NCBI GenBank assembly: GCA_016215115.1
Contig: JACRLN010000002.1
Coordinates: 1 to 64,000 of the forward strand
Source of the DNA: Nitrospirota bacterium
GTDB taxonomy: Bacteria > Nitrospirota > Thermodesulfovibrionia > UBA6902
Reading direction: 5' to 3'
DNA length: 64,000 nt
A program made the position numbers and the translations under genes. Shown one piece after another: positions 1 to 64,000 of this stretch. The notes under the pieces were generated by a model, which saw only the letters and a program-made list of their open reading frames with translations, searched no databases and was not told the DNA's origin. Position 1 is the stretch's first letter. Every line of letters begins with the position of its first letter.

Positions 1-25
1 ACTTCTCGTAACTCCTGTACTTCAT
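1..25 (-). CDS. 5' end of an unidentified gene leaving the window
   Basis: On the minus strand an ATG at 25-23 follows a strong ribosome binding site (AGGAGG, complement of 33-38) at a spacing of 7 bases. Only eight codons (MKYRSYEK) remain before the window edge, so the product cannot be named. The good ribosome site is the main reason to believe it. It is divergent from the DUF4258 gene at 244. Confidence 0.4.
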
Positions 26-65
26 TCCGATTCCTCCTTTGCATTTTTTTCTGTACAAACCACTT

Positions 66-140
66 CAGGGAAGTTTATAATTTTCTATTAGCGTTTTTCG
101 GGGTCTTTTTCTAATTCTCACGTAGTATAGATATCGTTAG
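66..140 (+). repeat. 75-nt dispersed element, copy 1
   Basis: This stretch aligns without gaps to 19931-20005, which has exactly the same length. The first 16 bases are identical (CAGGGAAGTTTATAAT) and the last 16 differ at one position (GTATAGATATCGTTAG here); the middle is diverged. By hand count about 48 of 75 positions match. It lies upstream of the DUF4258 gene; copy 2 lies upstream of the Yip1 gene in the same orientation. The conserved start contains TATAAT, so a promoter or small RNA is possible. The function is unknown. Confidence 0.5.
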
Positions 141-243
141 AAAATTACGGTGATTTTAGGTAATCAGATTATCTGTAAGTTTCAGATTTACAGATTCAAA
201 ATAAATATTGAAGAATCCATTACTTTAAGAGTATAGTTTATAT

Positions 244-573
244 GTGAGCGTTCAAAAGAATACAATTCGACTTGTTCGTAAATCTGCTGAGAAGAAGTTA
301 TTATTTTTACCACATGCAATTCAGCAAATGTCACGACCAGACAGAATGATTAGTACATCGGATGTTCATCGAGTAATCAAGAACGGTGAACTTATTGAGG
401 ATTATCCAGACGACGCCAGAGGGCATAGTTGTTTGATTCTTGGTTATGGAGACGGTGAGCGGGCAATACATGTTGTTTGTTCTCCAAAAGAAGATTACCT
501 TGCAATAATAACAGCGTATCTTCCTGATCGTGAACAGTGGGAAGATAATTTAAGAAAGAGGAAAAACAAATGA
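244..573 (+). CDS. DUF4258 domain protein (toxin-like partner)
   Basis: This 109-residue protein has the DUF4258 pattern: an early His-Ala pair (PHAIQQM, about residue 23), a VxxVIxxGE segment, the EDYPDDARGHSCLILGY core, an HVV strand near residue 77, and an IITAYLPDREQW end. The start is GTG at 244, because an ATG two bases earlier is followed at once by a stop and later ATGs would cut the domain. The stop overlaps the start of the YgiT-type zinc protein by four bases (ATGA), so the two are translationally coupled. Such pairs are annotated as toxin-antitoxin-like. The biochemical activity of DUF4258 is not established, so toxicity is inference. Confidence 0.75.
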   Translation: MSVQKNTIRLVRKSAEKKLLFLPHAIQQMSRPDRMISTSDVHRVIKNGELIEDYPDDARGHSCLILGYGDGERAIHVVCSPKEDYLAIITAYLPDREQWEDNLRKRKNK

Positions 574-782
574 AATGCATTTACTGCCAGGGGGAGATGG
601 GAAGAAAGACAGCGCCTTTTCACATTGACAGAAAAGGGTATCATTTACTGTTTGATGCCATTCCTGCATGGGTATGCAATCAGTGCGGCGAAGCATATTT
701 TGAAGAAGCAGAAGTTAATGCTATTCAAGAAGTTTTACGTAAGATTGATCGAGAGACTGAGAAGTTAGCTATCGCAAGCTGA
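570..782 (+). CDS. YgiT/MqsA-type zinc finger protein (antitoxin-like)
   Basis: This is a 70-residue protein with two CxxC pairs (CIYC at residues 3-6 and CNQCGE near residue 36), as in the N-terminal zinc domain of MqsA antitoxins. After the zinc module it has a short helical tail (EVNAIQEVLRKIDRETEKL). It lacks the C-terminal Xre/HTH half of full MqsA, which is normal for the short YgiT-type family. It overlaps the DUF4258 gene by four bases and is probably its antitoxin. Autoregulation would be expected for such a pair, but no operator is evident. Confidence 0.75.
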   Translation: MKCIYCQGEMGRKTAPFHIDRKGYHLLFDAIPAWVCNQCGEAYFEEAEVNAIQEVLRKIDRETEKLAIAS

Positions 783-785
783 TAT

Positions 786-898
786 GAACGAACGAGGACA
801 TAGGTAACACTTTATTCCAGGTACATAGGTAACACTTTTTGCCTATACTTTAGGCAAGGAGGTGACTATGCCCTGGGACGGTGCGACCCTATTCGTTC
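786..898. mobile_element. Decayed insertion-sequence end (IS481-like)
   Basis: Two direct copies of ACATAGGTAACACTTT (798-813 and 823-838) are followed by a strong ribosome site (GGAGGTGA) and an ATG at 868. The ATG opens a frame starting MPWDGAT that soon runs into the 3' end of the metal ATPase gene. An MPW start behind GTAACACTT terminal motifs resembles IS481-family elements. A 7-bp inverted pair, GAACGAA (786-792) and TTCGTTC (892-898), brackets the block. I read it as the left end of an IS whose body has been deleted. Confidence 0.4.
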
Positions 899-907
899 TT
901 TTTCTTT

Positions 908-2863
908 TTACGCCTTTACCCTTGTCAATCTCATTGCATTCAATATAACTGCAAGGCTTAAACCCATATCTCCGATACCTACAGCAACCCATAAATTTAT
1001 CAGACCCAGTGAAGCCAAAACAGTAAAACTTCCTTTAATAAGGATTGAGATTGTGACATTTTGTTTCACAACCTGCATTGTCTTCCTGCTCAGTGATATA
1101 ACGTACTCGATTTTAGATAAATCATCGTGCATCAGGGCTATGTCTGCTGTTTCTATTGCAACATCCGAGCCTATAGTGCCCATGGCTATCCCGACGTTTG
1201 CGACAGCAAGTGCTGGTGCATCGTTTACTCCGTCGCCTACCATTGCGACAGAACCAAATCTGACAGCGAGGTCTTCAACTACCCTCACTTTATCTTCAGG
1301 CAATAGTTCTGCATGATATTCATCAATGCCGATCTTTCCGGCCAACAATGCCGCGACCTTCTTATTGTCGCCTGTAAGCATTTCAGTTCTTATATGAAAT
1401 TTCTTCATGTGGTTTATTATTACCGGAGCTTTTTCTCTCACTGAGTCATATAGGGCAATAATACCAATCACTTTGCTTTCATCAGAAATAAAAATTGAGG
1501 TCTTTCCCTCTTCTTCAAGATTCAATAATTCCTCTGGGCGCTCAATGGACAAATTGCCGAAGAGATTTCCTGAACCGGTGTAATATGTCTTACCATTGAT
1601 TTGAGCCTCCAACCCTATCCCTCTTCTGGATTTGAAACCGCTTATTTCCTTTAATTGAATATTTTCCGAATGTGCCTTCCTGAGAACAGCTTTAGCAATG
1701 GGATGCTCTGAACGTGCTTCCAGCGATGCAGCGATAGAGAGAACATCCTGTGAAGAATGATTGTTAAAACCAATAACGTCTATTACCTCCAGCCTGCCCC
1801 TGGTCAGGGTACCGGTCTTATCAAATGCACAGGCTTTAACCTTGCTCAGTTCTTCGAGGAAAGTGGCCCCCTTTATTAATACACCATGTCTTGCAGCGCT
1901 CGATATTGCAGAAACCATTGCAACCGGTGTTGAAATAGCCAGGGCACAGGGACAGGAAACAACTAAAAGTACCAAAGCCCTGTAAAACCAGACATCCCAG
2001 GCATGACCGAGAAAAAAAGTGGGGATTAAAAACACCGCAAAGGCTAAAGCAATAACTGACGGCGTATAATAATGAGCGAATCTATTGATAAGCTTTTCGG
2101 TTTTTGACTTTTTTCTCTCAGCTTCTTCAACAAGTCTTATAATCTTTGAAAGCAGTGTATCTTCCGATTTCTTATCAACCTCTACTTCAAGGTAACCATC
2201 TTCATTCATTGTTCCGGTGTAAACTTCGTCCCCTTCAACCTTATCTACCGGCGCTGATTCTCCTGTTATGGTCGACTCATTGACAGATGAATGTCCTGTG
2301 ACAATCTTCCCGTCCAGGGGGATTTTTTCACCGGGCCGTATGACAATCAGGTCTCCTATGGATATTTCGTGAACATGGCGTACAATTTCCCGGCCTGCCT
2401 TTTTAACCCTTGCTGTCTCAGGAGCTAATTTTAACAGCCGGCTTATGGACCTTTTGGCGTTATCAGCGGCATACTCTTCCAGAGATTCCGCAACAAAGAA
2501 AAGAAAAATTACCGCCGCACCTTCCTCGCCGTGACCGATGAAGAAAGCTCCAAAAGCTGCAATACTCATAAGACAGTTCATGTCAAGACGGAGTTTAAAT
2601 ATGGATCGTATGGCTTTTCTGAAAATATCTTTTCCTGAAACTACAGCAGCAAAGATAAACATTAATTGCGCAATGATTTTGTAAGGTGTAAGAGCTTCTG
2701 CTATCAGCCCGACAACAAGAAATAACCCTGCCGTTACAGAGCGAATTAATATTTGCCTTTTCCAGAAGGAGGGTTTTTCTTCAGAGAAATCAACGGCACA
2801 GCAAGAGCAGCTTTTATCACTGTCAACAGGTTTTGTTTCAGTATATAGTTTAATGCGTTGCAT
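908..2863 (-). CDS. P1B-type heavy-metal-transporting ATPase (Zn/Cd/Pb class)
   Basis: This is a 651-residue integral membrane pump that exports soft divalent metals using ATP. The order is a short N-terminus with a Cys cluster (CSCC, residues 19-22) in place of a full HMA domain, paired membrane helices, the actuator loop TGES near residue 200, the metal-site helix SCPCAL near 304, the phosphorylation site DKTGT near 350, the P1B-specific SEHPIAKA, and the hinge GDGVNDAP near 540. CPC plus the ending with GDMGLSLAVILNAMRL suggests the ZntA/CadA subclass rather than copper. It is divergent from the cytochrome gene. No metal-sensing regulator is adjacent. Confidence 0.9.
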   Translation of the reverse strand: MQRIKLYTETKPVDSDKSCSCCAVDFSEEKPSFWKRQILIRSVTAGLFLVVGLIAEALTPYKIIAQLMFIFAAVVSGKDIFRKAIRSIFKLRLDMNCLMSIAAFGAFFIGHGEEGAAVIFLFFVAESLEEYAADNAKRSISRLLKLAPETARVKKAGREIVRHVHEISIGDLIVIRPGEKIPLDGKIVTGHSSVNESTITGESAPVDKVEGDEVYTGTMNEDGYLEVEVDKKSEDTLLSKIIRLVEEAERKKSKTEKLINRFAHYYTPSVIALAFAVFLIPTFFLGHAWDVWFYRALVLLVVSCPCALAISTPVAMVSAISSAARHGVLIKGATFLEELSKVKACAFDKTGTLTRGRLEVIDVIGFNNHSSQDVLSIAASLEARSEHPIAKAVLRKAHSENIQLKEISGFKSRRGIGLEAQINGKTYYTGSGNLFGNLSIERPEELLNLEEEGKTSIFISDESKVIGIIALYDSVREKAPVIINHMKKFHIRTEMLTGDNKKVAALLAGKIGIDEYHAELLPEDKVRVVEDLAVRFGSVAMVGDGVNDAPALAVANVGIAMGTIGSDVAIETADIALMHDDLSKIEYVISLSRKTMQVVKQNVTISILIKGSFTVLASLGLINLWVAVGIGDMGLSLAVILNAMRLTRVKA

Positions 2864-3012
2864 AATTTATAATTTCATACCGGCAAATCGCCTTTTCCTC
2901 TTTACTAAATTTAACCGGACGCAAGCTATATTGTCAAAAGGTGGAAAAGTGTACGCTTTTTATTTAAAATTAATGAGAAAAGCTCAGGCATCATTTAAGC
3001 TGATTGATTATT

Positions 3013-4197
3013 ATGAGAAAATATATACTGCTTAATATATTACTATGGACCATTTTATTCCCGGTAACAGCTCGTGGAAATAATGGCCAGGAACGAACCA
3101 TTAACATTCTCTATACAGGGAATTTAAACGGCGAACTTGAGCCGTGCGGATGTTCTCCAAAGACAGATTTTGGAGGAGTTGCAAGACTGTCGGGATATAT
3201 CGCGGAGAACAGAAAGGCCCTGTCGCCCTATCTTCTGATTGATGCAGGCAATTTCGCTGGTGATGATACCCCGCAGGGCAGGTTAAAAGCTGAAACCTTG
3301 CTGCAGGCTTTTTCTGCTATGAAATACGATCTGACAGCTTTTCAAAAGAATGAAATGAAATTTGCTGATGATTTTCTTTCTTCTCTTATTGAGAGATATA
3401 AAATACCGGTTGTTTCAAACACGCATCACTATAAATTATCTATCTCGAAGACTAAATATACTCTTAATATGCATATAAGCGCCGATCCGGGTGATCATGA
3501 AATAAATCAATTGAATATCCTGCTGACAGACCTCCCCCTTTCTGTGTCTAAGGAAATGCAGGGTTGGGATGTTATTATAAATTCTTCAGGAGAAATACTC
3601 GAGGAACCTTTCAGTCTGAATAATACAATTATCGTAACAGGCTATCCAAAAGGGAAAAAACTTGGCATACTGACACTGCACATTGACAATAATGGAAGGA
3701 TAACAGGATTCAAACACAGATGGCAGCCCCTTGGAACCGATATAAAAGAAGATAAAAAAGTCCGTCAAATTCTGAATGATTATGATTCCCGGGTTGCCGG
3801 ATTATTGAAAGAGACTGAAAGGCCGCTAAAAGAAACCTCTTATCTTGGTGTTGCTAAATGTGCAGAGTGTCATCAGCCTTTTATTGACATCTGGAAAAAG
3901 ACCGGACACGCTAAAGCATTTTTGAGCCTTGAGAAGGCGGGCAAATCATCGGACCCTGAATGTTTAAAATGTCACACCGTCGGCTTCGGGGAAGAAGGAG
4001 GGTTTTACAGTATTGCAACGACACCGGGACTTGCAAATGTTCAGTGCGAGGTCTGCCATGGAACAGGCAGAGACCATCTTATGAATTTTTACAAACCTTT
4101 GGAGCATGTTACCGAGGCTGTTTGTTTGAGGTGTCATACAAAAGATAAAAGTCCTGATTTCAGTTATAAAGATTATCTTGAAAAGGTCATACATTGA
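3013..4197 (+). CDS. Tetrahaem c-type cytochrome with UshA-like N-terminal domain
   Basis: The ATG at 3013 is chosen over an upstream TTG because it leads straight into a signal peptide (MRKYILLNILLWTILFPVTA). Residues about 27-270 resemble the UshA/5'-nucleotidase metallophosphatase fold, but the metal-binding D-x-H and N-H-E signatures are absent (YTGNLNGEL and FQKNEMKF instead), and a PCGC motif sits near residue 44. Four CxxCH haem sites follow: CAECH (~283), CLKCH (~317), CEVCH (~345) and CLRCH (~371), as in cytochrome c554-like proteins. It is probably a periplasmic electron carrier or reductase subunit; the substrate is unknown. A DsbA-like gene follows 19 bp later. Confidence 0.75.
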   Translation: MRKYILLNILLWTILFPVTARGNNGQERTINILYTGNLNGELEPCGCSPKTDFGGVARLSGYIAENRKALSPYLLIDAGNFAGDDTPQGRLKAETLLQAFSAMKYDLTAFQKNEMKFADDFLSSLIERYKIPVVSNTHHYKLSISKTKYTLNMHISADPGDHEINQLNILLTDLPLSVSKEMQGWDVIINSSGEILEEPFSLNNTIIVTGYPKGKKLGILTLHIDNNGRITGFKHRWQPLGTDIKEDKKVRQILNDYDSRVAGLLKETERPLKETSYLGVAKCAECHQPFIDIWKKTGHAKAFLSLEKAGKSSDPECLKCHTVGFGEEGGFYSIATTPGLANVQCEVCHGTGRDHLMNFYKPLEHVTEAVCLRCHTKDKSPDFSYKDYLEKVIH

Positions 4198-4216
4198 TAA
4201 CCATTGGGAGGAAGAG

Positions 4217-4837
4217 ATGTTTTTTAAGAAATTTCTTATAATGCTGATATCTTCAATTTTATTGACATTGTCTGCGAATGCAGAGGAAAATCCCCCTATC
4301 AAAGGCATATACACTCAATTACCGGAGTTTAAGTTTATTTTTGATGGGGAAAAGGTAGAGGTGATCGAATTTTTCAGCTTTTATTGCGGCCATTGTTATG
4401 AGTTTGAAAAATCAATTCTCATTATTAAAGGCAACTTCCCGAAAAAAATTCAATGGAAAAATGTTCCGGTTTATTGGGGTAAGGGTTCTTCTAAACCCGG
4501 AGAGGCTTACCTTCTGGCAGAGGATGAAGGTAAAGGAGAACAAATGAAAAGAGCGCTCTTTGAAGCATTATTTATCGAAAAAAGAGATATTAGCGATATT
4601 AGCGTTCTGGAGAGTATAGGTGCAAAGTTAGAGCTCGGTTTTGATTTCAGCCGCAGACTGAGGGCAGGGGACAAAGAAAAAGAAGCAAATGCAGCATTAA
4701 TAATGATGAAGACATATTCAGTGGAAGGGACACCCGCTTTGATTATAGCAGGAAACCTTAAGGTAGTTCCCGGCCAGACCCATGATGCTTTCAGGGATAA
4801 CACAATTACAATCTTAAATAGCATTCTAAAGAAGTAG
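4217..4837 (+). CDS. Periplasmic thiol:disulfide oxidoreductase, DsbA/thioredoxin fold
   Basis: The start at ATG 4217 follows GGGAGGAAG and opens with a signal peptide (MFFKKFLIMLISSILLTLSA) cleaved near ANA-EE. Further upstream starts would run into the cytochrome gene. The product is 206 residues. The thioredoxin active site CGHC lies near residue 57 inside FFSFYCGHCYEFE, and the cis-Pro loop is VEGTPALII near residue 173. This is the DsbA pattern. Being next to a four-haem protein, it may keep CxxCH cysteines in the right redox state or oxidise exported proteins; that is inference from position. Confidence 0.85.
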   Translation: MFFKKFLIMLISSILLTLSANAEENPPIKGIYTQLPEFKFIFDGEKVEVIEFFSFYCGHCYEFEKSILIIKGNFPKKIQWKNVPVYWGKGSSKPGEAYLLAEDEGKGEQMKRALFEALFIEKRDISDISVLESIGAKLELGFDFSRRLRAGDKEKEANAALIMMKTYSVEGTPALIIAGNLKVVPGQTHDAFRDNTITILNSILKK

Positions 4838-4858
4838 GGGCGAGGCGCCGCCTCGCCA
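4836..4858. repeat. GGCGAGGC palindromic repeat, intergenic copy
   Basis: Arms GGCGAGGC (4839-4846) and GCCTCGCC (4850-4857) enclose a three-base loop. The same block, preceded by TAGG, recurs inside the livF coding sequence near 56917-56939 with one loop change. It sits between the DsbA-like gene and tsaB, where the hairpin could attenuate read-through. No T-run follows, so it is not a canonical terminator. Confidence 0.6.
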
Positions 4859-4876
4859 TTATAATAAAGGGAACAC

Positions 4877-5563
4877 ATGAAAATTCTTGCCATTGAAACT
4901 GCCACCATTGCAGGCAGCGTAGCAATAATTGATGACAATTCAGGGCTTGTGGGAGAAGTCAGGATAGATGTTAAGGTTGTACATGCTGAAAGACTTATGC
5001 CCTCTATTGAATGGCTTCTGAAAGCCTCCAGCTTTCACATAAACGACTTTGATGCATTTGCCGTGTCAATTGGTCCCGGTTCTTTCACAGGGCTCAGGAT
5101 CGGTCTCAGCACAACAAAAGGCTTTTCGTACGCTGCCAATAAACCTATTGTCCCGGTACCAACCCTTGATGCCTTTGCAAGAACGCTCCCATTTTGTTCG
5201 CACCTGATATGTCCGATGCTTGATGCAAGAAAGAATGAAGTATATGCAGCGCTTTATAAATGGGAGGGAAATGACTGTAAAAAAGTAATGTCAGAAACTG
5301 CAATAAGACCTGCAGAACTGTTGAAAAATATTAATGAACCCACAGTTTTTCTGGGAGAAGGAGTAAAGATTTACAGGGAACTTATTGCAGAAACATTACA
5401 GAATAATGCCGTTTTCGCCCCGGCATCAAGCATGTCTCCATCAGCTTCAACTGTGGGAGAAATAGCATTGGAAAAACTAAAACAGGGAACAATTGCAGAC
5501 CCCGTGAGTCTTATCCCTTTTTACATCCGGAAATCCGAGGCGGAAGTACATTGGAAGGGATAA
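4877..5563 (+). CDS. tsaB: tRNA threonylcarbamoyladenosine biosynthesis protein TsaB
   Basis: TsaB is the inactive ASKHA-fold partner that, with TsaD and TsaE, transfers the threonylcarbamoyl group to A37 of ANN-decoding tRNAs. The 228-residue protein starts with the ASKHA strand MKILAIETAT, has HAERL near residue 36 and the family signature GPGSFTGLRIG at residues 66-76. The usual TsaB length is about 220-240. The ATG at 4877 is preceded by AAAGGGAAC. It overlaps the next gene, rimI, by 13 bases, a common pairing, so the two are probably co-transcribed. It is cytoplasmic and normally essential. Confidence 0.93.
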   Translation: MKILAIETATIAGSVAIIDDNSGLVGEVRIDVKVVHAERLMPSIEWLLKASSFHINDFDAFAVSIGPGSFTGLRIGLSTTKGFSYAANKPIVPVPTLDAFARTLPFCSHLICPMLDARKNEVYAALYKWEGNDCKKVMSETAIRPAELLKNINEPTVFLGEGVKIYRELIAETLQNNAVFAPASSMSPSASTVGEIALEKLKQGTIADPVSLIPFYIRKSEAEVHWKG

Positions 5564-6015
5564 CAATAAGAAAAATGTCGCCGGCTGATCTTTCTGAGGT
5601 TTCTAACATAGAAAATCTGTGTTATTCAACTCCGTGGTCTCCTAATTCATTTAAATATGAATTGGCAAATAAGGAAGCGATCCTTAAGGTTGCTGTTTTT
5701 AATTCGGAAATCATAGGTTATGTATGCATACGCACAATACTGGATATGACGCATCTGCTGAATGTTGCTGTATTGCCGGAATTCCGGCTCAGAGGGATTG
5801 GGAGTATGCTTCTAAAAAATGCTGTCGGGGAATTAAAACGTTTACAACCAAACACAAAGCTCACCCTTGAGGTCAGACAATCAAACATTGCGGCTATAAG
5901 ATTATACGAAAAATTTGGATTTAAGGTAACCGGCAAAAGAACCAAATATTATCAGAAACCGGAAGATGACGCAATCTTAATGGAGCTTGATGTTTCGTTA
6001 TTTTTTTCCGATTAA
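5551..6015 (+). CDS. rimI: Ribosomal protein bS18 alanine N-acetyltransferase (GNAT)
   Basis: This is a 154-residue GNAT acetyltransferase of the RimI type, which acetylates the N-terminal alanine of ribosomal protein S18. The acetyl-CoA P-loop is visible as LRGIGSMLLKNA near residues 87-97, followed by LEVRQSNIAAIRLYEKFGF and the YYQKPEDDA end typical of RimI. A TTG start at 5551 is preferred, because ITIRKMSPADL is the first strand of the fold and would be lost by starting at the ATG at 5575. It overlaps tsaB by 13 bases. Its end overlaps the convergent usp gene by 18 bases. Confidence 0.9.
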   Translation: MEGITIRKMSPADLSEVSNIENLCYSTPWSPNSFKYELANKEAILKVAVFNSEIIGYVCIRTILDMTHLLNVAVLPEFRLRGIGSMLLKNAVGELKRLQPNTKLTLEVRQSNIAAIRLYEKFGFKVTGKRTKYYQKPEDDAILMELDVSLFFSD

Positions 6016-6885
6016 AACCGAGCAGCCGGCATGATTCATTATATATCTTGATACACTGCCGAGCATTCCCCTGATACCTCTCATTCCGCTGCTTCCGACT
6101 GCAATAATGTCAGTGTTTAAAGTTTCTGCTGCCTTGAGTATTTCTTCTGAGGGGTCCCCGAATCTGGCAATTTCCGTAATTGCCGGAAATCTCTTACTCA
6201 AATATTGACGCGCCTTCTCTGTTATTTTCTCTGAGTCCCTTAACTCTGCCTCGCGAGTGCCGGCTACCATTTCCTTAATCCTGTCATTTATTTCGAGTGC
6301 AAACCTTTCCGGTATATCTGTAAGAACCGGAAATACCACATTCAGGACTGTCACTTCTGTATCGTCAGGAAAAGGGATCGAAGACAGAACTTCACCCAAA
6401 GCTTCTGAGTGAGCGGATCCATCAGTGGCAAAAAGAATTTTTAATTTCCCGGACTTTTTCCATTGAGCAGGTTTGACAATGAGAACAGGCTTGGGAGAAT
6501 TGATCGCAACTAATCTTGTAACGCTTCCGACAATGTACGAACCAATGCCTTTCAAGCCCCTGGCCCCCATCACTATCAGGTCCAGGTCCGATTGGACCAC
6601 CGCGTTAACAATTGCTTTATCCGGGAAATCTTCAACAAATGAAGTGTCAATCTTTACATTCACAGACTTTAAAATGTTCGCTGTCGATTCAAGAATCCTG
6701 GGTGCAACTTCATCCATTATTCCCCTGAAATCAATATAGAGAGATTCCCATTCGCTTATAAGCGGTACCCAGCTTACAGCATGTAAAATGAAGATCTCAT
6801 CATTTGGGGTTAACTTGAAACCGGTTAAAAATTTCGCCGCCCCTTCTGAATGTTCAGAGCCGTCAGTGGCAAGTAATATCTTCAT
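5998..6885 (-). CDS. Tandem-domain universal stress protein (UspA family)
   Basis: The product is 295 residues made of two Usp domains. Each begins with the family strand (MKILLATDGSEHSE at residue 1 and LKILFATDGSAHSEA near 152). Each carries the ATP-binding GxxGxxGx9GS pattern (GARGLKGIGSYIVGS near 120; GSSGMRGIRGMLGS near 270). The ATG at 6885 follows AGGAGGGTGAGAAC; a TTG six codons upstream lies on that ribosome site and is rejected. It is a cytoplasmic stress or energy-sensing protein with no known enzymatic product. The 3' end overlaps rimI by 18 bases in convergent orientation. Confidence 0.9.
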   Translation of the reverse strand: MKILLATDGSEHSEGAAKFLTGFKLTPNDEIFILHAVSWVPLISEWESLYIDFRGIMDEVAPRILESTANILKSVNVKIDTSFVEDFPDKAIVNAVVQSDLDLIVMGARGLKGIGSYIVGSVTRLVAINSPKPVLIVKPAQWKKSGKLKILFATDGSAHSEALGEVLSSIPFPDDTEVTVLNVVFPVLTDIPERFALEINDRIKEMVAGTREAELRDSEKITEKARQYLSKRFPAITEIARFGDPSEEILKAAETLNTDIIAVGSSGMRGIRGMLGSVSRYIMNHAGCSVLIGKK

Positions 6886-6918
6886 GTTCTCACCCTCCTG
6901 CAAGTTTAATAGTTGAAA

Positions 6919-6991
6919 AGTGCAAAAGTGCGGAAGTCTGGAAGCTCAGAAGTAAAAGGCTTCCACGCTTCTGAACTTCCGCGCTTCCGGT
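6919..6991. repeat. Degenerate GGAAG/CTTCC hairpin repeat
   Basis: A run of CGGAAGTCTGGAAGC-like units is followed, after a short A-rich spacer, by its near complement (CTTCTGAACTTCCGCGCTTCC). The block can fold into a long imperfect hairpin. A closely similar block lies at 58085-58170. It occupies most of the gap between the usp and JAMM genes, both on the minus strand. Confidence 0.6.
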
Positions 6992-7004
6992 CTTTATTCT
7001 CTGG

Positions 7005-7460
7005 TTACTTATATTCTATCACGGTTTTTATAAATTCCTGTTTGTCCCTGTCCCATTTAAAACATTTCATATTGAAAACCCTCCTGTTCATCACGGAAAT
7101 TACTACGTGCAATGCGTCAGGGAATTCAGGCTCTCCAAAAACGGTCTGGGCGGCAACGTCTTCTTCTGAAAAAAATGATTCGTGTTCGGGGTGGGAATGA
7201 TAGAAGGCAATTATGTCTTTCCCCTGAGTTTTCGCCGTAGAAACAATTTTCTCAAATTTTTTTCTGTCGATAAAATATGCTGTACGGGCGTCTCTGGGGT
7301 ATCTTCCCGGGTCTTCATCATGCAGTCTGTTTTGAATATTTTCACAACAATGAACAATCTGATCGATCTCGTCTCCCGTTATAATACCGCAGCATTCATA
7401 GGGATATTCTTTTACGGCATGTTGAAATATTAATTCGAGGGCTTCTTTGTTTATATACAT
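7005..7460 (-). CDS. JAMM/MPN+ (M67) metallopeptidase
   Basis: The 151-residue protein has the zinc-dependent JAMM isopeptidase signature: Glu22 in YECCGIITGD, then His88 and His90 in YHSHP, followed by Ser98 and Asp101 (SFFSEED). All catalytic positions are present, so it should be active. In bacteria small JAMM proteins often trim C-terminal extensions from ThiS/MoaD-like sulfur carriers; no such carrier is adjacent, so the substrate is unknown. The ATG at 7460 is preferred over one at 7487, because the latter is the ATG inside a GGAATGAC repeat. Confidence 0.82.
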   Translation of the reverse strand: MYINKEALELIFQHAVKEYPYECCGIITGDEIDQIVHCCENIQNRLHDEDPGRYPRDARTAYFIDRKKFEKIVSTAKTQGKDIIAFYHSHPEHESFFSEEDVAAQTVFGEPEFPDALHVVISVMNRRVFNMKCFKWDRDKQEFIKTVIEYK

Positions 7461-7482
7461 AGCAAACTCTGTTCGTCTGTAG

Positions 7483-7624
7483 GTCATTCCGGCAGTCCTT
7501 TGGCCGGAATCCAGTTTTTTAAATAAGTTCTGGATACCCGATTACAGACCCCCGATTACGACATTCGAGGGCAGGCTTCGGGTATGACAAAAATAAAAAA
7601 GATCACTTTATAAACAGACACTAA
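7483..7624. repeat. GTCATTCC palindromic element, copy A
   Basis: The core begins GTCATTCCGGC and continues through an inverted GGCCGGAATCC to a degenerate GGTATGAC end at 7588. It is followed by TTTATAAACAGACACTAA (7607-7624), which matches the right terminal repeat of the copy at 36953-37080. The left outer arm is not recognisable, perhaps because it was lost when the element came to lie against the JAMM gene start. Confidence 0.6.
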
Positions 7625-7731
7625 TTAATAACGATAAATTCTGAGTAAATGTTTTCTTTAGAAGTGTATTATAAATAAGCAGACAAAAATTTTACTACAT
7701 TAGATGGTGGGATTTTTTATTCGCTGTGAAA

Positions 7732-8595
7732 TTACCCTGGATGCCCCTTTAAAATCAGATACCCTGAAAGCAAAATAAGTGCACCTCCAATCAGTGCAGC
7801 AATCCCAGGAGATTCATGCAGGAAAACAAACGCCAGAAGAGTTGCCCCAACAGGTTCAAAGTAGCCGAGGATCGCAGCCTCGTTAGCCCTGACACTTTTA
7901 AAGCCCTGAGTATAAAGGAGCGGGGCAATAATTGAATGCACTACACCAAGGATAAAAAGGTAAGGAAGCGCTTGAGACGGCACGTGTATATTCAGGACAA
8001 ACGGCAAAAGGAAAATGGCAACCATACTGTTTTGTATAAATATTATAACGATCGACATATACTTTGAAGCTAATGTTCTTAACATTAAAATGATCAGCGC
8101 ATATGCAAGACCTGAGCAGGCCCCGGCAATAACACCCTGACGCTCACCTGCGCTCAAAGACACGGCCCCACCCGATGACGGCAGCCAGAGCATCAGCCAT
8201 AAACCAAGAGATGAAAGCAGGATGGCAGTCCATGTGGCTTTATGACTTTTTTCTTTTAAAAAAACAGGGGCCATTAATGCTACGAATATAGGGGCCGTAT
8301 AATGTGAAAGCACAGCATTGGCTATTGTCGTATGTGTAAATGCGAAATAAAAAAGGAACGTATTAGCAAAAGTACAGACAGGAATAACAATAAATAGTAA
8401 GATACTGTGACGACTGCTATCGGCCTTTAAAGTCTTTTTCAGATTCCCGGTCGATGATAATAATATTAATTGAAGCACCGCCGAAATCGCCGCAGGATAA
8501 AAAACAAGACCCAACAGGGGTATTTCAACTTTCCTTATGAATATCCCGAGCGAACTCCATAAAAGTATTGCAGTAATGATTTGTATGTAACCCAT
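7732..8595 (-). CDS. EamA/DMT family transporter
   Basis: This is a 287-residue membrane protein with about ten hydrophobic segments arranged as two EamA repeats of five helices. The first repeat opens with IQIITAILLWSSLGIFIRK and the second with GVIAGACSGLAYALIILML near residue 152. The end has the DMT pattern (EPVGATLLAFVFLHE). The family exports amino acids, nucleosides or other metabolites; the substrate cannot be read from sequence. The start at 8595 is the only ATG before the first helix, and its ribosome site is weak. It is separated from coaD by a block of palindromic repeats. Confidence 0.85.
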   Translation of the reverse strand: MGYIQIITAILLWSSLGIFIRKVEIPLLGLVFYPAAISAVLQLILLSSTGNLKKTLKADSSRHSILLFIVIPVCTFANTFLFYFAFTHTTIANAVLSHYTAPIFVALMAPVFLKEKSHKATWTAILLSSLGLWLMLWLPSSGGAVSLSAGERQGVIAGACSGLAYALIILMLRTLASKYMSIVIIFIQNSMVAIFLLPFVLNIHVPSQALPYLFILGVVHSIIAPLLYTQGFKSVRANEAAILGYFEPVGATLLAFVFLHESPGIAALIGGALILLSGYLILKGHPG

Positions 8596-8627
8596 TATTC
8601 ATCTGTGCCATTTCTCATTTTGGTAAC

Positions 8628-8770
8628 CCCTCAGTTACAGGGGGGAGACTGGATGATTCCCCTCTTTGTAAAAGAGGGGTTAGGGGAGATTTTATAGAAT
8701 GAATTGAAAAATCCCCCCTCGCCCCCCTTTACCAAAGGGGGGATAATACCCCCCGTAACAGGGATTTTTC
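8628..8770. repeat. C-rich palindromic repeat cluster
   Basis: This is a chain of nested inverted repeats of the CCCCTC/GAGGGG type, such as CCCCTCTTTGTAAAAGAGGGG and CCCCCCTTTACCAAAGGGGGG, with TAACCCC/GGGGTTA variants. Related palindromes occur at 15881-15921, inside gspK near 26230-26273 and inside the methyltransferase remnant near 52660. It sits between the EamA and coaD genes on the minus strand. Confidence 0.6.
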
Positions 8771-9263
8771 ATTTTGCATTCTTCATTCTGAATTTCTTTT
8801 TCAGTGCCTTCTCGACTGCCTCCGGCACAAGTCCCTTTACTGAACCTCCAAATGATGCGATTTCTTTTACCAGTGTTGATGAAAGAAAGGTATATTCTTC
8901 ACTCGGCATCATAAAGACTGTTTCAATGCTGGCATCAAGACGTCTGTTCATAAGCGCCATCTGAAGTTCATATTCAAAATCAGATACGGCCCTCAGCCCG
9001 CGCAAGATTGCTATGCTCTTCCTGTCCTTTGCATAATTAACCAGAAGATTGTTGAATGACTCAGCCTTTGCGCCTTTCATGTCCCTGATCGATTTTTCTA
9101 TGAACTCAATCCTTTCCTCAATAGTGAACAAGGGCTGTTTTTTATAACTTGCGGCAACTGCGATAACAACTTCATCAAATATTTTCAATGTTCTTTGAAC
9201 CAGGTCTATGTGACCATTGGTAAGCGGATCAAAGGTCCCGGGGTATATTGCTATTTTGCTCAT
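8769..9263 (-). CDS. coaD: Phosphopantetheine adenylyltransferase
   Basis: CoaD catalyses the penultimate step of coenzyme A synthesis, joining AMP to 4'-phosphopantetheine. The protein is about 164 residues, the usual size. It has the nucleotidyltransferase T/HxGH motif in YPGTFDPLTNGHIDL (residues 7-21), the substrate-binding ILRGLRAVSDFEYELQMA, and the ISSTLVKE motif near residue 127. The start is ATG 9263 or the directly adjacent ATG 9266; the upstream rsmD stop overlaps here (ATGATGA), so the two genes are translationally coupled. The last codons run into a repeat-like tail (KKFRMKNAK). Confidence 0.93.
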   Translation of the reverse strand: MSKIAIYPGTFDPLTNGHIDLVQRTLKIFDEVVIAVAASYKKQPLFTIEERIEFIEKSIRDMKGAKAESFNNLLVNYAKDRKSIAILRGLRAVSDFEYELQMALMNRRLDASIETVFMMPSEEYTFLSSTLVKEIASFGGSVKGLVPEAVEKALKKKFRMKNAK

Positions 9264-9787
9264 CATCTACCTTTTTTATAAAAGCTAAGTACGGTGTCGC
9301 CATAGTTGTAGTCTTTTACTTTCTGTAAATTATTAAACTCATCAGGCAAATGCTTTTTTGTAAAATGCTCCGCAATAACAATTCCATTATCCTTGAGAAT
9401 ATTTAATTCCCCAATCGCGGAAAGGGCTTGCTCTATCTCCTCTTTATGGTATGGGGGGTCAAGAAATATTATATCAAAGGTCATTCTGTTTGTCTCTGCC
9501 CACTCAATAAAAGATAATACCTTCTTTGTTATCACCCGGGCCCTTACAGTAAAACGGAACTTATTAAGCCCTTCGCTTATATTTTTAGCGCAACTCTTGC
9601 TCGCTTCCACGAATGTCACTTCAGAAGCTCCTTGCTTAAGAGCTTCAATACCTACTGCTCCTGTGCCGGCATACAGGTCGAGAAAACAGGTATTCTCTAT
9701 CTTCCCACGCAAAATATTGAAAAGGGCCTCTCTTACCTTGCCTGTGGTCGGTCTCAACGCTTTTGTATTATTACCGCTAACTTTCAT
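9263..9787 (-). CDS. rsmD: 16S rRNA (guanine-966-N2)-methyltransferase RsmD
   Basis: This 174-residue Rossmann-fold methyltransferase modifies G966 of 16S rRNA. It shows the family start (LRPTTGKVREALFNIL), the SAM-binding motif I FLDLYAGTGAVGIEAL near residues 36-51, and the catalytic DPPY in IIFLDPPYHKEEIE near residue 107. It overlaps coaD, and the rsmD-coaD pairing is widespread, which supports both names. A native start about 10 residues longer is possible in some families, but the ATG at 9787 fits the conserved N-terminus. Confidence 0.92.
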   Translation of the reverse strand: MKVSGNNTKALRPTTGKVREALFNILRGKIENTCFLDLYAGTGAVGIEALKQGASEVTFVEASKSCAKNISEGLNKFRFTVRARVITKKVLSFIEWAETNRMTFDIIFLDPPYHKEEIEQALSAIGELNILKDNGIVIAEHFTKKHLPDEFNNLQKVKDYNYGDTVLSFYKKGR

Positions 9788-10024
9788 TTACATATTAGTA
9801 TAGAACACTTTAATCATCAATTTGTGTAAATTTTTTCTATCTGTAATATCTTTAAGGATATCGCATCATCAGAACCCGTTAAGCATTGTATCAGCCGGAT
9901 AAATTGTTAACTTCAGGAGAAGGTCAGTGTGGATAAGGCAACTCAGGATAAAAAACTAAAGGTGGAGCCATGTTATACCGATATAGCAGTCATAGATTTG
10001 TCATTTAACGAAAGGAGACTACTA

Positions 10025-10879
10025 ATGAGAAGTAAAAAAATGATGTGCACTTTACTGATTATGCTGTTGGCAATCGGTTTAACCTGTGGACTTTCACAGG
10101 CGGACCAGTTCAAGATTGCCATCATGCAAGACCAAAAAGGCGCGGCCCAGGAATACAAATCCCTCGTGGATTACCTGAAACTTAAGGGGATTGATGTGTC
10201 CTTTGTCGGCACCTCGAATTATACGGAAGCGGCAAATATGTTTGCGGAAGGGAAAGCGGACGCAATGTTCAGCGGCTCGGGAGTTGCAGGGTCAATGATC
10301 ATCAAGGATGTCGCTTATCCATCTGTACGGCCTGTAGGCAAAGACGGTACAAGCACATACTGGGCCGTGATACTCGCTCCTAAAGGGTCTGCCAAATATA
10401 CCGGATCGAATGACTATTTTACAGGGAAAAAGGTAATGTACTGCTCCCTTGCTTCGTCAGGCGAATTCTATTTCCATGCCATAGGTGGTCATAAAACAGC
10501 CGGGGCAATGATGAAGGCCGCTTCACACGGGGCCGCCATTGACGCCCTCTCAAAGGGAGCTGCAGATGTGGCAATAGTAAAGAACCGGGTATGGGACAAG
10601 ATGAAATCAGCTTACCCTAATCTCGAACTTGTCGGAATGGATAATGAAAAAAATCCTGACGGGACTTTAATTATTTCAAAGAAAGTCGAACAAAAGATCG
10701 CTGAAAAGGTAAAATCAGCCCTCCTCGAGCTGAAAAACGATAATTCTCCGGAGGCCAAAGCTGTCCTTGACGGTTTAAATGTCCAGGGATATATCGAAAC
10801 AACTAAAGGAGACTTCAGTCATACCATATCGTTATTGAAACAGGCAGGCGTGGACAAATCATTTAATTTTTCTTTTTAG
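10025..10879 (+). CDS. PhnD-type periplasmic phosphonate/phosphite-binding protein
   Basis: The start at ATG 10025 follows GAAAGGAGACTACTA and opens with a signal peptide (hydrophobic to residue ~27, then QADQFKIAIM). The 284-residue product has the PhnD-like type 2 binding fold: YKSLVDYLK, a GKADAMFSGSGVAG pocket, and a hinge region with SLASSGEFYFHAIGGHK. No permease or ATPase for phosphonate is nearby; instead a chemoreceptor gene follows after 60 bp. It may therefore serve signalling as well as or instead of uptake. A GTG at 9929 with its own ribosome site would add 32 non-signal residues and is judged less likely. Confidence 0.8.
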   Translation: MRSKKMMCTLLIMLLAIGLTCGLSQADQFKIAIMQDQKGAAQEYKSLVDYLKLKGIDVSFVGTSNYTEAANMFAEGKADAMFSGSGVAGSMIIKDVAYPSVRPVGKDGTSTYWAVILAPKGSAKYTGSNDYFTGKKVMYCSLASSGEFYFHAIGGHKTAGAMMKAASHGAAIDALSKGAADVAIVKNRVWDKMKSAYPNLELVGMDNEKNPDGTLIISKKVEQKIAEKVKSALLELKNDNSPEAKAVLDGLNVQGYIETTKGDFSHTISLLKQAGVDKSFNFSF

Positions 10880-10889
10880 GATAAAACCT

Positions 10890-10918
10890 GCAGGGAAGGA
10901 TAGTCCTTCCTTCCCTGC
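10890..10918 (+). terminator. Intercistronic hairpin between phnD-like and MCP genes
   Basis: A perfect 11-bp stem (GCAGGGAAGGA at 10890-10900 and TCCTTCCCTGC at 10908-10918) has a 7-base loop. There is no T-run after it, so it is more likely an attenuator or 3'-end stabiliser that raises binding-protein mRNA over receptor mRNA than a full terminator. Confidence 0.5.
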
Positions 10919-10939
10919 TTGAAAAATGAGGAGACGAAA

Positions 10940-12532
10940 TTGTTCAGACTTAATACTATCAGCAAAAAATTACTTGTACCGACTCTGGCGTTGACTTTAT
11001 TACTGACCTGCAGTATAGGAATACTGCTAATGATTAACAACTATTCAACCATCCATTCAATGATGGATTCCAAAGGTAATGCAATGGCAAGTTTTATGGC
11101 AAAAATCAGCGCTGAATACTATGCCAATTTTGATTTCCTGGCCTTAGAAGATTTTGTCAAAGAGATTTCCAAAGATACTGAAATTGAGTTTGCCGTTTTC
11201 TACAATGAGAAAAACGAACCAATTACCAAAGTTAATAATAAGTCACAGGATATTTCCAAATTAATGGTTTTTGAGCGCGATATCATGGATAAAGAAAGTA
11301 AAGTGATAGGCCATTTAAGACTTGGATATAATACTTCGACTTTCTCCAAAAATTTACACTCAAACATCATTATTGTGATTGCGAGCATTGTTATTGCAAT
11401 TCTTGCCTTACCCGCAGGGATTACTTTTATTACACGAAAAGTTATTGTCTGTCGCGTGAAAGACACGGTTGAGATACTTAAAGACGTTGCACAGGGTGAC
11501 GGTGACCTGACCAAACGCCTTAATGCAGACAGCAATGATGAGATCGGTGAATTGTCAAGATGGTTTAATACATTCGTAGGCAATATTCACAATATAATCA
11601 CAACAGTAAAATCCAATATCGATAACAGCGTGTCTTCAAGTTATGAGATTTCGTCAACTACAGAAGAATTAAACAGAGGCTCGGAAGAGCAGGTAAATCA
11701 AATTGCCCAGGTTGCAGTAACTACAACAGAGGTGTCTCAAAGTATTTCAGGTGTTGCAAAAAACGCTGCTGATGCAGCAGATGCCGCAATGCAGTCTGTC
11801 AAGGCTGCCGATGAAGGCAAGGCAGTTGTGGAACAGACAGTTGCAGGAATTATCAGCATAGCCCAGACTGTCGGAACATCCGCAAGGACTATTGAAGAAC
11901 TTGGCAAAAACAGCAAACAAATAGGAGATATTATTAACGTTATTAATGGAATCGCCGACCAGACCAACCTGCTGGCTCTGAATGCCGCAATTGAAGCGGC
12001 AAGGGCCGGAGAACAGGGGAGAGGCTTTGCCGTAGTGGCTGACGAAGTGAGAAAACTTGCCGAAAGGACAAGCGCCTCAACAGGGGAGATATCGGGAATG
12101 ATCAAAAATGTACTGAAAAACATAGAAGTCTCTGTGCAAAGCATGGAGCAAGGAAGAGCAAAGGCGGAAGAAGTTTTAACATTTGGAGAATATGCCAAAG
12201 AATCACTCTATAATATACTTCGGACTTCCAGGCGGTGTCTCGATATGATACAGTCGATTGCTGCTGCTACAGAAGAGCAGTCAGCTTCCATTGAGCATGT
12301 TGCGAATAGCATGGAAGCTATTGAAGGTGTTTCAAGGGCCTCACTAAAAGCTGGATCCCAGATCAATAAGACTACAGATGAACTTTCAAGGCTTTCAGCC
12401 GAATTGGAAAAAATAGTTTCATGGTTCAGGTTGGATCCGACTTTGGTTAAAGAACCGGCTTCATCTTCTGGGACCGGCAGTTCCTGGTCTGAGAAAATGA
12501 AAGACGTTAATAAGCATTTAGTGTCATCATAA
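10940..12532 (+). CDS. Methyl-accepting chemotaxis protein
   Basis: This 530-residue transmembrane receptor has TM1 at about residues 10-32, a periplasmic sensor of about 100 residues, TM2 near 140-165, a HAMP linker, and a long cytoplasmic coiled coil. The conserved signalling tip is near residues 340-375 ([18 protein letters not shown], then [13 protein letters not shown]). I choose the TTG at 10940 because GAGGAG lies 6 bases before it; the TTG at 10919 abuts the hairpin. The sensor is short and does not look like a dCache domain, consistent with sensing via a binding protein such as the upstream PhnD-like product; that link is inferred from adjacency. Confidence 0.88.
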
Positions 12533-12576
12533 TTATCCCCCATCATTCATTATTATCAGGTTGAGATTAAGAGGCC

Positions 12577-12605
12577 TTGACAGGTCAGAAAATCTTTGAT
12601 ATATA
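12577..12605 (+). promoter_or_regulatory. Sigma-70-type promoter for hsp20
   Basis: A perfect -35 box TTGACA (12577-12582) is separated by exactly 17 bases from TATATA (12600-12605). The hsp20 ATG lies 86 bases further, leaving a leader of about 80 nt that contains a small CAGCT/AGCTG hairpin. No CIRCE element is present here, so Hsp20 is probably not under HrcA control. Confidence 0.65.
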
Positions 12606-12690
12606 AAAATCAAGAATAATAATGAATCAGCTTGGACAGCTGGTATCAGATTTATTAGAAACTTTAAAATATACACGCAGGAGGTGTAAC

Positions 12691-13191
12691 ATGGCAGCAG
12701 AAAAAGCAAAAAAAACTGAAAAAAAAGAACTTGAGACATATCGCCCTATGGGATGGCTTTCTCCTTTTGAGAGGATGGATGAAATGTTTGATGAATTCGT
12801 CCGCAAGCCTTTTGGACGGCCCTTTCTGAGCCGTTTCCCGAGGATAATGGAAGAGATAGCGCCATCGCCATCAGTTGATATTTTTGAGGAAAAAGACGAT
12901 ATCGTTTTAAAAACAGAACTTCCCGGCATGACAAAAGACGATATCGAAATTAATCTTACCGGCGACATGATTACCCTTTCAGGGGAGAAAAAGAAAGAGG
13001 AAAAGATAGAGGAAAAAAATTATTATCGTCATGAGTGTTTATACGGCTCATTTAAACGTTCATTTACCCTTCCGGCAGAGGTACAGTCAGATAAGGCAAA
13101 GGCTTCTTTTAAAAACGGGATACTTGAAGTGAGGATTCCAAAAACTGAAGAGGCAAAAAAGAAAGCGGTAAAGATTAATATAGAAGAATAA
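12691..13191 (+). CDS. Small heat shock protein, Hsp20/alpha-crystallin family
   Basis: The start at ATG 12691 follows GCAGGAGGTGTAAC; earlier in-frame starts lack this site. The product is 166 residues: a lysine-rich, flexible N-terminus, then the alpha-crystallin domain from about residue 60 (PSVDIFEEKDDIVLKTELPG), ending with the family signature FKNGILEVRIPK and the KAVKINIEE tail. It acts as an ATP-independent holdase that keeps unfolded proteins soluble. A good sigma-70-type promoter lies upstream. An M28 peptidase gene starts only 3 bp after its stop, so the two may be read together. Confidence 0.92.
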   Translation: MAAEKAKKTEKKELETYRPMGWLSPFERMDEMFDEFVRKPFGRPFLSRFPRIMEEIAPSPSVDIFEEKDDIVLKTELPGMTKDDIEINLTGDMITLSGEKKKEEKIEEKNYYRHECLYGSFKRSFTLPAEVQSDKAKASFKNGILEVRIPKTEEAKKKAVKINIEE

Positions 13192-13194
13192 AAG

Positions 13195-14082
13195 TTGACG
13201 GATATACAGAACAATCTCAAGAAAACCGTAAACTTCCTCTCTAAAGAAGTCGGCCCACGCGGGTACCTGCAAATAGAGGCCTTAAATAAAACCGCCGATT
13301 ATATTAGATCAGAATTCGGTAATTATGGTTATACAGTTTTAGAACAACCATATGAGGTTGAAGGACATACTTATAAAAATATCTTTGTGGAGATTAGGGG
13401 AGAAAAACCTCCTGAGAAAGTCCTTATTGTCGGCGCTCACTACGACACCGTTATGGGGACCCCGGGAGCGGATGACAACGCAAGTGGAATTGCAGGGTTG
13501 CTCGAACTGGCAAGGCTGCTGAGCGGCAGGGCCTTTGATAAGACCATACAGTTGGTCGCTTTTACACTTGAAGAACCGCCATTTTTCAGGAGCGGGCTTA
13601 TGGGCAGCCACGTATACGCGAAAAGTCTCAGACAAAAAGGTATTGATGTTGAAGGAATGATATGCCTTGAGATGATAGGATATTTTACAGACGCGCCGGA
13701 GAGTCAGCTTTTCCCGATGCCTTTTTTCAGATGGATGTATCCTGCAAAAGGCAATTTTATAATCATTATAAGCAACATTCAGTCAAAAAGTTTTTTAAAG
13801 CGCGTTAAAAGCGCTTTCAAGAAAGGCACCGATCTGCCGGTTGAGTCTCTCTCGGCCTTCCCGCTTATTCCTGGAATAGATTTTTCAGACCACAGGTCTT
13901 TCTGGAAATTCAAGTACGATGCCGTTATGGTGACTGATACCGCTTTTTACAGAAACCCTCAATATCATGGTTTGGGCGATATTCCGGAACGCCTTGATTA
14001 TGAACGCATGGCAAAGGTTGTATTGGGCCTTAAGTCTTCAATAGAAGAACTGGCAATTTCAAATTTTTACAAGAAAAAATAA
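13195..14082 (+). CDS. M28-family zinc aminopeptidase/peptidase
   Basis: The 295-residue protein has the two-zinc M28 ligand set: His in GAHYDTV near residue 82, Asp in GADDNASG near 95, the catalytic Glu-Glu in TLEEPPF near 126, a later Glu in CLEMIGYF, and a C-terminal His in DFSDHRSFW near 232. No signal peptide is visible with the TTG start at 13195, so it may be cytoplasmic, which is unusual for M28. TTG is used because the first helix (NNLKKTVNFLSKEVGPRGY) would be lost with any later start. It lies 3 bp after hsp20, suggesting a role in clearing damaged peptides. Confidence 0.82.
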   Translation: MTDIQNNLKKTVNFLSKEVGPRGYLQIEALNKTADYIRSEFGNYGYTVLEQPYEVEGHTYKNIFVEIRGEKPPEKVLIVGAHYDTVMGTPGADDNASGIAGLLELARLLSGRAFDKTIQLVAFTLEEPPFFRSGLMGSHVYAKSLRQKGIDVEGMICLEMIGYFTDAPESQLFPMPFFRWMYPAKGNFIIIISNIQSKSFLKRVKSAFKKGTDLPVESLSAFPLIPGIDFSDHRSFWKFKYDAVMVTDTAFYRNPQYHGLGDIPERLDYERMAKVVLGLKSSIEELAISNFYKKK

Positions 14083-14151
14083 CAACTACTTATAGAATTT
14101 AGCATAAAATCCGTATTAGAATATTAACACACCATAATTAAGGGAGAATTA

Positions 14152-14571
14152 ATGTTTACATTTTTTAAATCAGTATTGGTTCTTGGCGCAATTCTGTCAC
14201 TATTGATTGGCTGCACCGCTTACCGTCAACAGCAGGAATGGGAACATGCAAAGGTGCTGAGTATAATGAAGGATAATGTAACCGTTAAACCCTCCGGCTC
14301 TTCTGAAGAATGTTTCGCTCTGAAAAAAGGACAGACGCTGGTTTATAAATTCAAAGCAGCCAGACCTCTGGATTTCAACATTCACTATCACGGAAAAGAT
14401 CAGGTTCACTATCCTGTTTCTAAAAGCGAAATTACAGAAGATGATGGTATTATCGATCCTGCAAGGCATCATTTTTATACGGAAGATCAAGAATACTATT
14501 GCCTGATGTGGGAGAATCCAGGAATGAGGCCGGTCCATATCTCTTATGAATGCGAGGTAAGAAAAAAATAG
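14152..14571 (+). CDS. Hypothetical lipoprotein
   Basis: A 139-residue product begins with a lipoprotein signal ending in a lipobox (LLIGC, Cys at residue 21), after which TAYRQQQEWEHAK starts the mature chain. The mature part looks like a compact beta domain (LKKGQTLVYKFKAARPLDFNIHYH, split here by eye into strands) with several His and aromatic residues near the middle. A ribosome site (AAGGGAGAATT) precedes ATG 14152. I do not recognise the family; the HYHGKDQVHYP stretch might bind a ligand or metal. Confidence 0.65.
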   Translation: MFTFFKSVLVLGAILSLLIGCTAYRQQQEWEHAKVLSIMKDNVTVKPSGSSEECFALKKGQTLVYKFKAARPLDFNIHYHGKDQVHYPVSKSEITEDDGIIDPARHHFYTEDQEYYCLMWENPGMRPVHISYECEVRKK

Positions 14572-14957
14572 TTTTTAGATATTTTTGAGGTTAGACTTGT
14601 ACACCTTAAAGTTTTACCAGTAAACCATAAACCCATAAAAAAGAGCTGTTACAAACAGGGCAGTTATATAATTTTGTATTAATGAGGAACTTCATCCACC
14701 ATTTACGGTGTTTTCTGCTGAGTATTGCTTTGCATTTCCTGCATTTCATGATATTACTTTAAATAACACTATATTCTTTTTCTGTCAAATTAAATACAGT
14801 TATTACATTGTATTACGTATAATTCCTCCCTACCCTATCCTCGGTATAAGTCAGTACGATACTACCGGGTCGTTCCCGACTCGATACCGGCCTCTCCCGC
14901 AAGGGGAGCGGGAAGATTACACACATGTTTTTTAATTTGAGATATAATTAGATTGCT
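14572..14957. other. 386-bp intergenic region with palindromes
   Basis: No convincing gene is seen. A 75-codon open frame at 14708-14935 has no ribosome site and reads like random sequence. The 3' part (about 14850-14920) holds two hairpin-prone palindromes, one around CGGGTCGTTCCCGACTCG and one CCCGC...GCGGG, of the same repeat style as elsewhere in the window. Confidence 0.5.
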
Positions 14958-15851
14958 ATGGTGCCAGTGTTCCCGGAGTTCAAAGCGGTAGATTTGTCTG
15001 TTCAGGAGATATTCAATGATTTTTTATCAAGATACCCGCTTGAAGCCTCTGAATATAACTTTACCAACATATTTGCGTTTAGAAAGGCTTACAATTTCAA
15101 GATATCCCTGCTTCATGACAATCTGATTATCCTCAGAGATACTAAGCCTGTATCTGTATTTTGCCCGGTCGGTAATTCACAGATTTCAGGCATTTTAGAG
15201 GAAATATGCAGTTATCTGAAAACGCGTACGAAAGACCCGTATCTGGAAAGAGTTCCTGAGAGTTTCGTTAAAACGTATTTAAAGGCCAGAAAAAATCTCA
15301 TCATTGAAGAGGAACGTGACCACTTCGACTATGTTTATCTCGAAAAAGAGCTTGCGCAATTAAGAGGCAACAAATTTCATGATAAAAAAAACAAGATAAA
15401 TAAATTTAAAAGTATTTATCAATACCAATATCAAACACTTACGCCGGGCCTTATTGAGGAATGCATTGCCTTTGAAGACGACTGGTGTGAAAAGAGGGAA
15501 TGCGGCAAGTATCCGGGGCTTGAAAAAGAACAGTGTGCTATTTTGGAAATGCTGAATAATTTCAGCGCTCTCAACATTAAGGGCGGCATTATCAGGTTGG
15601 ATAACAGAATAGTAGCTCTAACCATAGGTGAAAAGTTTTTAAAAGACACAATGGTCATACATATTGAAAAGGCAAATGCGGACCTGCCCGGACTTTATCA
15701 GGTTATTAACCAGGAATTTCTGAAGCATGAAGCGGGCGGCTGCACATATGTAAACCGTGAACAGGACCTTGGAATTGAGGGTTTAAGAAGCTCCAAGATG
15801 TCATATAATCCTTTGCGGTTCATTAAGAAGTTTAAAATACGGATGAGGTAA
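14958..15851 (+). CDS. DUF2156 domain protein (MprF-C/GNAT-like aminoacyl transferase fold)
   Basis: This 297-residue soluble protein has the double-GNAT fold of DUF2156, the catalytic C-terminal domain of phosphatidylglycerol lysyltransferases. Diagnostic pieces are the RGNKFHDKKNKINKF stretch near residue 135, and the end YVNREQDLGIEGLR followed by SYNPLRFIKKFKI. The MprF membrane flippase half is absent, so it may use a soluble or different acceptor. No membrane helix or signal peptide is present. It stands alone between a repeat-rich gap and the DUF362 gene. The substrate is unknown. Confidence 0.8.
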   Translation: MVPVFPEFKAVDLSVQEIFNDFLSRYPLEASEYNFTNIFAFRKAYNFKISLLHDNLIILRDTKPVSVFCPVGNSQISGILEEICSYLKTRTKDPYLERVPESFVKTYLKARKNLIIEEERDHFDYVYLEKELAQLRGNKFHDKKNKINKFKSIYQYQYQTLTPGLIEECIAFEDDWCEKRECGKYPGLEKEQCAILEMLNNFSALNIKGGIIRLDNRIVALTIGEKFLKDTMVIHIEKANADLPGLYQVINQEFLKHEAGGCTYVNREQDLGIEGLRSSKMSYNPLRFIKKFKIRMR

Positions 15852-15880
15852 TTAACTACCCCACCGCAGAGCTATGAGGT

Positions 15881-15921
15881 GCCTCCCCTCCCTTGACGGG
15901 AGGGGATTAAGGGGAGGGAAT
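15881..15921. repeat. CCCCTCCC palindromic repeat
   Basis: A palindrome of the C-rich family (CCTCCCTTGACGGGAGG with the flanking CCCTC and GAGGG steps) lies between the DUF2156 stop and the DUF362 ribosome site. It could act as a weak terminator stem. It is related in sequence to the cluster at 8628-8770. Confidence 0.5.
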
Positions 15922-15956
15922 TGGAGAAGAACCAAACTTAGCAGAGAGGTAACATC

Positions 15957-17009
15957 ATGAAACCGGATATATATTTCAGCAGGTTACAGGAAAAGAGCAG
16001 GAGTGAATGCTTCAGGACTATTTTAAACAATACAGAAGCGTATTTTTCCCAGTTTAAAAAAGGTTCAATTGTCGGCATTAAGATGACCGTTGGGGATAAG
16101 AAAAACACAGGTTATATCAAACCGGAACTTGTGAAGATTCTGGTTGAAAACCTGAAGCGACGCGGTGCAAAGCCTTTTGTTTTTGACACTAATGTAATTT
16201 ACAAGGGACAGAGGCAAAATGCAGTTGATCACCTGAATCTTGCATATCAAAAAGGTTTTACACCTGATAAGCTGGGGTGCCCTTATATAATTGCAGACGG
16301 GGTATTCGGGACAGATTCAAAGGTTATTAAAGTGGATTTTAAACATATAAAAGAAATCAGGGTGCCTTCACTTGTCACAGTACTGGAAGATTTAATCGTC
16401 CTTTCACATATCACAGGACACATCATGTCCGGATATGCAGCTTCGATTAAAAATGTGGGGATGGGGATGGCATCACGCGCCGGGAAACAGATTCAGCATT
16501 CCTCAATGAAGCCGGTGATTGACACTGCTCCCTGCACCCTGTGTGGCTGCTGTATCGAGACATGTCCCATGTCTGCAATTTCAGAACTTAGCGGTAAGGC
16601 CTTTATAAATTCAAAGATATGTGTTGGTTGCGGAGAATGTATTGCCTGCTGCAAGTTCGGTGCGATCAGCATTCACTGGCATGAAGATGAAAATATTTTT
16701 GCCGAGAGGATGGCTGAATATGCATGCGGCATCCTTTCGCATATAAAGAGAAAGGTATTTATGAATTTTGCCTATGACATAACAGAAGAATGCGATTGTA
16801 TTTCAGGCAACGATCCGAAGATAACGGAAGACACCGGTATCTTTGCTTCTATGGATATCCTGGCTTTAGATAAGGCGAGCTTTGACATGATTACAAAGGA
16901 GGCGGACATATTCTCAAGAGATGGGAAGATTAAAGTACATCAACACCAGTTTAAGTATGCAAAAAAAATCGGACTTGGCAATGTGGATTATAAATTGGTT
17001 GAAGTGTAA
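15957..17009 (+). CDS. DUF362 protein with two 4Fe-4S clusters
   Basis: The 350-residue protein joins an N-terminal DUF362 domain (VGIKMTVGDKKNTGYIKP through the IKNVGMGMASRAGK segment) to a ferredoxin module with two CxxCxxCxxxC sets, CTLCGCCIETCP near residue 195 and CVGCGECIACC near 222. Each set can hold a 4Fe-4S cluster. Cytoplasmic DUF362 ferredoxins are common in anaerobes and thought to act in redox reactions, but no reaction is assigned. A ribosome site (AGAGAGGTAAC) precedes the ATG. It is followed by repeat-rich DNA and appears monocistronic. Confidence 0.85.
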   Translation: MKPDIYFSRLQEKSRSECFRTILNNTEAYFSQFKKGSIVGIKMTVGDKKNTGYIKPELVKILVENLKRRGAKPFVFDTNVIYKGQRQNAVDHLNLAYQKGFTPDKLGCPYIIADGVFGTDSKVIKVDFKHIKEIRVPSLVTVLEDLIVLSHITGHIMSGYAASIKNVGMGMASRAGKQIQHSSMKPVIDTAPCTLCGCCIETCPMSAISELSGKAFINSKICVGCGECIACCKFGAISIHWHEDENIFAERMAEYACGILSHIKRKVFMNFAYDITEECDCISGNDPKITEDTGIFASMDILALDKASFDMITKEADIFSRDGKIKVHQHQFKYAKKIGLGNVDYKLVEV

Positions 17010-17115
17010 TTAATTCTTTACGTTTAAATTGTTCTGTGGTATATTGATGTTGCATAAAAATATGTCATCCTTTATATAAGGTTCTTTTGGGAAGAGTGTG
17101 GATAAGCTAAATGCT

Positions 17116-17221
17116 GTCATTCCCGCAGTCCTTAAGCGGGAATCCAGAAGCAGTTGATTTAAAAAAATACTGGATTCGTCCCCGAAGGTCTTTATCGGGG
17201 ATAAAAAACTTCGGGAATGAC
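17116..17221. repeat. GTCATTCC palindromic element, copy B
   Basis: The core runs from GTCATTCCCGC to GGGAATGAC and contains two internal inverted pairs (GTCCTTAAGCGGG side and CCCCGAAGGTCTTTATCGGGG). The flanks carry AGTGTGG on the left and its near complement CTACACTT on the right, suggesting outer arms. It fills much of the 313-bp gap between the DUF362 gene and the next small gene. Confidence 0.65.
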
Positions 17222-17322
17222 GAGACTACACTTTTCATATATCTTGATTGATATAAACAGGTTATACCCACAGAAATGTCGGATTAACGTTATGTGATAA
17301 TAGAACAGGAGGAAAATAGAAG

Positions 17323-17562
17323 ATGGGAAATGATATCGAAAGGGAGCTTTCAGAAAAATATTGTCCACGCTTTGCCAAGATTGCAGTAGACAAAGGATAC
17401 ATTACCGTTGATCAGGCTAAGGAAGCGCTTGCTGAACAGATGGATGATGACCTTTCCAACAAACCCCATAGACTGATAGGAAGAATTTTACTGGAAAAAA
17501 GGTTGTTAACGTCTCTTCAGATAGAAATAGTTTTGAACGAACTTTTAAAAAAAGCAGAGTAG
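17323..17562 (+). CDS. Small conserved protein with GspE-N/MshEN-like fold signature
   Basis: This 79-residue protein has the pattern FAKIAVDKGYITVDQAKEAL followed by RLIGRILLEKRLLTSLQIE, two helix-turn repeats that resemble the N-terminal domain of GspE/PilB and other MshEN-type nucleotide-binding modules (compare LGDILVDLGFISEEDL in the gspE gene of this window). A strong ribosome site (CAGGAGGAAAATAG) precedes ATG 17323. It stands alone, away from the secretion operon. It might bind a nucleotide or protein partner; no function is established by sequence alone. Confidence 0.65.
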   Translation: MGNDIERELSEKYCPRFAKIAVDKGYITVDQAKEALAEQMDDDLSNKPHRLIGRILLEKRLLTSLQIEIVLNELLKKAE

Positions 17563-17630
17563 CTTGACCGTCTGCGTAAATAGCGTGTTCCTTTGTACTG
17601 TCCCTAAAAAATTTTTACACTTTCCGCAGT

Positions 17631-17695
17631 GTCATTCCGGCTTGTCCGGAATCTTCCCCTTTTCAAAAGAATGATTCCGGACAAGCCGGAATGAC
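17631..17695. repeat. GTCATTCC palindromic element, copy C
   Basis: This is the shortest and most symmetrical copy. GTCATTCCGGCTTGTCCGGAAT is answered by ATTCCGGACAAGCCGGAATGAC with a short central spacer, so it can form one long near-perfect hairpin. It lies between the convergent small MshEN-like gene and rubrerythrin and may double as a bidirectional terminator. Confidence 0.7.
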
Positions 17696-17744
17696 GATTA
17701 AAATCTACCGTTAAATATTCCTTTCAACTTTTTTACGAGTAACC

Positions 17745-18323
17745 CTAATAATTTTCATCCAGCACTTCATAATAAGCCTGTGGATGTTTGCAGGCAGGAC
17801 ACTCAACAGGCGCGTTAGCGCCTTCAAAGACATAACCACAGTTTCTGCAGTGCCACTTTGTTGCCGCAGGTTTCTTAAAAACAGCGCTATCCATGATATT
17901 GAATGACAATTTTCTGTATCTCGATTCGTGAAATTTCTCAACCTTTGCAATCTGTTTAAAAGATTCTGCAATCTCGGGAAACCCTTCATTCGATGCGATC
18001 TTTTCAAAATCGGCATAGATTGTAGTCCATTCGAGATTTTCACCGGCTGCAGCATGATCAAGATTCTCCATCGTGTTTCCAATTTTGCCGGCCGGATAAC
18101 TTGAAGTGATTTCCAAATCGCCGCCCTCAAGATATTTGAAGAACACCTTTGCATGTTCTTTTTCATTTTCTGCTGTCTCAAGAAAAAAGGCCGCTATCTG
18201 TTCATATCCCTCTTTTTTCGCAACACTTGCAAAATAGGTATATCTGTTTCGGGCCTGTGACTCACCGGCAAAGGCCTTTAAGAGATTCAGTTCTGTCTTT
18301 GTTCCCTTGATTGATTTCGCCAT
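17745..18323 (-). CDS. Rubrerythrin
   Basis: Rubrerythrin is a cytoplasmic non-haem diiron peroxidase of anaerobes. The 192-residue product has the ferritin-like four-helix part with the first iron ligands in [12 protein letters not shown] (Glu near residue 19) and [11 protein letters not shown], and a second pair in the later half. The C-terminal rubredoxin domain is [12 protein letters not shown] with CPACKHPQ. The ATG at 18323 has AGGAG before it; a longer frame that starts 21 codons earlier overlaps the desulforedoxin gene and is rejected. It is co-transcribed with that gene, which begins 136 bp upstream. Confidence 0.95.
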
Positions 18324-18339
18324 ATTACAATCTCCTGTC

Positions 18340-18459
18340 CTAAATTTTTTCCATTGGCTCGCCGCAGCAGACAAGTTCTCCGCCACCTGCTTTGGTTACC
18401 GTAACTTCATTGCCGCAGATATTACATCTGTAATTCTCACCAACTTTTTTAACATTCAT
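18340..18459 (-). CDS. Desulforedoxin (39 residues)
   Basis: This short gene encodes a complete desulforedoxin: CNIC at residues 12-15 and the adjacent Cys-Cys near residue 31 ([11 protein letters not shown]) form one rubredoxin-type Fe(SCys)4 site. The ATG at 18459 follows AAAGGAGGCGCGC. The stop is only 16 bp before the rubrerythrin start, so both are in one operon. Desulforedoxin domains carry electrons or form the N-terminal part of superoxide reductase; here the protein stands alone and probably donates electrons to the peroxide/superoxide pathway. Confidence 0.88.
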
Positions 18460-18507
18460 TGCGCGCCTCCTTTATGAATTTGTTTTACGGACTTGTTATA
18501 CAAACTT

Positions 18508-18548
18508 ATTTTATCAGTTGACAATTTTGAGTCAAGTGTTAATATTAT
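18508..18548. promoter_or_regulatory. Divergent promoters with interleaved -35 boxes
   Basis: TTGACA (18518-18523) on the plus strand and TTGACT (complement of 18530-18535) on the minus strand form a TTGAC...GTCAA inverted pair. Reading left, TTGACT is 16 bases from TAAAAT (complement of 18508-18513) and drives the desulforedoxin-rubrerythrin operon. Reading right, TTGACA is 17-19 bases from AATATTAT and drives the microprotein gene. The overlap suggests joint control, for example by a redox regulator; no known Fur or PerR box is evident. Confidence 0.5.
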
Positions 18549-18595
18549 ATACGTGACCGTTTGTATTAATATATCTTGAGAAAGGAGGCTAATAC

Positions 18596-18673
18596 ATGGG
18601 TTGCGGAACATGCGGGCCTAAAAAGACGAAAAAGGCCACAACAAAGAAAACAAAAAAGACCACAAAGAAGTAA
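18596..18673 (+). CDS. 25-residue CxxC, lysine-rich microprotein
   Basis: An AAAGGAGG ribosome site 7 bases upstream, a clean 26-codon frame and a perfect terminator 9 bp after the stop define a tiny gene. The product begins MGCGTCGPKKTKK and continues with only Lys and Thr. The CGTC motif could bind metal or form a redox disulfide; the basic tail could bind nucleic acid or an acidic protein. The downstream desulforedoxin-like protein at 19219 also has a Lys/Thr-rich leader. I do not recognise a named family. Confidence 0.65.
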   Translation: MGCGTCGPKKTKKATTKKTKKTTKK

Positions 18674-18681
18674 TTGAAATT

Positions 18682-18714
18682 AAAAAGGGCTGACCCGGTG
18701 TCAGCCCTTTTTTT
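18682..18714 (+). terminator. Rho-independent terminator after the microprotein gene
   Basis: A 13-bp perfect stem (AAAAAGGGCTGAC with GTCAGCCCTTTTT) and a CCGGT loop run into a T-tract ending at 18714. It closes the microprotein transcript and separates it from the ferritin-like gene. Confidence 0.9.
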
Positions 18715-18751
18715 CTTTGCAATATCAATGCTCATTCACGGGAGGTTGCAC

Positions 18752-19177
18752 ATGGCAGGCATAACAAAAGAACAGTTGATTAATTTACTGAATAAAGATC
18801 TTGCTCTTGAATATACGGCAATGGTCCAGTATACCCAGCACCAGGGGGTGTTAAAAGGAGCCATGTATCAGAGCATGCAGAAAGAACTGATAATTCATGC
18901 CCAGGAAGAGCTCCAGCATGCAACCATCCTGGCTGCACAAATCGATTATATGGGTGGAGTTCCGACAGTTGATGTGCCTTCTGCAAAGATATCCGGCGAC
19001 AATGTGACCATGCTTCAGCAGGACCTTGACGGTGAAAATGATGCAATAGCCCGTTATATAGCGAGGATAACGCAGGCTGAGCAGTTAAATCTTTATCATC
19101 TTGCGCAACAGCTCAGGAATATTCTGGCGGTTGAACAGGAACATGCAATGGATCTCGAACAGGCATTAGGGAAATAA
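18752..19177 (+). CDS. Ferritin-like / bacterioferritin-family protein
   Basis: The 141-residue protein is a four-helix ferritin-like iron protein. Iron-ligand segments are LALEYTAMVQYTQH (Glu near residue 19), EEQLQHA-like IIHAQEELQHATILA near residue 50, DGENDAIARY near 92 and VEQEHAMDLE near 128. It is a little shorter than classical bacterioferritin (about 155 residues), and the haem-ligating Met of that family is not obvious. The ATG at 18752 follows GGGAGGTTGCAC. Placed among peroxide-detoxifying genes, it probably sequesters iron to limit Fenton chemistry. Confidence 0.85.
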   Translation: MAGITKEQLINLLNKDLALEYTAMVQYTQHQGVLKGAMYQSMQKELIIHAQEELQHATILAAQIDYMGGVPTVDVPSAKISGDNVTMLQQDLDGENDAIARYIARITQAEQLNLYHLAQQLRNILAVEQEHAMDLEQALGK

Positions 19178-19218
19178 ATCTTTATCCCGAATTTAAAACA
19201 ATCCAAGGAGGCATTTAT

Positions 19219-19416
19219 ATGACAACAGCGACAAAGAAGAAAAAGACGGCTGTGTCAAAAACAAAATCAGAAGCAACAGGAATAAAAATGAAGAAAGGCT
19301 CGAAATATCAGTGCGGTGTCTGCGGCATAGCTGTTACTGTAGATGAAGTATGCGGTTGTGTTGAGGCGCACAATATTATTTGTTGCGACAAGCCGATGAA
19401 ACCGAAAAAGAAATAA
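19219..19416 (+). CDS. Desulforedoxin-like protein with basic leader
   Basis: This 65-residue protein has a Lys/Thr-rich leader of about 27 residues followed by a desulforedoxin-type domain: CGVC near residue 33, CGC near 46 and an adjacent Cys-Cys near 55 (NIICCDKPMKPKKK). The extra Cys pair is unusual for a simple desulforedoxin. The ribosome site AAGGAGGC precedes the ATG. The start of ridA lies 3 bp after its stop. It probably carries electrons in the same stress pathway as the rubrerythrin operon. Confidence 0.75.
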   Translation: MTTATKKKKTAVSKTKSEATGIKMKKGSKYQCGVCGIAVTVDEVCGCVEAHNIICCDKPMKPKKK

Positions 19417-19419
19417 CCC

Positions 19420-19818
19420 GTGGCAGGAAAAAAGATTTTCTATACCGATAAAGCTCCAAAGCCCAAAGGCCCTTATTCCCAGGCAGTCATTCATAACGGG
19501 CTATTGTATCTCTCCGGTCAGATACCTGTTGACCCGGCTACGGGGCAGCTTGTTCGCGGAACCGTCGAAGAAGAAACCGAGGCGGTACTGAACAATATCA
19601 GGATAATCGCTGAGGAAGCCGGGGCTGAGATGGGAGATGTGATAAAGTTAACCTGCTATCTTGCCGACATGGATGACTTTGCAAGATTCAATGATGTTTA
19701 CAAGAAATTTTTCCAGGACAATCCCCCTGCAAGAACAACCATTCAGGCAGGGAAACTGCCGTTAGATGTCCAGATAGAGATAGATGCAATTGTTGCCCTG
19801 CCTTCTTCACATGTTTAA
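19420..19818 (+). CDS. ridA: RidA family enamine/imine deaminase
   Basis: RidA hydrolyses reactive 2-aminoacrylate-type enamines released by PLP enzymes. The 132-residue product matches the family length and motifs: the KAPKPKGPYSQAVIHNGLLY start, SGQIPVDPATGQL, and the signature PPARTTIQAGKLPLDVQIEID, quoted here only in part, with the catalytic Arg in PPARTT near residue 105. The GTG at 19420 is used because no ATG precedes the conserved strand. It is translated right after the desulforedoxin-like gene. A strong hairpin follows the stop. Confidence 0.92.
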   Translation: MAGKKIFYTDKAPKPKGPYSQAVIHNGLLYLSGQIPVDPATGQLVRGTVEEETEAVLNNIRIIAEEAGAEMGDVIKLTCYLADMDDFARFNDVYKKFFQDNPPARTTIQAGKLPLDVQIEIDAIVALPSSHV

Positions 19819-19827
19819 AGATAAGAG

Positions 19828-19872
19828 CAGAGGGGTCAGTTTTCAACAGCCTGTCGAGAACTGACCCCTCTG
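19828..19872. terminator. Terminator-like hairpin after ridA
   Basis: CAGAGGGGTCAGTT (19828-19841) pairs with AACTGACCCCTCTG (19859-19872) around an 18-base loop region. No long T-run follows, only TCTGTTTAAATTT. It lies 9 bp after the ridA stop. Confidence 0.6.
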
Positions 19873-19930
19873 TCTGTTTAAATTTCAAGCTACCTTTTAA
19901 AAGTTTAAAAGTTTTTCTTTATTTCTGCAT

Positions 19931-20005
19931 CAGGGAAGTTTATAATATTTTCGGAGCGTTTGGGATCATTGTTACTGATCCTGTGCGTGGTATAGATATT
20001 GTTAG
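19931..20005 (+). repeat. 75-nt dispersed element, copy 2
   Basis: This is the gapless partner of 66-140, with conserved ends (CAGGGAAGTTTATAAT and TATAGATAT-GTTAG) and a variable middle. It lies about 70 bp before the yip1-like gene. Confidence 0.5.
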
Positions 20006-20077
20006 TTGCTATAGGATTTTTTTACAGGCACATTTTCATTAGTTCTTTATACATCGAATAAAAAAAGGAGGGAGATT

Positions 20078-20782
20078 ATGGAAACAAAAGGAATCGATTT
20101 TGCGGCAATACCGCAAAAAGCTATCAACGTATTAAGATCACCATCAATTTTCTACAGGGAGATGCCCAAGGCAGGAGGTTTTGTTGAGCCGCTTGTATTT
20201 ATGGTGGTAATGGGAGTTATAGGCGGCCTTCTGCAATTTATATTCAATATTATCGGCTTGCACGCAGCAGAAGGATTTGCAATGGGCGCTGCCTCAGTTA
20301 TCATGTTGCCCATTGCTATCGCGATTGGCGGGTTTATAGGCGCTGCCATTCTATTTGTTATATGGAAATTCATGGGATCACAGGAGTCTTATGAAACAGC
20401 ATACAGATGCGGAGCATATGCTTCGGCGCTTGTGCCTATTACAATCCTTTTGGGACTTATTCCTTATATCGGCCAGCCTATAGGTATCGTCCTTATGACT
20501 TTCGTTATTGTAATCGCGAGTGTTGAGACACATAAAATCCCTTCCCGGAAGGCATGGCTTGTATTCGGGATCATAGGTGCGGTCTTGATAATTTCGGGCC
20601 TGAGCGCCGAGTTTGCTGCACGGAGAATGGCAAAGGAAGCAAATAATTACCAGAAACAGGTAGAAGAAGCATCAGAGGCAATGAAGGAACAGACGGAGGA
20701 GATGCAGAAACAGGCGGAGAAAGCGCAGGAGGCTGCCGAGGAAATGCAGAGGCAAATGGAAGAAATGCAAAACAAAAAGTGA
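20078..20782 (+). CDS. Yip1-family membrane protein with C-terminal coiled coil
   Basis: The 234-residue protein has an N-terminal Yip1 domain. INVLRSPSIFYREMPKAGGF precedes about five membrane helices between residues 38 and 175, with the family YRCGAYASALVPI segment near 110. The last 60 residues form a charged coiled coil built from repeated EEMQKQAEK-like heptads. Prokaryotic Yip1 proteins are of unknown function. The coiled coil suggests oligomerisation or a docking role in the cytoplasm. The ribosome site AAAGGAGGGAGA precedes ATG 20078. Confidence 0.8.
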   Translation: METKGIDFAAIPQKAINVLRSPSIFYREMPKAGGFVEPLVFMVVMGVIGGLLQFIFNIIGLHAAEGFAMGAASVIMLPIAIAIGGFIGAAILFVIWKFMGSQESYETAYRCGAYASALVPITILLGLIPYIGQPIGIVLMTFVIVIASVETHKIPSRKAWLVFGIIGAVLIISGLSAEFAARRMAKEANNYQKQVEEASEAMKEQTEEMQKQAEKAQEAAEEMQRQMEEMQNKK

Positions 20783-20920
20783 TAAATGAATAAAAATGAA
20801 AATGGAAAGCCGCTATATGGATCCCGGTAGCAGGCACTATGAAATAACAGGAAATGAAAGAGCATTTGGCAAGTTTTGTGTGTTTAGCTTATGGACACCG
20901 CTGATATTCATCTTTTAGTT

Positions 20921-21015
20921 GTCATTCCGGGTTTGACCGTTCGGCTGAGCTCACGACAAAGGCTTGTCAAAGGGCGAATTCTCGGTGGAATTTACCCGTA
21001 CCGGGCGGGAACGAC
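20921..21015. repeat. GTCATTCC palindromic element, copy D (degenerate)
   Basis: It begins GTCATTCCGGG and ends GGCGGGAACGAC, the degenerate form of the usual GGAATGAC end, with GTTTGACCG/CAAAGG inner parts. It lies in the 289-bp gap between the yip1-like gene and the response-regulator gene. Confidence 0.5.
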
Positions 21016-21071
21016 AGCAGGAGTAATTAAGCAATATAACTTTTAACAGGGGAAACCATTTAATATCACAT

Positions 21072-22424
21072 ATGCCAAAATCAACAAAGGCAAAGGTTCT
21101 TATAGTCGACGATGAAGAGAGCATTCTCGAGACTTTAACAGGCATCCTTGAGGATGAAGGTCATGAAGTTATAACTGCATCCTCCGGTGAGAAAGCCTTG
21201 ATGCTTTTCAATGAATCTCCTCCTGATCTTGTTCTCATGGACGTCTGGATGCCGGGCATGGACGGCATTGAAACGCTTAAGAGTATAAAAGAAAAAAGCA
21301 GGGATGCCTGCGTCATAATGATCTCCGGACACAGCAATATAGATACGGCAGTTCATGCCATAAAACTCGGCGCTTATGACTTTATGGAAAAACCCCTGTC
21401 GCTTGAAAAAGTTACGCTTATAGTCAGGAGGGCGCTTGAAAAACAGGGTCTCGAAAAAGAAAATATTGCACTAAAAACCAGCATATCCCGGCAATGGGAA
21501 ATCATTGGAAAAACCCCTGGAATAATCGCTTTAACAGACAAGATACAGAAAGCGGCAATTTCTCAGGGCCGGGTCATTATATTCGGAGAAAGCGGGACCG
21601 GCAAAGAGCTCGTTGCAAGGGCGCTGCATAATGCAAGCGACAGAGAGAATAATAATTTTATTGAAGTGAACTGCGCTGCAATCCCTCATGAACTAATTGA
21701 AAGTGAGCTGTTCGGTCATGAAAAAGGCTCATTTACCGGAGCATTTGAATCCAAAAAAGGCAAGTTTGAACTTGCAGACGAAGGGACCCTGTTCCTTGAT
21801 GAAATCGGAGACATGTCTCTCGCCACACAGGCAAAGCTGCTAAGAGTTATTGAAACACAAGAGTTCCAGAGAGTCGGGGGAAGCAGGAAAATAAAAGTTG
21901 ACGTGAGGATAATTGCCGCCACAAACAAAGACCTCGAAGATGAGATAAAAAAAGCAACCTTCAGGGAAGACCTCTTTTTCAGACTTAATGTTATTCCTAT
22001 ATTGGTCCCCCCTCTCAGGGAAAGAAAAGACGATATTCCACTTCTTGTTGAACATTTCCTGAATATATTTGCTCAGCAATACGGACAGAAAACCAAGAAA
22101 ATGAGCAAGGCAACATTGGAAGCTTTGGTAAATTATGACTGGCCCGGTAATGTTAGAGAACTGAAAAATATTATTGAGCGGTTTGTAATAATGAATCCAT
22201 CTGATGTCATTGATATAAAAGAAATTCCTTCCTTCAGAGGAATTAAAACTGACTATTCCTCATTTAAAACATTGAGAGAAGCCCGCGAACAGTTTGAAAA
22301 AGATTTTATCCTCAAAAGACTTCAGGAAAACAACTGGAATGTCTCAAAGACAGCCGAAGAGCTGGAAATTGAAAGAAGCAACCTTCACAGGAAAATGAAG
22401 TCCCTGGGAATAGAAACCCCCTAA
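21072..22424 (+). CDS. NtrC-family sigma-54 response regulator
   Basis: This 450-residue activator has a REC domain (phospho-acceptor Asp in LVLMDVWMPGMDG near residue 57), a sigma-54 AAA+ domain from about 140 to 380 (Walker A GESGTGKE, Walker B LFLDEIG), and a C-terminal Fis-type HTH (NWNVSKTAEELEIERSNLHRK quoted in part). The sigma-54 contact loop reads GSFTGA instead of the usual GAFTGA. The order and the end resemble NtrX. It is convergent with the secretion operon, its stop 6 bp from that of gspC-like. The cognate kinase is not adjacent; the sensor at 33618 is a candidate only by location. Confidence 0.9.
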   Translation: MPKSTKAKVLIVDDEESILETLTGILEDEGHEVITASSGEKALMLFNESPPDLVLMDVWMPGMDGIETLKSIKEKSRDACVIMISGHSNIDTAVHAIKLGAYDFMEKPLSLEKVTLIVRRALEKQGLEKENIALKTSISRQWEIIGKTPGIIALTDKIQKAAISQGRVIIFGESGTGKELVARALHNASDRENNNFIEVNCAAIPHELIESELFGHEKGSFTGAFESKKGKFELADEGTLFLDEIGDMSLATQAKLLRVIETQEFQRVGGSRKIKVDVRIIAATNKDLEDEIKKATFREDLFFRLNVIPILVPPLRERKDDIPLLVEHFLNIFAQQYGQKTKKMSKATLEALVNYDWPGNVRELKNIIERFVIMNPSDVIDIKEIPSFRGIKTDYSSFKTLREAREQFEKDFILKRLQENNWNVSKTAEELEIERSNLHRKMKSLGIETP

Positions 22425-22429
22425 CCTTA

Positions 22430-23071
22430 TCATCCTTCCGGAGGTGTGCGCGGAACTTGTCGCGGAACCGGTCTTCGCGGAAGTACCGGTCTTTGAACCG
22501 GCGGCGGAGATGTCTGGGGTTGAATTTGCGGTTGTTGAGGCTGCGTTGATTGTGGCATTTGCTGTGGCTGCTGCGGTGTTATCATCGGTTTAACCGGTGG
22601 TAAACCTTTCTTCTCTTCCCTTAATCTCACTTCAGATCTTTCACCATTCCATGACAGAAGAACCCTGTCTTCAAGTATATCAGATATAACATAACCCCCT
22701 ATTGAATCATTGATGCGGTATGTCCTCGTCGTTTTTGTATTGGAGTCTTCGAGAATTGCTGTCTTTTCATTACCAAGAATAACCGTTCCAAAAAGTCTTG
22801 GAGGAATCTTTGGAGCTTCCTGCTGTTTTACATCTTCTTTATATGGTGATCTCGCAGGCCTGAATAAGTCCATGTTTGAAATTATCTGAAAATGTGATGC
22901 ATCAAGAGCCTTATCTTCGCTTTGAACCGGAGGCGTTTCTTTTTGAACCTGTTTTACGGCCGGTTCTGAAGGTACATTAAAGGTTTGTGAATATACCTTG
23001 TAAAATTTAGAACCGAGAAAACCGATAATTATAAGCAGTATGAGATTGATGAGAAAATAGTTACGTATCAT
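22430..23071 (-). CDS. gspC: Type II secretion inner-membrane protein, GspC-like
   Basis: The 213-residue protein has one N-terminal membrane helix (residues ~5-23), then a periplasmic HR-like region (FRPARSPYKED, PPRLFGTVILGNEKTAILED, RTYRINDSIGGYVISDI) typical of GspC or PilP, which link the inner platform to the secretin. A PDZ domain is absent; instead the last 60 residues are a Pro/Gln-rich tail (PQQPQQMPQSTQ and similar). It is the last gene of the operon and overlaps the gspM-like gene by 11 bases. Confidence 0.8.
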   Translation of the reverse strand: MIRNYFLINLILLIIIGFLGSKFYKVYSQTFNVPSEPAVKQVQKETPPVQSEDKALDASHFQIISNMDLFRPARSPYKEDVKQQEAPKIPPRLFGTVILGNEKTAILEDSNTKTTRTYRINDSIGGYVISDILEDRVLLSWNGERSEVRLREEKKGLPPVKPMITPQQPQQMPQSTQPQQPQIQPQTSPPPVQRPVLPRRPVPRQVPRTPPEG

Positions 23072-23675
23072 TTTTCCTCTCTTTGTTCACCTCTTTACTC
23101 TCTTTTTCTGCCTCTGCAGGCTTTTTTATAAAGCCTGTCACGATTAAACTTGTATAAATATCCACCGGATTACTGATATTGACAACTCTTATCTTAATTT
23201 CAGAGACGGTAAGCAAAAAGGGTGAAATTCTTAGCCTGTACAGAAGTTCTTTAAGTTTTTCAGTAGTAGTGGTAAACCCTATCTCGACCGGAACAGCAAC
23301 ATAATAATGAGCATCATAAGGATTAATTGTTCTTTCCATTGTTATATTAAAGCCCGATGAAGAAGCCGCATCCCTTAGTATATTTGAAAGCGCCGCCGCT
23401 GCAATCGGAGGTTTTTCACCCTGTAAAACTGCCTTTTCCTGCTTTTCGAGTTCCTGTTTGAGTTCATTGAACCGTTTTTCAAATGTGTCTTTTTCCGATA
23501 TTCTCTTCAACTGCTTTTCAAGCATAATACTTTTGGCGTCAGTGAAGTCTTCAGAGCGTTTTCTGAAATCAGCATACCATGAATATCCATAGAACAGGAT
23601 AATAGCTATAACAGCAACTCCTCCGATAACCAGAAATTTCTTTTCCCTCTCGTTAACTTTAAAAGGTAATTTCAT
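23061..23675 (-). CDS. gspM: Type II secretion protein M / PilO-like
   Basis: The 204-residue bitopic inner-membrane protein has a cytoplasmic start (MKLPFKVNEREKK), one helix at about residues 15-33, a coiled-coil stretch (LEKQLKRISEKDTFEKRF) and a periplasmic ferredoxin-like domain with YYVAVPVEIGFTTTTEKL near residue 128. This is the GspM/PilO layout. It overlaps gspL by four bases and the gspC-like gene by 11. It should form part of the inner-membrane assembly platform with GspL. Confidence 0.8.
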   Translation of the reverse strand: MKLPFKVNEREKKFLVIGGVAVIAIILFYGYSWYADFRKRSEDFTDAKSIMLEKQLKRISEKDTFEKRFNELKQELEKQEKAVLQGEKPPIAAAALSNILRDAASSSGFNITMERTINPYDAHYYVAVPVEIGFTTTTEKLKELLYRLRISPFLLTVSEIKIRVVNISNPVDIYTSLIVTGFIKKPAEAEKESKEVNKERKNDT

Positions 23676-25333
23676 TTTTTGATGTCTTTCCTTGTCTTAA
23701 TCCTTTTTTCATTCTTCCGTCCTCCGGCCTTCGCCTTTGCTTCACTTTTCTTTCCCTCGCCTTCTACGCTTAACTCATCCCCCTGCCCTTCGCCTTCTGC
23801 CTTTAACTCATCCTTCTGCACACTGTCTTCTGCCTCAACTTCTTTATCCTTTTTTGCAGAAATAACCACCTCTGCACTAAGTCTAAACTGTTCCTTATCA
23901 CCTGTTTTTTTAACAGGGCCTGCAAACGTTACTTTCTCAAAATATGGAGAATCTTCCAAAATGGGTATGAGCGTTGAAGCTGAAGACGCATAACCGCTTA
24001 GAATCAAATCCCCTATTCCCTTCTTTTTATCCTTTATATCAAAAGTTTTATATTCGAGATTTGTTATCCACGCATCTTTTGGTAATAAACCTGCAAGTTC
24101 AGCAAGTATCTCAAGCGTCGTCTCGTTACTTTTCAGTTTGCGCAATAAGTCAATTTGATTCTTCAGTTCGTTGGTATCAGAAGAAAGTTTTTCAACTGTA
24201 GCTATCATAGGTGCATTATTTTTCAGTTCCATCTCTATCTTTGTCAGATATCTCTTTTTCTTAACAGCCTCAGTCGTAAAAATTCCGGTAACAAGAACAA
24301 GTATCAAAACAAGAAATATCCTTGTGCTCAAAGGGAATAATTTTCTCGTTTCATATTCCATCTTGTGCGGAAGAAGGTTAACGGTATATGTTGCCACTCC
24401 AAGCCCGGCAAAACATGCGCCAACAGAAGACGCAAGCATATTTATCTCTGCTTTGTCAGTTTTTCTTGAAAAATCCGAGACCTTATCAAGTGATATAACG
24501 TTAACTCCAAGTTTTTCCTTTAAGTCATTTGAGATATCAGCAGCGGAAGATAAATCACCCGCAAGTATTAATGTATTAAAACGATCTATTGAAAGTCTGG
24601 ACTGCAGCTCGGCCAGGTATTCAGAGATTTCAATTGAAAATGTCTGCATTGTCTGAAAAGAGAAGAATCTCTGATGGTTACAGAGCCCATCTTTTATTAC
24701 AGATAAACTTGCATGCAGTTTGTCAAAGTAAAGGCAAATATTTGTTTCTCCTTTTTTCCCTATAACTTTCGATTTCCGGACAATCCCTATCATTTCCTGT
24801 AAACCGCCCGCGGAAACACCACTCAACTCTATCGTATTTAACACTGCAAACGATGAAGGAACAACAGCATCAGGTCTCAGGGAAAGTTTTTCAAGGTAAT
24901 CTTTTATATAGTCCATTTTCCCTTTGTAAACAGCTACAAACACAACCGAATACATCGCGCCCTTTTCATCAAGCACAAGAAAATCAACGGACACTTCCTC
25001 AATATTAAAGGGGATATGACGCTCTATTTCAAACCGCATTAAATTTGAAAGAGCCTCCCTGCCTTTCCCCTTTACTGATGGAATTTCAGTAAATTTGGTA
25101 ATAGCCCACCTGTCAGGTACACTCACAAATACTTTATCCGGAGTTGCACCCCGCTGACTGATGTATTCACGAATCTCTGCAAAAGTGCTGTCATCGTTCT
25201 TTAAAGGGAAAGCGGATGAGGAAAGCAGACTTATCCCTGACATATTATTTCTCAAATATGATATGACAAGGGTGTCTTCTTTAAACTCAACACCCAGAAA
25301 TGTTCCAAACAGTTTACCCAATAATGTTGTCAT
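23672..25333 (-). CDS. gspL: Type II secretion protein L (PilM-PilN fusion layout)
   Basis: The 553-residue product has a cytoplasmic actin-like PilM/GspL domain (residues ~10-320, starting GVEFKEDTLVISYL), one membrane helix near 340-360 (LSTRIFLVLILVLVTGIF) and a periplasmic PilN-type domain (LLPKDAWITNLEYKTFD near 430). The last 60 residues are highly charged low-complexity Lys/Glu/Gly sequence that looks like expanded repeats. It recruits the GspE ATPase. Its start overlaps the end of gspK by 20 bases. Confidence 0.82.
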   Translation of the reverse strand: MTTLLGKLFGTFLGVEFKEDTLVISYLRNNMSGISLLSSSAFPLKNDDSTFAEIREYISQRGATPDKVFVSVPDRWAITKFTEIPSVKGKGREALSNLMRFEIERHIPFNIEEVSVDFLVLDEKGAMYSVVFVAVYKGKMDYIKDYLEKLSLRPDAVVPSSFAVLNTIELSGVSAGGLQEMIGIVRKSKVIGKKGETNICLYFDKLHASLSVIKDGLCNHQRFFSFQTMQTFSIEISEYLAELQSRLSIDRFNTLILAGDLSSAADISNDLKEKLGVNVISLDKVSDFSRKTDKAEINMLASSVGACFAGLGVATYTVNLLPHKMEYETRKLFPLSTRIFLVLILVLVTGIFTTEAVKKKRYLTKIEMELKNNAPMIATVEKLSSDTNELKNQIDLLRKLKSNETTLEILAELAGLLPKDAWITNLEYKTFDIKDKKKGIGDLILSGYASSASTLIPILEDSPYFEKVTFAGPVKKTGDKEQFRLSAEVVISAKKDKEVEAEDSVQKDELKAEGEGQGDELSVEGEGKKSEAKAKAGGRKNEKRIKTRKDIKK

Positions 25334-26327
25334 TCCAGTAAATGATCTCCAGAGTATCGTCTTGTTTTTGAACTACTGTTTTAACTGTCCTTTTAATTGT
25401 ACCATCTGCATTTTTACCGGAAGATACAATACTGAAAAATTCGGGAACAACCTTGCTGCCGGCAGTCGGAACGTTTACCTGGCCTGCTTCTCTTTGAGCA
25501 ATGATATTATTTGCCTCGTCAGGGCCGAAAGCTGCTTCAAGAACAACTTTGGGAGCAGTCCATTTGTTTATTACACCTGAGCCATACACAGTGAAATATT
25601 TTACAATACCGTCAAACGTCTTGCCTTCATCATCTTTTTTGGAACCATAAAAAATTCCGGGGGTAATACCTTTAACAAGCAGCAGTTCTTCCGGTGAATC
25701 AAAGGGGCCGTCTTTGCTGCTGTAGGGCCTGTCCAGAGACTGGTAATAATCGTCTTCTGCGCCGTTTAACATATGAAGGTCATCGGTATCTCTCCAGTCA
25801 AAAATGGAATCAACGATTGTATCAAGCTCTGTGCTTTCAACGCCTGAATTCATGAAAATACTCCTTAACTGCTCTATTGTAGCGGTATTAAGATTCAGCT
25901 TGCCATTTTCATCAGTTATAGTATACTGATAATTTCCATTACCAAGATTGTATTTCCTTTCAGGAGATCCTTCTTCAGGATCAATAATCAGAATCTCACT
26001 CCCATCAACATACATTTTGGACATGTCTTTAGCATTAAGGATTTCAGCCTTTGCCTGTTGAATTCCTGCCAAAGCCAACTGGTATGCCTCCTCTTCTTCC
26101 TTGAAATTCCTTGTAATATTAATCTCAGTCCTCATTGAATATGAAAATTCTCCGACAATTGCTACGAGGACCACTATAACCCAGATTACAAGTATAAGAG
26201 CTACCCCGCCGGTCTGGTCTGTAAACAGACCCCCCTTAATTCCCTCCTTGTCAAGGGGGGATACAGAGGGGTTATCTTTATTCTCAGATATCTTCTTGTG
26301 TTTTCTCAGGCTCTGAACCTTCATCAT
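25314..26327 (-). CDS. gspK: Type II secretion minor pseudopilin GspK
   Basis: The 337-residue protein is the large GspK pseudopilin that caps the pseudopilus. After an unusually long leader comes the prepilin segment GGVALILVIWVIVVLVAI near residues 40-57. The GspK globular domain follows, with DENGKLNLNTAT, SIFDWRDTDD (near 185) and the calcium-region PFDSPEELLLVKGI. The leader contains the sequence NPSVSPLDKEGIKGG, which is the translation of a C-rich palindromic repeat (26230-26273). The start lies 44 bases inside gspJ; ATG 26324 is equally possible. Confidence 0.88.
   Translation of the reverse strand: MMKVQSLRKHKKISENKDNPSVSPLDKEGIKGGLFTDQTGGVALILVIWVIVVLVAIVGEFSYSMRTEINITRNFKEEEEAYQLALAGIQQAKAEILNAKDMSKMYVDGSEILIIDPEEGSPERKYNLGNGNYQYTITDENGKLNLNTATIEQLRSIFMNSGVESTELDTIVDSIFDWRDTDDLHMLNGAEDDYYQSLDRPYSSKDGPFDSPEELLLVKGITPGIFYGSKKDDEGKTFDGIVKYFTVYGSGVINKWTAPKVVLEAAFGPDEANNIIAQREAGQVNVPTAGSKVVPEFFSIVSSGKNADGTIKRTVKTVVQKQDDTLEIIYWNDNIIG
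26230..26273. repeat. C-rich palindromic repeat inside gspK
   Basis: CCCCCCTT...TTGTCAAGGGGGG is a palindrome of the 8628-8770 family. On the minus strand it is read as SPLDKEGIKGG within the GspK leader. Confidence 0.65.
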
Positions 26328-26988
26328 CTTTTTCTCTGTCTAAACCAGCCGGGATATTAATAACAAAAGGCTGAAAATGAGATATATTAACCTTTATGGC
26401 AACTGGAACATCTTCTCCAAAATCCCATGATTCCTTCCATTCATCGTCATCGGGTGAAAGATAAGAAAATTGAAAATCCTCTATATTTGTATCTATTATT
26501 TCTTCTTTATCTTTATTATTAATATGTTCTTCAATTTTTTTGTCAGGCAGCAAACCTTCTCTGTACAAAAGAGCGCCGTCACTAAAAATATACTTGACCC
26601 ATTTGAATCCCCCGTATGATGAATCGGTAAGCGTCGTAACAAACGTTATAGAATCAGATTCACCTTTAAATACTACAACCTCTTCGTCTTTATCCTCCAT
26701 CTTTATTTTGTATGGATATAATGACTTAAGCTGTTGAGAAAATAAACTTGACAGCACTCGCAGCCGCTGAGCATCCTCTGTTTCTTTCTCCCCCTTCTCC
26801 CATGCCTGAATTCCAAGGCGAAAAGCGGCGCCGATTATCACAGTAATAATACTCAAAATAGCTATTGATATGATAAGTTCAATAAGGGTGAAACCACCCC
26901 TTCGGGAATTCAAAATTAAGAATTCAAAATTCAAAGATAAGATATTTCCTGATTTTTTATTTATCATTCTGCATTCTTCATTCTTCAT
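26284..26988 (-). CDS. gspJ: Type II secretion minor pseudopilin GspJ
   Basis: The 234-residue product has a type IV-like prepilin signature RRGGFTLIELIISIAIL near residues 29-45, with Glu at +5, followed by the helix and a beta-rich domain (SYGGFKWVKYIFSDGALLYREG quoted in part near 125). The leader is long (about 30 residues) and reads MKNEECRMINKK...NFEFLILNS, which is repeat-derived. It overlaps gspI by 11 bases and gspK by 44. Together with GspI and GspK it forms the pseudopilus tip. Confidence 0.87.
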   Translation of the reverse strand: MKNEECRMINKKSGNILSLNFEFLILNSRRGGFTLIELIISIAILSIITVIIGAAFRLGIQAWEKGEKETEDAQRLRVLSSLFSQQLKSLYPYKIKMEDKDEEVVVFKGESDSITFVTTLTDSSYGGFKWVKYIFSDGALLYREGLLPDKKIEEHINNKDKEEIIDTNIEDFQFSYLSPDDDEWKESWDFGEDVPVAIKVNISHFQPFVINIPAGLDREKDDEGSEPEKTQEDI

Positions 26989-27385
26989 TATCTTCTGAAA
27001 CCGCCTTTAACCCTACAAGTTCAACTGTACGGGGTTTTTTCAGCACATCATCCCATATAACTTTCACTTTTAATTGCAGCAGCTTAAATGGACCTTCCTT
27101 GGGTTCTTTGTAAGTTTCAACATTCGCCTCCCATTTAAAACCGTCATCAAAAGAACCTGAATCCTGTATAGGATCTATGAGTATTTCTTCCATTTTGTCT
27201 TTCGCATGGATGACAGCCCTGGAATAGTCGCATGAAGTCCTTGCAGCTCTAAGTCCGCCGGCAAATAACTGCATAACCATAACAAGGCTTATACCTAAAA
27301 TTGCAATTGCTATAATTACCTCAACAAGAGTGAACCCGCCCCTTCGGGAATTTGAAATTTGAAATTTGAAATTTGAAATTTTCAT
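26978..27385 (-). CDS. gspI: Type II secretion minor pseudopilin GspI
   Basis: This 135-residue pseudopilin carries RRGGFTLVEVIIAIAILGIS at residues 14-33 and a short globular part with WEANVETYKEP near residue 85. The leader (MKISNFKFQISNS) is identical in protein and DNA to that of gspH for about 46 nt, a sign of recent duplication or repeat insertion. The usual GspI size is 120-135. It lies 4 bp after gspH and overlaps gspJ. Confidence 0.87.
   Translation of the reverse strand: MKISNFKFQISNSRRGGFTLVEVIIAIAILGISLVMVMQLFAGGLRAARTSCDYSRAVIHAKDKMEEILIDPIQDSGSFDDGFKWEANVETYKEPKEGPFKLLQLKVKVIWDDVLKKPRTVELVGLKAVSEDNEE
27343..27385. repeat. AATTTGAAATTT leader repeat in gspI
   Basis: CCCTTCGGGAATTTGAAATT-type units, repeated every 9 bases, encode the prepilin leader of gspI. 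The same block occurs at 27851-27896 in gspH. Near-identity at DNA level argues for copying rather than selection on the leader. Confidence 0.7.
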
Positions 27386-27389
27386 TTTC

Positions 27390-27896
27390 TCAGCTCTCGC
27401 CCTGTTCTACCGCAACCTTCCCGGTTATCCGATTAACAGTTACAAAATAAAATTTTTCTTTCTGATTGCTCAGCTCAACTCTGCCACCGGTAGAATTCCC
27501 AATCGGAAAAAATTCAATAAATGAAGCCTCGGGGTCTCTGCCGGTCAAAGTAATTTGCAATTCTTCCGGAATAGATTTAACTAATACCTGCACGAATTTT
27601 TCATCATTATCTTTGCTGGTATTATCGGTGTATAGCTTGAACATTCTTCCATCCCTGTCAATAGAAAAACAGTAAGTCTTTTTTTCAGAGACTGCGTGAC
27701 TTCTTGCATATCTTAGAACTGCTGAAATTTCTTTTGCAAACGTCTTTAATCGATGATTGCCGGAAGTTCTGTTGATAGCAATACCGACAAGCCCGGTGGC
27801 AATTCCTATGATAAGGAGCACGATAATAAGTTCAATGAGGGTAAAGCCTTCCCTTCGGGAATTTGAAATTTGAAATTTGAAATTTGAAATTTTCAT
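27390..27896 (-). CDS. gspH: Type II secretion minor pseudopilin GspH
   Basis: The 168-residue pseudopilin begins with the same MKISNFKFQISNS leader as gspI, then RREGFTLIELIIVLLIIGIA and the GspH/FimT segment LRYARSHAVSEKKTYCF near residue 65. The globular end is beta-rich (FIEFFPIGNSTGGRVEL). The start abuts the gspG stop (one base apart). It forms the fibre below the I-J-K tip. Confidence 0.88.
   Translation of the reverse strand: MKISNFKFQISNSRREGFTLIELIIVLLIIGIATGLVGIAINRTSGNHRLKTFAKEISAVLRYARSHAVSEKKTYCFSIDRDGRMFKLYTDNTSKDNDEKFVQVLVKSIPEELQITLTGRDPEASFIEFFPIGNSTGGRVELSNQKEKFYFVTVNRITGKVAVEQGES
27851..27896. repeat. AATTTGAAATTT leader repeat in gspH
   Basis: This is the second copy of the 46-nt leader block of gspI, ending exactly at the gspH start codon. 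Confidence 0.7.
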
Positions 27897-28346
27897 CTAT
27901 TTCGTTGTCTTCCAGCTTAAAATATCTCCATTATCTCCTTCTCCGCCCTCGGCGTTATCAGCGCCATACGAATAAAGGTCATAATCACCATGCTTGCCAG
28001 GTGATTCATAATGGTATGGATTATTCCACGGATCGGCAGGAATTTCGGTCTTTTTCAGATATGGTCCATTCCATCCTTCACCGCCTGATACCTGTGTAAT
28101 TAGAGCCTCCAGTCCTTCAGCAGTTGTTGGATAACGGCCCACATCAAGGCGAAACGAATCAAGCGCTGTTCCAAAAAGTTCTACCTGGGCATGTGCCGCT
28201 TTTTTCTTGGCCTCGCCTATCCTGCCAAACATTCTCGGTACAACAAGCGCCGCTAAAAGACCGAGAATAATCATGACAACCATCAGTTCGATTAATGTAA
28301 AACCTCTCTGAGATTTTAAATTTTCCCTTCTTTTTTTATCGCTCAT
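27897..28346 (-). CDS. gspG: Type II secretion major pseudopilin GspG
   Basis: The 149-residue major pseudopilin has the prepilin site QRGFTLIELMVVMIILGLLA at residues 13-32 and the GspG signatures: RLDVGRYPTTAEGLEAL near 68, the PADPWNNPYHYESPG calcium-site loop near 104, and DLYSYGADNAEGGEGDNGD. The ATG at 28346 is chosen, since GGAGGG lies just before it and the alternative GTG overlaps that site. It is processed by a prepilin peptidase that is not in this window. Confidence 0.95.
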   Translation of the reverse strand: MSDKKRRENLKSQRGFTLIELMVVMIILGLLAALVVPRMFGRIGEAKKKAAHAQVELFGTALDSFRLDVGRYPTTAEGLEALITQVSGGEGWNGPYLKKTEIPADPWNNPYHYESPGKHGDYDLYSYGADNAEGGEGDNGDILSWKTTK

Positions 28347-28366
28347 GAAACCCTCCACTTATTAAA

Positions 28367-28426
28367 GTTTTCAGTTGTTAGTTGTCAGTTGTTAGACTAA
28401 AAACTGAAAACTAACAACTAATAACT
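28367..28426. repeat. AGTTGTTAG/CTAACAACT hairpin microrepeat
   Basis: Tandem AGTTGTTAGTTGTCAGTTGTTAG-like units are followed by CTAACAACTAATAACT, forming a hairpin in the gap between gspF and gspG. A near-identical block is at 63549-63606. Confidence 0.6.
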
Positions 28427-28429
28427 TTC

Positions 28430-29647
28430 CTAAAACGGCAATTCATTAATGCTGAATATCGCTGTGAGCATTGCTATGACAATAAATCCAACCAACATTC
28501 CCATGATTAGAATCAATGCAGGCTGAAGCAGCGAGAGAAGGCGTTTCACTGTGGTCCTCACCTCTAAATCAAAACGGTCTGCAATTTTGATTAACATCTC
28601 ATCAAGCCTTCCTGTTTCTTCACCGACTGTTACCATATGTATGGCAAGGGGAGGGAAGATATTACTATTTTTTAAAGGTTCTGAAAGCCCCTTCCCCTTT
28701 CTTACGGAATCTCTTACAGAAGAGACTATTTCGGATATTTTCTCGCTCCCTAAAGTGCCCTTCACTATCTGCAGTGCATTAAGTATCGGTACTCCGCTTC
28801 CAAGGAGGGTCCCAAAGGTCCTGGCGAAGCGTGAAACAGCGGTCTCTCTAAAAAGTTTCCCAAATATCGGAAGCCTGAATTTTAACCCGTCCCACGAACG
28901 CTTTCCGTCTTCACTACTGAGATACTTCCTGATTATTGATACAACAGCGGCAACTACGAGTAAAATAGCCCACCAGAATTTTACCAGCGTACTGCTTACA
29001 GCAAGCAGGATTATAGTCGGCAAAGGAAGATCGCGCCCCATATCAGAAAATATCTTCGCAAACTGGGGGACCACAAATGTCAACAGGACGATCACCGCAC
29101 CTCCGCCCACGAAAGCAAGAATAAGCGGATAAATAAGGGCTGACCGGACCTCCTCCTTTAGCCCCTCGGTATTTTCAAGATATACCGCCATGCGCGAAAT
29201 TGTATTCTCGAGAAATCCACCCGCTTCTCCGGCCTTTATCATATTTACATAAAACAGGGGGAAAACAGACGGATATTTCAATAATGAATCCGAGAAAGAC
29301 TTGCCCCCCTTCACCTGTGAAAGGATATCATTTATCATCTCCTTCAGTTTTACCTTTTCTGTCAGTTCCGCAAAAATTGAGAGTGATTTATCAAGGGTAA
29401 AACCGGCGTCGAGAAGCACCCCGATCTGATATGTAAAAAACATTATATCTTTAGTCGTGATTCTGTTCTTTACGGATGATAATAAGCGGCTTACAAAATT
29501 CTCACGCTTGACAACCCTGCTGACTTTTAACGGGTAGTAACCCATATCCTGGATGCGGTCAATGGCTAAACTTTCCGTTGCGACTGCAACGGTGCCTGTG
29601 ACTATTTCACCATCACGAGTTGTCGCCTCATAATAAAATGTTTCCAT
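28430..29647 (-). CDS. gspF: Type II secretion inner-membrane platform protein GspF
   Basis: The 405-residue polytopic platform protein has the usual layout: a cytoplasmic start (YYEATTRDGEIVTGTV), two cytoplasmic T2SSF domains (near 65-190 and 270-390) each followed by membrane helices, with GEAGGFLENTISRMAVYLE in the first and GEETGRLDEMLIKIADRF in the second. The last helix is PALILIMGMLVGFIVIAML. It starts within the gspE stop (TAATG), so it is translationally coupled. Confidence 0.94.
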   Translation of the reverse strand: METFYYEATTRDGEIVTGTVAVATESLAIDRIQDMGYYPLKVSRVVKRENFVSRLLSSVKNRITTKDIMFFTYQIGVLLDAGFTLDKSLSIFAELTEKVKLKEMINDILSQVKGGKSFSDSLLKYPSVFPLFYVNMIKAGEAGGFLENTISRMAVYLENTEGLKEEVRSALIYPLILAFVGGGAVIVLLTFVVPQFAKIFSDMGRDLPLPTIILLAVSSTLVKFWWAILLVVAAVVSIIRKYLSSEDGKRSWDGLKFRLPIFGKLFRETAVSRFARTFGTLLGSGVPILNALQIVKGTLGSEKISEIVSSVRDSVRKGKGLSEPLKNSNIFPPLAIHMVTVGEETGRLDEMLIKIADRFDLEVRTTVKRLLSLLQPALILIMGMLVGFIVIAMLTAIFSINELPF

Positions 29648-31368
29648 TACAACCCTTCCTGTGCAACCCTTAATACTTCTTCAATAGTAGTCACTCCCTC
29701 TTTAACCTTTTGCCACCCGCATTCCCGCAAAATTTGCATACCTTTAGATACCGCCTTCTGTCTGATTACATCTGAACTTGCTTTATCAAGGACCAATTGC
29801 CTGATCTCCAGGTCAACAACCATCAATTCAAAAATGCCTGTCCTGCCGAGGTATCCTGTGGATCTGCATTCTTCACATCCTGCGCCATGGTATGTAGTGA
29901 TGTCTTCATTAATTTCTATTTTATCAATGTACATCTGCTGAGGTTTAAATGGCTCTTTGCATTTTGGGCATATTACCCTCACCAGTCTCTGAGCAAGAAC
30001 GCCGATTAAAGAGGACGCTACAAGAAAACCTTCTATCCCCATATCAAGAAGCCTTGTTACTGCGCCTGGAGCATCATTCGTATGGAGGGTGCTGAAAACA
30101 AGATGCCCTGTAAGCGCTGAATGAATGGCTATATCGGCTGTCTCGAGGTCCCTTATCTCGCCGATCATGATAACATCAGGATCCTGACGTACAATATGTC
30201 TGAGCCCATTTGCAAATGTAAGCCCTATCTGGGGCTTTACATGTATCTGGTTTATACCGTCAATCTGGTACTCAATAGGATCCTCGATGGTTATAATCTT
30301 TTTGTCAGGAGAATTGATGTCATTCAATGACGCATAAAGCGTTGTTGTTTTACCGCTTCCGGTTGGCCCGGTGACAAGAATCATGCCGTAAGGGGTTGTA
30401 ATAAGCTTTTTATATTTCTTTAATATGTCTTCAGGAAAACCAAGATGTTCAAGAACGACAAGCGCTGTGCCCCTGTCCAGGATTCTCATGACAATGCTTT
30501 CCCCATAAATTGTAGGTATTGTAGAAACTCTGAGATCTATATCCCTCCCGGAAACCCTTAATTTTATCCTCCCGTCCTGGGGAAGTCTCCTTTCAGCAAT
30601 GTTAAGACGCGACATTATTTTTATTCTTGATATTACGGCAGCCTGTATTCGTCTCGGCAGGGATTCAATGTCGGTCAATGCTCCGTCTATCCTGTATCTT
30701 ACCTTGACATTGTTTTCAAAAGGCTCTATATGTATATCGCTGGTCCTGCTCTCCACTGCGCGGGTGATAAGCATATTAACAAGTTTAACAATAGGCGCTT
30801 CAAATGCCATGTCTCTGAGATGATGCACATCCTCATGTAATTCTATACCTTCTTCACCGGCTTCCTCCTCTCTCATACCTTCCATAATGCTTGTCATCTG
30901 GACATTGCTGCCAAAAAACTGCTCTATCGCCTCCATGATGTCCTTTTCACTGCTGAGGTATATTTCCAGAGACTTGTCAGTAAAACTTTGAAGCGTATCA
31001 AGAACATACTCGTTTAGCGGGTCGGATATTACAATCTTCAACACCGTGTCATTCATTCCGATAGGAACGAATTTATACTGCTTCATAAACTTCACAGTAG
31101 GATAGGAACCGGCTGGAACGACCTTTGGAAATTCCGAGAACTTCAGATATTTCAAACCAAACTGCAAGCTGAGCGCGTTAAACAAATCTTCTTCAGATAT
31201 AAAGCCAAGGTCTACAAGTATATCTCCAAGACGGCGCATATTGGCTTTATCCAGAGATGCCTGCTCCTTTAACGTAATCTCAAGTTTTTCGGGAGTTATC
31301 AGATTAAGATCAAGTAATATCTTACCCAACAAACCTGTTTTTTGTATTTTTACTGCTTCCTGGTTCAT
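29647..31368 (-). CDS. gspE: Type II secretion ATPase GspE
   Basis: The 573-residue cytoplasmic hexameric ATPase drives pseudopilus growth. It has the N1/MshEN domain (LLGKILLDLNLITPEKLEI, then LGDILVDLGFISEEDL), the Walker A GPTGSGKTTTLYASL near residue 335, the Asp box EDPIEYQI, Walker B MIGEIRDLETADIAI, and the His box STLHTNDAPGA. A zinc site uses two CxxC pairs (CPKC and CEEC) near 465-505. It overlaps gspD by four bases (ATGA). Confidence 0.95.
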   Translation of the reverse strand: MNQEAVKIQKTGLLGKILLDLNLITPEKLEITLKEQASLDKANMRRLGDILVDLGFISEEDLFNALSLQFGLKYLKFSEFPKVVPAGSYPTVKFMKQYKFVPIGMNDTVLKIVISDPLNEYVLDTLQSFTDKSLEIYLSSEKDIMEAIEQFFGSNVQMTSIMEGMREEEAGEEGIELHEDVHHLRDMAFEAPIVKLVNMLITRAVESRTSDIHIEPFENNVKVRYRIDGALTDIESLPRRIQAAVISRIKIMSRLNIAERRLPQDGRIKLRVSGRDIDLRVSTIPTIYGESIVMRILDRGTALVVLEHLGFPEDILKKYKKLITTPYGMILVTGPTGSGKTTTLYASLNDINSPDKKIITIEDPIEYQIDGINQIHVKPQIGLTFANGLRHIVRQDPDVIMIGEIRDLETADIAIHSALTGHLVFSTLHTNDAPGAVTRLLDMGIEGFLVASSLIGVLAQRLVRVICPKCKEPFKPQQMYIDKIEINEDITTYHGAGCEECRSTGYLGRTGIFELMVVDLEIRQLVLDKASSDVIRQKAVSKGMQILRECGWQKVKEGVTTIEEVLRVAQEGL

Positions 31369-33521
31369 TGGTTCTGGGATGGTTTTGTACCCTCAGAAGG
31401 AATTATCAATGCAGCAGGTTTTTTATCGGCTGATTTATTAATTTCTATCTCTTTTTCGCCAAGATATTTGTTTAACTCTTTAAATTTGTCCAGGAAATCA
31501 CCGGTAAGTTTTTCCCCCTCTGATTGGTTGACAACTACATGAGGAGTAATAATTATGACAAGTTCTTTTTTTGTTATCGTATCAGTTTCATAGCGAAAAA
31601 GCGCGCCAAGAATCGGAAGTGAACTTAAAAAAGGTATCCCCGAGTAACCTTTGTCCTTGGTTTCTTCCATAATACCGCCGATAACTATCCCCTGCTTATC
31701 AGGCACAACAATAGATGTTTTAGTCTTTGTTGCATCAAATGAAGGATATGACAATCCTCCGACTTGCGTTGGTTTCGTCCCTAATGAAGATACCTCCTGC
31801 TCGATATCAAGCACAACGGTTTTTTCTTCGCTGATTGTGGGTTTTATTTTCAGTTTTATACCGACGGTTTTATACTGAATACTTTGAGTCTGAGTAGATG
31901 TTAATTCTGTGGTTGCTGTAGTTGGAACATATGTGGTGCTTGTAGCTATCGGTATTTCGGAACCTACTTCTATATTTGCCTCTTCCTGATCTCTGACAAG
32001 AAGCCTTGGACTCGAAAGTATATTAACCTTCCCCCTGCTTGCAAGCGCATTTATCAGGGCAGTAATATCATTAGGTCTGAACAAAACCATTGACAAACCA
32101 CCTGCAAACCCCGAATTTAATCCAGGAACTTCTGTTAGAAGAGTGCCAAGGCTGTTTCGAACAACCCCGTTAAACTTATTCTTTCCAATGTTTACATCAC
32201 GAAGAACAGACCATTGAATACCATATTCATCGGTATTGCTTAGAGTCACCTGTGCTACAACAGCCTCAATAAGAACTTCTCGCGGGTATGTATCAATCTT
32301 TTTAATTGTCTCTATCATTTCCCTGTATATTCCTGGAGGCGCAAGGATTATGAGTGAGTTTGTCGGTTCAAAGGTTATAATCTCTACCCTGCCGCCGGTC
32401 CCTTCCTTTGTGCCAGTATGACTAATGGGTTGAGTCTGTGGCTGAGCCTGCGGCTGAGCCGACTTTTTTTGTGAATCTATTTGTTTTGCTGCTGATATTT
32501 TCTTTGCACCGCCCCCACCTTCTCCATAGAGAGAATTCAGGATATCTGCAATTTGTTCAGCTTTTACATTCTGTACAGGGTAGATAAAAACATTTTGACC
32601 GCTCACTACCTCTTCATCAAGTTTTTTCAACCATCCATCGACTGCCTCAAGGAGAGACGGGCTTGAAGAGAAAATGATAAGGCTGTTGATTCTCTCCATA
32701 GGTATCAGAGCTATGCCTTCTTTCGTCATATTTAACGCATTCAGCACTTCTGTTAATTCATTAGAAACAGTGGTTACATCAGAATATTTCGGTTTAAAAA
32801 ACAGCATCCTTGTATTTTTGAAGGCATTGACATCAACTTCCTCCAGAATGCTTAAAAGACGTTTTATACTTGACGATGTATCATTGATTATAAGAAGATT
32901 ATTCCTCGGATTCGGTATTATACTGCCAAACTGGGAAAGCAGGGGCGTAAGAACCGTAGTTATTTCGCTGACAGGGACATAATCCACAGGGACTATCTGT
33001 GTAACTATTCTGTCAGTTGAAGGTATACTTTCAGCCTCGCTGCCCTTTCTGATCTCAACCGGTTTTTGTTTTGCGGTAGCGCCTGGAACTACCTTGTAAA
33101 ATTCTCCTGATTTCACAAGAGCTACGCCATTAGCCTCAAGTACGGATTCAAAGACATTCATAACTTCACTTACGGGGATCTTCTTTGCGGAGTGAATTGT
33201 TATCCTCGCATCAACCCCTGGACTTATTATGAAATTATCTTTCGTAATCGAACCAATGGTGTTTATTACATCTCTCAAATCAGCATTGTCAAAATTAAGA
33301 ATTATATAGTTTTCTTCCTTTGGTTTTGAGAGAAGAACTTTTATCTGTTCAGGCGTAACATTAGGAGGGATGTTTGGTGGAATGTTTGCAGGAACTTGAG
33401 ATGGTACATTTTCCGGAGCTGTGGGTGTTTGAGACGGTTTTGGAAGGGTTGTTTCTTCCTGCGCAAAAATACGACTACCAAACACTAAAATGCAGATAAG
33501 AATAATGAGATTCCTTTTCAT
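31365..33521 (-). CDS. gspD: Type II secretion outer-membrane secretin GspD
   Basis: The 718-residue secretin starts with a signal peptide (MKRNLIILICILVFGSRIFA) and a Pro-rich linker, then N0 (ILNFDNADLRDVINTIGSIT), and three N repeats between about 165 and 380, interrupted by a Gln/Gly linker, and the secretin barrel from about 430 (PREVLIEAVVAQVTLSN, VPDKQGIVIGGIMEE, PFLSSLPILGALFR). It is the first gene of the operon on the minus strand and the channel in the outer membrane. The promoter is likely in 33522-33617. Confidence 0.95.
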   Translation of the reverse strand: MKRNLIILICILVFGSRIFAQEETTLPKPSQTPTAPENVPSQVPANIPPNIPPNVTPEQIKVLLSKPKEENYIILNFDNADLRDVINTIGSITKDNFIISPGVDARITIHSAKKIPVSEVMNVFESVLEANGVALVKSGEFYKVVPGATAKQKPVEIRKGSEAESIPSTDRIVTQIVPVDYVPVSEITTVLTPLLSQFGSIIPNPRNNLLIINDTSSSIKRLLSILEEVDVNAFKNTRMLFFKPKYSDVTTVSNELTEVLNALNMTKEGIALIPMERINSLIIFSSSPSLLEAVDGWLKKLDEEVVSGQNVFIYPVQNVKAEQIADILNSLYGEGGGGAKKISAAKQIDSQKKSAQPQAQPQTQPISHTGTKEGTGGRVEIITFEPTNSLIILAPPGIYREMIETIKKIDTYPREVLIEAVVAQVTLSNTDEYGIQWSVLRDVNIGKNKFNGVVRNSLGTLLTEVPGLNSGFAGGLSMVLFRPNDITALINALASRGKVNILSSPRLLVRDQEEANIEVGSEIPIATSTTYVPTTATTELTSTQTQSIQYKTVGIKLKIKPTISEEKTVVLDIEQEVSSLGTKPTQVGGLSYPSFDATKTKTSIVVPDKQGIVIGGIMEETKDKGYSGIPFLSSLPILGALFRYETDTITKKELVIIITPHVVVNQSEGEKLTGDFLDKFKELNKYLGEKEIEINKSADKKPAALIIPSEGTKPSQNQ

Positions 33522-33617
33522 CCTCTCCTTTTGAATTAGCCTGTTAAAAAATTAAAGAATACAGCAAATTACCAATACTATATCATATTAGTTAGATATA
33601 TTTCGAGGGTCAGAAAA

Positions 33618-34787
33618 CTATGAAAGTTTTTCTTCTATCCATCTAAAAGGAAATAATATCTTGAAGATTGAGCCTTTGCCCATTTGGCTCTCCAAAGTCA
33701 CTTTTCCAAGATGCTCTGAAACTATCTGCTTTACCAGTGGTAAACCCAATCCGAACCCTTTCTCCTTCGTGGTAAAAAAGGGCTTGAATATGTTTTCATG
33801 ATCTTCCTTTGAAATTCCAGGCCCTGTATCTGATACAGCAAGAACGGCATTATTCTCATCCCCGTATGTCTCAACCATTATCCTGCCGCCACTTAATGCA
33901 GCGTCAATTGCATTTCTCATAACATGGTAAACTGCAACCCTTAAAAGATCCCTCTGCATATTGATCTTCAGAGCTTCCTTGAAAATATTTACTACCATTT
34001 CCACACCTTTATTAGAAGCCTCTTTCTTTATTATGGAAACAACGCTTTCAACAACCTTGTTTAAATCATAATGCTCAAATTGTGATTGCCTGTTTTTGAG
34101 TAATGCTTCAAATTCCTTTACTATTTCATCAAGCCGGTCTGCACCTTCAGCAATATATTTAAAGCTCTCTCTTAACTCTTCCGGAATATCCTGTTTTGCA
34201 AGTATCCTTCTGCATCTGGCGCCTATCATGGCAGCAGGATTTCTTACCCTGTCGGCTACGGTCAATGCCATCAGGCTCATCGTCCTTTCTGCTCCGATTG
34301 TTTCCAATTGCTGATTTAATTCCGTTAAATCGGCATTAATCGTATTAATCTTATACATCAGTCTTTCTTTTTCTTTCTCGGCCTGCTTCCTTTCAGTTAT
34401 ATCCCTCTGGACAGAAACCCAATGCAAAAATAAGCCTTTTTCATCGGCAAACGGAACAATATTGCACTCCACCCAAAATTCAGAACCGTCTTTTCTATAA
34501 TTAACAAGTTCCACCCTCACAGGCTTCCTCCGGTCAAATGCCTCACGAATTTTATTTACCTCTGCAAGGCTTGTATTGGGGCCGCGCAGCATCCTGAGCG
34601 TCCTGTCGAAAGCATCTTCGAAAGAATAGCCGGTCATCCTTGTAAACGCCTCGTTTACATAGAGGATCCGCCTTCCGGGCGCTTTACCGGGCTCTGCTTC
34701 CAAAATAATGATAGCATCATTTGCATTAGCTACCGCTGATTTAAGCAGTCTTAATTTTTCCTCTGATTCTTTTTGTGCTCTTATCAT
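33618..34787 (-). CDS. PAS/GHKL sensor protein lacking the H-box histidine
   Basis: This 389-residue cytoplasmic protein has one PAS domain (residues ~12-135), a coiled coil, a degenerate dimerisation helix pair and a HATPase domain (N box HVMRNAIDAAL, G1 DTGPGIS, F box FKPFFTTKE, G2 GFGLGLPLV). The helix reads MALTVADRVRNPAAMIG, where true kinases have AHEIRNP, so the phospho-acceptor His is replaced by Asp. The PAS domain resembles LOV (RGPNT, RKDGSEFWVECNIVPF, HWVSVQRDITERK) but lacks the photoactive Cys. It sits just upstream of gspD on the same strand, suggesting a link to secretion. Confidence 0.8.
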   Translation of the reverse strand: MIRAQKESEEKLRLLKSAVANANDAIIILEAEPGKAPGRRILYVNEAFTRMTGYSFEDAFDRTLRMLRGPNTSLAEVNKIREAFDRRKPVRVELVNYRKDGSEFWVECNIVPFADEKGLFLHWVSVQRDITERKQAEKEKERLMYKINTINADLTELNQQLETIGAERTMSLMALTVADRVRNPAAMIGARCRRILAKQDIPEELRESFKYIAEGADRLDEIVKEFEALLKNRQSQFEHYDLNKVVESVVSIIKKEASNKGVEMVVNIFKEALKINMQRDLLRVAVYHVMRNAIDAALSGGRIMVETYGDENNAVLAVSDTGPGISKEDHENIFKPFFTTKEKGFGLGLPLVKQIVSEHLGKVTLESQMGKGSIFKILFPFRWIEEKLS

Positions 34788-35075
34788 ATCTTATTACTTT
34801 ATCTTTTCGTCCTTCTGCCTTTATTCTTTGAAAACTAAATTGTGAAGCCTTGCTCTTAACAAGATAAGATAATTATACTTAAAAAAATCTTCATCGACAA
34901 GAAACGAATTTCATTTGACTTGTTATCGTCATGCTCTTTAAACTAACTTTATATAATGCCCAAAACATCTGTCTCAAAATCAGTGCGAGAATACGTAAGT
35001 CTTTTACGTTCAAGATCAGGAGACCCTTAGCGATAGAGTATAGTAGGAATAATTAATTAGCAGGCGAGATTTAGA

Positions 35076-36260
35076 ATGTTTTCCATATTTTATAAAAAGA
35101 TTTTTGAGGAAAAGTGGCCTTCGGAACTCGGTGGAGTTTTACTGGCATTGCTGAATACACTGTTATTCCTGCATTCAGGACCTATTGCGGCAACAAACGC
35201 GGTTATCGCCGATTGGGGAAGATGGATATACAATGTTGCATTGCTGAACCTGCAGTCACCGGTGTATTTTTTGCAAACTTCAAGATATTTTCCGCAAAGC
35301 ATTATGTATATCGGCCTTATGTTGGGTGTTTTTTTGTCAGCGCTTCTTGCGAAACAGTTCAGTATAAAAAGGGATAAAACAGGCGGTTATATTCAGGGTT
35401 TTATCGGCGGGGCCTTGATGGGAATCGGCAGTTTCCTGGCCGGTGCCTGCATACTGGGCGGTTTATTTTCAGATATTATGGGGTTATCCTTAAGCGGCTT
35501 TGTTATGATGGCAGGGTTGTTAGCCGGTGCTTACATTGGTGGAATATTTGTGATGTGGCAGATAAACAGGCAGGCTGAAAAATTATTCAATCCTGATCAC
35601 TGTGAAGTAAAGACAGCATCAAAAGATTATATCGTCAAAAAAGATTATAGGGGCATACAGCCCAAAATTGCTATAACCGTAGCGCTTCTTTTATTGGCAA
35701 TTATTTCCATTGATAAACTTACCGGAACGGGATTTCCCTCCGCAGCGTTGCTGTCAGGTATCCTTTTTGGGATTATTTTTCAGAGGTCTGCATTCTGTTT
35801 TGTTGCTGCTTTCAGGGAAATCTTTCTCACCGGAACTACCCGTATGATGCGCAGTCTTATTATAAGCCTTTTAATCGGGGCCGCCGGTTTTTCGATTATC
35901 ATGGCTGCCGGACTTAGACCAACAGAAGTATATATCTTTCACACAAGCGGGCGTCTCCTCCTGGGCAGTGTGATATTTGGATTCGGCATGACCATCACCG
36001 GCGGCTGAATAAGCGGTATACTCTGGCGGTCTGCCGAAGGATATATAAGACACTGGTTTGCGTTGCTCGGCGCTATGTTTGTAGTTTGTTTAAGGTCGCC
36101 GCTTAACTCATTGCTGAAGGATACATGGTTCTATAATAGGTTTGAAGTGCTGCCCTATAAGTTTGGCTTCGGGAGTGCATTAATAACAACAATGACTATC
36201 CTGATTGCCATTTTAATGCTTCTTAAATGGATAGATTATAGAAAGCAGGTTAATACATAA
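35076..36260 (+). CDS. YeeE/YedE-family sulfur transporter, probable selenoprotein (UGA at 36006)
   Basis: The reading frame of 394 residues is interrupted once, by TGA at codon 311 (36006-36008). Both sides read as one YeeE/YedE (Sulf_transp) membrane protein: first-half GSFLAGACILGG, the QRSAFCFVAAFREIFLTG signature near 230, then GFGMTITGG-UGA-ISGILWRSAEGY and about 75 more residues with the last helix (LITTMTILIAILMLL). Relatives have Cys at this position (GGCASG-type). A hairpin with a GGUCU loop starts 16 nt after the UGA. I therefore read the UGA as selenocysteine. The alternative is a nonsense mutation. The ATG at 35076 follows a GGCGAG ribosome site. The substrate is probably thiosulfate or a related sulfur or selenium species. 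Confidence 0.78.
36017..36043 (+). promoter_or_regulatory. Candidate bacterial SECIS element
   Basis: In the mRNA just after the UGA, GGC (36025-36027) pairs with GCC (36033-36035) around the loop GGUCU (36028-36032). The stem extends below as CUCU/GAAG-type pairs (36021-36024 with 36036-36039, including one C-A mismatch and a U-G pair) and UAU/AUA. The loop lies 19 nt after the UGA. In E. coli fdhF the loop is also GGUCU, 18 nt after the UGA, with an unpaired U below the top stem as at 36024 here. Such a hairpin would bind SelB. Confidence 0.65.
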
Positions 36261-36324
36261 TCGATGATCAACATAAATTTGTATTATTACCAACCTGATT
36301 ATCTTAATTACTATAAATCTACTT

Positions 36325-36498
36325 CTATTTTGAATCCTTACAGTTATTGCTATTACAGGGATAATAAACAGAGAAGGCCTGCTTCATTTTTTCTACAGCT
36401 TCTTCCGGTGTCTTACCCCTTGCCATAAGACCCGGAATCTTATCACTTGTGACAATCCACTCTCCCTTGTCATCCTGATATACCGACAGTTCTTTCAT
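36325..36498 (-). CDS. Small HicB-like protein
   Basis: A 57-residue frame starts MKELSVYQDDKGEW and continues with IPGLMARGKTPEEAVEKMKQ, the beta-beta-helix pattern of the HicB antitoxin N-terminal domain (GIVSTSKIPGL-like, with ExAxxxxK helix). The tail NSNNCKDSK with two Cys is not typical. The ATG overlaps the stop of the DUF1059 gene (ATGA). No HicA gene is adjacent. It may be an orphan antitoxin-like regulator or a partner of the DUF1059 protein. Confidence 0.65.
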   Translation of the reverse strand: MKELSVYQDDKGEWIVTSDKIPGLMARGKTPEEAVEKMKQAFSVYYPCNSNNCKDSK

Positions 36499-36698
36499 CT
36501 TTTTAAATTTTTGAATTCTTTCCTCTCATCCCTGATTGTGGCTTTAATCTTTGCAAGCATAGTTTCTGTCATTACTTTCATATTATGTTTAACCGCCCCG
36601 TGTTTGGCAATCTTTCTAAGAAGTTCTTCCCTTGTTTCTGCTCTTCCCTGCCAGTTACATACGCCTCCAAAGTCCTTACAATTAAACACCTTTGCCAT
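36495..36698 (-). CDS. DUF1059 small protein
   Basis: The 67-residue protein matches DUF1059: CKDFGGVCNWQGRAETREEL at residues 7-26, then IAKHGAVKHNMK with paired His, and an amphipathic end. The two Cys and two His could bind a metal ion. Such proteins are small, cytoplasmic and of unknown function. The ribosome site AAAGGAGGG precedes ATG 36698. It is coupled to the HicB-like gene by an overlap of four bases. Confidence 0.75.
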   Translation of the reverse strand: MAKVFNCKDFGGVCNWQGRAETREELLRKIAKHGAVKHNMKVMTETMLAKIKATIRDERKEFKNLKR

Positions 36699-36952
36699 AC
36701 AAACCCTCCTTTACATCTTTAACCCGGTTAACACAAAATATTTATTAAAAAAACACAGAAAGCACGGCGAAGCTGAGAGCTGTCAGCTATTAACTTTCAG
36801 CTTTTAAAACTCTGAGTCCTCTGTGGTTAATTGCATTATATGGGTTAATAACGAGTATAGCAAAAGAGCGACAAAAGTCAATAATCCCGAATTCAGCGGA
36901 AAGACGAAGATAGTTAAACCAAAGTATGACGGGGCCGCCTGGAAATTACTAA

Positions 36953-37080
36953 TTAGTGTCAGTTTATATAGTGCCCTTTACGTCATTCCCGCAAGCGAAG
37001 CGTGTCGGGAATCCTCTTTGGAGAAAAGATTCCGGATAAGCCGGAATGACAGACAAACAGAGTTTATAAACAGACTCTAA
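36953..37080. mobile_element. MITE-like element with 18-bp terminal inverted repeats (GTCATTCC family, copy E)
   Basis: Left end TTAGTGTCAGTTTATATA (36953-36970) matches the complement of the right end TTTATAAACAGACTCTAA (37063-37080) at 15 of 18 positions. The inner core is GTCATTCCCGC...GCCGGAATGAC (36982-37050). Both outer ends hold a TA (36954-36955 and 37078-37079), compatible with TA target duplication as in Tc1/mariner-type elements. There is no coding capacity. The right end supplies the stop codon of the PilZ gene. The rest of the 378-bp gap (36699-36952) has low-complexity AGCTGTCAGCT-like sequence and no gene. Confidence 0.7.
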
Positions 37081-37400
37081 AGAGATCTGATAAATTCCTT
37101 ATATTTTAAAGGCGGGTTTATAATCTCCATACCCATGCTTAAAGATGTGCCATAAGGGGAAGTTTTTGTCTGAAACCACTTTACTTCACAATTCATGTTC
37201 AACGATTTTCCTGATGGAAGTTTGCATTTCAACTTTATTTTCGTATGATTACCAAACACTACACCTTTATTAGAAGTGGCCGTTACCATATAAAAACCGT
37301 CTTCAGAAAGATTCATTATAATCCCGGCATAAGTCATGTCGCCTGCTGTAATCTCAGCATCCAGATTGTCAATTACTCTTTTGTGACGTCTTTTTTCCAT
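37077..37400 (-). CDS. PilZ-domain c-di-GMP-binding protein
   Basis: The 107-residue protein is a lone PilZ domain. The c-di-GMP motifs are visible: RRHKR at residues 3-7 (RxxxR) and NLSEDGFYM near 30 ([D/N]xSxxG). The rest is the beta-barrel with WFQTKTSPYGTSLSMGMEI. It probably acts as a small c-di-GMP sensor or adaptor, for example for motility or secretion. A ribosome site (GGAGAGGGGTACAAC) precedes the ATG. Its TAG stop lies inside the right terminal repeat of a MITE, so the present C-terminus may be shortened or extended. Confidence 0.88.
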   Translation of the reverse strand: MEKRRHKRVIDNLDAEITAGDMTYAGIIMNLSEDGFYMVTATSNKGVVFGNHTKIKLKCKLPSGKSLNMNCEVKWFQTKTSPYGTSLSMGMEIINPPLKYKEFIRSL

Positions 37401-37462
37401 ATGTTGTACCCCTCTCCTTCAGTATTTTGGTATCCCAATATTTTAAAAAGACAATGAAGTTC

Positions 37463-37810
<348 letters not shown>

Positions 37811-37955
37811 CTTAATAATTATAACATAATATGATATTATTAGAAGTTAATAAACTTACCGCTTTTGGTTAAGGTTTTGAGTTAATGAGCAATGAATAAT
37901 GCGTAATGAGTAATTGATGAATAAACTTTTTGCTATAATTGATAATTACTCATTG

Positions 37956-38082
37956 TTATACGCAACGACATTAATTGTATGTCATTCCCGCAAGCGAAGC
38001 GCGTCGGGAATCCTTCTTCTACGGATAGATTCCGGACAAGCCGGAATGACAAACTGTCTGGGGCTTATGTCGCTATGTATAA
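37956..38082. mobile_element. GTCATTCC palindromic element, copy F, with outer inverted arms
   Basis: The core GTCATTCCCGC...GCCGGAATGAC spans 37981-38050. Outside it TTATACGCAACGACATTA (from 37956) matches the complement of TTATGTCGCTATGTATAA (38065-38082). The outer arms differ from those of copy E although the cores are nearly identical. It ends 7 bp before the rhomboid start, so it may carry that gene's promoter or ribosome-site region. Confidence 0.65.
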
Positions 38083-38089
38083 TTAAATA

Positions 38090-38764
38090 ATGATTCCCTT
38101 TAAAGACGACAACCCTATACGTATTTTCCCTTTTGTAACAATTGCAATAATCGTTTTAAATACCATAGTCCTTGTTATGCAAATAACTTCTCCGTACGGT
38201 CAGCAAAAAATTGCATTTTCATATGGCGCAATTCCAAATTTCCTTTTAACATTTGAAACCTATCAACCAATTCATCCTTTGTTTACAGTCTTTACTTCTA
38301 TGTTTATGCACGGCGGGGTCCTTCATCTCGGCGGCAATATGCTTTATCTATGGATATTTGGAAATAATATTGAGGATAAATTAGGCCATTTCAGATTCAT
38401 AATATTTTATATCCTTTGTGGTGTAATTGCAGCATATTCCCATGCACTTGCAGACCCTGCATCACAAACACCAATGATCGGGGCCAGTGGAGCTGTAGCA
38501 GGAGTTCTCGGTGCTTATTTACTCCTTTTCCCACATGCCAGAATACACACTCTTGTATTTTTTGGTTTCTTTGTTGATGTTATCAGACTGCCTGCCGTAC
38601 TCGTAATTGGTTTTTGGATTGTTCTCCAATTTATAAATGGGATGATAAGTAAAGGTTTTGCGGGACATGGAGGAGTTGCTTGGTTTGCACATATAGGTGG
38701 ATTTCTTGCCGGTTTTTTATTGATTAAGTTATTCTTGATAACAAAAAGAAATCGTTATAATTAG
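38090..38764 (+). CDS. Rhomboid-family intramembrane serine protease
   Basis: This 224-residue polytopic membrane protein has six hydrophobic segments. Catalytic Ser is in GASGAVAGVLGAY near residue 139, and catalytic His in WFAHIGGFLAGF near 202. The HLGGNMLYLWIFG motif (residues ~86-98) and the FMHGG loop are typical. The N-terminal stretch MIPFKDDNPIRIFPFVT is the common bacterial start. The substrate is unknown. The ATG directly follows repeat copy F, and no clear ribosome site is visible. Confidence 0.9.
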   Translation: MIPFKDDNPIRIFPFVTIAIIVLNTIVLVMQITSPYGQQKIAFSYGAIPNFLLTFETYQPIHPLFTVFTSMFMHGGVLHLGGNMLYLWIFGNNIEDKLGHFRFIIFYILCGVIAAYSHALADPASQTPMIGASGAVAGVLGAYLLLFPHARIHTLVFFGFFVDVIRLPAVLVIGFWIVLQFINGMISKGFAGHGGVAWFAHIGGFLAGFLLIKLFLITKRNRYN

Positions 38765-38912
38765 AAAAGATCAGTTGATATTTGGGGTAAATAACTTACT
38801 CCGTTTAATTCATTACTCCTGATAATACGCATATTTTTAAGAAACAATAAGCTATTAAGCTGTATTTACTATTATTTCTGGTATTTGGCCATTTTTCTGC
38901 TATTCCAAGACC

Positions 38913-38942
38913 TTGTCTTAGCAATTTAATTAATATTATATT
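38913..38942 (+). promoter_or_regulatory. Sigma-70-type promoter of groESL
   Basis: TTGTCT (38913-38918) is followed after 18 bases by TATATT (38937-38942), which touches the CIRCE element. Transcription would start inside CIRCE, as in HrcA-controlled operons. Confidence 0.5.
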
Positions 38943-38967
38943 AGCACTCGCCACTTTAGAGTGCTAA
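38941..38967 (+). promoter_or_regulatory. CIRCE operator (HrcA-binding site)
   Basis: TTAGCACTC, nine spacer bases, then GAGTGCTAA: a perfect match to the CIRCE consensus. It lies 53 bp before the groES start and predicts repression by HrcA and release on heat shock. Confidence 0.97.
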
Positions 38968-39019
38968 CTTAGTTCTTGGAACGCAAAAAATCAATTTTTT
39001 AAAGAAAGGAGATAAGACT

Positions 39020-40983
<1,964 letters not shown>

Positions 40984-41035
40984 TAAACAGTAGACAGTAG
41001 TCAGAATTCAGTATGCAGGATACAACGTAAAGCAC

Positions 41036-41072
41036 AAAAGGGTGAGGACAAATCCTCACCCTTTTTGTTTTT
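41036..41072 (+). terminator. Rho-independent terminator of groESL
   Basis: AAAAGGGTGAGGA (41036-41048), loop CAAA, then TCCTCACCCTTTT followed by TGTTTTTT. The stem has 13 perfect pairs and a T-run after it. Confidence 0.92.
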
Positions 41073-41198
41073 TCTGAAATAAAGATAATATGATTTAAAT
41101 CAGTTGCATTGTTATAAAAAGTTTACTATGATATCCTACAAAAGGGTAACACCTTAAAAAAATAACATTTCAAAGAAGGTAAAGGTAAAGAAACAAGA

Positions 41199-43022
41199 AT
41201 GAAGAACATTTATTTCATAGAAGCAAAATCCCCAGGGGCCAATATTTTCAGCAAATTCCCAATGCCGCGGCTGGGTTCAATCCTGCTGGCAACTATATTG
41301 AAAAATAAAGGGTATAACACAAAAGTATTCATTGAGGACATTGCAGCTATTGACTGGAACCAGCTCGAAGACGCTGACTTCATCGGTGTTTCTTCAATTA
41401 CTTCTACAGCACCGCGTGCATTTCAGATTGCAGAGAGATTCAGGAAACTTGGAATTCCCGTTGCCATCGGCGGGCCGCATTCAACCTTCCTGCCTGATGA
41501 AAGCCTGCAATATGCCGATTATGTAGTCAGAGGAGAAGGAGAAGAAACCATTGTTGAACTTCTTGAACATCTTAAATCTGATAAACCTCTGGATACAATA
41601 AAAGGATTGTCTTATAAGAGAAATGATAAGTTCGTTCATAATCCTGCCAGAGAACTCATTAATAACCTGAATGAAGCGCCTATCCCTGATTTCAGTATTG
41701 TTTACAAATGGGAAAAGTCCAGGGTGGTGCCGGTTGCCACATCAAGGGGATGTCCGTTTGCCTGCAGGTTCTGTTCTGTCATTCAGATGTTCGGAAGACA
41801 GTACAGACACAAATCACTCGAAAGGATAATGGAGGAAATTAAAGCCGCAGCCACTCAAAAGCGTCATATGTTCTTTATTGATGATAATTTTGCTGCCAAT
41901 AAAAAGAGGACCAAAGAGTTACTGCGTACAATGATTGCCAACAAAATAAAGGTTCAATGGAGCGCACAAGTGCGCACAGATGTTGCAAAGGATCTGGAAC
42001 TGGTTGAGTTAATGGCAAAGGCAGGATGTTTTTCGGTTTATATTGGATTCGAGTCAATTAATCCAAAGACCTTAGCGCTTTATAATAAGGGTCAGGGGAT
42101 CGAAGATATTGACAACTCCATTAGGTTATTAAAAAAACATTCCATAAACATTCACGGGATGTTTGTGCTGGGCTCTGACACAGATGATATCCGGACAATC
42201 AGAAATACTGGGAGGTATGCCAAAAGACTTGATATAGACTCGATACAGTTCATGATGCTCACCCCGTTGCCCGGAACCCCGGTATTTGAAGAATTGAAGG
42301 ATCAGGGCCGTCTTTTACATACTGACTGGAGTAAATACGACGCCCATCATGCCGTATTTGAACCAACGCTCATGACTTCATTTGAACTGCATGTTGAAAC
42401 ATTAAAAGCAATGGGAAATTTCTATTCATGGTATTCCATATTCCGCAATCTGCTGGAACTGGATCTTTTCTACTCTTTTGTGGGGATTTACGGGAAACGA
42501 TCGGTAAGCAAGTCTCTTTCCAACAGTAAAGGTTATCTGCAAAATTTAAAAAGTATCATATCCGCAAAGTTCGATGCACAAACCGACAGGATAAGACAGT
42601 ATCTTGCTCAAAAGCAGGGAACAAAGAATATCATCTTAAATACCGCCTCTCTTGAAAAAACCGAATCACGGTTTTTTTCAACCTTCCTTAAAAAGCTTGA
42701 TAAAGAGCTTATTGTTGATAAAGAAGATTTCAAAGTGCAGAAAAATACGCTTGCCATTACTCCGCTTGTTGAACATTTAAAAAATAAACACCCGAAAACA
42801 CTACAGCAATTGTCAGATTTCTATGAGAAATATAAAGACAGACGCGATTCCGTCAAAGTAGTCAATATTGAGGCTACCTCTCTCTATAAAACATGTGTCA
42901 ACATAGGATTGCTGTTAAATGCAAACTCCAAAAAAATCCGCAAGGCATACGAACAGGCCCTCGAAAGCATCGGGGGGAATGAATTTGAGTGTAATCATCT
43001 CGTTGTACTGGTAGCGCAGTAA
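41199..43022 (+). CDS. B12-binding radical SAM protein
   Basis: The 607-residue enzyme has an N-terminal cobalamin-binding domain (PRLGSILLATILKNKGY; IGVSSITSTAPRAFQIAERF in part; VAIGGPHSTFLPDE; VVRGEGEETI) and a radical SAM core with the cluster motif CPFACRFCSV near residue 189, plus LTPLPGTPVFEEL near 355. Sequence style places it near BchE/HpnR-type enzymes that methylate or oxidise unactivated carbons. Residues from about 410 on are an unrecognised, mostly helical extension. It is monocistronic. The substrate is unknown. Confidence 0.85.
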   Translation: MKNIYFIEAKSPGANIFSKFPMPRLGSILLATILKNKGYNTKVFIEDIAAIDWNQLEDADFIGVSSITSTAPRAFQIAERFRKLGIPVAIGGPHSTFLPDESLQYADYVVRGEGEETIVELLEHLKSDKPLDTIKGLSYKRNDKFVHNPARELINNLNEAPIPDFSIVYKWEKSRVVPVATSRGCPFACRFCSVIQMFGRQYRHKSLERIMEEIKAAATQKRHMFFIDDNFAANKKRTKELLRTMIANKIKVQWSAQVRTDVAKDLELVELMAKAGCFSVYIGFESINPKTLALYNKGQGIEDIDNSIRLLKKHSINIHGMFVLGSDTDDIRTIRNTGRYAKRLDIDSIQFMMLTPLPGTPVFEELKDQGRLLHTDWSKYDAHHAVFEPTLMTSFELHVETLKAMGNFYSWYSIFRNLLELDLFYSFVGIYGKRSVSKSLSNSKGYLQNLKSIISAKFDAQTDRIRQYLAQKQGTKNIILNTASLEKTESRFFSTFLKKLDKELIVDKEDFKVQKNTLAITPLVEHLKNKHPKTLQQLSDFYEKYKDRRDSVKVVNIEATSLYKTCVNIGLLLNANSKKIRKAYEQALESIGGNEFECNHLVVLVAQ

Positions 43023-43040
43023 AAAACAACAATGAACAAT

Positions 43041-43207
43041 TAGTTCATAAGTAAAGACACATAAATTAGGCGTCATGCCCGAAGTTTCCCCGCTTACTAC
43101 CTGCGGGGACAGGCTTAATCGGGCATCCAGTTCTTTAGCTTTCTGGATTCCCGCTCAACGGACTGCGGGAATGACAAGCTATGTGGCTTTATTTATGACC
43201 ACTTTAG
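43041..43207. mobile_element. GTCATTCC-type palindromic element, copy G
   Basis: The core runs from GTCATGCCCGAAG (43072) to GCGGGAATGAC (43175) with two inner hairpins. Outside it, AGTTCATAAGTAAAGACACATA on the left (43042-43063) matches the complement of TATGTGGCTTTATTTATGACCACT on the right (shown in part), giving about 20-bp outer arms unlike those of copies E and F. Confidence 0.6.
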
Positions 43208-43251
43208 TAACAATTAGTAATTATCAATGAGAAAGGAAGGAATCTTTCAAA

Positions 43252-43755
43252 TTACTCATTGTTCATTGTCATCTTTGAGTAATATTCCAGCTCAAGCAGG
43301 CGTTTTTTTATATTGACTCCCGATGAATAGCCGCCAATAGAGCCGTCTGACTCAATGACCCTGTGGCAAGGGATTAGAATGGGTATAGGATTTTTTGAAA
43401 GCGCCCTGCCGACGGCCCTTACTGCTGAAGGATTCCCTATTTTTTCAGCAATCCATTTATATGTTCTTGTCTCTCCGAATGGTATCTCATTGAGCGCTGA
43501 CCATACTTTTTTTTCAAACTCTGTCCCTGCAAGAAACTTTATCCCCTGACTGAAATTGCTGTTCGTTCCCTGAAAATACGAAGCAAGCTCCTCTATAAAA
43601 CTTTCCGGAGCCACACCTTTTTTAAAAAAAATACCTGATGGCTTTTTAAAGGAAATTCCGGTAAGAATATCTTTTGAGAATATCAAAAAAAGCGGACCCA
43701 ACGGTGAATAGAAGATGTCATAGATGATATGCGGTTTGATAATAGCTTTATTCAT
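43252..43755 (-). CDS. ogt: Methylated-DNA-protein cysteine methyltransferase
   Basis: This about 167-residue suicide DNA repair protein moves methyl groups from O6-methylguanine to its own Cys. The active site is IPILIPCHRVIESDGSIGGY near residue 135, preceded by the DNA-binding part (FGETRTYKWIAEKIGNPSAVRAVG, given in part). An N-terminal Ada-type domain is absent, so it is the Ogt/MGMT form. The start is ATG 43755; two GTG codons just before it could also serve. It lies 54 bp upstream of relA/spoT on the same strand direction but after it in transcription order is not implied. Confidence 0.92.
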   Translation of the reverse strand: MNKAIIKPHIIYDIFYSPLGPLFLIFSKDILTGISFKKPSGIFFKKGVAPESFIEELASYFQGTNSNFSQGIKFLAGTEFEKKVWSALNEIPFGETRTYKWIAEKIGNPSAVRAVGRALSKNPIPILIPCHRVIESDGSIGGYSSGVNIKKRLLELEYYSKMTMNNE

Positions 43756-43808
43756 CACCACGAAATCTTTTTATTTCTCCATGCCTCTGTGTCTCAGTGG
43801 TTTCTTAG

Positions 43809-45965
43809 CTACGCCTTTACCCTTTTTACTTCAATAACGCCATTTATCTGTGATAATTTTTTGGTAATTTCATCAAGGTGATGTTTATCTTTAATATCCA
43901 GAATAAAATTGAACAGCGCCTGTTTTTCATGGGTTGTAGAAGCGTCGAGTTGGTTTATATTGACATTGTTTATTGACAATACAGCGCTTAATTCAGCAAG
44001 CAATCCCCGTTTATCTTCTGTAAGTACCTGCATCTTAACTGAATAGGTAGCCGCGTCTCCACCTGCCCATTCCACCTCTACAAGCCGGTCCGCATCAATA
44101 GTCTGGGTTTCGAGTGTCGGACAATCCGCTGTGTGTATGGATATGCCCCTGCCCCTGGTAACAAAACCTGTCACCCTTTCACCGGGAAGGGGATAACAGC
44201 ATTTAGAACGGTGAAACATGATATTATCAATACCCTCAATTTTTATCCCCTTGCTTTCCTCAGGCCTCTGAACTTCCTTTTTCACAGAGACTTTTTCTTT
44301 TTCAATTTTTTCAGGTTCAGGTAAAAGTTTCCTTACAATCCTGTGTACGGAAATCCTTCCATATCCAATGGCAACGCAAAGATCTTCATAAGTTTGTATC
44401 CTGTAAGATTTGGCTATCTCAAGAATTTCCTTTGACTTAGCCAGCGAAGGACTTAAATTGTATCTTCTCAGCGCCTTTTCCAGCAGTTCCTCGCCAAGTA
44501 TCAGCCCCTTTTTTCTTTCTTCTATTTTAAGCCACTGTTTTATCCTCGACTTTGCCCTCTGAGTTTGTACAAACTTCAGCCAGTCTCTGCTCGGCACATG
44601 TCCCTGAGAAGTTACAATCTCAACTGTATCGCCGTTTTGAAGTTGATATCTTAACGGGACAATCCTGCTGTTGACTTTGGCCCCTATGCATTGATGGCCT
44701 ACCATCGTATGAATACTATACGCAAAATCAACAGGTGTGGCATCCTGGGGAAGTTCTACGATATCTCCTTCCGGAGTAAATACATAAACAACTCCTGAAG
44801 AAATATCACCTTTGATTTCCTCAAGGAATTCTTTTGCGTCCGGAGTCTCTTTTTGTGCTTTTACAAGTTCCCTGAGCCAGGTAAAATACTTTTCATCTAC
44901 TTTCTCGGAATAATCACCTTCCTTATATTTCCAATGCGCTGCAATACCTTCTTCTGCAATCCGGTTCATTTCGTCTGTCCTAATCTGAAATTCAACCCTT
45001 TCTCCCCTCGGACCAATGATAGTGGTGTGAAGGGATTGATAAAGATTTGATTTCGGCGCCCCGATAAAATCCTTGAACCTGCCGGGGACCGGGGTCCATA
45101 GTGAATGAATAAGTCCCAGTATGCCGTAACAGTTTGAAGGCGTATCAGTAATTATTCTCAGAGCTATTACATCATATACCTGTTCAAAGGGTATTTTCTG
45201 TTTTTGCATCTTCTGGAAAATACCGTAGTAATGTTTGACCCTGCCAAAAACCTTAGCCGGGATCGAAGCCGCCTTTATATGAGCTTCCACAATTTTTATG
45301 AGCTCATCGAGGTAGCCTTCCTGTTCCTCCTTCTTTTTGGCTACCTTATGTACAAGCTGTTCGTACATTTCGGGCATAATAAACTTAAAACTCAAATCTT
45401 CAAATTCCGATTTTAACCATCCGATACCAAGCCGGTTCGCAAGAGGCGCATATATTTCCAGCGTCTCGCGGGCTATTTTTTCTCTTTTTTCAGGGGATAG
45501 ATATTCAAGAGTGCGCATGTTATGAAGCCTGTCAGCAAATTTGATGAGTATAACCCTCATGTCTTCAGCCATTGCAAGAAGCATTTTCCTGAAATTCTCG
45601 GCCTGTGCTTCTTCACTTGTTTTGAATTCTATTCTGCTCAGTTTTGTCAGGCTCTCGACAAGAAAAGCGATATCATCTCCAAAAAGTTCTTTTATATCTT
45701 CAACTGTTGTGTCGGTATCTTCAATCGTATCATGCAAAAGTCCTGCTGCCAGTGAGTTAGTGTCCATACGCATATAGCACAGGATTGCTGCAACAGCAAG
45801 AGGATGTTCAATATACGGCTCTCCACCTTTCCTCTTCTGCTTATAATGCGCCTCATTGGAGAAGGCATACGCCCTCCGCAAAAGGTTGGCATCTGACTCA
45901 GGGTTATATGAAAAAACCCTGTCGACAAGGGCATCAACCGTATTAATGTCTCTCAAAACCGCCAT
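43809..45965 (-). CDS. Bifunctional (p)ppGpp synthetase/hydrolase RelA/SpoT
   Basis: The 718-residue protein has the HD hydrolase domain (HDTIEDTD near residue 78, KFADRLHNMRTL near 143), the synthetase domain (YHYYGIFQKM-like KHYYGIFQKM, IGAPKSNLYQSLHTT near 307), a TGS domain (VYVFTPEGDIVELPQ near 392) and a C-terminal ACT domain. Both catalytic halves keep key residues, so it should make and degrade the alarmone. It sets the stringent response to starvation. It precedes the MGMT gene in transcription direction and follows recJ by 63 bp. Confidence 0.95.
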   Translation of the reverse strand: MAVLRDINTVDALVDRVFSYNPESDANLLRRAYAFSNEAHYKQKRKGGEPYIEHPLAVAAILCYMRMDTNSLAAGLLHDTIEDTDTTVEDIKELFGDDIAFLVESLTKLSRIEFKTSEEAQAENFRKMLLAMAEDMRVILIKFADRLHNMRTLEYLSPEKREKIARETLEIYAPLANRLGIGWLKSEFEDLSFKFIMPEMYEQLVHKVAKKKEEQEGYLDELIKIVEAHIKAASIPAKVFGRVKHYYGIFQKMQKQKIPFEQVYDVIALRIITDTPSNCYGILGLIHSLWTPVPGRFKDFIGAPKSNLYQSLHTTIIGPRGERVEFQIRTDEMNRIAEEGIAAHWKYKEGDYSEKVDEKYFTWLRELVKAQKETPDAKEFLEEIKGDISSGVVYVFTPEGDIVELPQDATPVDFAYSIHTMVGHQCIGAKVNSRIVPLRYQLQNGDTVEIVTSQGHVPSRDWLKFVQTQRAKSRIKQWLKIEERKKGLILGEELLEKALRRYNLSPSLAKSKEILEIAKSYRIQTYEDLCVAIGYGRISVHRIVRKLLPEPEKIEKEKVSVKKEVQRPEESKGIKIEGIDNIMFHRSKCCYPLPGERVTGFVTRGRGISIHTADCPTLETQTIDADRLVEVEWAGGDAATYSVKMQVLTEDKRGLLAELSAVLSINNVNINQLDASTTHEKQALFNFILDIKDKHHLDEITKKLSQINGVIEVKRVKA

Positions 45966-46028
45966 ATTTTTATTATAACTTAAATCTTAAATTGAGATTG
46001 CTTCGGCTTCGTACTTTTAAGAATTGTT

Positions 46029-47723
46029 TTAACTACTCGGGCGGATTGCCTTGAGGTTTAACTGCAGGTTCCTGGCGCCATTCCAATCATTTATAGAAGG
46101 AACAAAAGCTATATCTAAAGCAGAAGCGTTACCTATCTTGCTCAATTTATCAGCCATACTGAAACCGATCGTATCAAAATTCATATTACCCTGAGTTAAG
46201 TACATCTTGAGATGATTGTTTCCAACAATCCTGTGATTTACTATTTTAATGTTTTTTGCCCCGAATACCGGCTCCCTGTTGGAATCTCCAAAAGGTTCAA
46301 GAAGGCTCAGTTCATTAACAAGATTAAAATTCATATCAGAAAAATTCACGGCTGCATCTATTTCAAGTGTTGGTATCATATCGTCTGCATGCAGGGCTTT
46401 TTCAACAATGCTGTTCATCTGTTCTTTAAATGTCTGCAAATTGTCTACCGTCATTCTGAGTCCTGCTGCCTGGCGGTGCCCGCCGAAACCAAGGAGCAGA
46501 TCAGAGCATTCAGCAATTGCATCATAGAGGTGAAAAGATTGAATACTTCGCGCCGAACCTTTTGCAATTGAATCCTTTACGGAAAAGAGAAATACTGGCC
46601 TGTAAAACATATCCGCTATCCGTGATGCAACAATACCGATAACACCGGGGTGCCAGTCATGAGATGAAAGTACGATTGCATTATCAAGTTGATGCGGGGT
46701 TATCATGTCGAGGGCTGATTTAAGTACTTCCCCTTCAATTTTTTGCCGTTTTCTGTTCTGCTGTTCAAGCAGCCCGGCTATCGCAGACGCCTTTTCTTCA
46801 TCCTGCGTAAGAAAAAGCTCAACAACCTCCCCGGCGTCATCAAGCCTGCCGGCAGCATTAATCCTTGGCACTATAGTGAAAGATAGCTGCCCTGAACTTA
46901 TATTTTTCTCTATTACGGCAGCTTTTTTCAGCGCCTTTATTCCTGCCCTGCAGGATTCATTGTTGATTTCCTGAAGCCCAAAGGTTGCAAATATCCTGTT
47001 TTCATCTGTGAGTGAAACAGAATCAGCAATCGTTCCGATAGCAACCAAATCAAGATATTCATTTAGCTCTGTGCTCTGTGTTTTACGCTCTGTGCTCTGA
47101 AAAAGCGCCTGGATGAGTTTAAATGCAACACCCACGCCGGCTAAATATTTAAAGGGGTATTCGGAATCCTTTCTGTGCGGGTCTATTACGGCAATTGCGT
47201 CGGGCAGTTTGTCAGGCGGTTCATGATGGTCTGTGACAATCACATCAATTCCCATAGAAAGAGCCGTTAATATTTCCCCCTCAGAACTTATGCCGCAGTC
47301 GGCAGTTATGATAAGATTGGCGCCGCATGCCTTAGCCTTATCTATGCCTATGTTGCTAATGCCATAACCTTCCTTGATCCTATTGGGTATATGATAAAAA
47401 GTTTTCAACTTATACTTTTTTAACGCACTGACCAAAAGCGCTGTTGAAGTTATACCGTCTGCATCATAATCTCCATGAATAAATAATGTCTCATCCCTTT
47501 TAACGGCAAGCCTCAGCCTTTCAACCGCTTTGTCCATGTCGGGCAGTAAAAAAGGATCATGAAAATTATCGAGAGACGGATTAAGAAAGTCTTTTATGGA
47601 ATCAGTATCCTTAATCCCCCTGTTTACAAGTATCTGAGCAAGTATAGGAGATATTGATGCCTTGTTTGAGAGGTATTCCAGAAATTCAGGGTTGGTTTTG
47701 TTTACCTGCCAGTTGCGGTTCAT
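46029..47723 (-). CDS. recJ: Single-stranded-DNA-specific 5'-3' exonuclease RecJ
   Basis: The product of about 564 residues has the DHH phosphoesterase motifs: FIHGDYDADGITSTALL near residue 69, IITADCGISS, VIVTDHHEPPDKLPD near 148, and the DHHA1 part GFGGHRQAAGLRM near 410. The ATG at 47723 (MNRNWQVNK) matches the usual RecJ start; an ATG at 47765 belongs to a GGAATGAC repeat and would add 14 odd residues. A small stretch with TERKTQSTELNEY near 225 looks like an inserted microrepeat. It acts in recombination and mismatch repair. Confidence 0.93.
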   Translation of the reverse strand: MNRNWQVNKTNPEFLEYLSNKASISPILAQILVNRGIKDTDSIKDFLNPSLDNFHDPFLLPDMDKAVERLRLAVKRDETLFIHGDYDADGITSTALLVSALKKYKLKTFYHIPNRIKEGYGISNIGIDKAKACGANLIITADCGISSEGEILTALSMGIDVIVTDHHEPPDKLPDAIAVIDPHRKDSEYPFKYLAGVGVAFKLIQALFQSTERKTQSTELNEYLDLVAIGTIADSVSLTDENRIFATFGLQEINNESCRAGIKALKKAAVIEKNISSGQLSFTIVPRINAAGRLDDAGEVVELFLTQDEEKASAIAGLLEQQNRKRQKIEGEVLKSALDMITPHQLDNAIVLSSHDWHPGVIGIVASRIADMFYRPVFLFSVKDSIAKGSARSIQSFHLYDAIAECSDLLLGFGGHRQAAGLRMTVDNLQTFKEQMNSIVEKALHADDMIPTLEIDAAVNFSDMNFNLVNELSLLEPFGDSNREPVFGAKNIKIVNHRIVGNNHLKMYLTQGNMNFDTIGFSMADKLSKIGNASALDIAFVPSINDWNGARNLQLNLKAIRPSS

Positions 47724-47760
47724 GGAATAGATTAAAAATTTTTGGACATTTGGACGGGCC

Positions 47761-47838
47761 GTCATTCCCGTGAAAACGGGAATCCAATTTTTTTATAATT
47801 AATTATAAGGGCTGGATTCCCACTTTCGTGGGAATGAC
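47761..47838. repeat. GTCATTCC palindromic element, copy H
   Basis: GTCATTCCCGTGAAAACGGGAAT is answered by ATTCCCACTTTCGTGGGAATGAC around an AT-rich centre that contains TTATAATTAATTATAA. It lies between recJ and secF. Confidence 0.7.
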
Positions 47839-47848
47839 AAACCCATAT

Positions 47849-48760
47849 CTATTTTTTTCCGAACGCCTTGTCCTTCCCTAACATAAGTACAACAGGACTT
47901 GCAACAAATATTGAAGAATATGTGCCGACAATTATTCCCAGTATCATTGCTAAAGCAAAATCATGAATCACTTCGCCTCCGAAAATAAACAGGGCCAGCG
48001 ATGTAAGAAAAACAGTGAATGATGTAACTATAGTTCTTGAGAGCACTTCGTTTATGCTCTGGTTGACAATTTCAGACGTGGATTTTTTAAATTTAGTCCT
48101 CAGGTTTTCTCTTATCCTGTCAAAAACAACCACTGTATCTGTAAGCGAATATCCTGCAATAGTAAGAAGCGCGGTGACGAGGAGCAGATTTATCTCCTTG
48201 CCAATTATAAAGAAGATGCCGAGTACCGCTAATACATCATGAAAAGTAGCAATGGTAGCTCCAATGCCAAATCTGAATTGAAACCTGAAAGCCACATATA
48301 TCAATATACCAAGCGTTGCAACAAGTATTGCAACAAGGGCGTCCTTGCGCAATTTACCACCAACCTTGGGACCTATCTCTGTTGTTGAATCCACCACTAC
48401 ATTGCCTTGAGAATATTTCTGCGATAAGACAGATATAATTCCTTTAGATAGTTCACCGATATTAGAATCGCTCTTTTTTATCCTGATAAGAACCTTGTTC
48501 TCAGTGGGCAGGTCCTGAAGATCAAAGTCTTTAATCCCGCCGTCTTCCAGAGCCTTTCTTACATCATGCAGCATAATACGTGTATTGAATTTAATCTGTA
48601 CTGCAGTGCCGCCGGCAAAATCAATGCCGAGGTTGGCGGTCCCTCTCGCAACCTGAACTGCGGCTATAAGCCCGATGATTGTTAAAATCGCTGAAAAGGC
48701 AAGCGCAATGAATCTCTTGCCCATAAAATCTATCTTTGTGTTTTTTATAAGTTCAATCAT
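47849..48760 (-). CDS. secF: Protein translocase subunit SecF
   Basis: The 303-residue membrane protein has six helices: the first at about 17-35, then the periplasmic part with [14 protein letters not shown] near 46, and five more between 140 and 290. Family motifs [28 protein letters not shown] and [16 protein letters not shown] (near 208) are all present. With SecD it uses the proton motive force to pull exported proteins through SecYEG. It overlaps secD by four bases (ATGA). Confidence 0.96.
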
Positions 48761-50370
48761 ATGCTCAGCTTTTTTACCTCCCGCCTGGAAGTGATTAAGT
48801 CAAAAACTGTTTTGGTCCCGATAAGCGCTGTAAAGAGATTAATGAAGACCCCGACTCCAAGTGTTACAGCAAACCCTTTTATCGGACCGGTGCCAAACTC
48901 GTAAAGGACCACGGCGGTAATTAGTGTTGTCACATGTGAGTCAAAGATGGTCCAGAAGGCCTTATCATAACCGGAATCGATGGCAGCGCGCGGAGTTTTT
49001 CCGAGCCTAAGTTCGTCACGCATCCTTTCAAACATCAGGACATTACTGTCAACCGCCATACCTATTGCCAGAATTATTCCTGCAATACCGGGCATTGTGA
49101 GTGTGGCCCTGAATGCCGATAAGGCACCGATGAGAAAAACAATATTCAGTGCAAGAGCAAAATCTGCAATCACACCTGAAAGCTTGTAATACACTATCAT
49201 AAAAACAATAACCAGTATTGCTCCGATTAAACCAGCCTTTATTCCGGCGTCTATGGAGTCTTTTCCAAGAGACGGACCAACGGTGACATTCTGCAACATC
49301 TTGAGAGGCGCGGGAAGTGAACCTGACCGGAGCACGATTGCCAAATCCTTTGCTTCATCCATAGGAAAAGAGCCTGTTATCTGCGCATGGCCGCCTTCGA
49401 TTCTCTCCTGTATTACCGGAGCTGAATATACATTGCTGTCGAGAATTATCGCAAGACGTTTTTTTACATTATTGGCGGTAACCTGCTCAAAAAGTTTTGC
49501 ACCTGTAGAATCAAAAGATATACTAACATAAGGTTCGTTATATCTTTGATCGATATTAACCCGGGCCTCGGTAAGAAAATCGCCTGTAATAAGGGTCTGT
49601 TTTCTCACAAGGTAAACAGTTTTTGACTCAATTTGAGTCTCTCTGTTGCGCGCTCTTCCGAAGAGTATCTCATCGTCTTCCGGGACTTGCCCGGCAAACT
49701 GTTTTAATAAGTTCTCTTCTCCGCCGGGTGGTACAGTGCCGGGCAGCTGCGCAGCAATTGGCGCTTCATCGTCAAGGAGTTTAAATTGTAGCAGAGCGGT
49801 CTTACCTACAAGATCAATGGCTCTCTTGGTGTCCTTCACCCCTGGCAACTGGATTACAATTTCATTCGTTGCCTGCCTGTGAATTGTAGGTTCTGCAACA
49901 CCGAACTGGTCCACCCTGTTTCTTATGGTCTCCAGCGCCTGATCAACAGCAAAATTTTTTATCCTGTTTATTTCAGTACTGTTAAGCGTGTAAAAGACCT
50001 TCCCTTCTGATTGTTTATCAAGAGAAAGATTAGGAAACTGTTCCTGCACTGTTTTTTTCACCTGATCATTATCAGGAGATATGACGATATCCAATCCCTG
50101 TTTTTCTGATTTTGCCTCAATCTTTTTTTCTTTGAAAGTATTAGTAAGGCTGGATGCAATTCTTTCTGCTGTAACATCAACTGTCTTATCTATGTCAACT
50201 TCATAAACAAGATGTACTCCTCCCTGAAGGTCCAGGCCAAGCGTTATACCGTATTTCTTCAGCCATTCAGGCAAAGACGAAACCAAAGAAGTAGAGGGAA
50301 GGAAAAACAATACTGACAATATTGTTGCTATTGCAATTAAGGAAATGCGCCAGAGAAACTTCTTCTTCAT
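48757..50370 (-). CDS. secD: Protein translocase subunit SecD
   Basis: The 537-residue partner of SecF has a first helix at about residues 8-26, [19 protein letters not shown] near 42, a large periplasmic domain with [17 protein letters not shown] and [18 protein letters not shown] near 175, and six-helix RND core with [20 protein letters not shown] near 435. It is complete. The order yajC-secD-secF is the standard one. Translation starts at ATG 50370, 7 bp after yajC. Confidence 0.96.
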
Positions 50371-50377
50371 GGAGTTC

Positions 50378-50713
50378 TTATTCTCCGTTCCTTAACGCTG
50401 AGATATAACTGCGGTTTACTTTAATTTTCACATCATCTTTAATGCCTACTTTCAACACTACTGCATTGGCGTCAATATCTTCGATAACACCATATACGCC
50501 ACCTGTGGTCATCACTTTGTCACCTTTTTTAAGATTGTCAAGCATTTGTTTGTGCTCTTTTGCCTTTTTTGACTGCGGTCTTATAAGAAGAAAATAAAAT
50601 ATAACAAAAATTAATATTAAAGGCAAAAAAGATGTAACTATACCGCCTATTCCCTGTTGCTCACCACCTGTACCACCTGGCCCACCCATTGCAAATGCGA
50701 TATCCATAAACAT
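50378..50713 (-). CDS. yajC: Preprotein translocase subunit YajC
   Basis: The 111-residue single-pass protein has a Gly-rich start, one helix ([20 protein letters not shown] near residues 28-47) followed by [33 protein letters not shown] and the beta end with VKVNRSYIS-like IKVNRSYIS. This is the YajC signature. It associates with SecDF. The ATG at 50713 follows GGAGGAAAT. It is the first gene of the operon. Confidence 0.94.
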
Positions 50714-50827
50714 AATATTTCCTCCAACTATTTGTTAATTAACAATAAATAAAATCTCGATACTATAACTTTTCAGGATTATTTAATCAAGTAGTGAGAA
50801 ACTATTTATTAAGAAATGATTTTTACA

Positions 50828-51937
50828 TTACGGTTTCCAGTGTTCTACAAATTTCCCGCCTTTGGTAATCCATACCACATATGGCGCTACTGTGACATCA
50901 CCTTTGGCATCGAACTTTATATTCCCTAATGTACCGCTGAATTCCATGGAATGAAGTTTATCCATAATCGCTTTGCCTTCTGTTGTTCCCGTAGCCTCAA
51001 TTGCCTTAAGCATGATGTTCGCCGCATCATAGGCATAAATTGAATAAGGACCGATTTCGCCAAATTTAGCTTTGTAATTTTCTATAAATGTCTTTGCAGT
51101 CGGAATCCCGTTAGGGTCAGGACTGAAAGTCAAATAAGTCCCTTCTGCAGCCTCTGCTCCTGCTATTTCAATAAACTTGGGATCAATTACACCATCTCCG
51201 CTCATAAACGGGACTGTCATTCCAATTTCACGAGACTGCTTAACCAAAAGCCCTCCTTCAGGATATATCCCTCCTAAAAATATAAGCTCCGGTTTTTTTT
51301 CTTTGATGGAAGTCAACACGGTCTTGAAATCCTTGTCTCCCTGAACTATTCCTCCGTAGTAAACTACCTCTGCTTTATCTCCTAAATTTTTCCTGAACTC
51401 ATCTGCAAGCCCCTGTCCATATGTAGTCTTGTCATGTATTACGGCAACTCTTTTCAGCTTCAACTGTGTTATCGTAAACTCGGCGCCTACTTTACCCTGC
51501 TGGTCATCCCTTCCGCAGACCCTGAAAACACCTTGATAACCTCTTTCCGTAAGCTGAGGGTTTGTTGAGGCAGGCGTTATCATAGGAATACCGGCACGAT
51601 TATATACATCCGAAGCAGGGATGGAGCAGCTTGAATTAAAATGCCCGATTACACCCGCCACACCTTCATTGACAAGTTTGTTTGCTATAGAAACTGCCTG
51701 CTTGGGGTCATGCTGGTCATCTTCAATGAGATTTACAATCTTTTTACCGAGTACCCCGCCCTTTGCATTCCATTCTTCAATTGCAAGCGCAACACCGTTT
51801 TTAAAATCGGTTCCCATTTTTGCCTGGTCGCCCGTCATAGGTCCTGCAACACCGATCTTTATCACATCTTCGCCCTTCTTGACACAGCCGAGAAAAACAA
51901 GAACCGCAAACAAGAACACTAAAAACCTTTTTACCAT
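50828..51937 (-). CDS. livJ: Branched-chain amino-acid ABC transporter binding lipoprotein
   Basis: The 369-residue protein has a lipoprotein signal (lipobox VFLGC, Cys at residue 18) and the type 1 periplasmic binding fold: IKIGVAGPMTGDQAKMG near 27, VAGVIGHFNSSCSIPASDVY near 95, and the ITPASTNPQLTERGY ligand region. It should deliver leucine, isoleucine or valine, or similar compounds, to the permease. The matching livFGMH genes lie 4.6 kb away, beyond accessory DNA, so the operon was probably split. The ribosome site GGGGAGGAAG precedes the ATG. Confidence 0.9.
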   Translation of the reverse strand: MVKRFLVFLFAVLVFLGCVKKGEDVIKIGVAGPMTGDQAKMGTDFKNGVALAIEEWNAKGGVLGKKIVNLIEDDQHDPKQAVSIANKLVNEGVAGVIGHFNSSCSIPASDVYNRAGIPMITPASTNPQLTERGYQGVFRVCGRDDQQGKVGAEFTITQLKLKRVAVIHDKTTYGQGLADEFRKNLGDKAEVVYYGGIVQGDKDFKTVLTSIKEKKPELIFLGGIYPEGGLLVKQSREIGMTVPFMSGDGVIDPKFIEIAGAEAAEGTYLTFSPDPNGIPTAKTFIENYKAKFGEIGPYSIYAYDAANIMLKAIEATGTTEGKAIMDKLHSMEFSGTLGNIKFDAKGDVTVAPYVVWITKGGKFVEHWKP

Positions 51938-52014
51938 TTCTTCCTCCCCTGGCTTTTTATTTTTTCAGAAATTCTAACAGAAATTGAAATTGCTTACAAG
52001 ATAAGTGGGGGCTT

Positions 52015-52037
52015 TCTTTTTGGCGGTGAGGATTTGG
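52015..52037. repeat. Direct repeat flanking the DUF4258/DUF2283 patch, left copy
   Basis: CTTTTTGGCGGTGAGGATTT here matches CTTTTTGGCGGCGAGGATTT at 52681-52700 with one change. The right copy encodes KILAAKK of the methyltransferase remnant. The pair brackets the small two-gene cassette and the remnant. Confidence 0.5.
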
Positions 52038-52046
52038 GGGCGGCAG

Positions 52047-52256
52047 CTATGCAACCTGAAGTTTCTTTTCCATTAATTTAAGTACGTCTTTAAACATACG
52101 GGATGCCTTAAACAGTTCAACACCAATAAGGTTGCCATTGCTGTCAAGCTCCATGTTTACACCCGGTGAGATTTCTACAACCCCTGCTTCCTCTCCTTCT
52201 TTAGCAAGATAGAGAATGTCCTCTTCCTCATCATAAAAAACCTTAAAATCTTCCAT
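52047..52256 (-). CDS. DUF2283 small protein (antitoxin-like)
   Basis: The 69-residue protein matches DUF2283: MEDFKVFYDEEEDILYLA, then VVEISPGVNMELDSNGNLIG and VELFKASRMFKDVLKL, with the acidic first strand and the DxxGxxxGxE turn. ATG 52256 is used, because GGAGG lies within the upstream ATGGAGG at a good spacing. Its ATG overlaps the stop of the DUF4258-like gene by one base (TAATG). DUF2283 often pairs with small toxin-like genes. It has a probable antitoxin or regulator role, by context. Confidence 0.75.
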   Translation of the reverse strand: MEDFKVFYDEEEDILYLAKEGEEAGVVEISPGVNMELDSNGNLIGVELFKASRMFKDVLKLMEKKLQVA

Positions 52257-52537
52257 TATATTTTCCTCCATCTCCCGGATTGAACCCGGTTTTCTTTCTG
52301 CCCTTCCTTCAAAGGATGTATTGTTAAAAGTTTAACATCCGCATCATCATGCTTATATGCTACCATTATATCCCTTTCTTTTCCATAAATTAGTGTTTTC
52401 ATTACTGCTATTGTATGCCCTGTTTCAGTATCTATAAATCGTTCTTCTGCATTTTCATAAATTCTTTTCGGCAAATCGTATTCAATTTTTCTTAAAGCAA
52501 GTCTTGTCTCAATGTGCTTCGAATATTTTATCTGCAT
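52256..52537 (-). CDS. DUF4258-like protein (toxin-like partner)
   Basis: The 93-residue protein has a His near the start (YSKHIETRLALRKIEY), an ERFIDTETGHTIAVMKT middle strand, YGKERDIMVAYKHDDADVKLLTIHPL (quoted in part) and a basic end (RVQSGRWRKI). The layout is that of DUF4258/BrnT-like small RNase-fold toxins. It is coupled to the DUF2283 gene. This is the second such toxin-like pair in the window. Activity is inferred only. Confidence 0.6.
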   Translation of the reverse strand: MQIKYSKHIETRLALRKIEYDLPKRIYENAEERFIDTETGHTIAVMKTLIYGKERDIMVAYKHDDADVKLLTIHPLKEGQKENRVQSGRWRKI

Positions 52538-52719
52538 TTCATCCCCTTCCCCTCCACAATGGCAATCTCTTCCGGCATGAGACCGTAGAGTTTGTAGACC
52601 AGTTCGTCAATTTTCTTTTCCAGCGCCGACGTGTCGGCGTTGTCTTCCCATCTATCAAGAGGGGATTGAGGGGTGTGTTGCTTTTTGGCGGCGAGGATTT
52701 TATTCATCAGACTTAACCA
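52528..52719 (-). pseudogene. C-terminal remnant of an N6-adenine methyltransferase / Eco57I-like R-M enzyme
   Basis: The remaining frame reads SLMNKILAAKKQH, a repeat-derived TPQSPLDRW stretch, then ADTSALEKKIDELVYKLYGL and MPEEIAIVEG. The ILAAKK...ADTSALExxIDxLVYxLYGLxxxEIxIVEG pattern is the C-terminus of many type II restriction-modification enzymes. Everything upstream is missing: a stop is found at 52720-52722. The SPLDR insert matches the C-rich palindrome family, also read in gspK as SPLDK. Confidence 0.7.
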
Positions 52720-52752
52720 TTATAAATATCATCTGCAACATCGTATCTTTTC

Positions 52753-53577
52753 TCATTTGATTTTATTTTTTATTGGTAAGTAGTTATGTTTGCTTACAAT
52801 ACTTCTGCCCAACTCCTTTTCTGTTTCTTTCCGTGCTATGCCTGCCACACTTCCTCCACGCCTGGCCACCTTTTTACTTTTTTTGAAGGTATCAGGTTTT
52901 TCCTTGTGTGATATTTCAGTAGTGACTTTTTCGCCAAGCATTGTAAAAATCAATTCCAAATCTGTCATGTGATCGCGAAGGTTTTCATTTTGCTTGATTA
53001 AACCTTTTAATTCTTTGTATTCAGAAGGCGTTATGCCGAAAGTCGCTTTTGATATTTCAGCAGTAAGAATGGCATAATCCGGTTCAGTTTCAATCCCTCT
53101 CTCCTTCCATTCATCAGTCAGATTTTGGCGGATAGCTACGCCCCGCAATCGTTTGTCAATCCAATCCCTGGGATATCCTTTTAGTTCATACAATTGCTTC
53201 ATGCGCTCCTGGGCCAGCTCGGGATTTTCAATTTCCTGAACTCTTTCGTAACCTACCTTTGCTAACCATCTTTTGAAGGGTTCTGCTTTGGGTGAAGGGA
53301 TGGATTGGATAATGCGGAAGATACCCTCGGTGTTAGAACAATCAGTCTCTCGCATTTTTCCGTCTGGAGCTTGTAATTTGAATTGTCGACAAATTGTCGA
53401 CGGTTCAAATCCATCTTCTTCTTTTACTCTTATTTTCATTTTAAACCAATAGTCTCGTGCATTTACGCTATCCGTCAGCACTTCTACAACATCAACAACA
53501 GAAAAATACCACTCCTCATTGTGCCAGATCCGCCTGATTTTTTTGCTTCCGAAAACTATGATTTTATTTTGTTCCAT
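52753..53577 (-). CDS. BRO-N domain protein (phage antirepressor-like)
   Basis: The 274-residue protein has an N-terminal BRO domain (KKIRRIWHNEEWYFSVVDVVEVLT, quoted in part, then NARDYWFKMKIRVKEE) and a mid part common to restriction-locus BRO proteins (RDWIDKRLRGVAIRQNLTDEW near 140). The end is basic (FKKSKKVARRGGSVAGIARKE in part). BRO domains bind DNA. This version is often found inside type I R-M loci and mobile DNA, fitting the neighbourhood. No promoter or partner is clear. It is intact. Confidence 0.8.
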   Translation of the reverse strand: MEQNKIIVFGSKKIRRIWHNEEWYFSVVDVVEVLTDSVNARDYWFKMKIRVKEEDGFEPSTICRQFKLQAPDGKMRETDCSNTEGIFRIIQSIPSPKAEPFKRWLAKVGYERVQEIENPELAQERMKQLYELKGYPRDWIDKRLRGVAIRQNLTDEWKERGIETEPDYAILTAEISKATFGITPSEYKELKGLIKQNENLRDHMTDLELIFTMLGEKVTTEISHKEKPDTFKKSKKVARRGGSVAGIARKETEKELGRSIVSKHNYLPIKNKIK

Positions 53578-53631
53578 TATTGATTCCCCTATTCATCTCC
53601 TCCCCCCAAGGCTATTCATGGCTATCCGTTT

Positions 53632-54672
53632 CTATTTTTTTTTAGATGATTTCTTCAGGTCAATCGACTTGACCGTCTTTTCAAAATCTGTCTCTATCCG
53701 GGCTTGTTGTTGTATGCGCATCCTGGCGAACTTTTCGTATTCCGTTTCTGCAAGTTCCTTCGCTATGTCATGTGACACCTTTCCGGCATGAGTCAGAATA
53801 TCACGCTCGTTTAAGGTTAGGAAGCCATTGAGCTTTTTGATCCAGTCCCGCATGTGCATTGGAATACGCCGCATTGCCTGGCCCTCGGCAAATATCAGGT
53901 ACTGCTCCACCAGATTGTTAAGAGCCAGAAGCTCATCTTCCATTAAATAATTCTTCGCAACAACCACATCATGCTTGCGGACTTTGGCGCCCCGCCAGTT
54001 GGTCAGTCCCATGTGCGGCTTTTTATGATCGGCGCGCTCATGAATGATTTCCGCTGCCGTCTTTCCGGTGATTGCCCAATGCATTTTGTTCTGAACGGTC
54101 CTGAAAAAATCGATGCTCATTTCCAGCGTTGGGTCGTAATCAATACTGGTGGCGTAAATATCAGTGATCTTCTGATAAAAACGCTTTTCGGATGTGCGTA
54201 TGTCCTGAATTCGGCGAAGCAGCTCTTCAAAATAATCAAAAGGCTGGTCAGGGTTCTTGAGCCTTTCATCATCCAGAACAAATCCTTTGACGATATACTC
54301 ACGAAGCTGTTTTGTAGCCCATTGGCGGAAACTCGTGGCAACATGGGATTTTATACGGTAGCCAACCGAGATAATCATATCGAGGTTGTAAAACTTTGTC
54401 CGGTATTGCTTGCCGTCTGCGGCAGTTGTTAAGAATTCCTTAATAACTGAATCCGCAGCCAGTTCACCTTCCTCAAAAATATTGTTGATGTGCATATTAA
54501 TGTTTGGAACGGATGTCTGGAATAACTCAGCCATAAGTTTTTGAGTCAACCATACGGTTTCATTCTCCAGCCGCACATCAATCTTGATCCGCCCGTCTTC
54601 AGCCTGATATACAAGAAACTGACTTTTCGGGATTTTGTTCTTTCCTTCATCGTGCTTTTTTCTGCTCATCAA
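53632..54672 (-). CDS. RhuM family protein
   Basis: The 346-residue protein matches the RhuM family: ETVWLTQKLMAELFQTSVPN near residue 38, NLDMIISVGYRIKSHVATSFRQWA near 97 in part, then LREYIVKGFVLDDERL and the later Fic-like-context stretch AAEIIHERADHKKPHMGLTNW near 210 in part. RhuM was named from a pathogenicity island and often sits inside restriction loci, but the function is unknown. It is next to the BRO gene on the same strand. Intact length. Confidence 0.85.
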   Translation of the reverse strand: MMSRKKHDEGKNKIPKSQFLVYQAEDGRIKIDVRLENETVWLTQKLMAELFQTSVPNINMHINNIFEEGELAADSVIKEFLTTAADGKQYRTKFYNLDMIISVGYRIKSHVATSFRQWATKQLREYIVKGFVLDDERLKNPDQPFDYFEELLRRIQDIRTSEKRFYQKITDIYATSIDYDPTLEMSIDFFRTVQNKMHWAITGKTAAEIIHERADHKKPHMGLTNWRGAKVRKHDVVVAKNYLMEDELLALNNLVEQYLIFAEGQAMRRIPMHMRDWIKKLNGFLTLNERDILTHAGKVSHDIAKELAETEYEKFARMRIQQQARIETDFEKTVKSIDLKKSSKKK

Positions 54673-54932
54673 TTACACCTCCCTGCAAGTTAACAATTCC
54701 CCTCTACAATCTCAATCTTTTCTGATTTGCTTTCCCTATTCAGCCATTTGCTCTGAAAAAACAAATGGGGTCTGTCCATATTTTCGTCAGATAGCAACGT
54801 TATAAAGAATCAACAGCATTTAATGTTTATAAAATAGAAAGTAATAAAGAAAAACTTGACCCCAAGTCCTCTTTTTGTCATCCAGTTATCCAGACTATTT
54901 TCATTATCCACCTTTTTTAGGAGTAGTCTTCT

Positions 54933-55757
54933 TTATAAATCTAACAGCCTTCTTTCGAGTTCCTGTGCATCCATATCCTCAATAAATCGCTGTCTATAGA
55001 GGTCAATAATTTTTTCAATTGGGACTTCTTTGATGCTAATCTCATTTATTTTTTGGATTTGTCTTTGCACACCACCTCGAGTAATTATCCAAACTCTCTT
55101 GGTGCAGTTGCCAAATTCTATTCTTCGTATATTCTGTTGAAAGTTGCCTTTTATCAATTGTGCGCAGTAGTTATCAAGCTGTGTAGCCTTCGTTTCATCA
55201 AAATGAGTTTCAAGAGTGCAATCATATAGTACTGCAATTGTATTGAACTTGAAGAACCCATCTGCCTTTCCTCTTTGCTGGTTAGCCGGGAACTTTATCG
55301 TTTCGTGCAAACCTAAGGCCTTCAATAAAAAGTAAGTATATTCTTCAAATTCAGACCAGCTTGTAGTAGAAAACAATAACGAAATAAATTGGGGATCATA
55401 TTTTGTCTCTTTAATACCTTGGTCAATCTCAAAACTTTCATCTATATACCAGCCTTCTTTATATTTTCTATACTTTTGAGGGAGTTCATCAAGTGATATG
55501 CTTTGCTCGATAGCTACTTTAAAAGTAATTGAGGGTTCGTCATTATATTGTCCTTCCGAAAACTGCGAGACCTTGCCAATCCAAACACCTTCGATTTCTG
55601 AGCTGTTTTTCACTTTTTTTATAAAATAAGTTTTGGTATTATCGAATAACTTATTCTTATCCATGGGGTTTTTCATCATCTTTTGTCTATAAAATGTTTT
55701 TCCGTATTGAATATTATCCCAGTGATGTTGGAAGTTGGTCACCATTATGTATATCAT
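54933..55757 (-). CDS. Hypothetical protein, possible restriction-type nuclease
   Basis: The 274-residue soluble protein is not a named family to me. From residue ~135 it reads WSEFEEYTYFLLKALGL, then RGKADGFFKF with VLYDCTLETHF, LDNYCAQLI and VWIITRGGV. This order (Glu helix, D-x-G strand, acidic strand, later helix) recalls PD-(D/E)XK nuclease folds such as Mrr, but the usual ExK is replaced by DCTLE. The ATG 55757 has AAGGGG before it. It lies between RhuM and an hsdR remnant, supporting a defence role by context only. Confidence 0.55.
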   Translation of the reverse strand: MIYIMVTNFQHHWDNIQYGKTFYRQKMMKNPMDKNKLFDNTKTYFIKKVKNSSEIEGVWIGKVSQFSEGQYNDEPSITFKVAIEQSISLDELPQKYRKYKEGWYIDESFEIDQGIKETKYDPQFISLLFSTTSWSEFEEYTYFLLKALGLHETIKFPANQQRGKADGFFKFNTIAVLYDCTLETHFDETKATQLDNYCAQLIKGNFQQNIRRIEFGNCTKRVWIITRGGVQRQIQKINEISIKEVPIEKIIDLYRQRFIEDMDAQELERRLLDL

Positions 55758-55778
55758 ATTCTTACCCCTTCACCCAGA

Positions 55779-56344
55779 TCATCTAGCATGCCGTGCTAAA
55801 AATTCTTGCGCCGATTGTTCATTCTTGATTGTATACTCAATGAGTCTCGGTACATATTTTTCCGGTATTATACCCCATGATTGTCACCCAATATGCCAGT
55901 TCCTCTTGGATACTCTCCTGAGTATTTATCTCGATCCAATTCCCTTTTTTGCTTTTTGCAACGATTCCCGGACGTTCCGCGACAACATAGAACGGCCCAA
56001 AAAAAGATGTCGTGTCCGTTGGTATAAAAGCAAAAGGGAAGTTCCCCGCCGGATTTTTTCTGAATATTGAGACAGTATTGCTTGGCTTGCTCCCTGCCAA
56101 TAGCCGCATCAACAGACGTTTTCTTGGCTTCAACAACAGCTAAAGACTTACCGTCTTTGCCAAGCAAAACATAGTCACTAAATTGATGGCCTTGATAGGG
56201 TGTTTGAGCCTCGTTAATCCCTTCCGGTAAGGCAACCTCAATGTCAAATTCCTCTATTACCTGCAAACTATCAGCAACATTCCATCCTGCAGTTTGCAGT
56301 TTCTTGTCAATAATTTCTTTACGTGTGTTATGTTCGTTCTTCAA
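55779..56344 (-). pseudogene. Broken type I restriction subunit HsdR (N-terminal nuclease part)
   Basis: From ATG 56344 the frame reads NTRKEIIDKKLQTAGWNVAD then SDYVLLGKDGKSLAVVEAKK (PD-(D/E)XK site) and PFCFYTNGHDIFFW, the start of HsdR. After about 115 codons a frameshift leads to a different frame with GPFYVVAERPGIVAKSKKGN and EELAYWVTIMGYN, and a second shift to YVPRLIEYTIKNEQSAQEF and ARHAR then stop at 55779. The ATPase domain is missing. I call it a decayed mosaic. Confidence 0.75.
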
Positions 56345-56537
56345 GGCAGTTCAATCATATCTTGATTTGATTTTAAAATTTTCCCCTTCAAATTTTACCG
56401 CTTTATTTTATGCCACTACTCGGAGAAACAGCAAGGAAAAAGTGGGAACGATAAATATTATGGGATGTCTAACATTGCGGCAGAAGAGAGAAAAAAAACG
56501 GATGAAATGTACAGATACTTCAATCCCGTCAAAAAAA

Positions 56538-57281
56538 CTATTCCCCAAGATATGCCTTTTTTATATCCGGATCATCAAGAAGTTCCTTGCCGTTCCCTTC
56601 TTTTATAACTCTGCCGGATTCCATAACATATCCCCTGTGGGCTAATTTCAAAGCTGCCTTTGCATTCTGCTCGACAAGCAGGATTGTCAATCCTTCTGAA
56701 TTAAGTTCCCTGATCGTTTTGAAAATCTTACTTACGATAATAGGCGCAAGTCCGAGGGATGGTTCGTCAAGCAGGAGGAGTTTAGGTCTTGACATGAGCG
56801 CCCTTCCGATCGCGAGCATCTGCTGTTCTCCCCCGCTGAGTGTCCCGCCCATCTGCTTATGCCTTTCTTTAAGAACGGGGAACAGGTTGAAGACATGTTC
56901 TAATTGATTATTTTTAGGGCGAGGCGGTGCCTCGCCCCTACTGCTGACCGCTGACCGCTGATCGCTGACCGCTAAGTACGCCCCCATTTCCAGATTTTCT
57001 CTTACTGTAAGTTTTGGAAAAATTCTTCTTCCTTCGGGAACCTGGGATATACCCATAGAGACAATTTTATGCGGAGGCAGATTTTTTATCTCCTTTCCCT
57101 CAAAAAGTACACTCCCTTTTGAAGGCATGAGAATTCTCGATATCGTCATAAGGGTGGTGCTCTTACCTGCACCGTTGCTTCCGATAAGGCAGACGATCTC
57201 ACCCCTGCTGATCTCGATGCTGATCCCCTTTATCGCCTCGATATGCCCGTATGATGTATGAACACTTTCAAGTTTTAGCAT
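56538..57281 (-). CDS. livF: Branched-chain amino-acid ABC transporter ATPase LivF
   Basis: The 247-residue ATPase has Walker A GSNGAGKSTT at residues ~34-43, the Q-loop region, the signature LSGGEQQML near 149, Walker B LLLLDEPSLGLAP near 168 and the H-loop VEQNAKAAL. Compared with typical LivF (about 233-237 residues) it has an extra stretch near residues 103-125 (VSDQRSAVSS, then RGEAPPRPKNNQ) that is encoded by two dispersed repeats at 56917-56975. The insert is in frame between helical-domain elements, so the enzyme may still work. Confidence 0.92.
   Translation of the reverse strand: MLKLESVHTSYGHIEAIKGISIEISRGEIVCLIGSNGAGKSTTLMTISRILMPSKGSVLFEGKEIKNLPPHKIVSMGISQVPEGRRIFPKLTVRENLEMGAYLAVSDQRSAVSSRGEAPPRPKNNQLEHVFNLFPVLKERHKQMGGTLSGGEQQMLAIGRALMSRPKLLLLDEPSLGLAPIIVSKIFKTIRELNSEGLTILLVEQNAKAALKLAHRGYVMESGRVIKEGNGKELLDDPDIKKAYLGE
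56917..56975. repeat. Palindrome plus GCTGACC microrepeat inserted in livF
   Basis: Positions 56917-56937 hold the GGGCGAGGC/GCCTCGCCC palindrome seen at 4836-4858. Positions 56940-56975 hold four GCTGACCGCTGA-like units. On the minus strand both are translated within LivF. Confidence 0.75.
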
Positions 57282-57286
57282 AAAAA

Positions 57287-57320
57287 GCTAATAGCTAATA
57301 GCTGACAGCTAACAGCTAAA
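57287..57320. repeat. AGCTAATAGCTGAC microrepeat
   Basis: About five AGCT-centred units (AGCTAATAGCTAATAGCTGACAGCTAACAGCT, shown here only as a type) fill the livF-livG gap. They are self-complementary and can form hairpins. Related sequence is found near 36770-36805. Confidence 0.55.
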
Positions 57321-58080
57321 CAACCTCCTCCTTCCCCAGATACGCCTCTATCACATACGGATTGTTCTGTATCTCATTCGGTGTTCCTTCCGCAATCTTT
57401 ACGCCATGATCCAGGACAATGATCCAATCTGATATCCCCATAACAACCTTCATGTCATGTTCTATAATAATGACTGTTTTCCCCCATTCCCTGATCCTTC
57501 TGATAAGCTTCATTAATTCCATTGTCTCCTGCGGATTCATGCCCGCAGCAGGTTCATCAAGGAGCAGGAGCTTTGGCTCTGTTGCAAGCGCCCTTGCAAT
57601 CTCAAGACGCTTCTGATCGCCATAAGGAAGGTTTTCAGCAAGGGTATCAGAATAATCCTGAATACCGACGAATTCCAGATATTCAAGCGCCTTCGATTTT
57701 ATCTCATCCTCTTCCCTGCGGAATCTGTTTGTGCCTAATATCGCAGTAAACAATCCTTCCTTAGAACGTGTATGCTGTCCTATCATTACGTTTTCCAGGA
57801 CAGTCATTGAACCGAATACCCGGATGTTCTGAAAGGTCCTTGCAATTCCTTTGGCGGTTATTTTATACGCTTGTTTATGAGTAATGTCTCCTTCTTCAAA
57901 CAATACCTGACCTTTTGTTGGTGAAAGCACACCTGTAAGACAGTTGAATAAAGTGGTCTTACCGGCGCCGTTCGGGCCTATTATGCTGAGAATAATTCCG
58001 CGTTTTACCTTGAAACCAACTTCCTCAACTGCTTTGAGTCCTCCAAAAGCCTTTGTTAATGCCCTTACTTCTAATATCAT
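57316..58080 (-). CDS. livG: Branched-chain amino-acid ABC transporter ATPase LivG
   Basis: The 254-residue ATPase has Walker A GPNGAGKTTLFNCLTG at residues ~34-49, the LivG-specific ARTFQNIRVFGSMTVLENV near 84, the signature-like LPYGDQKRLEIARAL near 152, Walker B LLLLDEPAAGMNP near 172 and the H-loop IIIEHDMKVVMG. The signature motif LPYGDQ replaces LSGGEQ, which is normal in LivG. It is complete and lacks the insert seen in LivF. It forms a heterodimer with LivF under the LivHM channel. Confidence 0.94.
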   Translation of the reverse strand: MILEVRALTKAFGGLKAVEEVGFKVKRGIILSIIGPNGAGKTTLFNCLTGVLSPTKGQVLFEEGDITHKQAYKITAKGIARTFQNIRVFGSMTVLENVMIGQHTRSKEGLFTAILGTNRFRREEDEIKSKALEYLEFVGIQDYSDTLAENLPYGDQKRLEIARALATEPKLLLLDEPAAGMNPQETMELMKLIRRIREWGKTVIIIEHDMKVVMGISDWIIVLDHGVKIAEGTPNEIQNNPYVIEAYLGKEEVV

Positions 58081-58084
58081 CTTA

Positions 58085-58170
58085 GTCCGGAAGTCTGGAA
58101 GCTCGGAAGCCCGGAAGTAAAAGACTTCTTCACTTCCACACTTCCGCGCTTCTGCACTTCAGTACTTCCA
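58085..58170. repeat. GGAAG/CTTCC hairpin repeat, second copy
   Basis: Units of CGGAAGTCTGGAAGCTCGG are followed by CTTCACTTCCACACTTCCGCG, able to fold into a long imperfect hairpin between livG and livM. It is closely related to the block at 6919-6991. Confidence 0.6.
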
Positions 58171-58175
58171 CCTCC

Positions 58176-59243
58176 TCATGTATCTTTACTCCTGATCAGT
58201 CCCTGCGGCCTGAAGATCATCATTAATACAAGACCCATGCCGAGAGCAAGCATCCTGTATGACTGAAACTCTCTTAGCAATTCCGGTAAAAGAACAAGTA
58301 TCAAGGAACCGAGTATCACGCCCGGTATGCTTCCGAGTCCCCCGAGAATAATCATGCAGACAACAAAAACAGATTCCATGAATGAAAAACTCTCAGGCGA
58401 TACGAAGTGCATCTTACTCGCAAATAACGCTCCTGCAAGCCCTGCCCAAAAGGCGCCGAATGTCAAAGCCATAAATTTGTATTTTTTTGTGTTGATACCC
58501 ATCGCCTCTGCAGCTGTTTCATCTTCACGAATTGACAGCCACGCCCTTCCTGTTCTCGAACGATGAACGCGTTTTACAATAAATGCGGCTAAAAAAACAA
58601 AGAACAGCACAAGGTAGTAATAGTACATCAAATTACTGATCTCAAAACCAAAGATAAAAGGAGAAGGAATATTCGATATGCCGTTCGGCCCCCGCGTCAC
58701 GCTGTCCCAGTTATTCAGCACAAGACGGATTATCTCTCCAAAGCCCAAAGTAACAATTGCCAAATAATCTCCCCTGAGTCTCAATGAAGGAAACGCAAGG
58801 AACAATCCTGAAACAGAAGTGAAAAGCAATGTCAAAGGAAGTGCGCTCCAGAAGCCAAGACCGAAATTTGTTGTCAGCAGGGCGTTTGTATATGCGCCTA
58901 TACCGTAAAACGCTGCGAAGCCGAGATGCAGGAGACCGCTGAAACCAATAACGATATTTACGCCAAGTGCAAGGATAATATAAATGCAGACTAAGATTGC
59001 AACATCCATATAGTAGTCTTTAACTAAAAAGGGGAAAATGAAAGAGAATATTATTAATCCAGCAAAAAACAATTTTGTATTTACAGGTATGGCCGGTTTT
59101 TGAATCTTGCCGAATATATTCACCAGGAGATGATAAACACCGTATGAGGCGCAAATTCCAAGGAAAAGATAGGTCCCTCCTTTTATTCCCATAAAAGGCA
59201 TTGACAATAAAGAAAGCCAGAGCATGAAGAGAATTTTTTTCAT
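58176..59243 (-). CDS. livM: Branched-chain amino-acid ABC transporter permease LivM
   Basis: The 355-residue permease has about ten helices. Family motifs are LALGVNIVIGFSGLLHLGFAAFYGIGAY (in part) near residues 90-117, RLRGDYLAIVTLGFGEIIRL near 158, the EAA-like cytoplasmic loop SIREDETAAEAMGINTKKYK near 235, and LGGLGSIPGVILGSLILVLLPE near 297 in part. The N-terminal 60 residues are less conserved. It overlaps livH by four bases (ATGA), so both permeases are coupled. Confidence 0.94.
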   Translation of the reverse strand: MKKILFMLWLSLLSMPFMGIKGGTYLFLGICASYGVYHLLVNIFGKIQKPAIPVNTKLFFAGLIIFSFIFPFLVKDYYMDVAILVCIYIILALGVNIVIGFSGLLHLGFAAFYGIGAYTNALLTTNFGLGFWSALPLTLLFTSVSGLFLAFPSLRLRGDYLAIVTLGFGEIIRLVLNNWDSVTRGPNGISNIPSPFIFGFEISNLMYYYYLVLFFVFLAAFIVKRVHRSRTGRAWLSIREDETAAEAMGINTKKYKFMALTFGAFWAGLAGALFASKMHFVSPESFSFMESVFVVCMIILGGLGSIPGVILGSLILVLLPELLREFQSYRMLALGMGLVLMMIFRPQGLIRSKDT

Positions 59244-60142
59244 GGCTTGTGACCTTCCGATTTTCCAAGCAGCCCTGTCGGCTTCACAAGAAGAATCAGG
59301 ATTAAAACGATAAACGCATATGCATCTTTGTATTCGCTTGATAAATAACTTGCTCCGAGGCTCTCTATAAGCCCGAGTACAAAACCGCCGATCATTGCGC
59401 CGGGGATGCTTCCGATGCCCCCGAGAACAGCAGCGGTAAACGCCTTTATGCCTGCTATATAACCGATCGAATAATTCACAAGGCCGTAATACATGGCAAC
59501 CATTAAACCGGCAACGGCAGCCAGTCCGGAACCGATAATAAATGTTACGGAAATAATCCTGTCTATATTGATTCCAAGAAGCGAGGCCATCACTTTGTCC
59601 TGTGCAACCGCCCTCATCGCCTTGCCCGTTTTTGTCTTCATGATAAAAAGATGCAGCATCGCCATAAGCAGAAGGGAAACAATGATAATGAAGAGTTGAA
59701 GGGTGGTCATCGTCACGTTTAAAAACTCAATTGTTGTGACCGGTATAACATGCGGGAATACCTTGTCCGTTGCACCCTGTGTAAGCATCACGTAATTCTG
59801 GAGAAAGATTGATACGCCGATTGCGCTTATCAGGGGATTAAGCCTCGGCGCATTTCGCAATGGTTTGTATGCGAGTTTCTCAACGGTAAATCCATATGCA
59901 GAACAGACAAGTGTTGACATGATAAAGGTTAAAAATAACGAGAGGAGCAGGCTGTACTGTGTAAGCCCTGCCGCCGTGAATATCCCTAAAAATATAATTC
60001 CAAGATAAGCGCCTATCATATAAATTTCACCGTGTGCGAAATTTATCAACTCAAGTATTCCATAAACCAGCGTATATCCCAGCGCAATGAGGGCATACAC
60101 TCCGCCGACTGTCAGACCGTTGATTATCTGCTGGAGCAACAT
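59240..60142 (-). CDS. livH: Branched-chain amino-acid ABC transporter permease LivH
   Basis: The 300-residue permease has about eight helices. It opens MLLQQIINGLTVGGVYALIA, which is the family start, so ATG 60142 is chosen over a TTG six codons upstream. Further motifs are INFAHGEIYMIGAYLGI near 42, AVAQDKVMASLLGINIDRII near 184 and AAVLGGIGSIPGAMIGGFVLG near 242. It is the first gene of livHMGF. No binding-protein gene precedes it; instead the hybrid kinase gene lies upstream. Confidence 0.94.
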   Translation of the reverse strand: MLLQQIINGLTVGGVYALIALGYTLVYGILELINFAHGEIYMIGAYLGIIFLGIFTAAGLTQYSLLLSLFLTFIMSTLVCSAYGFTVEKLAYKPLRNAPRLNPLISAIGVSIFLQNYVMLTQGATDKVFPHVIPVTTIEFLNVTMTTLQLFIIIVSLLLMAMLHLFIMKTKTGKAMRAVAQDKVMASLLGINIDRIISVTFIIGSGLAAVAGLMVAMYYGLVNYSIGYIAGIKAFTAAVLGGIGSIPGAMIGGFVLGLIESLGASYLSSEYKDAYAFIVLILILLVKPTGLLGKSEGHKP

Positions 60143-60205
60143 GGTTTGAGATTTTAACAAATTACAGCGGAGAATTGTTTAAGATTGTCAACGCGGGGTC
60201 CGGAT

Positions 60206-62827
60206 TTATTTATCTAAAATCTCGCGTATCTTTCTTGAAAAGTCATCTGGTCTTAATGGTTTTGGCATAAAGTTTATTCCTTTTTCTATGATGCCCATTT
60301 TAGCAAGTTTGTCTGCCCCATAACCGCTTATGAAAAGCACTTTTGTGTCAGGTCTAATCTTTTGCAATTCTTCATAAACGTCCTTTCCACTCTTCCCGGG
60401 CATGATTATATCTGTAATAACAAGCTGCACAAGGTCTTTGTTTTCTCTGAAGAGCTTAACGGCATGTTCTCCACTGGCAGCATCTATTACGGTATACCCT
60501 GACTCCTCCAGTAAGGCCTTTGTCGACATCCTGACAGCTTTATCGTCCTCGACCAAAAGGATCGTCTCATTGCCTGAAGAATCAGGAGCCGATGCCTGCT
60601 TTCCCTTATGTTCCACTCCTGATTTAGCCAACGGCAAATAGATATTGAAGGTCGTTCCCTTGCTATGCTCGCTGTTAACATTGATAAAGCCTTCATGCTG
60701 TTTGATCGTCCCATAGACCATCGCCAGTCCCAAACCTGTGCCCTTGCCAACCTCTTTTGTCGTGAAGAAAGGCTCAAAAATATTCTCCCTTGTCTTTTCA
60801 TCCATACCCACACCTGTATCGGCAACTGAAATAACCGCGTACCTGCCTGTCTCACCAAAATGATTCATCTGAATGAACCCTTCGTCTATTTCGACTTCTT
60901 CGGTAGTCACCGTTAACACTCCTCCATGAGGCATTGCATCCCGTGCGTTCGTTGCAAGGTTCATAAGCACCTGCTCTATCTGGCCTTTATCAGCCTTTAT
61001 GATCAAGTCATGACCAGTGGTATTGACTTTGAACTCAATGTCCTCGCCAATGACCCTGTCTAATATCTTCTTCATGCCAAAGATGATATTGTTAAGGTTA
61101 ACAGCCCTCCATTCCATTACCTGCTTCCTGCTGAAGGCAAGCAGGCTCTGGGTCAGATTTGCAGCCCTTTCGGATGAGGCAAGTATCTGCTCAAGATTCA
61201 TTCGTAATGGATCGTCACCTTTCATTTTCATCAGTGTCAAATGCGCATACCCTACTATTGCAGAAAGGATATTGTTGAAATCGTGCGCGACGCCTCCGGC
61301 AAGATGTCCGATAGCCTCCATCTTCTGCGCCTGACGGAGTTGCTCCTGCAGTTTCTTCTGTTCGGTGATATCTCTTATGGCGACAATTCTGGCATTACGG
61401 CCGTGGAACTTGCATGAAGCGCCAAAAGCCTCTATCTGGACTTTCCGGTCGTCTTTCCTCTGAAGTTCCACCTCATAATATCCTCCCTTCCCGGAGCGTA
61501 TGTAATCATGGATGCGCTTTTGTGAGTCAGTAGTAAAAAGATTTATCACGTTTGATTGAAGTAATTCGGAAGGTGAATAACCTGAAATGTCTGCCATCCG
61601 CCTGTTCATATCGAGTATTATTAAATCCCTGTGAATAAAAATGCCGTCGAATCCCTGATCAAGCAGAATGCGGAAACGCTCTTCACTCTCCTGTAATAAT
61701 TCTTCCGCATTCTTGCGTTTGGTAATGTCCGTTATCACATCCACTAATCCTTGTAACGTACCATGCTGGTCATAAAAAGTTGCCTTATCAAAAATAACAT
61801 TGTGTATTGACCCGTCTGAATACTTAACAGAGGATTCATATGTCTGTGTTCCAGGATGGTTAAAAAGTTCCATATCAGCATTATGGTAGATATCTGCCAG
61901 ATGTTTTGGCGCTATATCGAAGACAGTTTTACCAATGATCTGTTCCTTCTGTAAACCAATGTATGATTCGAATGCATTATTACAGCCCAGATATACACCT
62001 TTTGAATCTTTATAGAAAATAGGATTGGGAATCGCGTCAAGCAGTATTTGCAGAAAATAGATCTGTGCCTTAATAGTTTCCTCTGTCAGTTTACGCTCAG
62101 TGATATCGTGGACAAAACAGCAATGAAATTCTTTACCAAAGAAATTTAAGTAGTTGATCACGACCTCAATAGGGATCCCGCGCCCATTTTTATGCAGGAC
62201 TATCGTTTCTATAGTTCGTGTTCCTCCGCTTTGTTTTATATTTTCCCAATGCTGAGGCCAGACCTCTTCCGGGAAGTTTGGATCTATGTCATGCACTGTC
62301 ATGGAAAGCAGTTCTTCCCTTGTGTAGCCGAGAGTGCGGCAGGTGTGGTCATTAACGAACACAAAATGAGCTTCAGGATCTACCCACAAAATCATTTCCT
62401 GAATATGATCGATCATGTATTTATTCAAGTAAAGATTTTTCTCTGTTTTTTTGCGTTCGGTTATGTCGCGTAGGATGACAAGAGTATAAATCTCACCAGC
62501 CTGCTCATAGGAAGAAACATGAACATCCATGTCAAATTTAGTACCGTCTTTTCTCAATCCAAGCGTTTCATATACAGAAGGAACAATATATCCTTTTGGA
62601 CGGCGTCTTACGTTTTCCATCACCTTATCACGCTCTTCCGGGGCGATAAGCTCAAGAATCGACCTGCCGGTTAATTCATCGGAGCTTTTGTAACCAAAAA
62701 GTGAAAGATATGCCGGATTAACAAAAACATGAACTCCGCTTTTTGACACGCCAATAGCGTCCAGCGAATTTTCAAAGACAGCCCTAAATATTTCATCGCT
62801 CTGACCTTTTTGCTTTTCGTCCTTCAT
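60206..62827 (-). CDS. Multi-PAS hybrid histidine kinase with C-terminal receiver
   Basis: The 873-residue cytoplasmic kinase has four PAS domains (about residues 12-130, 135-255, 262-380, 385-500), a HisKA domain with intact phospho-acceptor His in [20 protein letters not shown] near 524, HATPase (N box [14 protein letters not shown]1 [10 protein letters not shown]2 [13 protein letters not shown]), and a REC domain near 750-870 (Asp in [13 protein letters not shown]). It has no membrane helices and no output domain. PAS domains might sense redox or small molecules. It lies between thiE and livH, same strand. Confidence 0.93.
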
Positions 62828-62879
62828 TGAGAATACCCTAACTTTAAAGCTATCCTGTTTTGATGTTTATTTCAATCGA

Positions 62880-63548
62880 TCAAGATGGATCTCTAAAATG
62901 GAAATCACAATGTGACTGCTTCCTCATTGTAATCGCCGACAGAAACTTTTCCGTATTCCTTTTAATATCCCTTCTCAAAATAGCCGACATCACAGCAACA
63001 GAGTCCGCTCCTGCCTCTAATGCAGATGAAACATTCTCAGGATTGATACCCCCGATTGCGACGATTGGTATTTTGATATGCTTTCTTACTTCCCTCAAAG
63101 CCTTCAGTCCTTTGGGCAATCCTGAATCTTTTGTAGAGGTTGAAAACATAGGTCCAAATCCGATATAATCAGCGCCTGCATCTTCTGCGCTGATTGCCTG
63201 TTTAAGACTGTGTGTTGATATGCCGATGATTTTTTTCTTCCCCATGATTTTTCTCGCCTCTTTAATTGGCATATCATCCTGCCCGAGATGAACGCCGTCA
63301 GCGGCAGCGGCAAGAGCGATATCAATGTAGTCGTTCATGATGAATGTCGTTTTATGTCTTAAAGTGAGAGAGCGTATTGAAAGAGCCTCGCGATAAAGGT
63401 TCTTTTTTGACATCTGCTTTTCTCTTAATTGAATAGTTCTGATGCCGGCGGCAATGGCCTGTCTGACTATTTGAGAATGAGTAAGTCCTGAAAGGGTTCT
63501 GTCAGTGATGAGGTAGATGGGGCTATTTTCTATGATAAACTTAGTCAA
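62880..63548 (-). CDS. thiE: Thiamine-phosphate synthase
   Basis: The 222-residue TIM-barrel enzyme joins HMP-PP and thiazole phosphate. It shows IYLITDRTLSG at residues 11-21, IRTIQLREKQMSKKNLY near 36, the DYIDIALAAAADGVHLGQDD phosphate/metal region near 73, IGFGPMFSTSTKD near 132 and VAIGGINPENV near 163. All key motifs are present. The protein is slightly longer than usual at the C-terminus. No other thi genes or TPP riboswitch are visible here. Confidence 0.94.
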   Translation of the reverse strand: MTKFIIENSPIYLITDRTLSGLTHSQIVRQAIAAGIRTIQLREKQMSKKNLYREALSIRSLTLRHKTTFIMNDYIDIALAAAADGVHLGQDDMPIKEARKIMGKKKIIGISTHSLKQAISAEDAGADYIGFGPMFSTSTKDSGLPKGLKALREVRKHIKIPIVAIGGINPENVSSALEAGADSVAVMSAILRRDIKRNTEKFLSAITMRKQSHCDFHFRDPS

Positions 63549-63606
63549 TTCAGTTGTTAGTTATCAGTTGTTAGTCTAAAAACTAAAAACAAAAAACTAA
63601 CAACTT
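63549..63606. repeat. AGTTGTTAG/CTAACAACT hairpin microrepeat, second copy
   Basis: The block CAGTTGTTAGTTATCAG, then TTGTTAGTCTAAAAACT and AAAAAACTAACAACT can form a hairpin that fills the thiE-accC gap. It is near-identical in style to 28367-28426. Confidence 0.6.
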
Positions 63607-64000
63607 CTATTTATTATTAACCTTCTCCAAAAAATGAGTATTGAAATTACCGCTGATGAAGTCAGGATTATCAAGGATTCTCATATGAAATGGGATTGTT
63701 GTTTTAATCCCCTCAACAATAAATTCCCTTAAGGCCCTTTTCATTTTTACGATCGCATCTTCCCTGTCCTTACCGTGAACTATCAATTTTGCGATGAGAG
63801 AGTCGTAATGCGCAGGCACAACCCATCCTGAATAAGCGGCGGTATCTACTCTGACCCCTTGCCCACCGGGTGGGATGAACAATGTAATCTTTCCGGGTGA
63901 TGGAATAAATTTCTCAGGGTCTTCTGCATTTATCCTGCATTCGATGCTGTGTCCTGAGAATTTTATCTCATTCTGTTTGAACGGCAGTGTTGCACCTGCT
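63607..64000 (-). CDS. accC: Acetyl-CoA carboxylase biotin carboxylase subunit, 3' part
   Basis: The frame is open to the window edge and encodes the last ~130 residues of biotin carboxylase. It includes [57 protein letters not shown] and [19 protein letters not shown], all of the C-terminal domain; residues in [11 protein letters not shown] contact ATP/biotin. The enzyme carboxylates biotin on AccB for fatty-acid synthesis, or serves a related carboxylase. The 5' end lies outside. A hairpin microrepeat follows the stop. Confidence 0.93.

Follow-up and report, generated by a model that had tools for sequence, protein, structure and literature searches.

The YeeE/YedE-family gene described here is very probably an intact selenoprotein gene, in which the UGA at codon 311 would be decoded as selenocysteine (Sec) by means of a downstream SECIS hairpin. 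Comparison with related sequences predicts a YedE-type membrane protein that carries Sec311 at the place of Cys91 of the thiosulfate transporter TsuA and may take part in the transfer of sulfane sulfur (or selenium). The gene lies in a window of 64,000 nucleotides, the whole stretch of Nitrospirota DNA that was analysed (contig JACRLN010000002.1, positions 1 to 64,000). The following features are referred to in the text (StTsuA, Spirochaeta thermophila TsuA):

33618–34787, minus strand: PAS sensor histidine kinase gene, divergently oriented and also adjacent in loci L031 and L082; listed for its position only
35076–36260, plus strand: YeeE/YedE-family membrane protein gene of 394 codons, with one in-frame TGA and a TAA stop; orthologues in L031, L032, L033 and L045
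35448–35450, plus strand: codon of Cys125, counterpart of StTsuA Cys293 (first relay Cys), with no variation among the aligned sequences
35796–35798, plus strand: codon of Cys241, aligned with StTsuA Cys22, the third relay Cys; Gly in the relatives from G160 and G328
36006–36008, plus strand: TGA codon of the proposed Sec311, which falls on Cys91 of StTsuA and Cys308 of E. coli YedE
36021–36039, plus strand: putative bacterial SECIS hairpin with arms CUCUGGC and GCCGAAG, loop GGUCU (36028–36032) and one C-A mismatch

Reading frame, conservation and decoding of the TGA codon

The ORF at 35076–36008 encodes 310 aa and is closed by the TGA, past which 83 more codons lead in frame to the TAA at 36258–36260. 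In a Pfam profile search the joined 394-aa protein matched PF04143 on either side of the TGA (E 1.2e-45), and its score of 156.8 bits was above the gathering cut-off of 27. The sequence-only reading had described a YeeE/YedE frame split by a single TGA, with a family-like continuation; both points are borne out, although its count of 84 further codons has to be corrected to 83. TGA also closes 12 others of the 42 listed ORFs of at least 200 aa in the window, in each of which the next stop is only 0–39 codons on, and TGA thus serves as an ordinary stop elsewhere; its use as a general sense codon is ruled out. One of these 12 ORFs is antisense to groEL.

An alignment revealed TGA at the identical codon in all 12 distinct genes, from seven Nitrospirota genomes. 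Besides the window gene, these are the orthologues in L031 (a Thermodesulfovibrionia MAG) and in G174, G268 and G324, all three from the genus of the window's genome (G174 holds the L032 contig, DYJL01000014.1, and G268 the L033 contig). The same genomes contribute five paralogues, and another genus (G160 and G328) the remaining two genes. Cys occupies this site in more distant relatives, namely those in Fermentibacterota, Thermoplasmatota and three further genomes of the family (Nitrospirota). The alignment thus supports the proposal of a UGA at a conserved redox Cys, and it includes homologues with the shared TGA, a search for which had been suggested in the sequence-only reading. The 12 genes formed a single fully supported group in a tree with long branches and an unfixed root, and a single gain of Sec in this group is likely. 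Silent divergence among them reaches near saturation, and dN/dS amounts to 0.06–0.33 past the TGA vs. 0.06–0.23 ahead of it.

The genome from which the window derives (2.82 Mb, 99% complete) contains selA, selB, selC and selD, the full set for which the sequence-only reading had suggested a search. The selA gene adjoins selB on contig C51, and a tRNA-Sec of 98 nt with a UCA anticodon is located on C53. Two selD genes have one in-frame TGA apiece, one of them reading GUASK, and of three formate dehydrogenases, two carry TGA and one carries Cys at the position known for Sec. A long, selC*-like tRNA-Cys with a GCA anticodon, which also matches the tRNA-Sec model, was found in the same genome (G000:C8:4547-4638 = L011:1500-1592), with the Cys-type formate dehydrogenase approximately 1.7 kb and one of the selD genes with TGA 3.8 kb further on; tRNAs of this kind have been reported from Nitrospirae (PMC7609411). 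No selA was found in G324, a 95% complete MAG with two TGA-containing YedE genes and a TGA-containing dsrE, which probably reflects a gap in the bin. In the decoding proposed for the window gene, SelA, SelB, tRNA-Sec and SelD would insert Sec at UGA 311, steered by the hairpin just downstream.

In the window gene, the GGUCU loop of this hairpin starts 19 nt past the TGA, at the distance given by the sequence-only reading, but in RNA folding the window sequence by itself is unremarkable: the 61-nt stretch 36000–36060 folded no better than its shuffles (z 0.14), and 53% of synonymous recodings of the hairpin folded equally well. Single-sequence folding therefore failed as proof of a SECIS, and the case rests on comparison. 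An Rfam search returned only sub-threshold chance matches. A loop with GU or GGU lies 19–20 nt from the UGA in 12 of 12 TGA genes, and the arms pair throughout in L031, as against the one C-A mismatch in the window gene. In L073 and L077 the stem occurs in a different register (UCGGCA-GGUC-UGCCGA), accompanied by a Trp to Gly change in the protein. The Ala codon of the stem is GCC in all 12 genes, in which GCC makes up 32% of Ala codons, and the Arg codon of the stem ends in GG throughout. The six-codon block from +9 ranked second of 143 blocks in synonymous conservation. By this comparison across relatives the putative SECIS is well supported.

Two other explanations of the TGA have to be considered. 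It could be a true stop in a decayed gene, or else a TGC or TGT misread in sequencing, and both the ordinary use of TGA as a stop in the window and the weakness of the hairpin in a single sequence would agree with this. However, the TGA is shared by 12 genes from seven genomes in spite of the near-saturated silent divergence, purifying selection persists past it, and independent assemblies carry it as well. The conserved TGA and the low downstream dN/dS exclude pseudogene and read error, and the relatives refute a true stop, the probability of which we regard as negligible. Nearly as improbable is the insertion of Cys or another amino acid by a suppressor or by the selC*-like tRNA-Cys, a type of tRNA that is known from Nitrospirae (PMC7609411) and makes such an insertion conceivable in this genome. 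The GCA anticodon of that tRNA does not read UGA; a regular tRNA-Sec with UCA is present in the genome, and its classical Sec genes selD and fdhA contain TGA. The reading of the TGA as Sec is thus strongly supported.

Predicted place of Sec311 in the cysteine relay

Residues 224–331 of the predicted protein align with residues 5–111 of S. thermophila TsuA (6leo), and residues 65–151 with residues 232–319, so that the two halves stand in swapped order relative to TsuA; the order is that of E. coli YedE, which aligned in one piece. According to the alignment, Sec311 corresponds to TsuA Cys91 and YedE Cys308, Cys241 to TsuA Cys22, and Cys125 to TsuA Cys293. The three Cys of TsuA lie in line across the membrane (PMC11073785), Cys91 and Cys293 have been reported as indispensable, and SoxT1B is inactivated by Cys-to-Ser replacement at all three sites (PMC11582611). 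Aligned with TsuA Cys91, the Sec would replace the middle residue of this three-Cys relay, in which Cys125 would be placed on the outer side, Sec311 in the middle and Cys241 on the cytoplasmic side. The cargo passed across the membrane may be sulfane sulfur, as thiosulfate or as polysulfide sulfur, or perhaps a form of selenium, and the selenolate would speed the hand-over at the middle site, either via hydrogen bonding or via a transient Se-S bond. An AlphaFold model built from 12 sequences (pLDDT 38) was too poor for use.

The closest known systems differ from the window protein in several respects. The TsuA/YeeE thiosulfate transporters (S. thermophila 6leo and E. coli TsuA) align half by half, with recovery of the Cys22, Cys91 and Cys293 sites, whereas the window protein has the halves swapped, Sec at the Cys91 site and no TsuB/YeeD partner adjoining. 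E. coli YedE and Campylobacter FdhT (NF033796) share its half order over most of the length, with all three Cys sites aligned (Cys132, Cys241 and Cys308 in YedE); however, the identity is 25%, the profile score is under the cut-off, and in YedE, which adjoins yedF, the Sec site is occupied by Cys. Among NCBIfam models, NF033796 (YedE/FdhT) was the best full-length match, at 142.4 bits vs. a cut-off of 350. The TsuA models NF052577 (98.7 vs. 400 bits) and NF041049 (81.1 vs. 645 bits) were likewise below their cut-offs, as was TIGR04112, the YedE putative selenium transporter (29.2 vs. 200 bits).

Whether such a variant had been described was left undecided in the sequence-only reading; in outline, it has. 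YeeE/YedE (PF04143) is listed as a selenoprotein family in reviews of 2022 and 2026 (PMC9312934 and PMC13188914), where it is mentioned briefly and entered in a table, with no functional study; the row in PMC13188914 cites the motif GUxSG and WP_012471001.1. YeeE is unnamed in the main texts of the primary sources of this row (PMC2398784 and PMC5029168). The window gene has a single Sec in the motif GUISG (GUVSG in the orthologues), which fits GUxSG, and it therefore belongs to this catalogued family. Compared by the table row only, it shares with WP_012471001.1 the Pfam family, the one Sec and the motif.

Gene neighbourhood and possible sulfur or selenium cargo

The neighbours that L031 and L082 share with the window gene are the sensor kinase, secretion genes and groESL; neither a sulfur gene nor a selenium gene was found beside it, and no selD, yedF or TsuB/YeeD adjoins the gene. 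Elsewhere in the same genome, two short adjoining YeeE half-proteins, PmpA/PmpB-like, are encoded in frames of 177 and 203 aa (G000:C19:5962-6992).

The Sec paralogues in L074–L077 are located beside DsrE-, DsrF- and DsrH-like genes, a gene for an SQR-like FAD protein and ArsR regulators. Next to the Sec-YedE paralogue in each of the four operons, a DsrE-like gene has an in-frame TGA of its own (L-UGGC), with a full-length frame beyond it:

L074, 4609–4962, minus strand: DsrE-like gene with its own TGA
L075, 6350: DsrE-like gene with its own TGA
L076, 6380: DsrE-like gene with its own TGA
L077, 6999–7280, minus strand: DsrE-like gene with its own TGA

DsrE-like selenoproteins with the UxxC motif are already known, and further TGA-containing dsrE copies were observed in G368, G223 and G140. 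The DsrE-Sec gene of these operons was not found in the window's genome, where only a distant version occurs, with no TGA in the match. A comparable arrangement is the YTD cluster, i.e., yeeE-tusA-dsrEFH type II, which belongs to sulfur disproportionators and cable bacteria (PMC13293266): both pair a YeeE/YedE protein with DsrEFH-type carriers, whereas L074–L077 have Sec in the transporter as well as in the DsrE-like carrier and include an SQR-like protein in the gene run. With their DsrE/DsrF/DsrH- and SQR-like neighbours, the paralogue operons suggest that sulfane sulfur is taken up and passed on.

The protein might instead, with Sec inserted, be a YedE/FdhT-like selenium transporter that serves selenoprotein synthesis rather than a sulfur importer. 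YedE has been proposed as a Se transporter (PMC5322559), the window protein has the half order of E. coli YedE, and its best full-length profile is that of YedE/FdhT, although at 142 bits the score is far under the cut-off of 350; a selenium role is on this account possible. The lack of selD or yedF beside the gene and the position of the Sec paralogues next to sulfur-carrier and SQR-like genes argue against it, and we consider such a role rather unlikely, though worth keeping in view beside sulfane-sulfur transfer.

Putative two-Sec relatives and implications

Six distant matches in other Nitrospirota (L083–L088, in G230, G264, G109, G118, G014 and G067) have two TGAs each, one at the site of TsuA Cys22 (QRGRY-U-MNSAFRDV) and one at the site of Cys293 (AGG-U-TVGH), and keep Cys at the Cys91 site. 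In L083, L084 and L086–L088, five of the six loci, the upstream ATG has a Shine-Dalgarno-like motif (AGGAGG or GGGAGG) in front of it, so the part ahead of the first TGA is probably translated in these. A GGU-loop hairpin of 5–7 bp follows the second TGA in most of these six genes, and a weak hairpin follows the first; selA is present in all six genomes. Within the family of G014 there are 14 genes with two TGAs, 18 matches with none and not a single one with one, and Cys-type paralogues coexist with the two-TGA genes in several of its genomes.

With Sec at the middle site in the YedE-type proteins and at the Cys22 and Cys293 sites in the TsuA-type proteins, all three relay Cys would be replaced across lineages. 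On balance, we lean towards a scenario in which Nitrospirota have rebuilt the relay with Sec at every site in different lineages (Cys91 in the YedE-type, Cys22 and Cys293 together in the TsuA-type) and in which, in some operons, a partner DsrE-like carrier has Sec at UGGC. Together these would form a transmembrane, selenium-based chain for sulfur hand-over, operating through covalent exchange or strong selenolate contacts. In the papers that were searched (main texts, largely outside subscription journals), nothing was found on forms with two Sec, on Sec in place of Cys22 or Cys293, or on YedE and DsrE paired as Sec proteins. The novelty is modest for the window gene and higher for the surrounding pattern, namely the Sec-YedE/DsrE pair and the two-Sec forms.

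Among the Sec proteins studied so far, soluble oxidoreductases form the majority. Sec within the pore of a transporter, where the corresponding TsuA residue is reported to be indispensable, suggests chemistry at this residue and not hydrogen bonding alone, and a comparison of Sec, Cys and Ser at this one site makes the mechanism of YeeE (hydrogen-bond relay vs. covalent transfer) testable. Such genes are truncated by gene callers for which UGA is a stop, so the extent of sulfur import may be underestimated in these bacteria.
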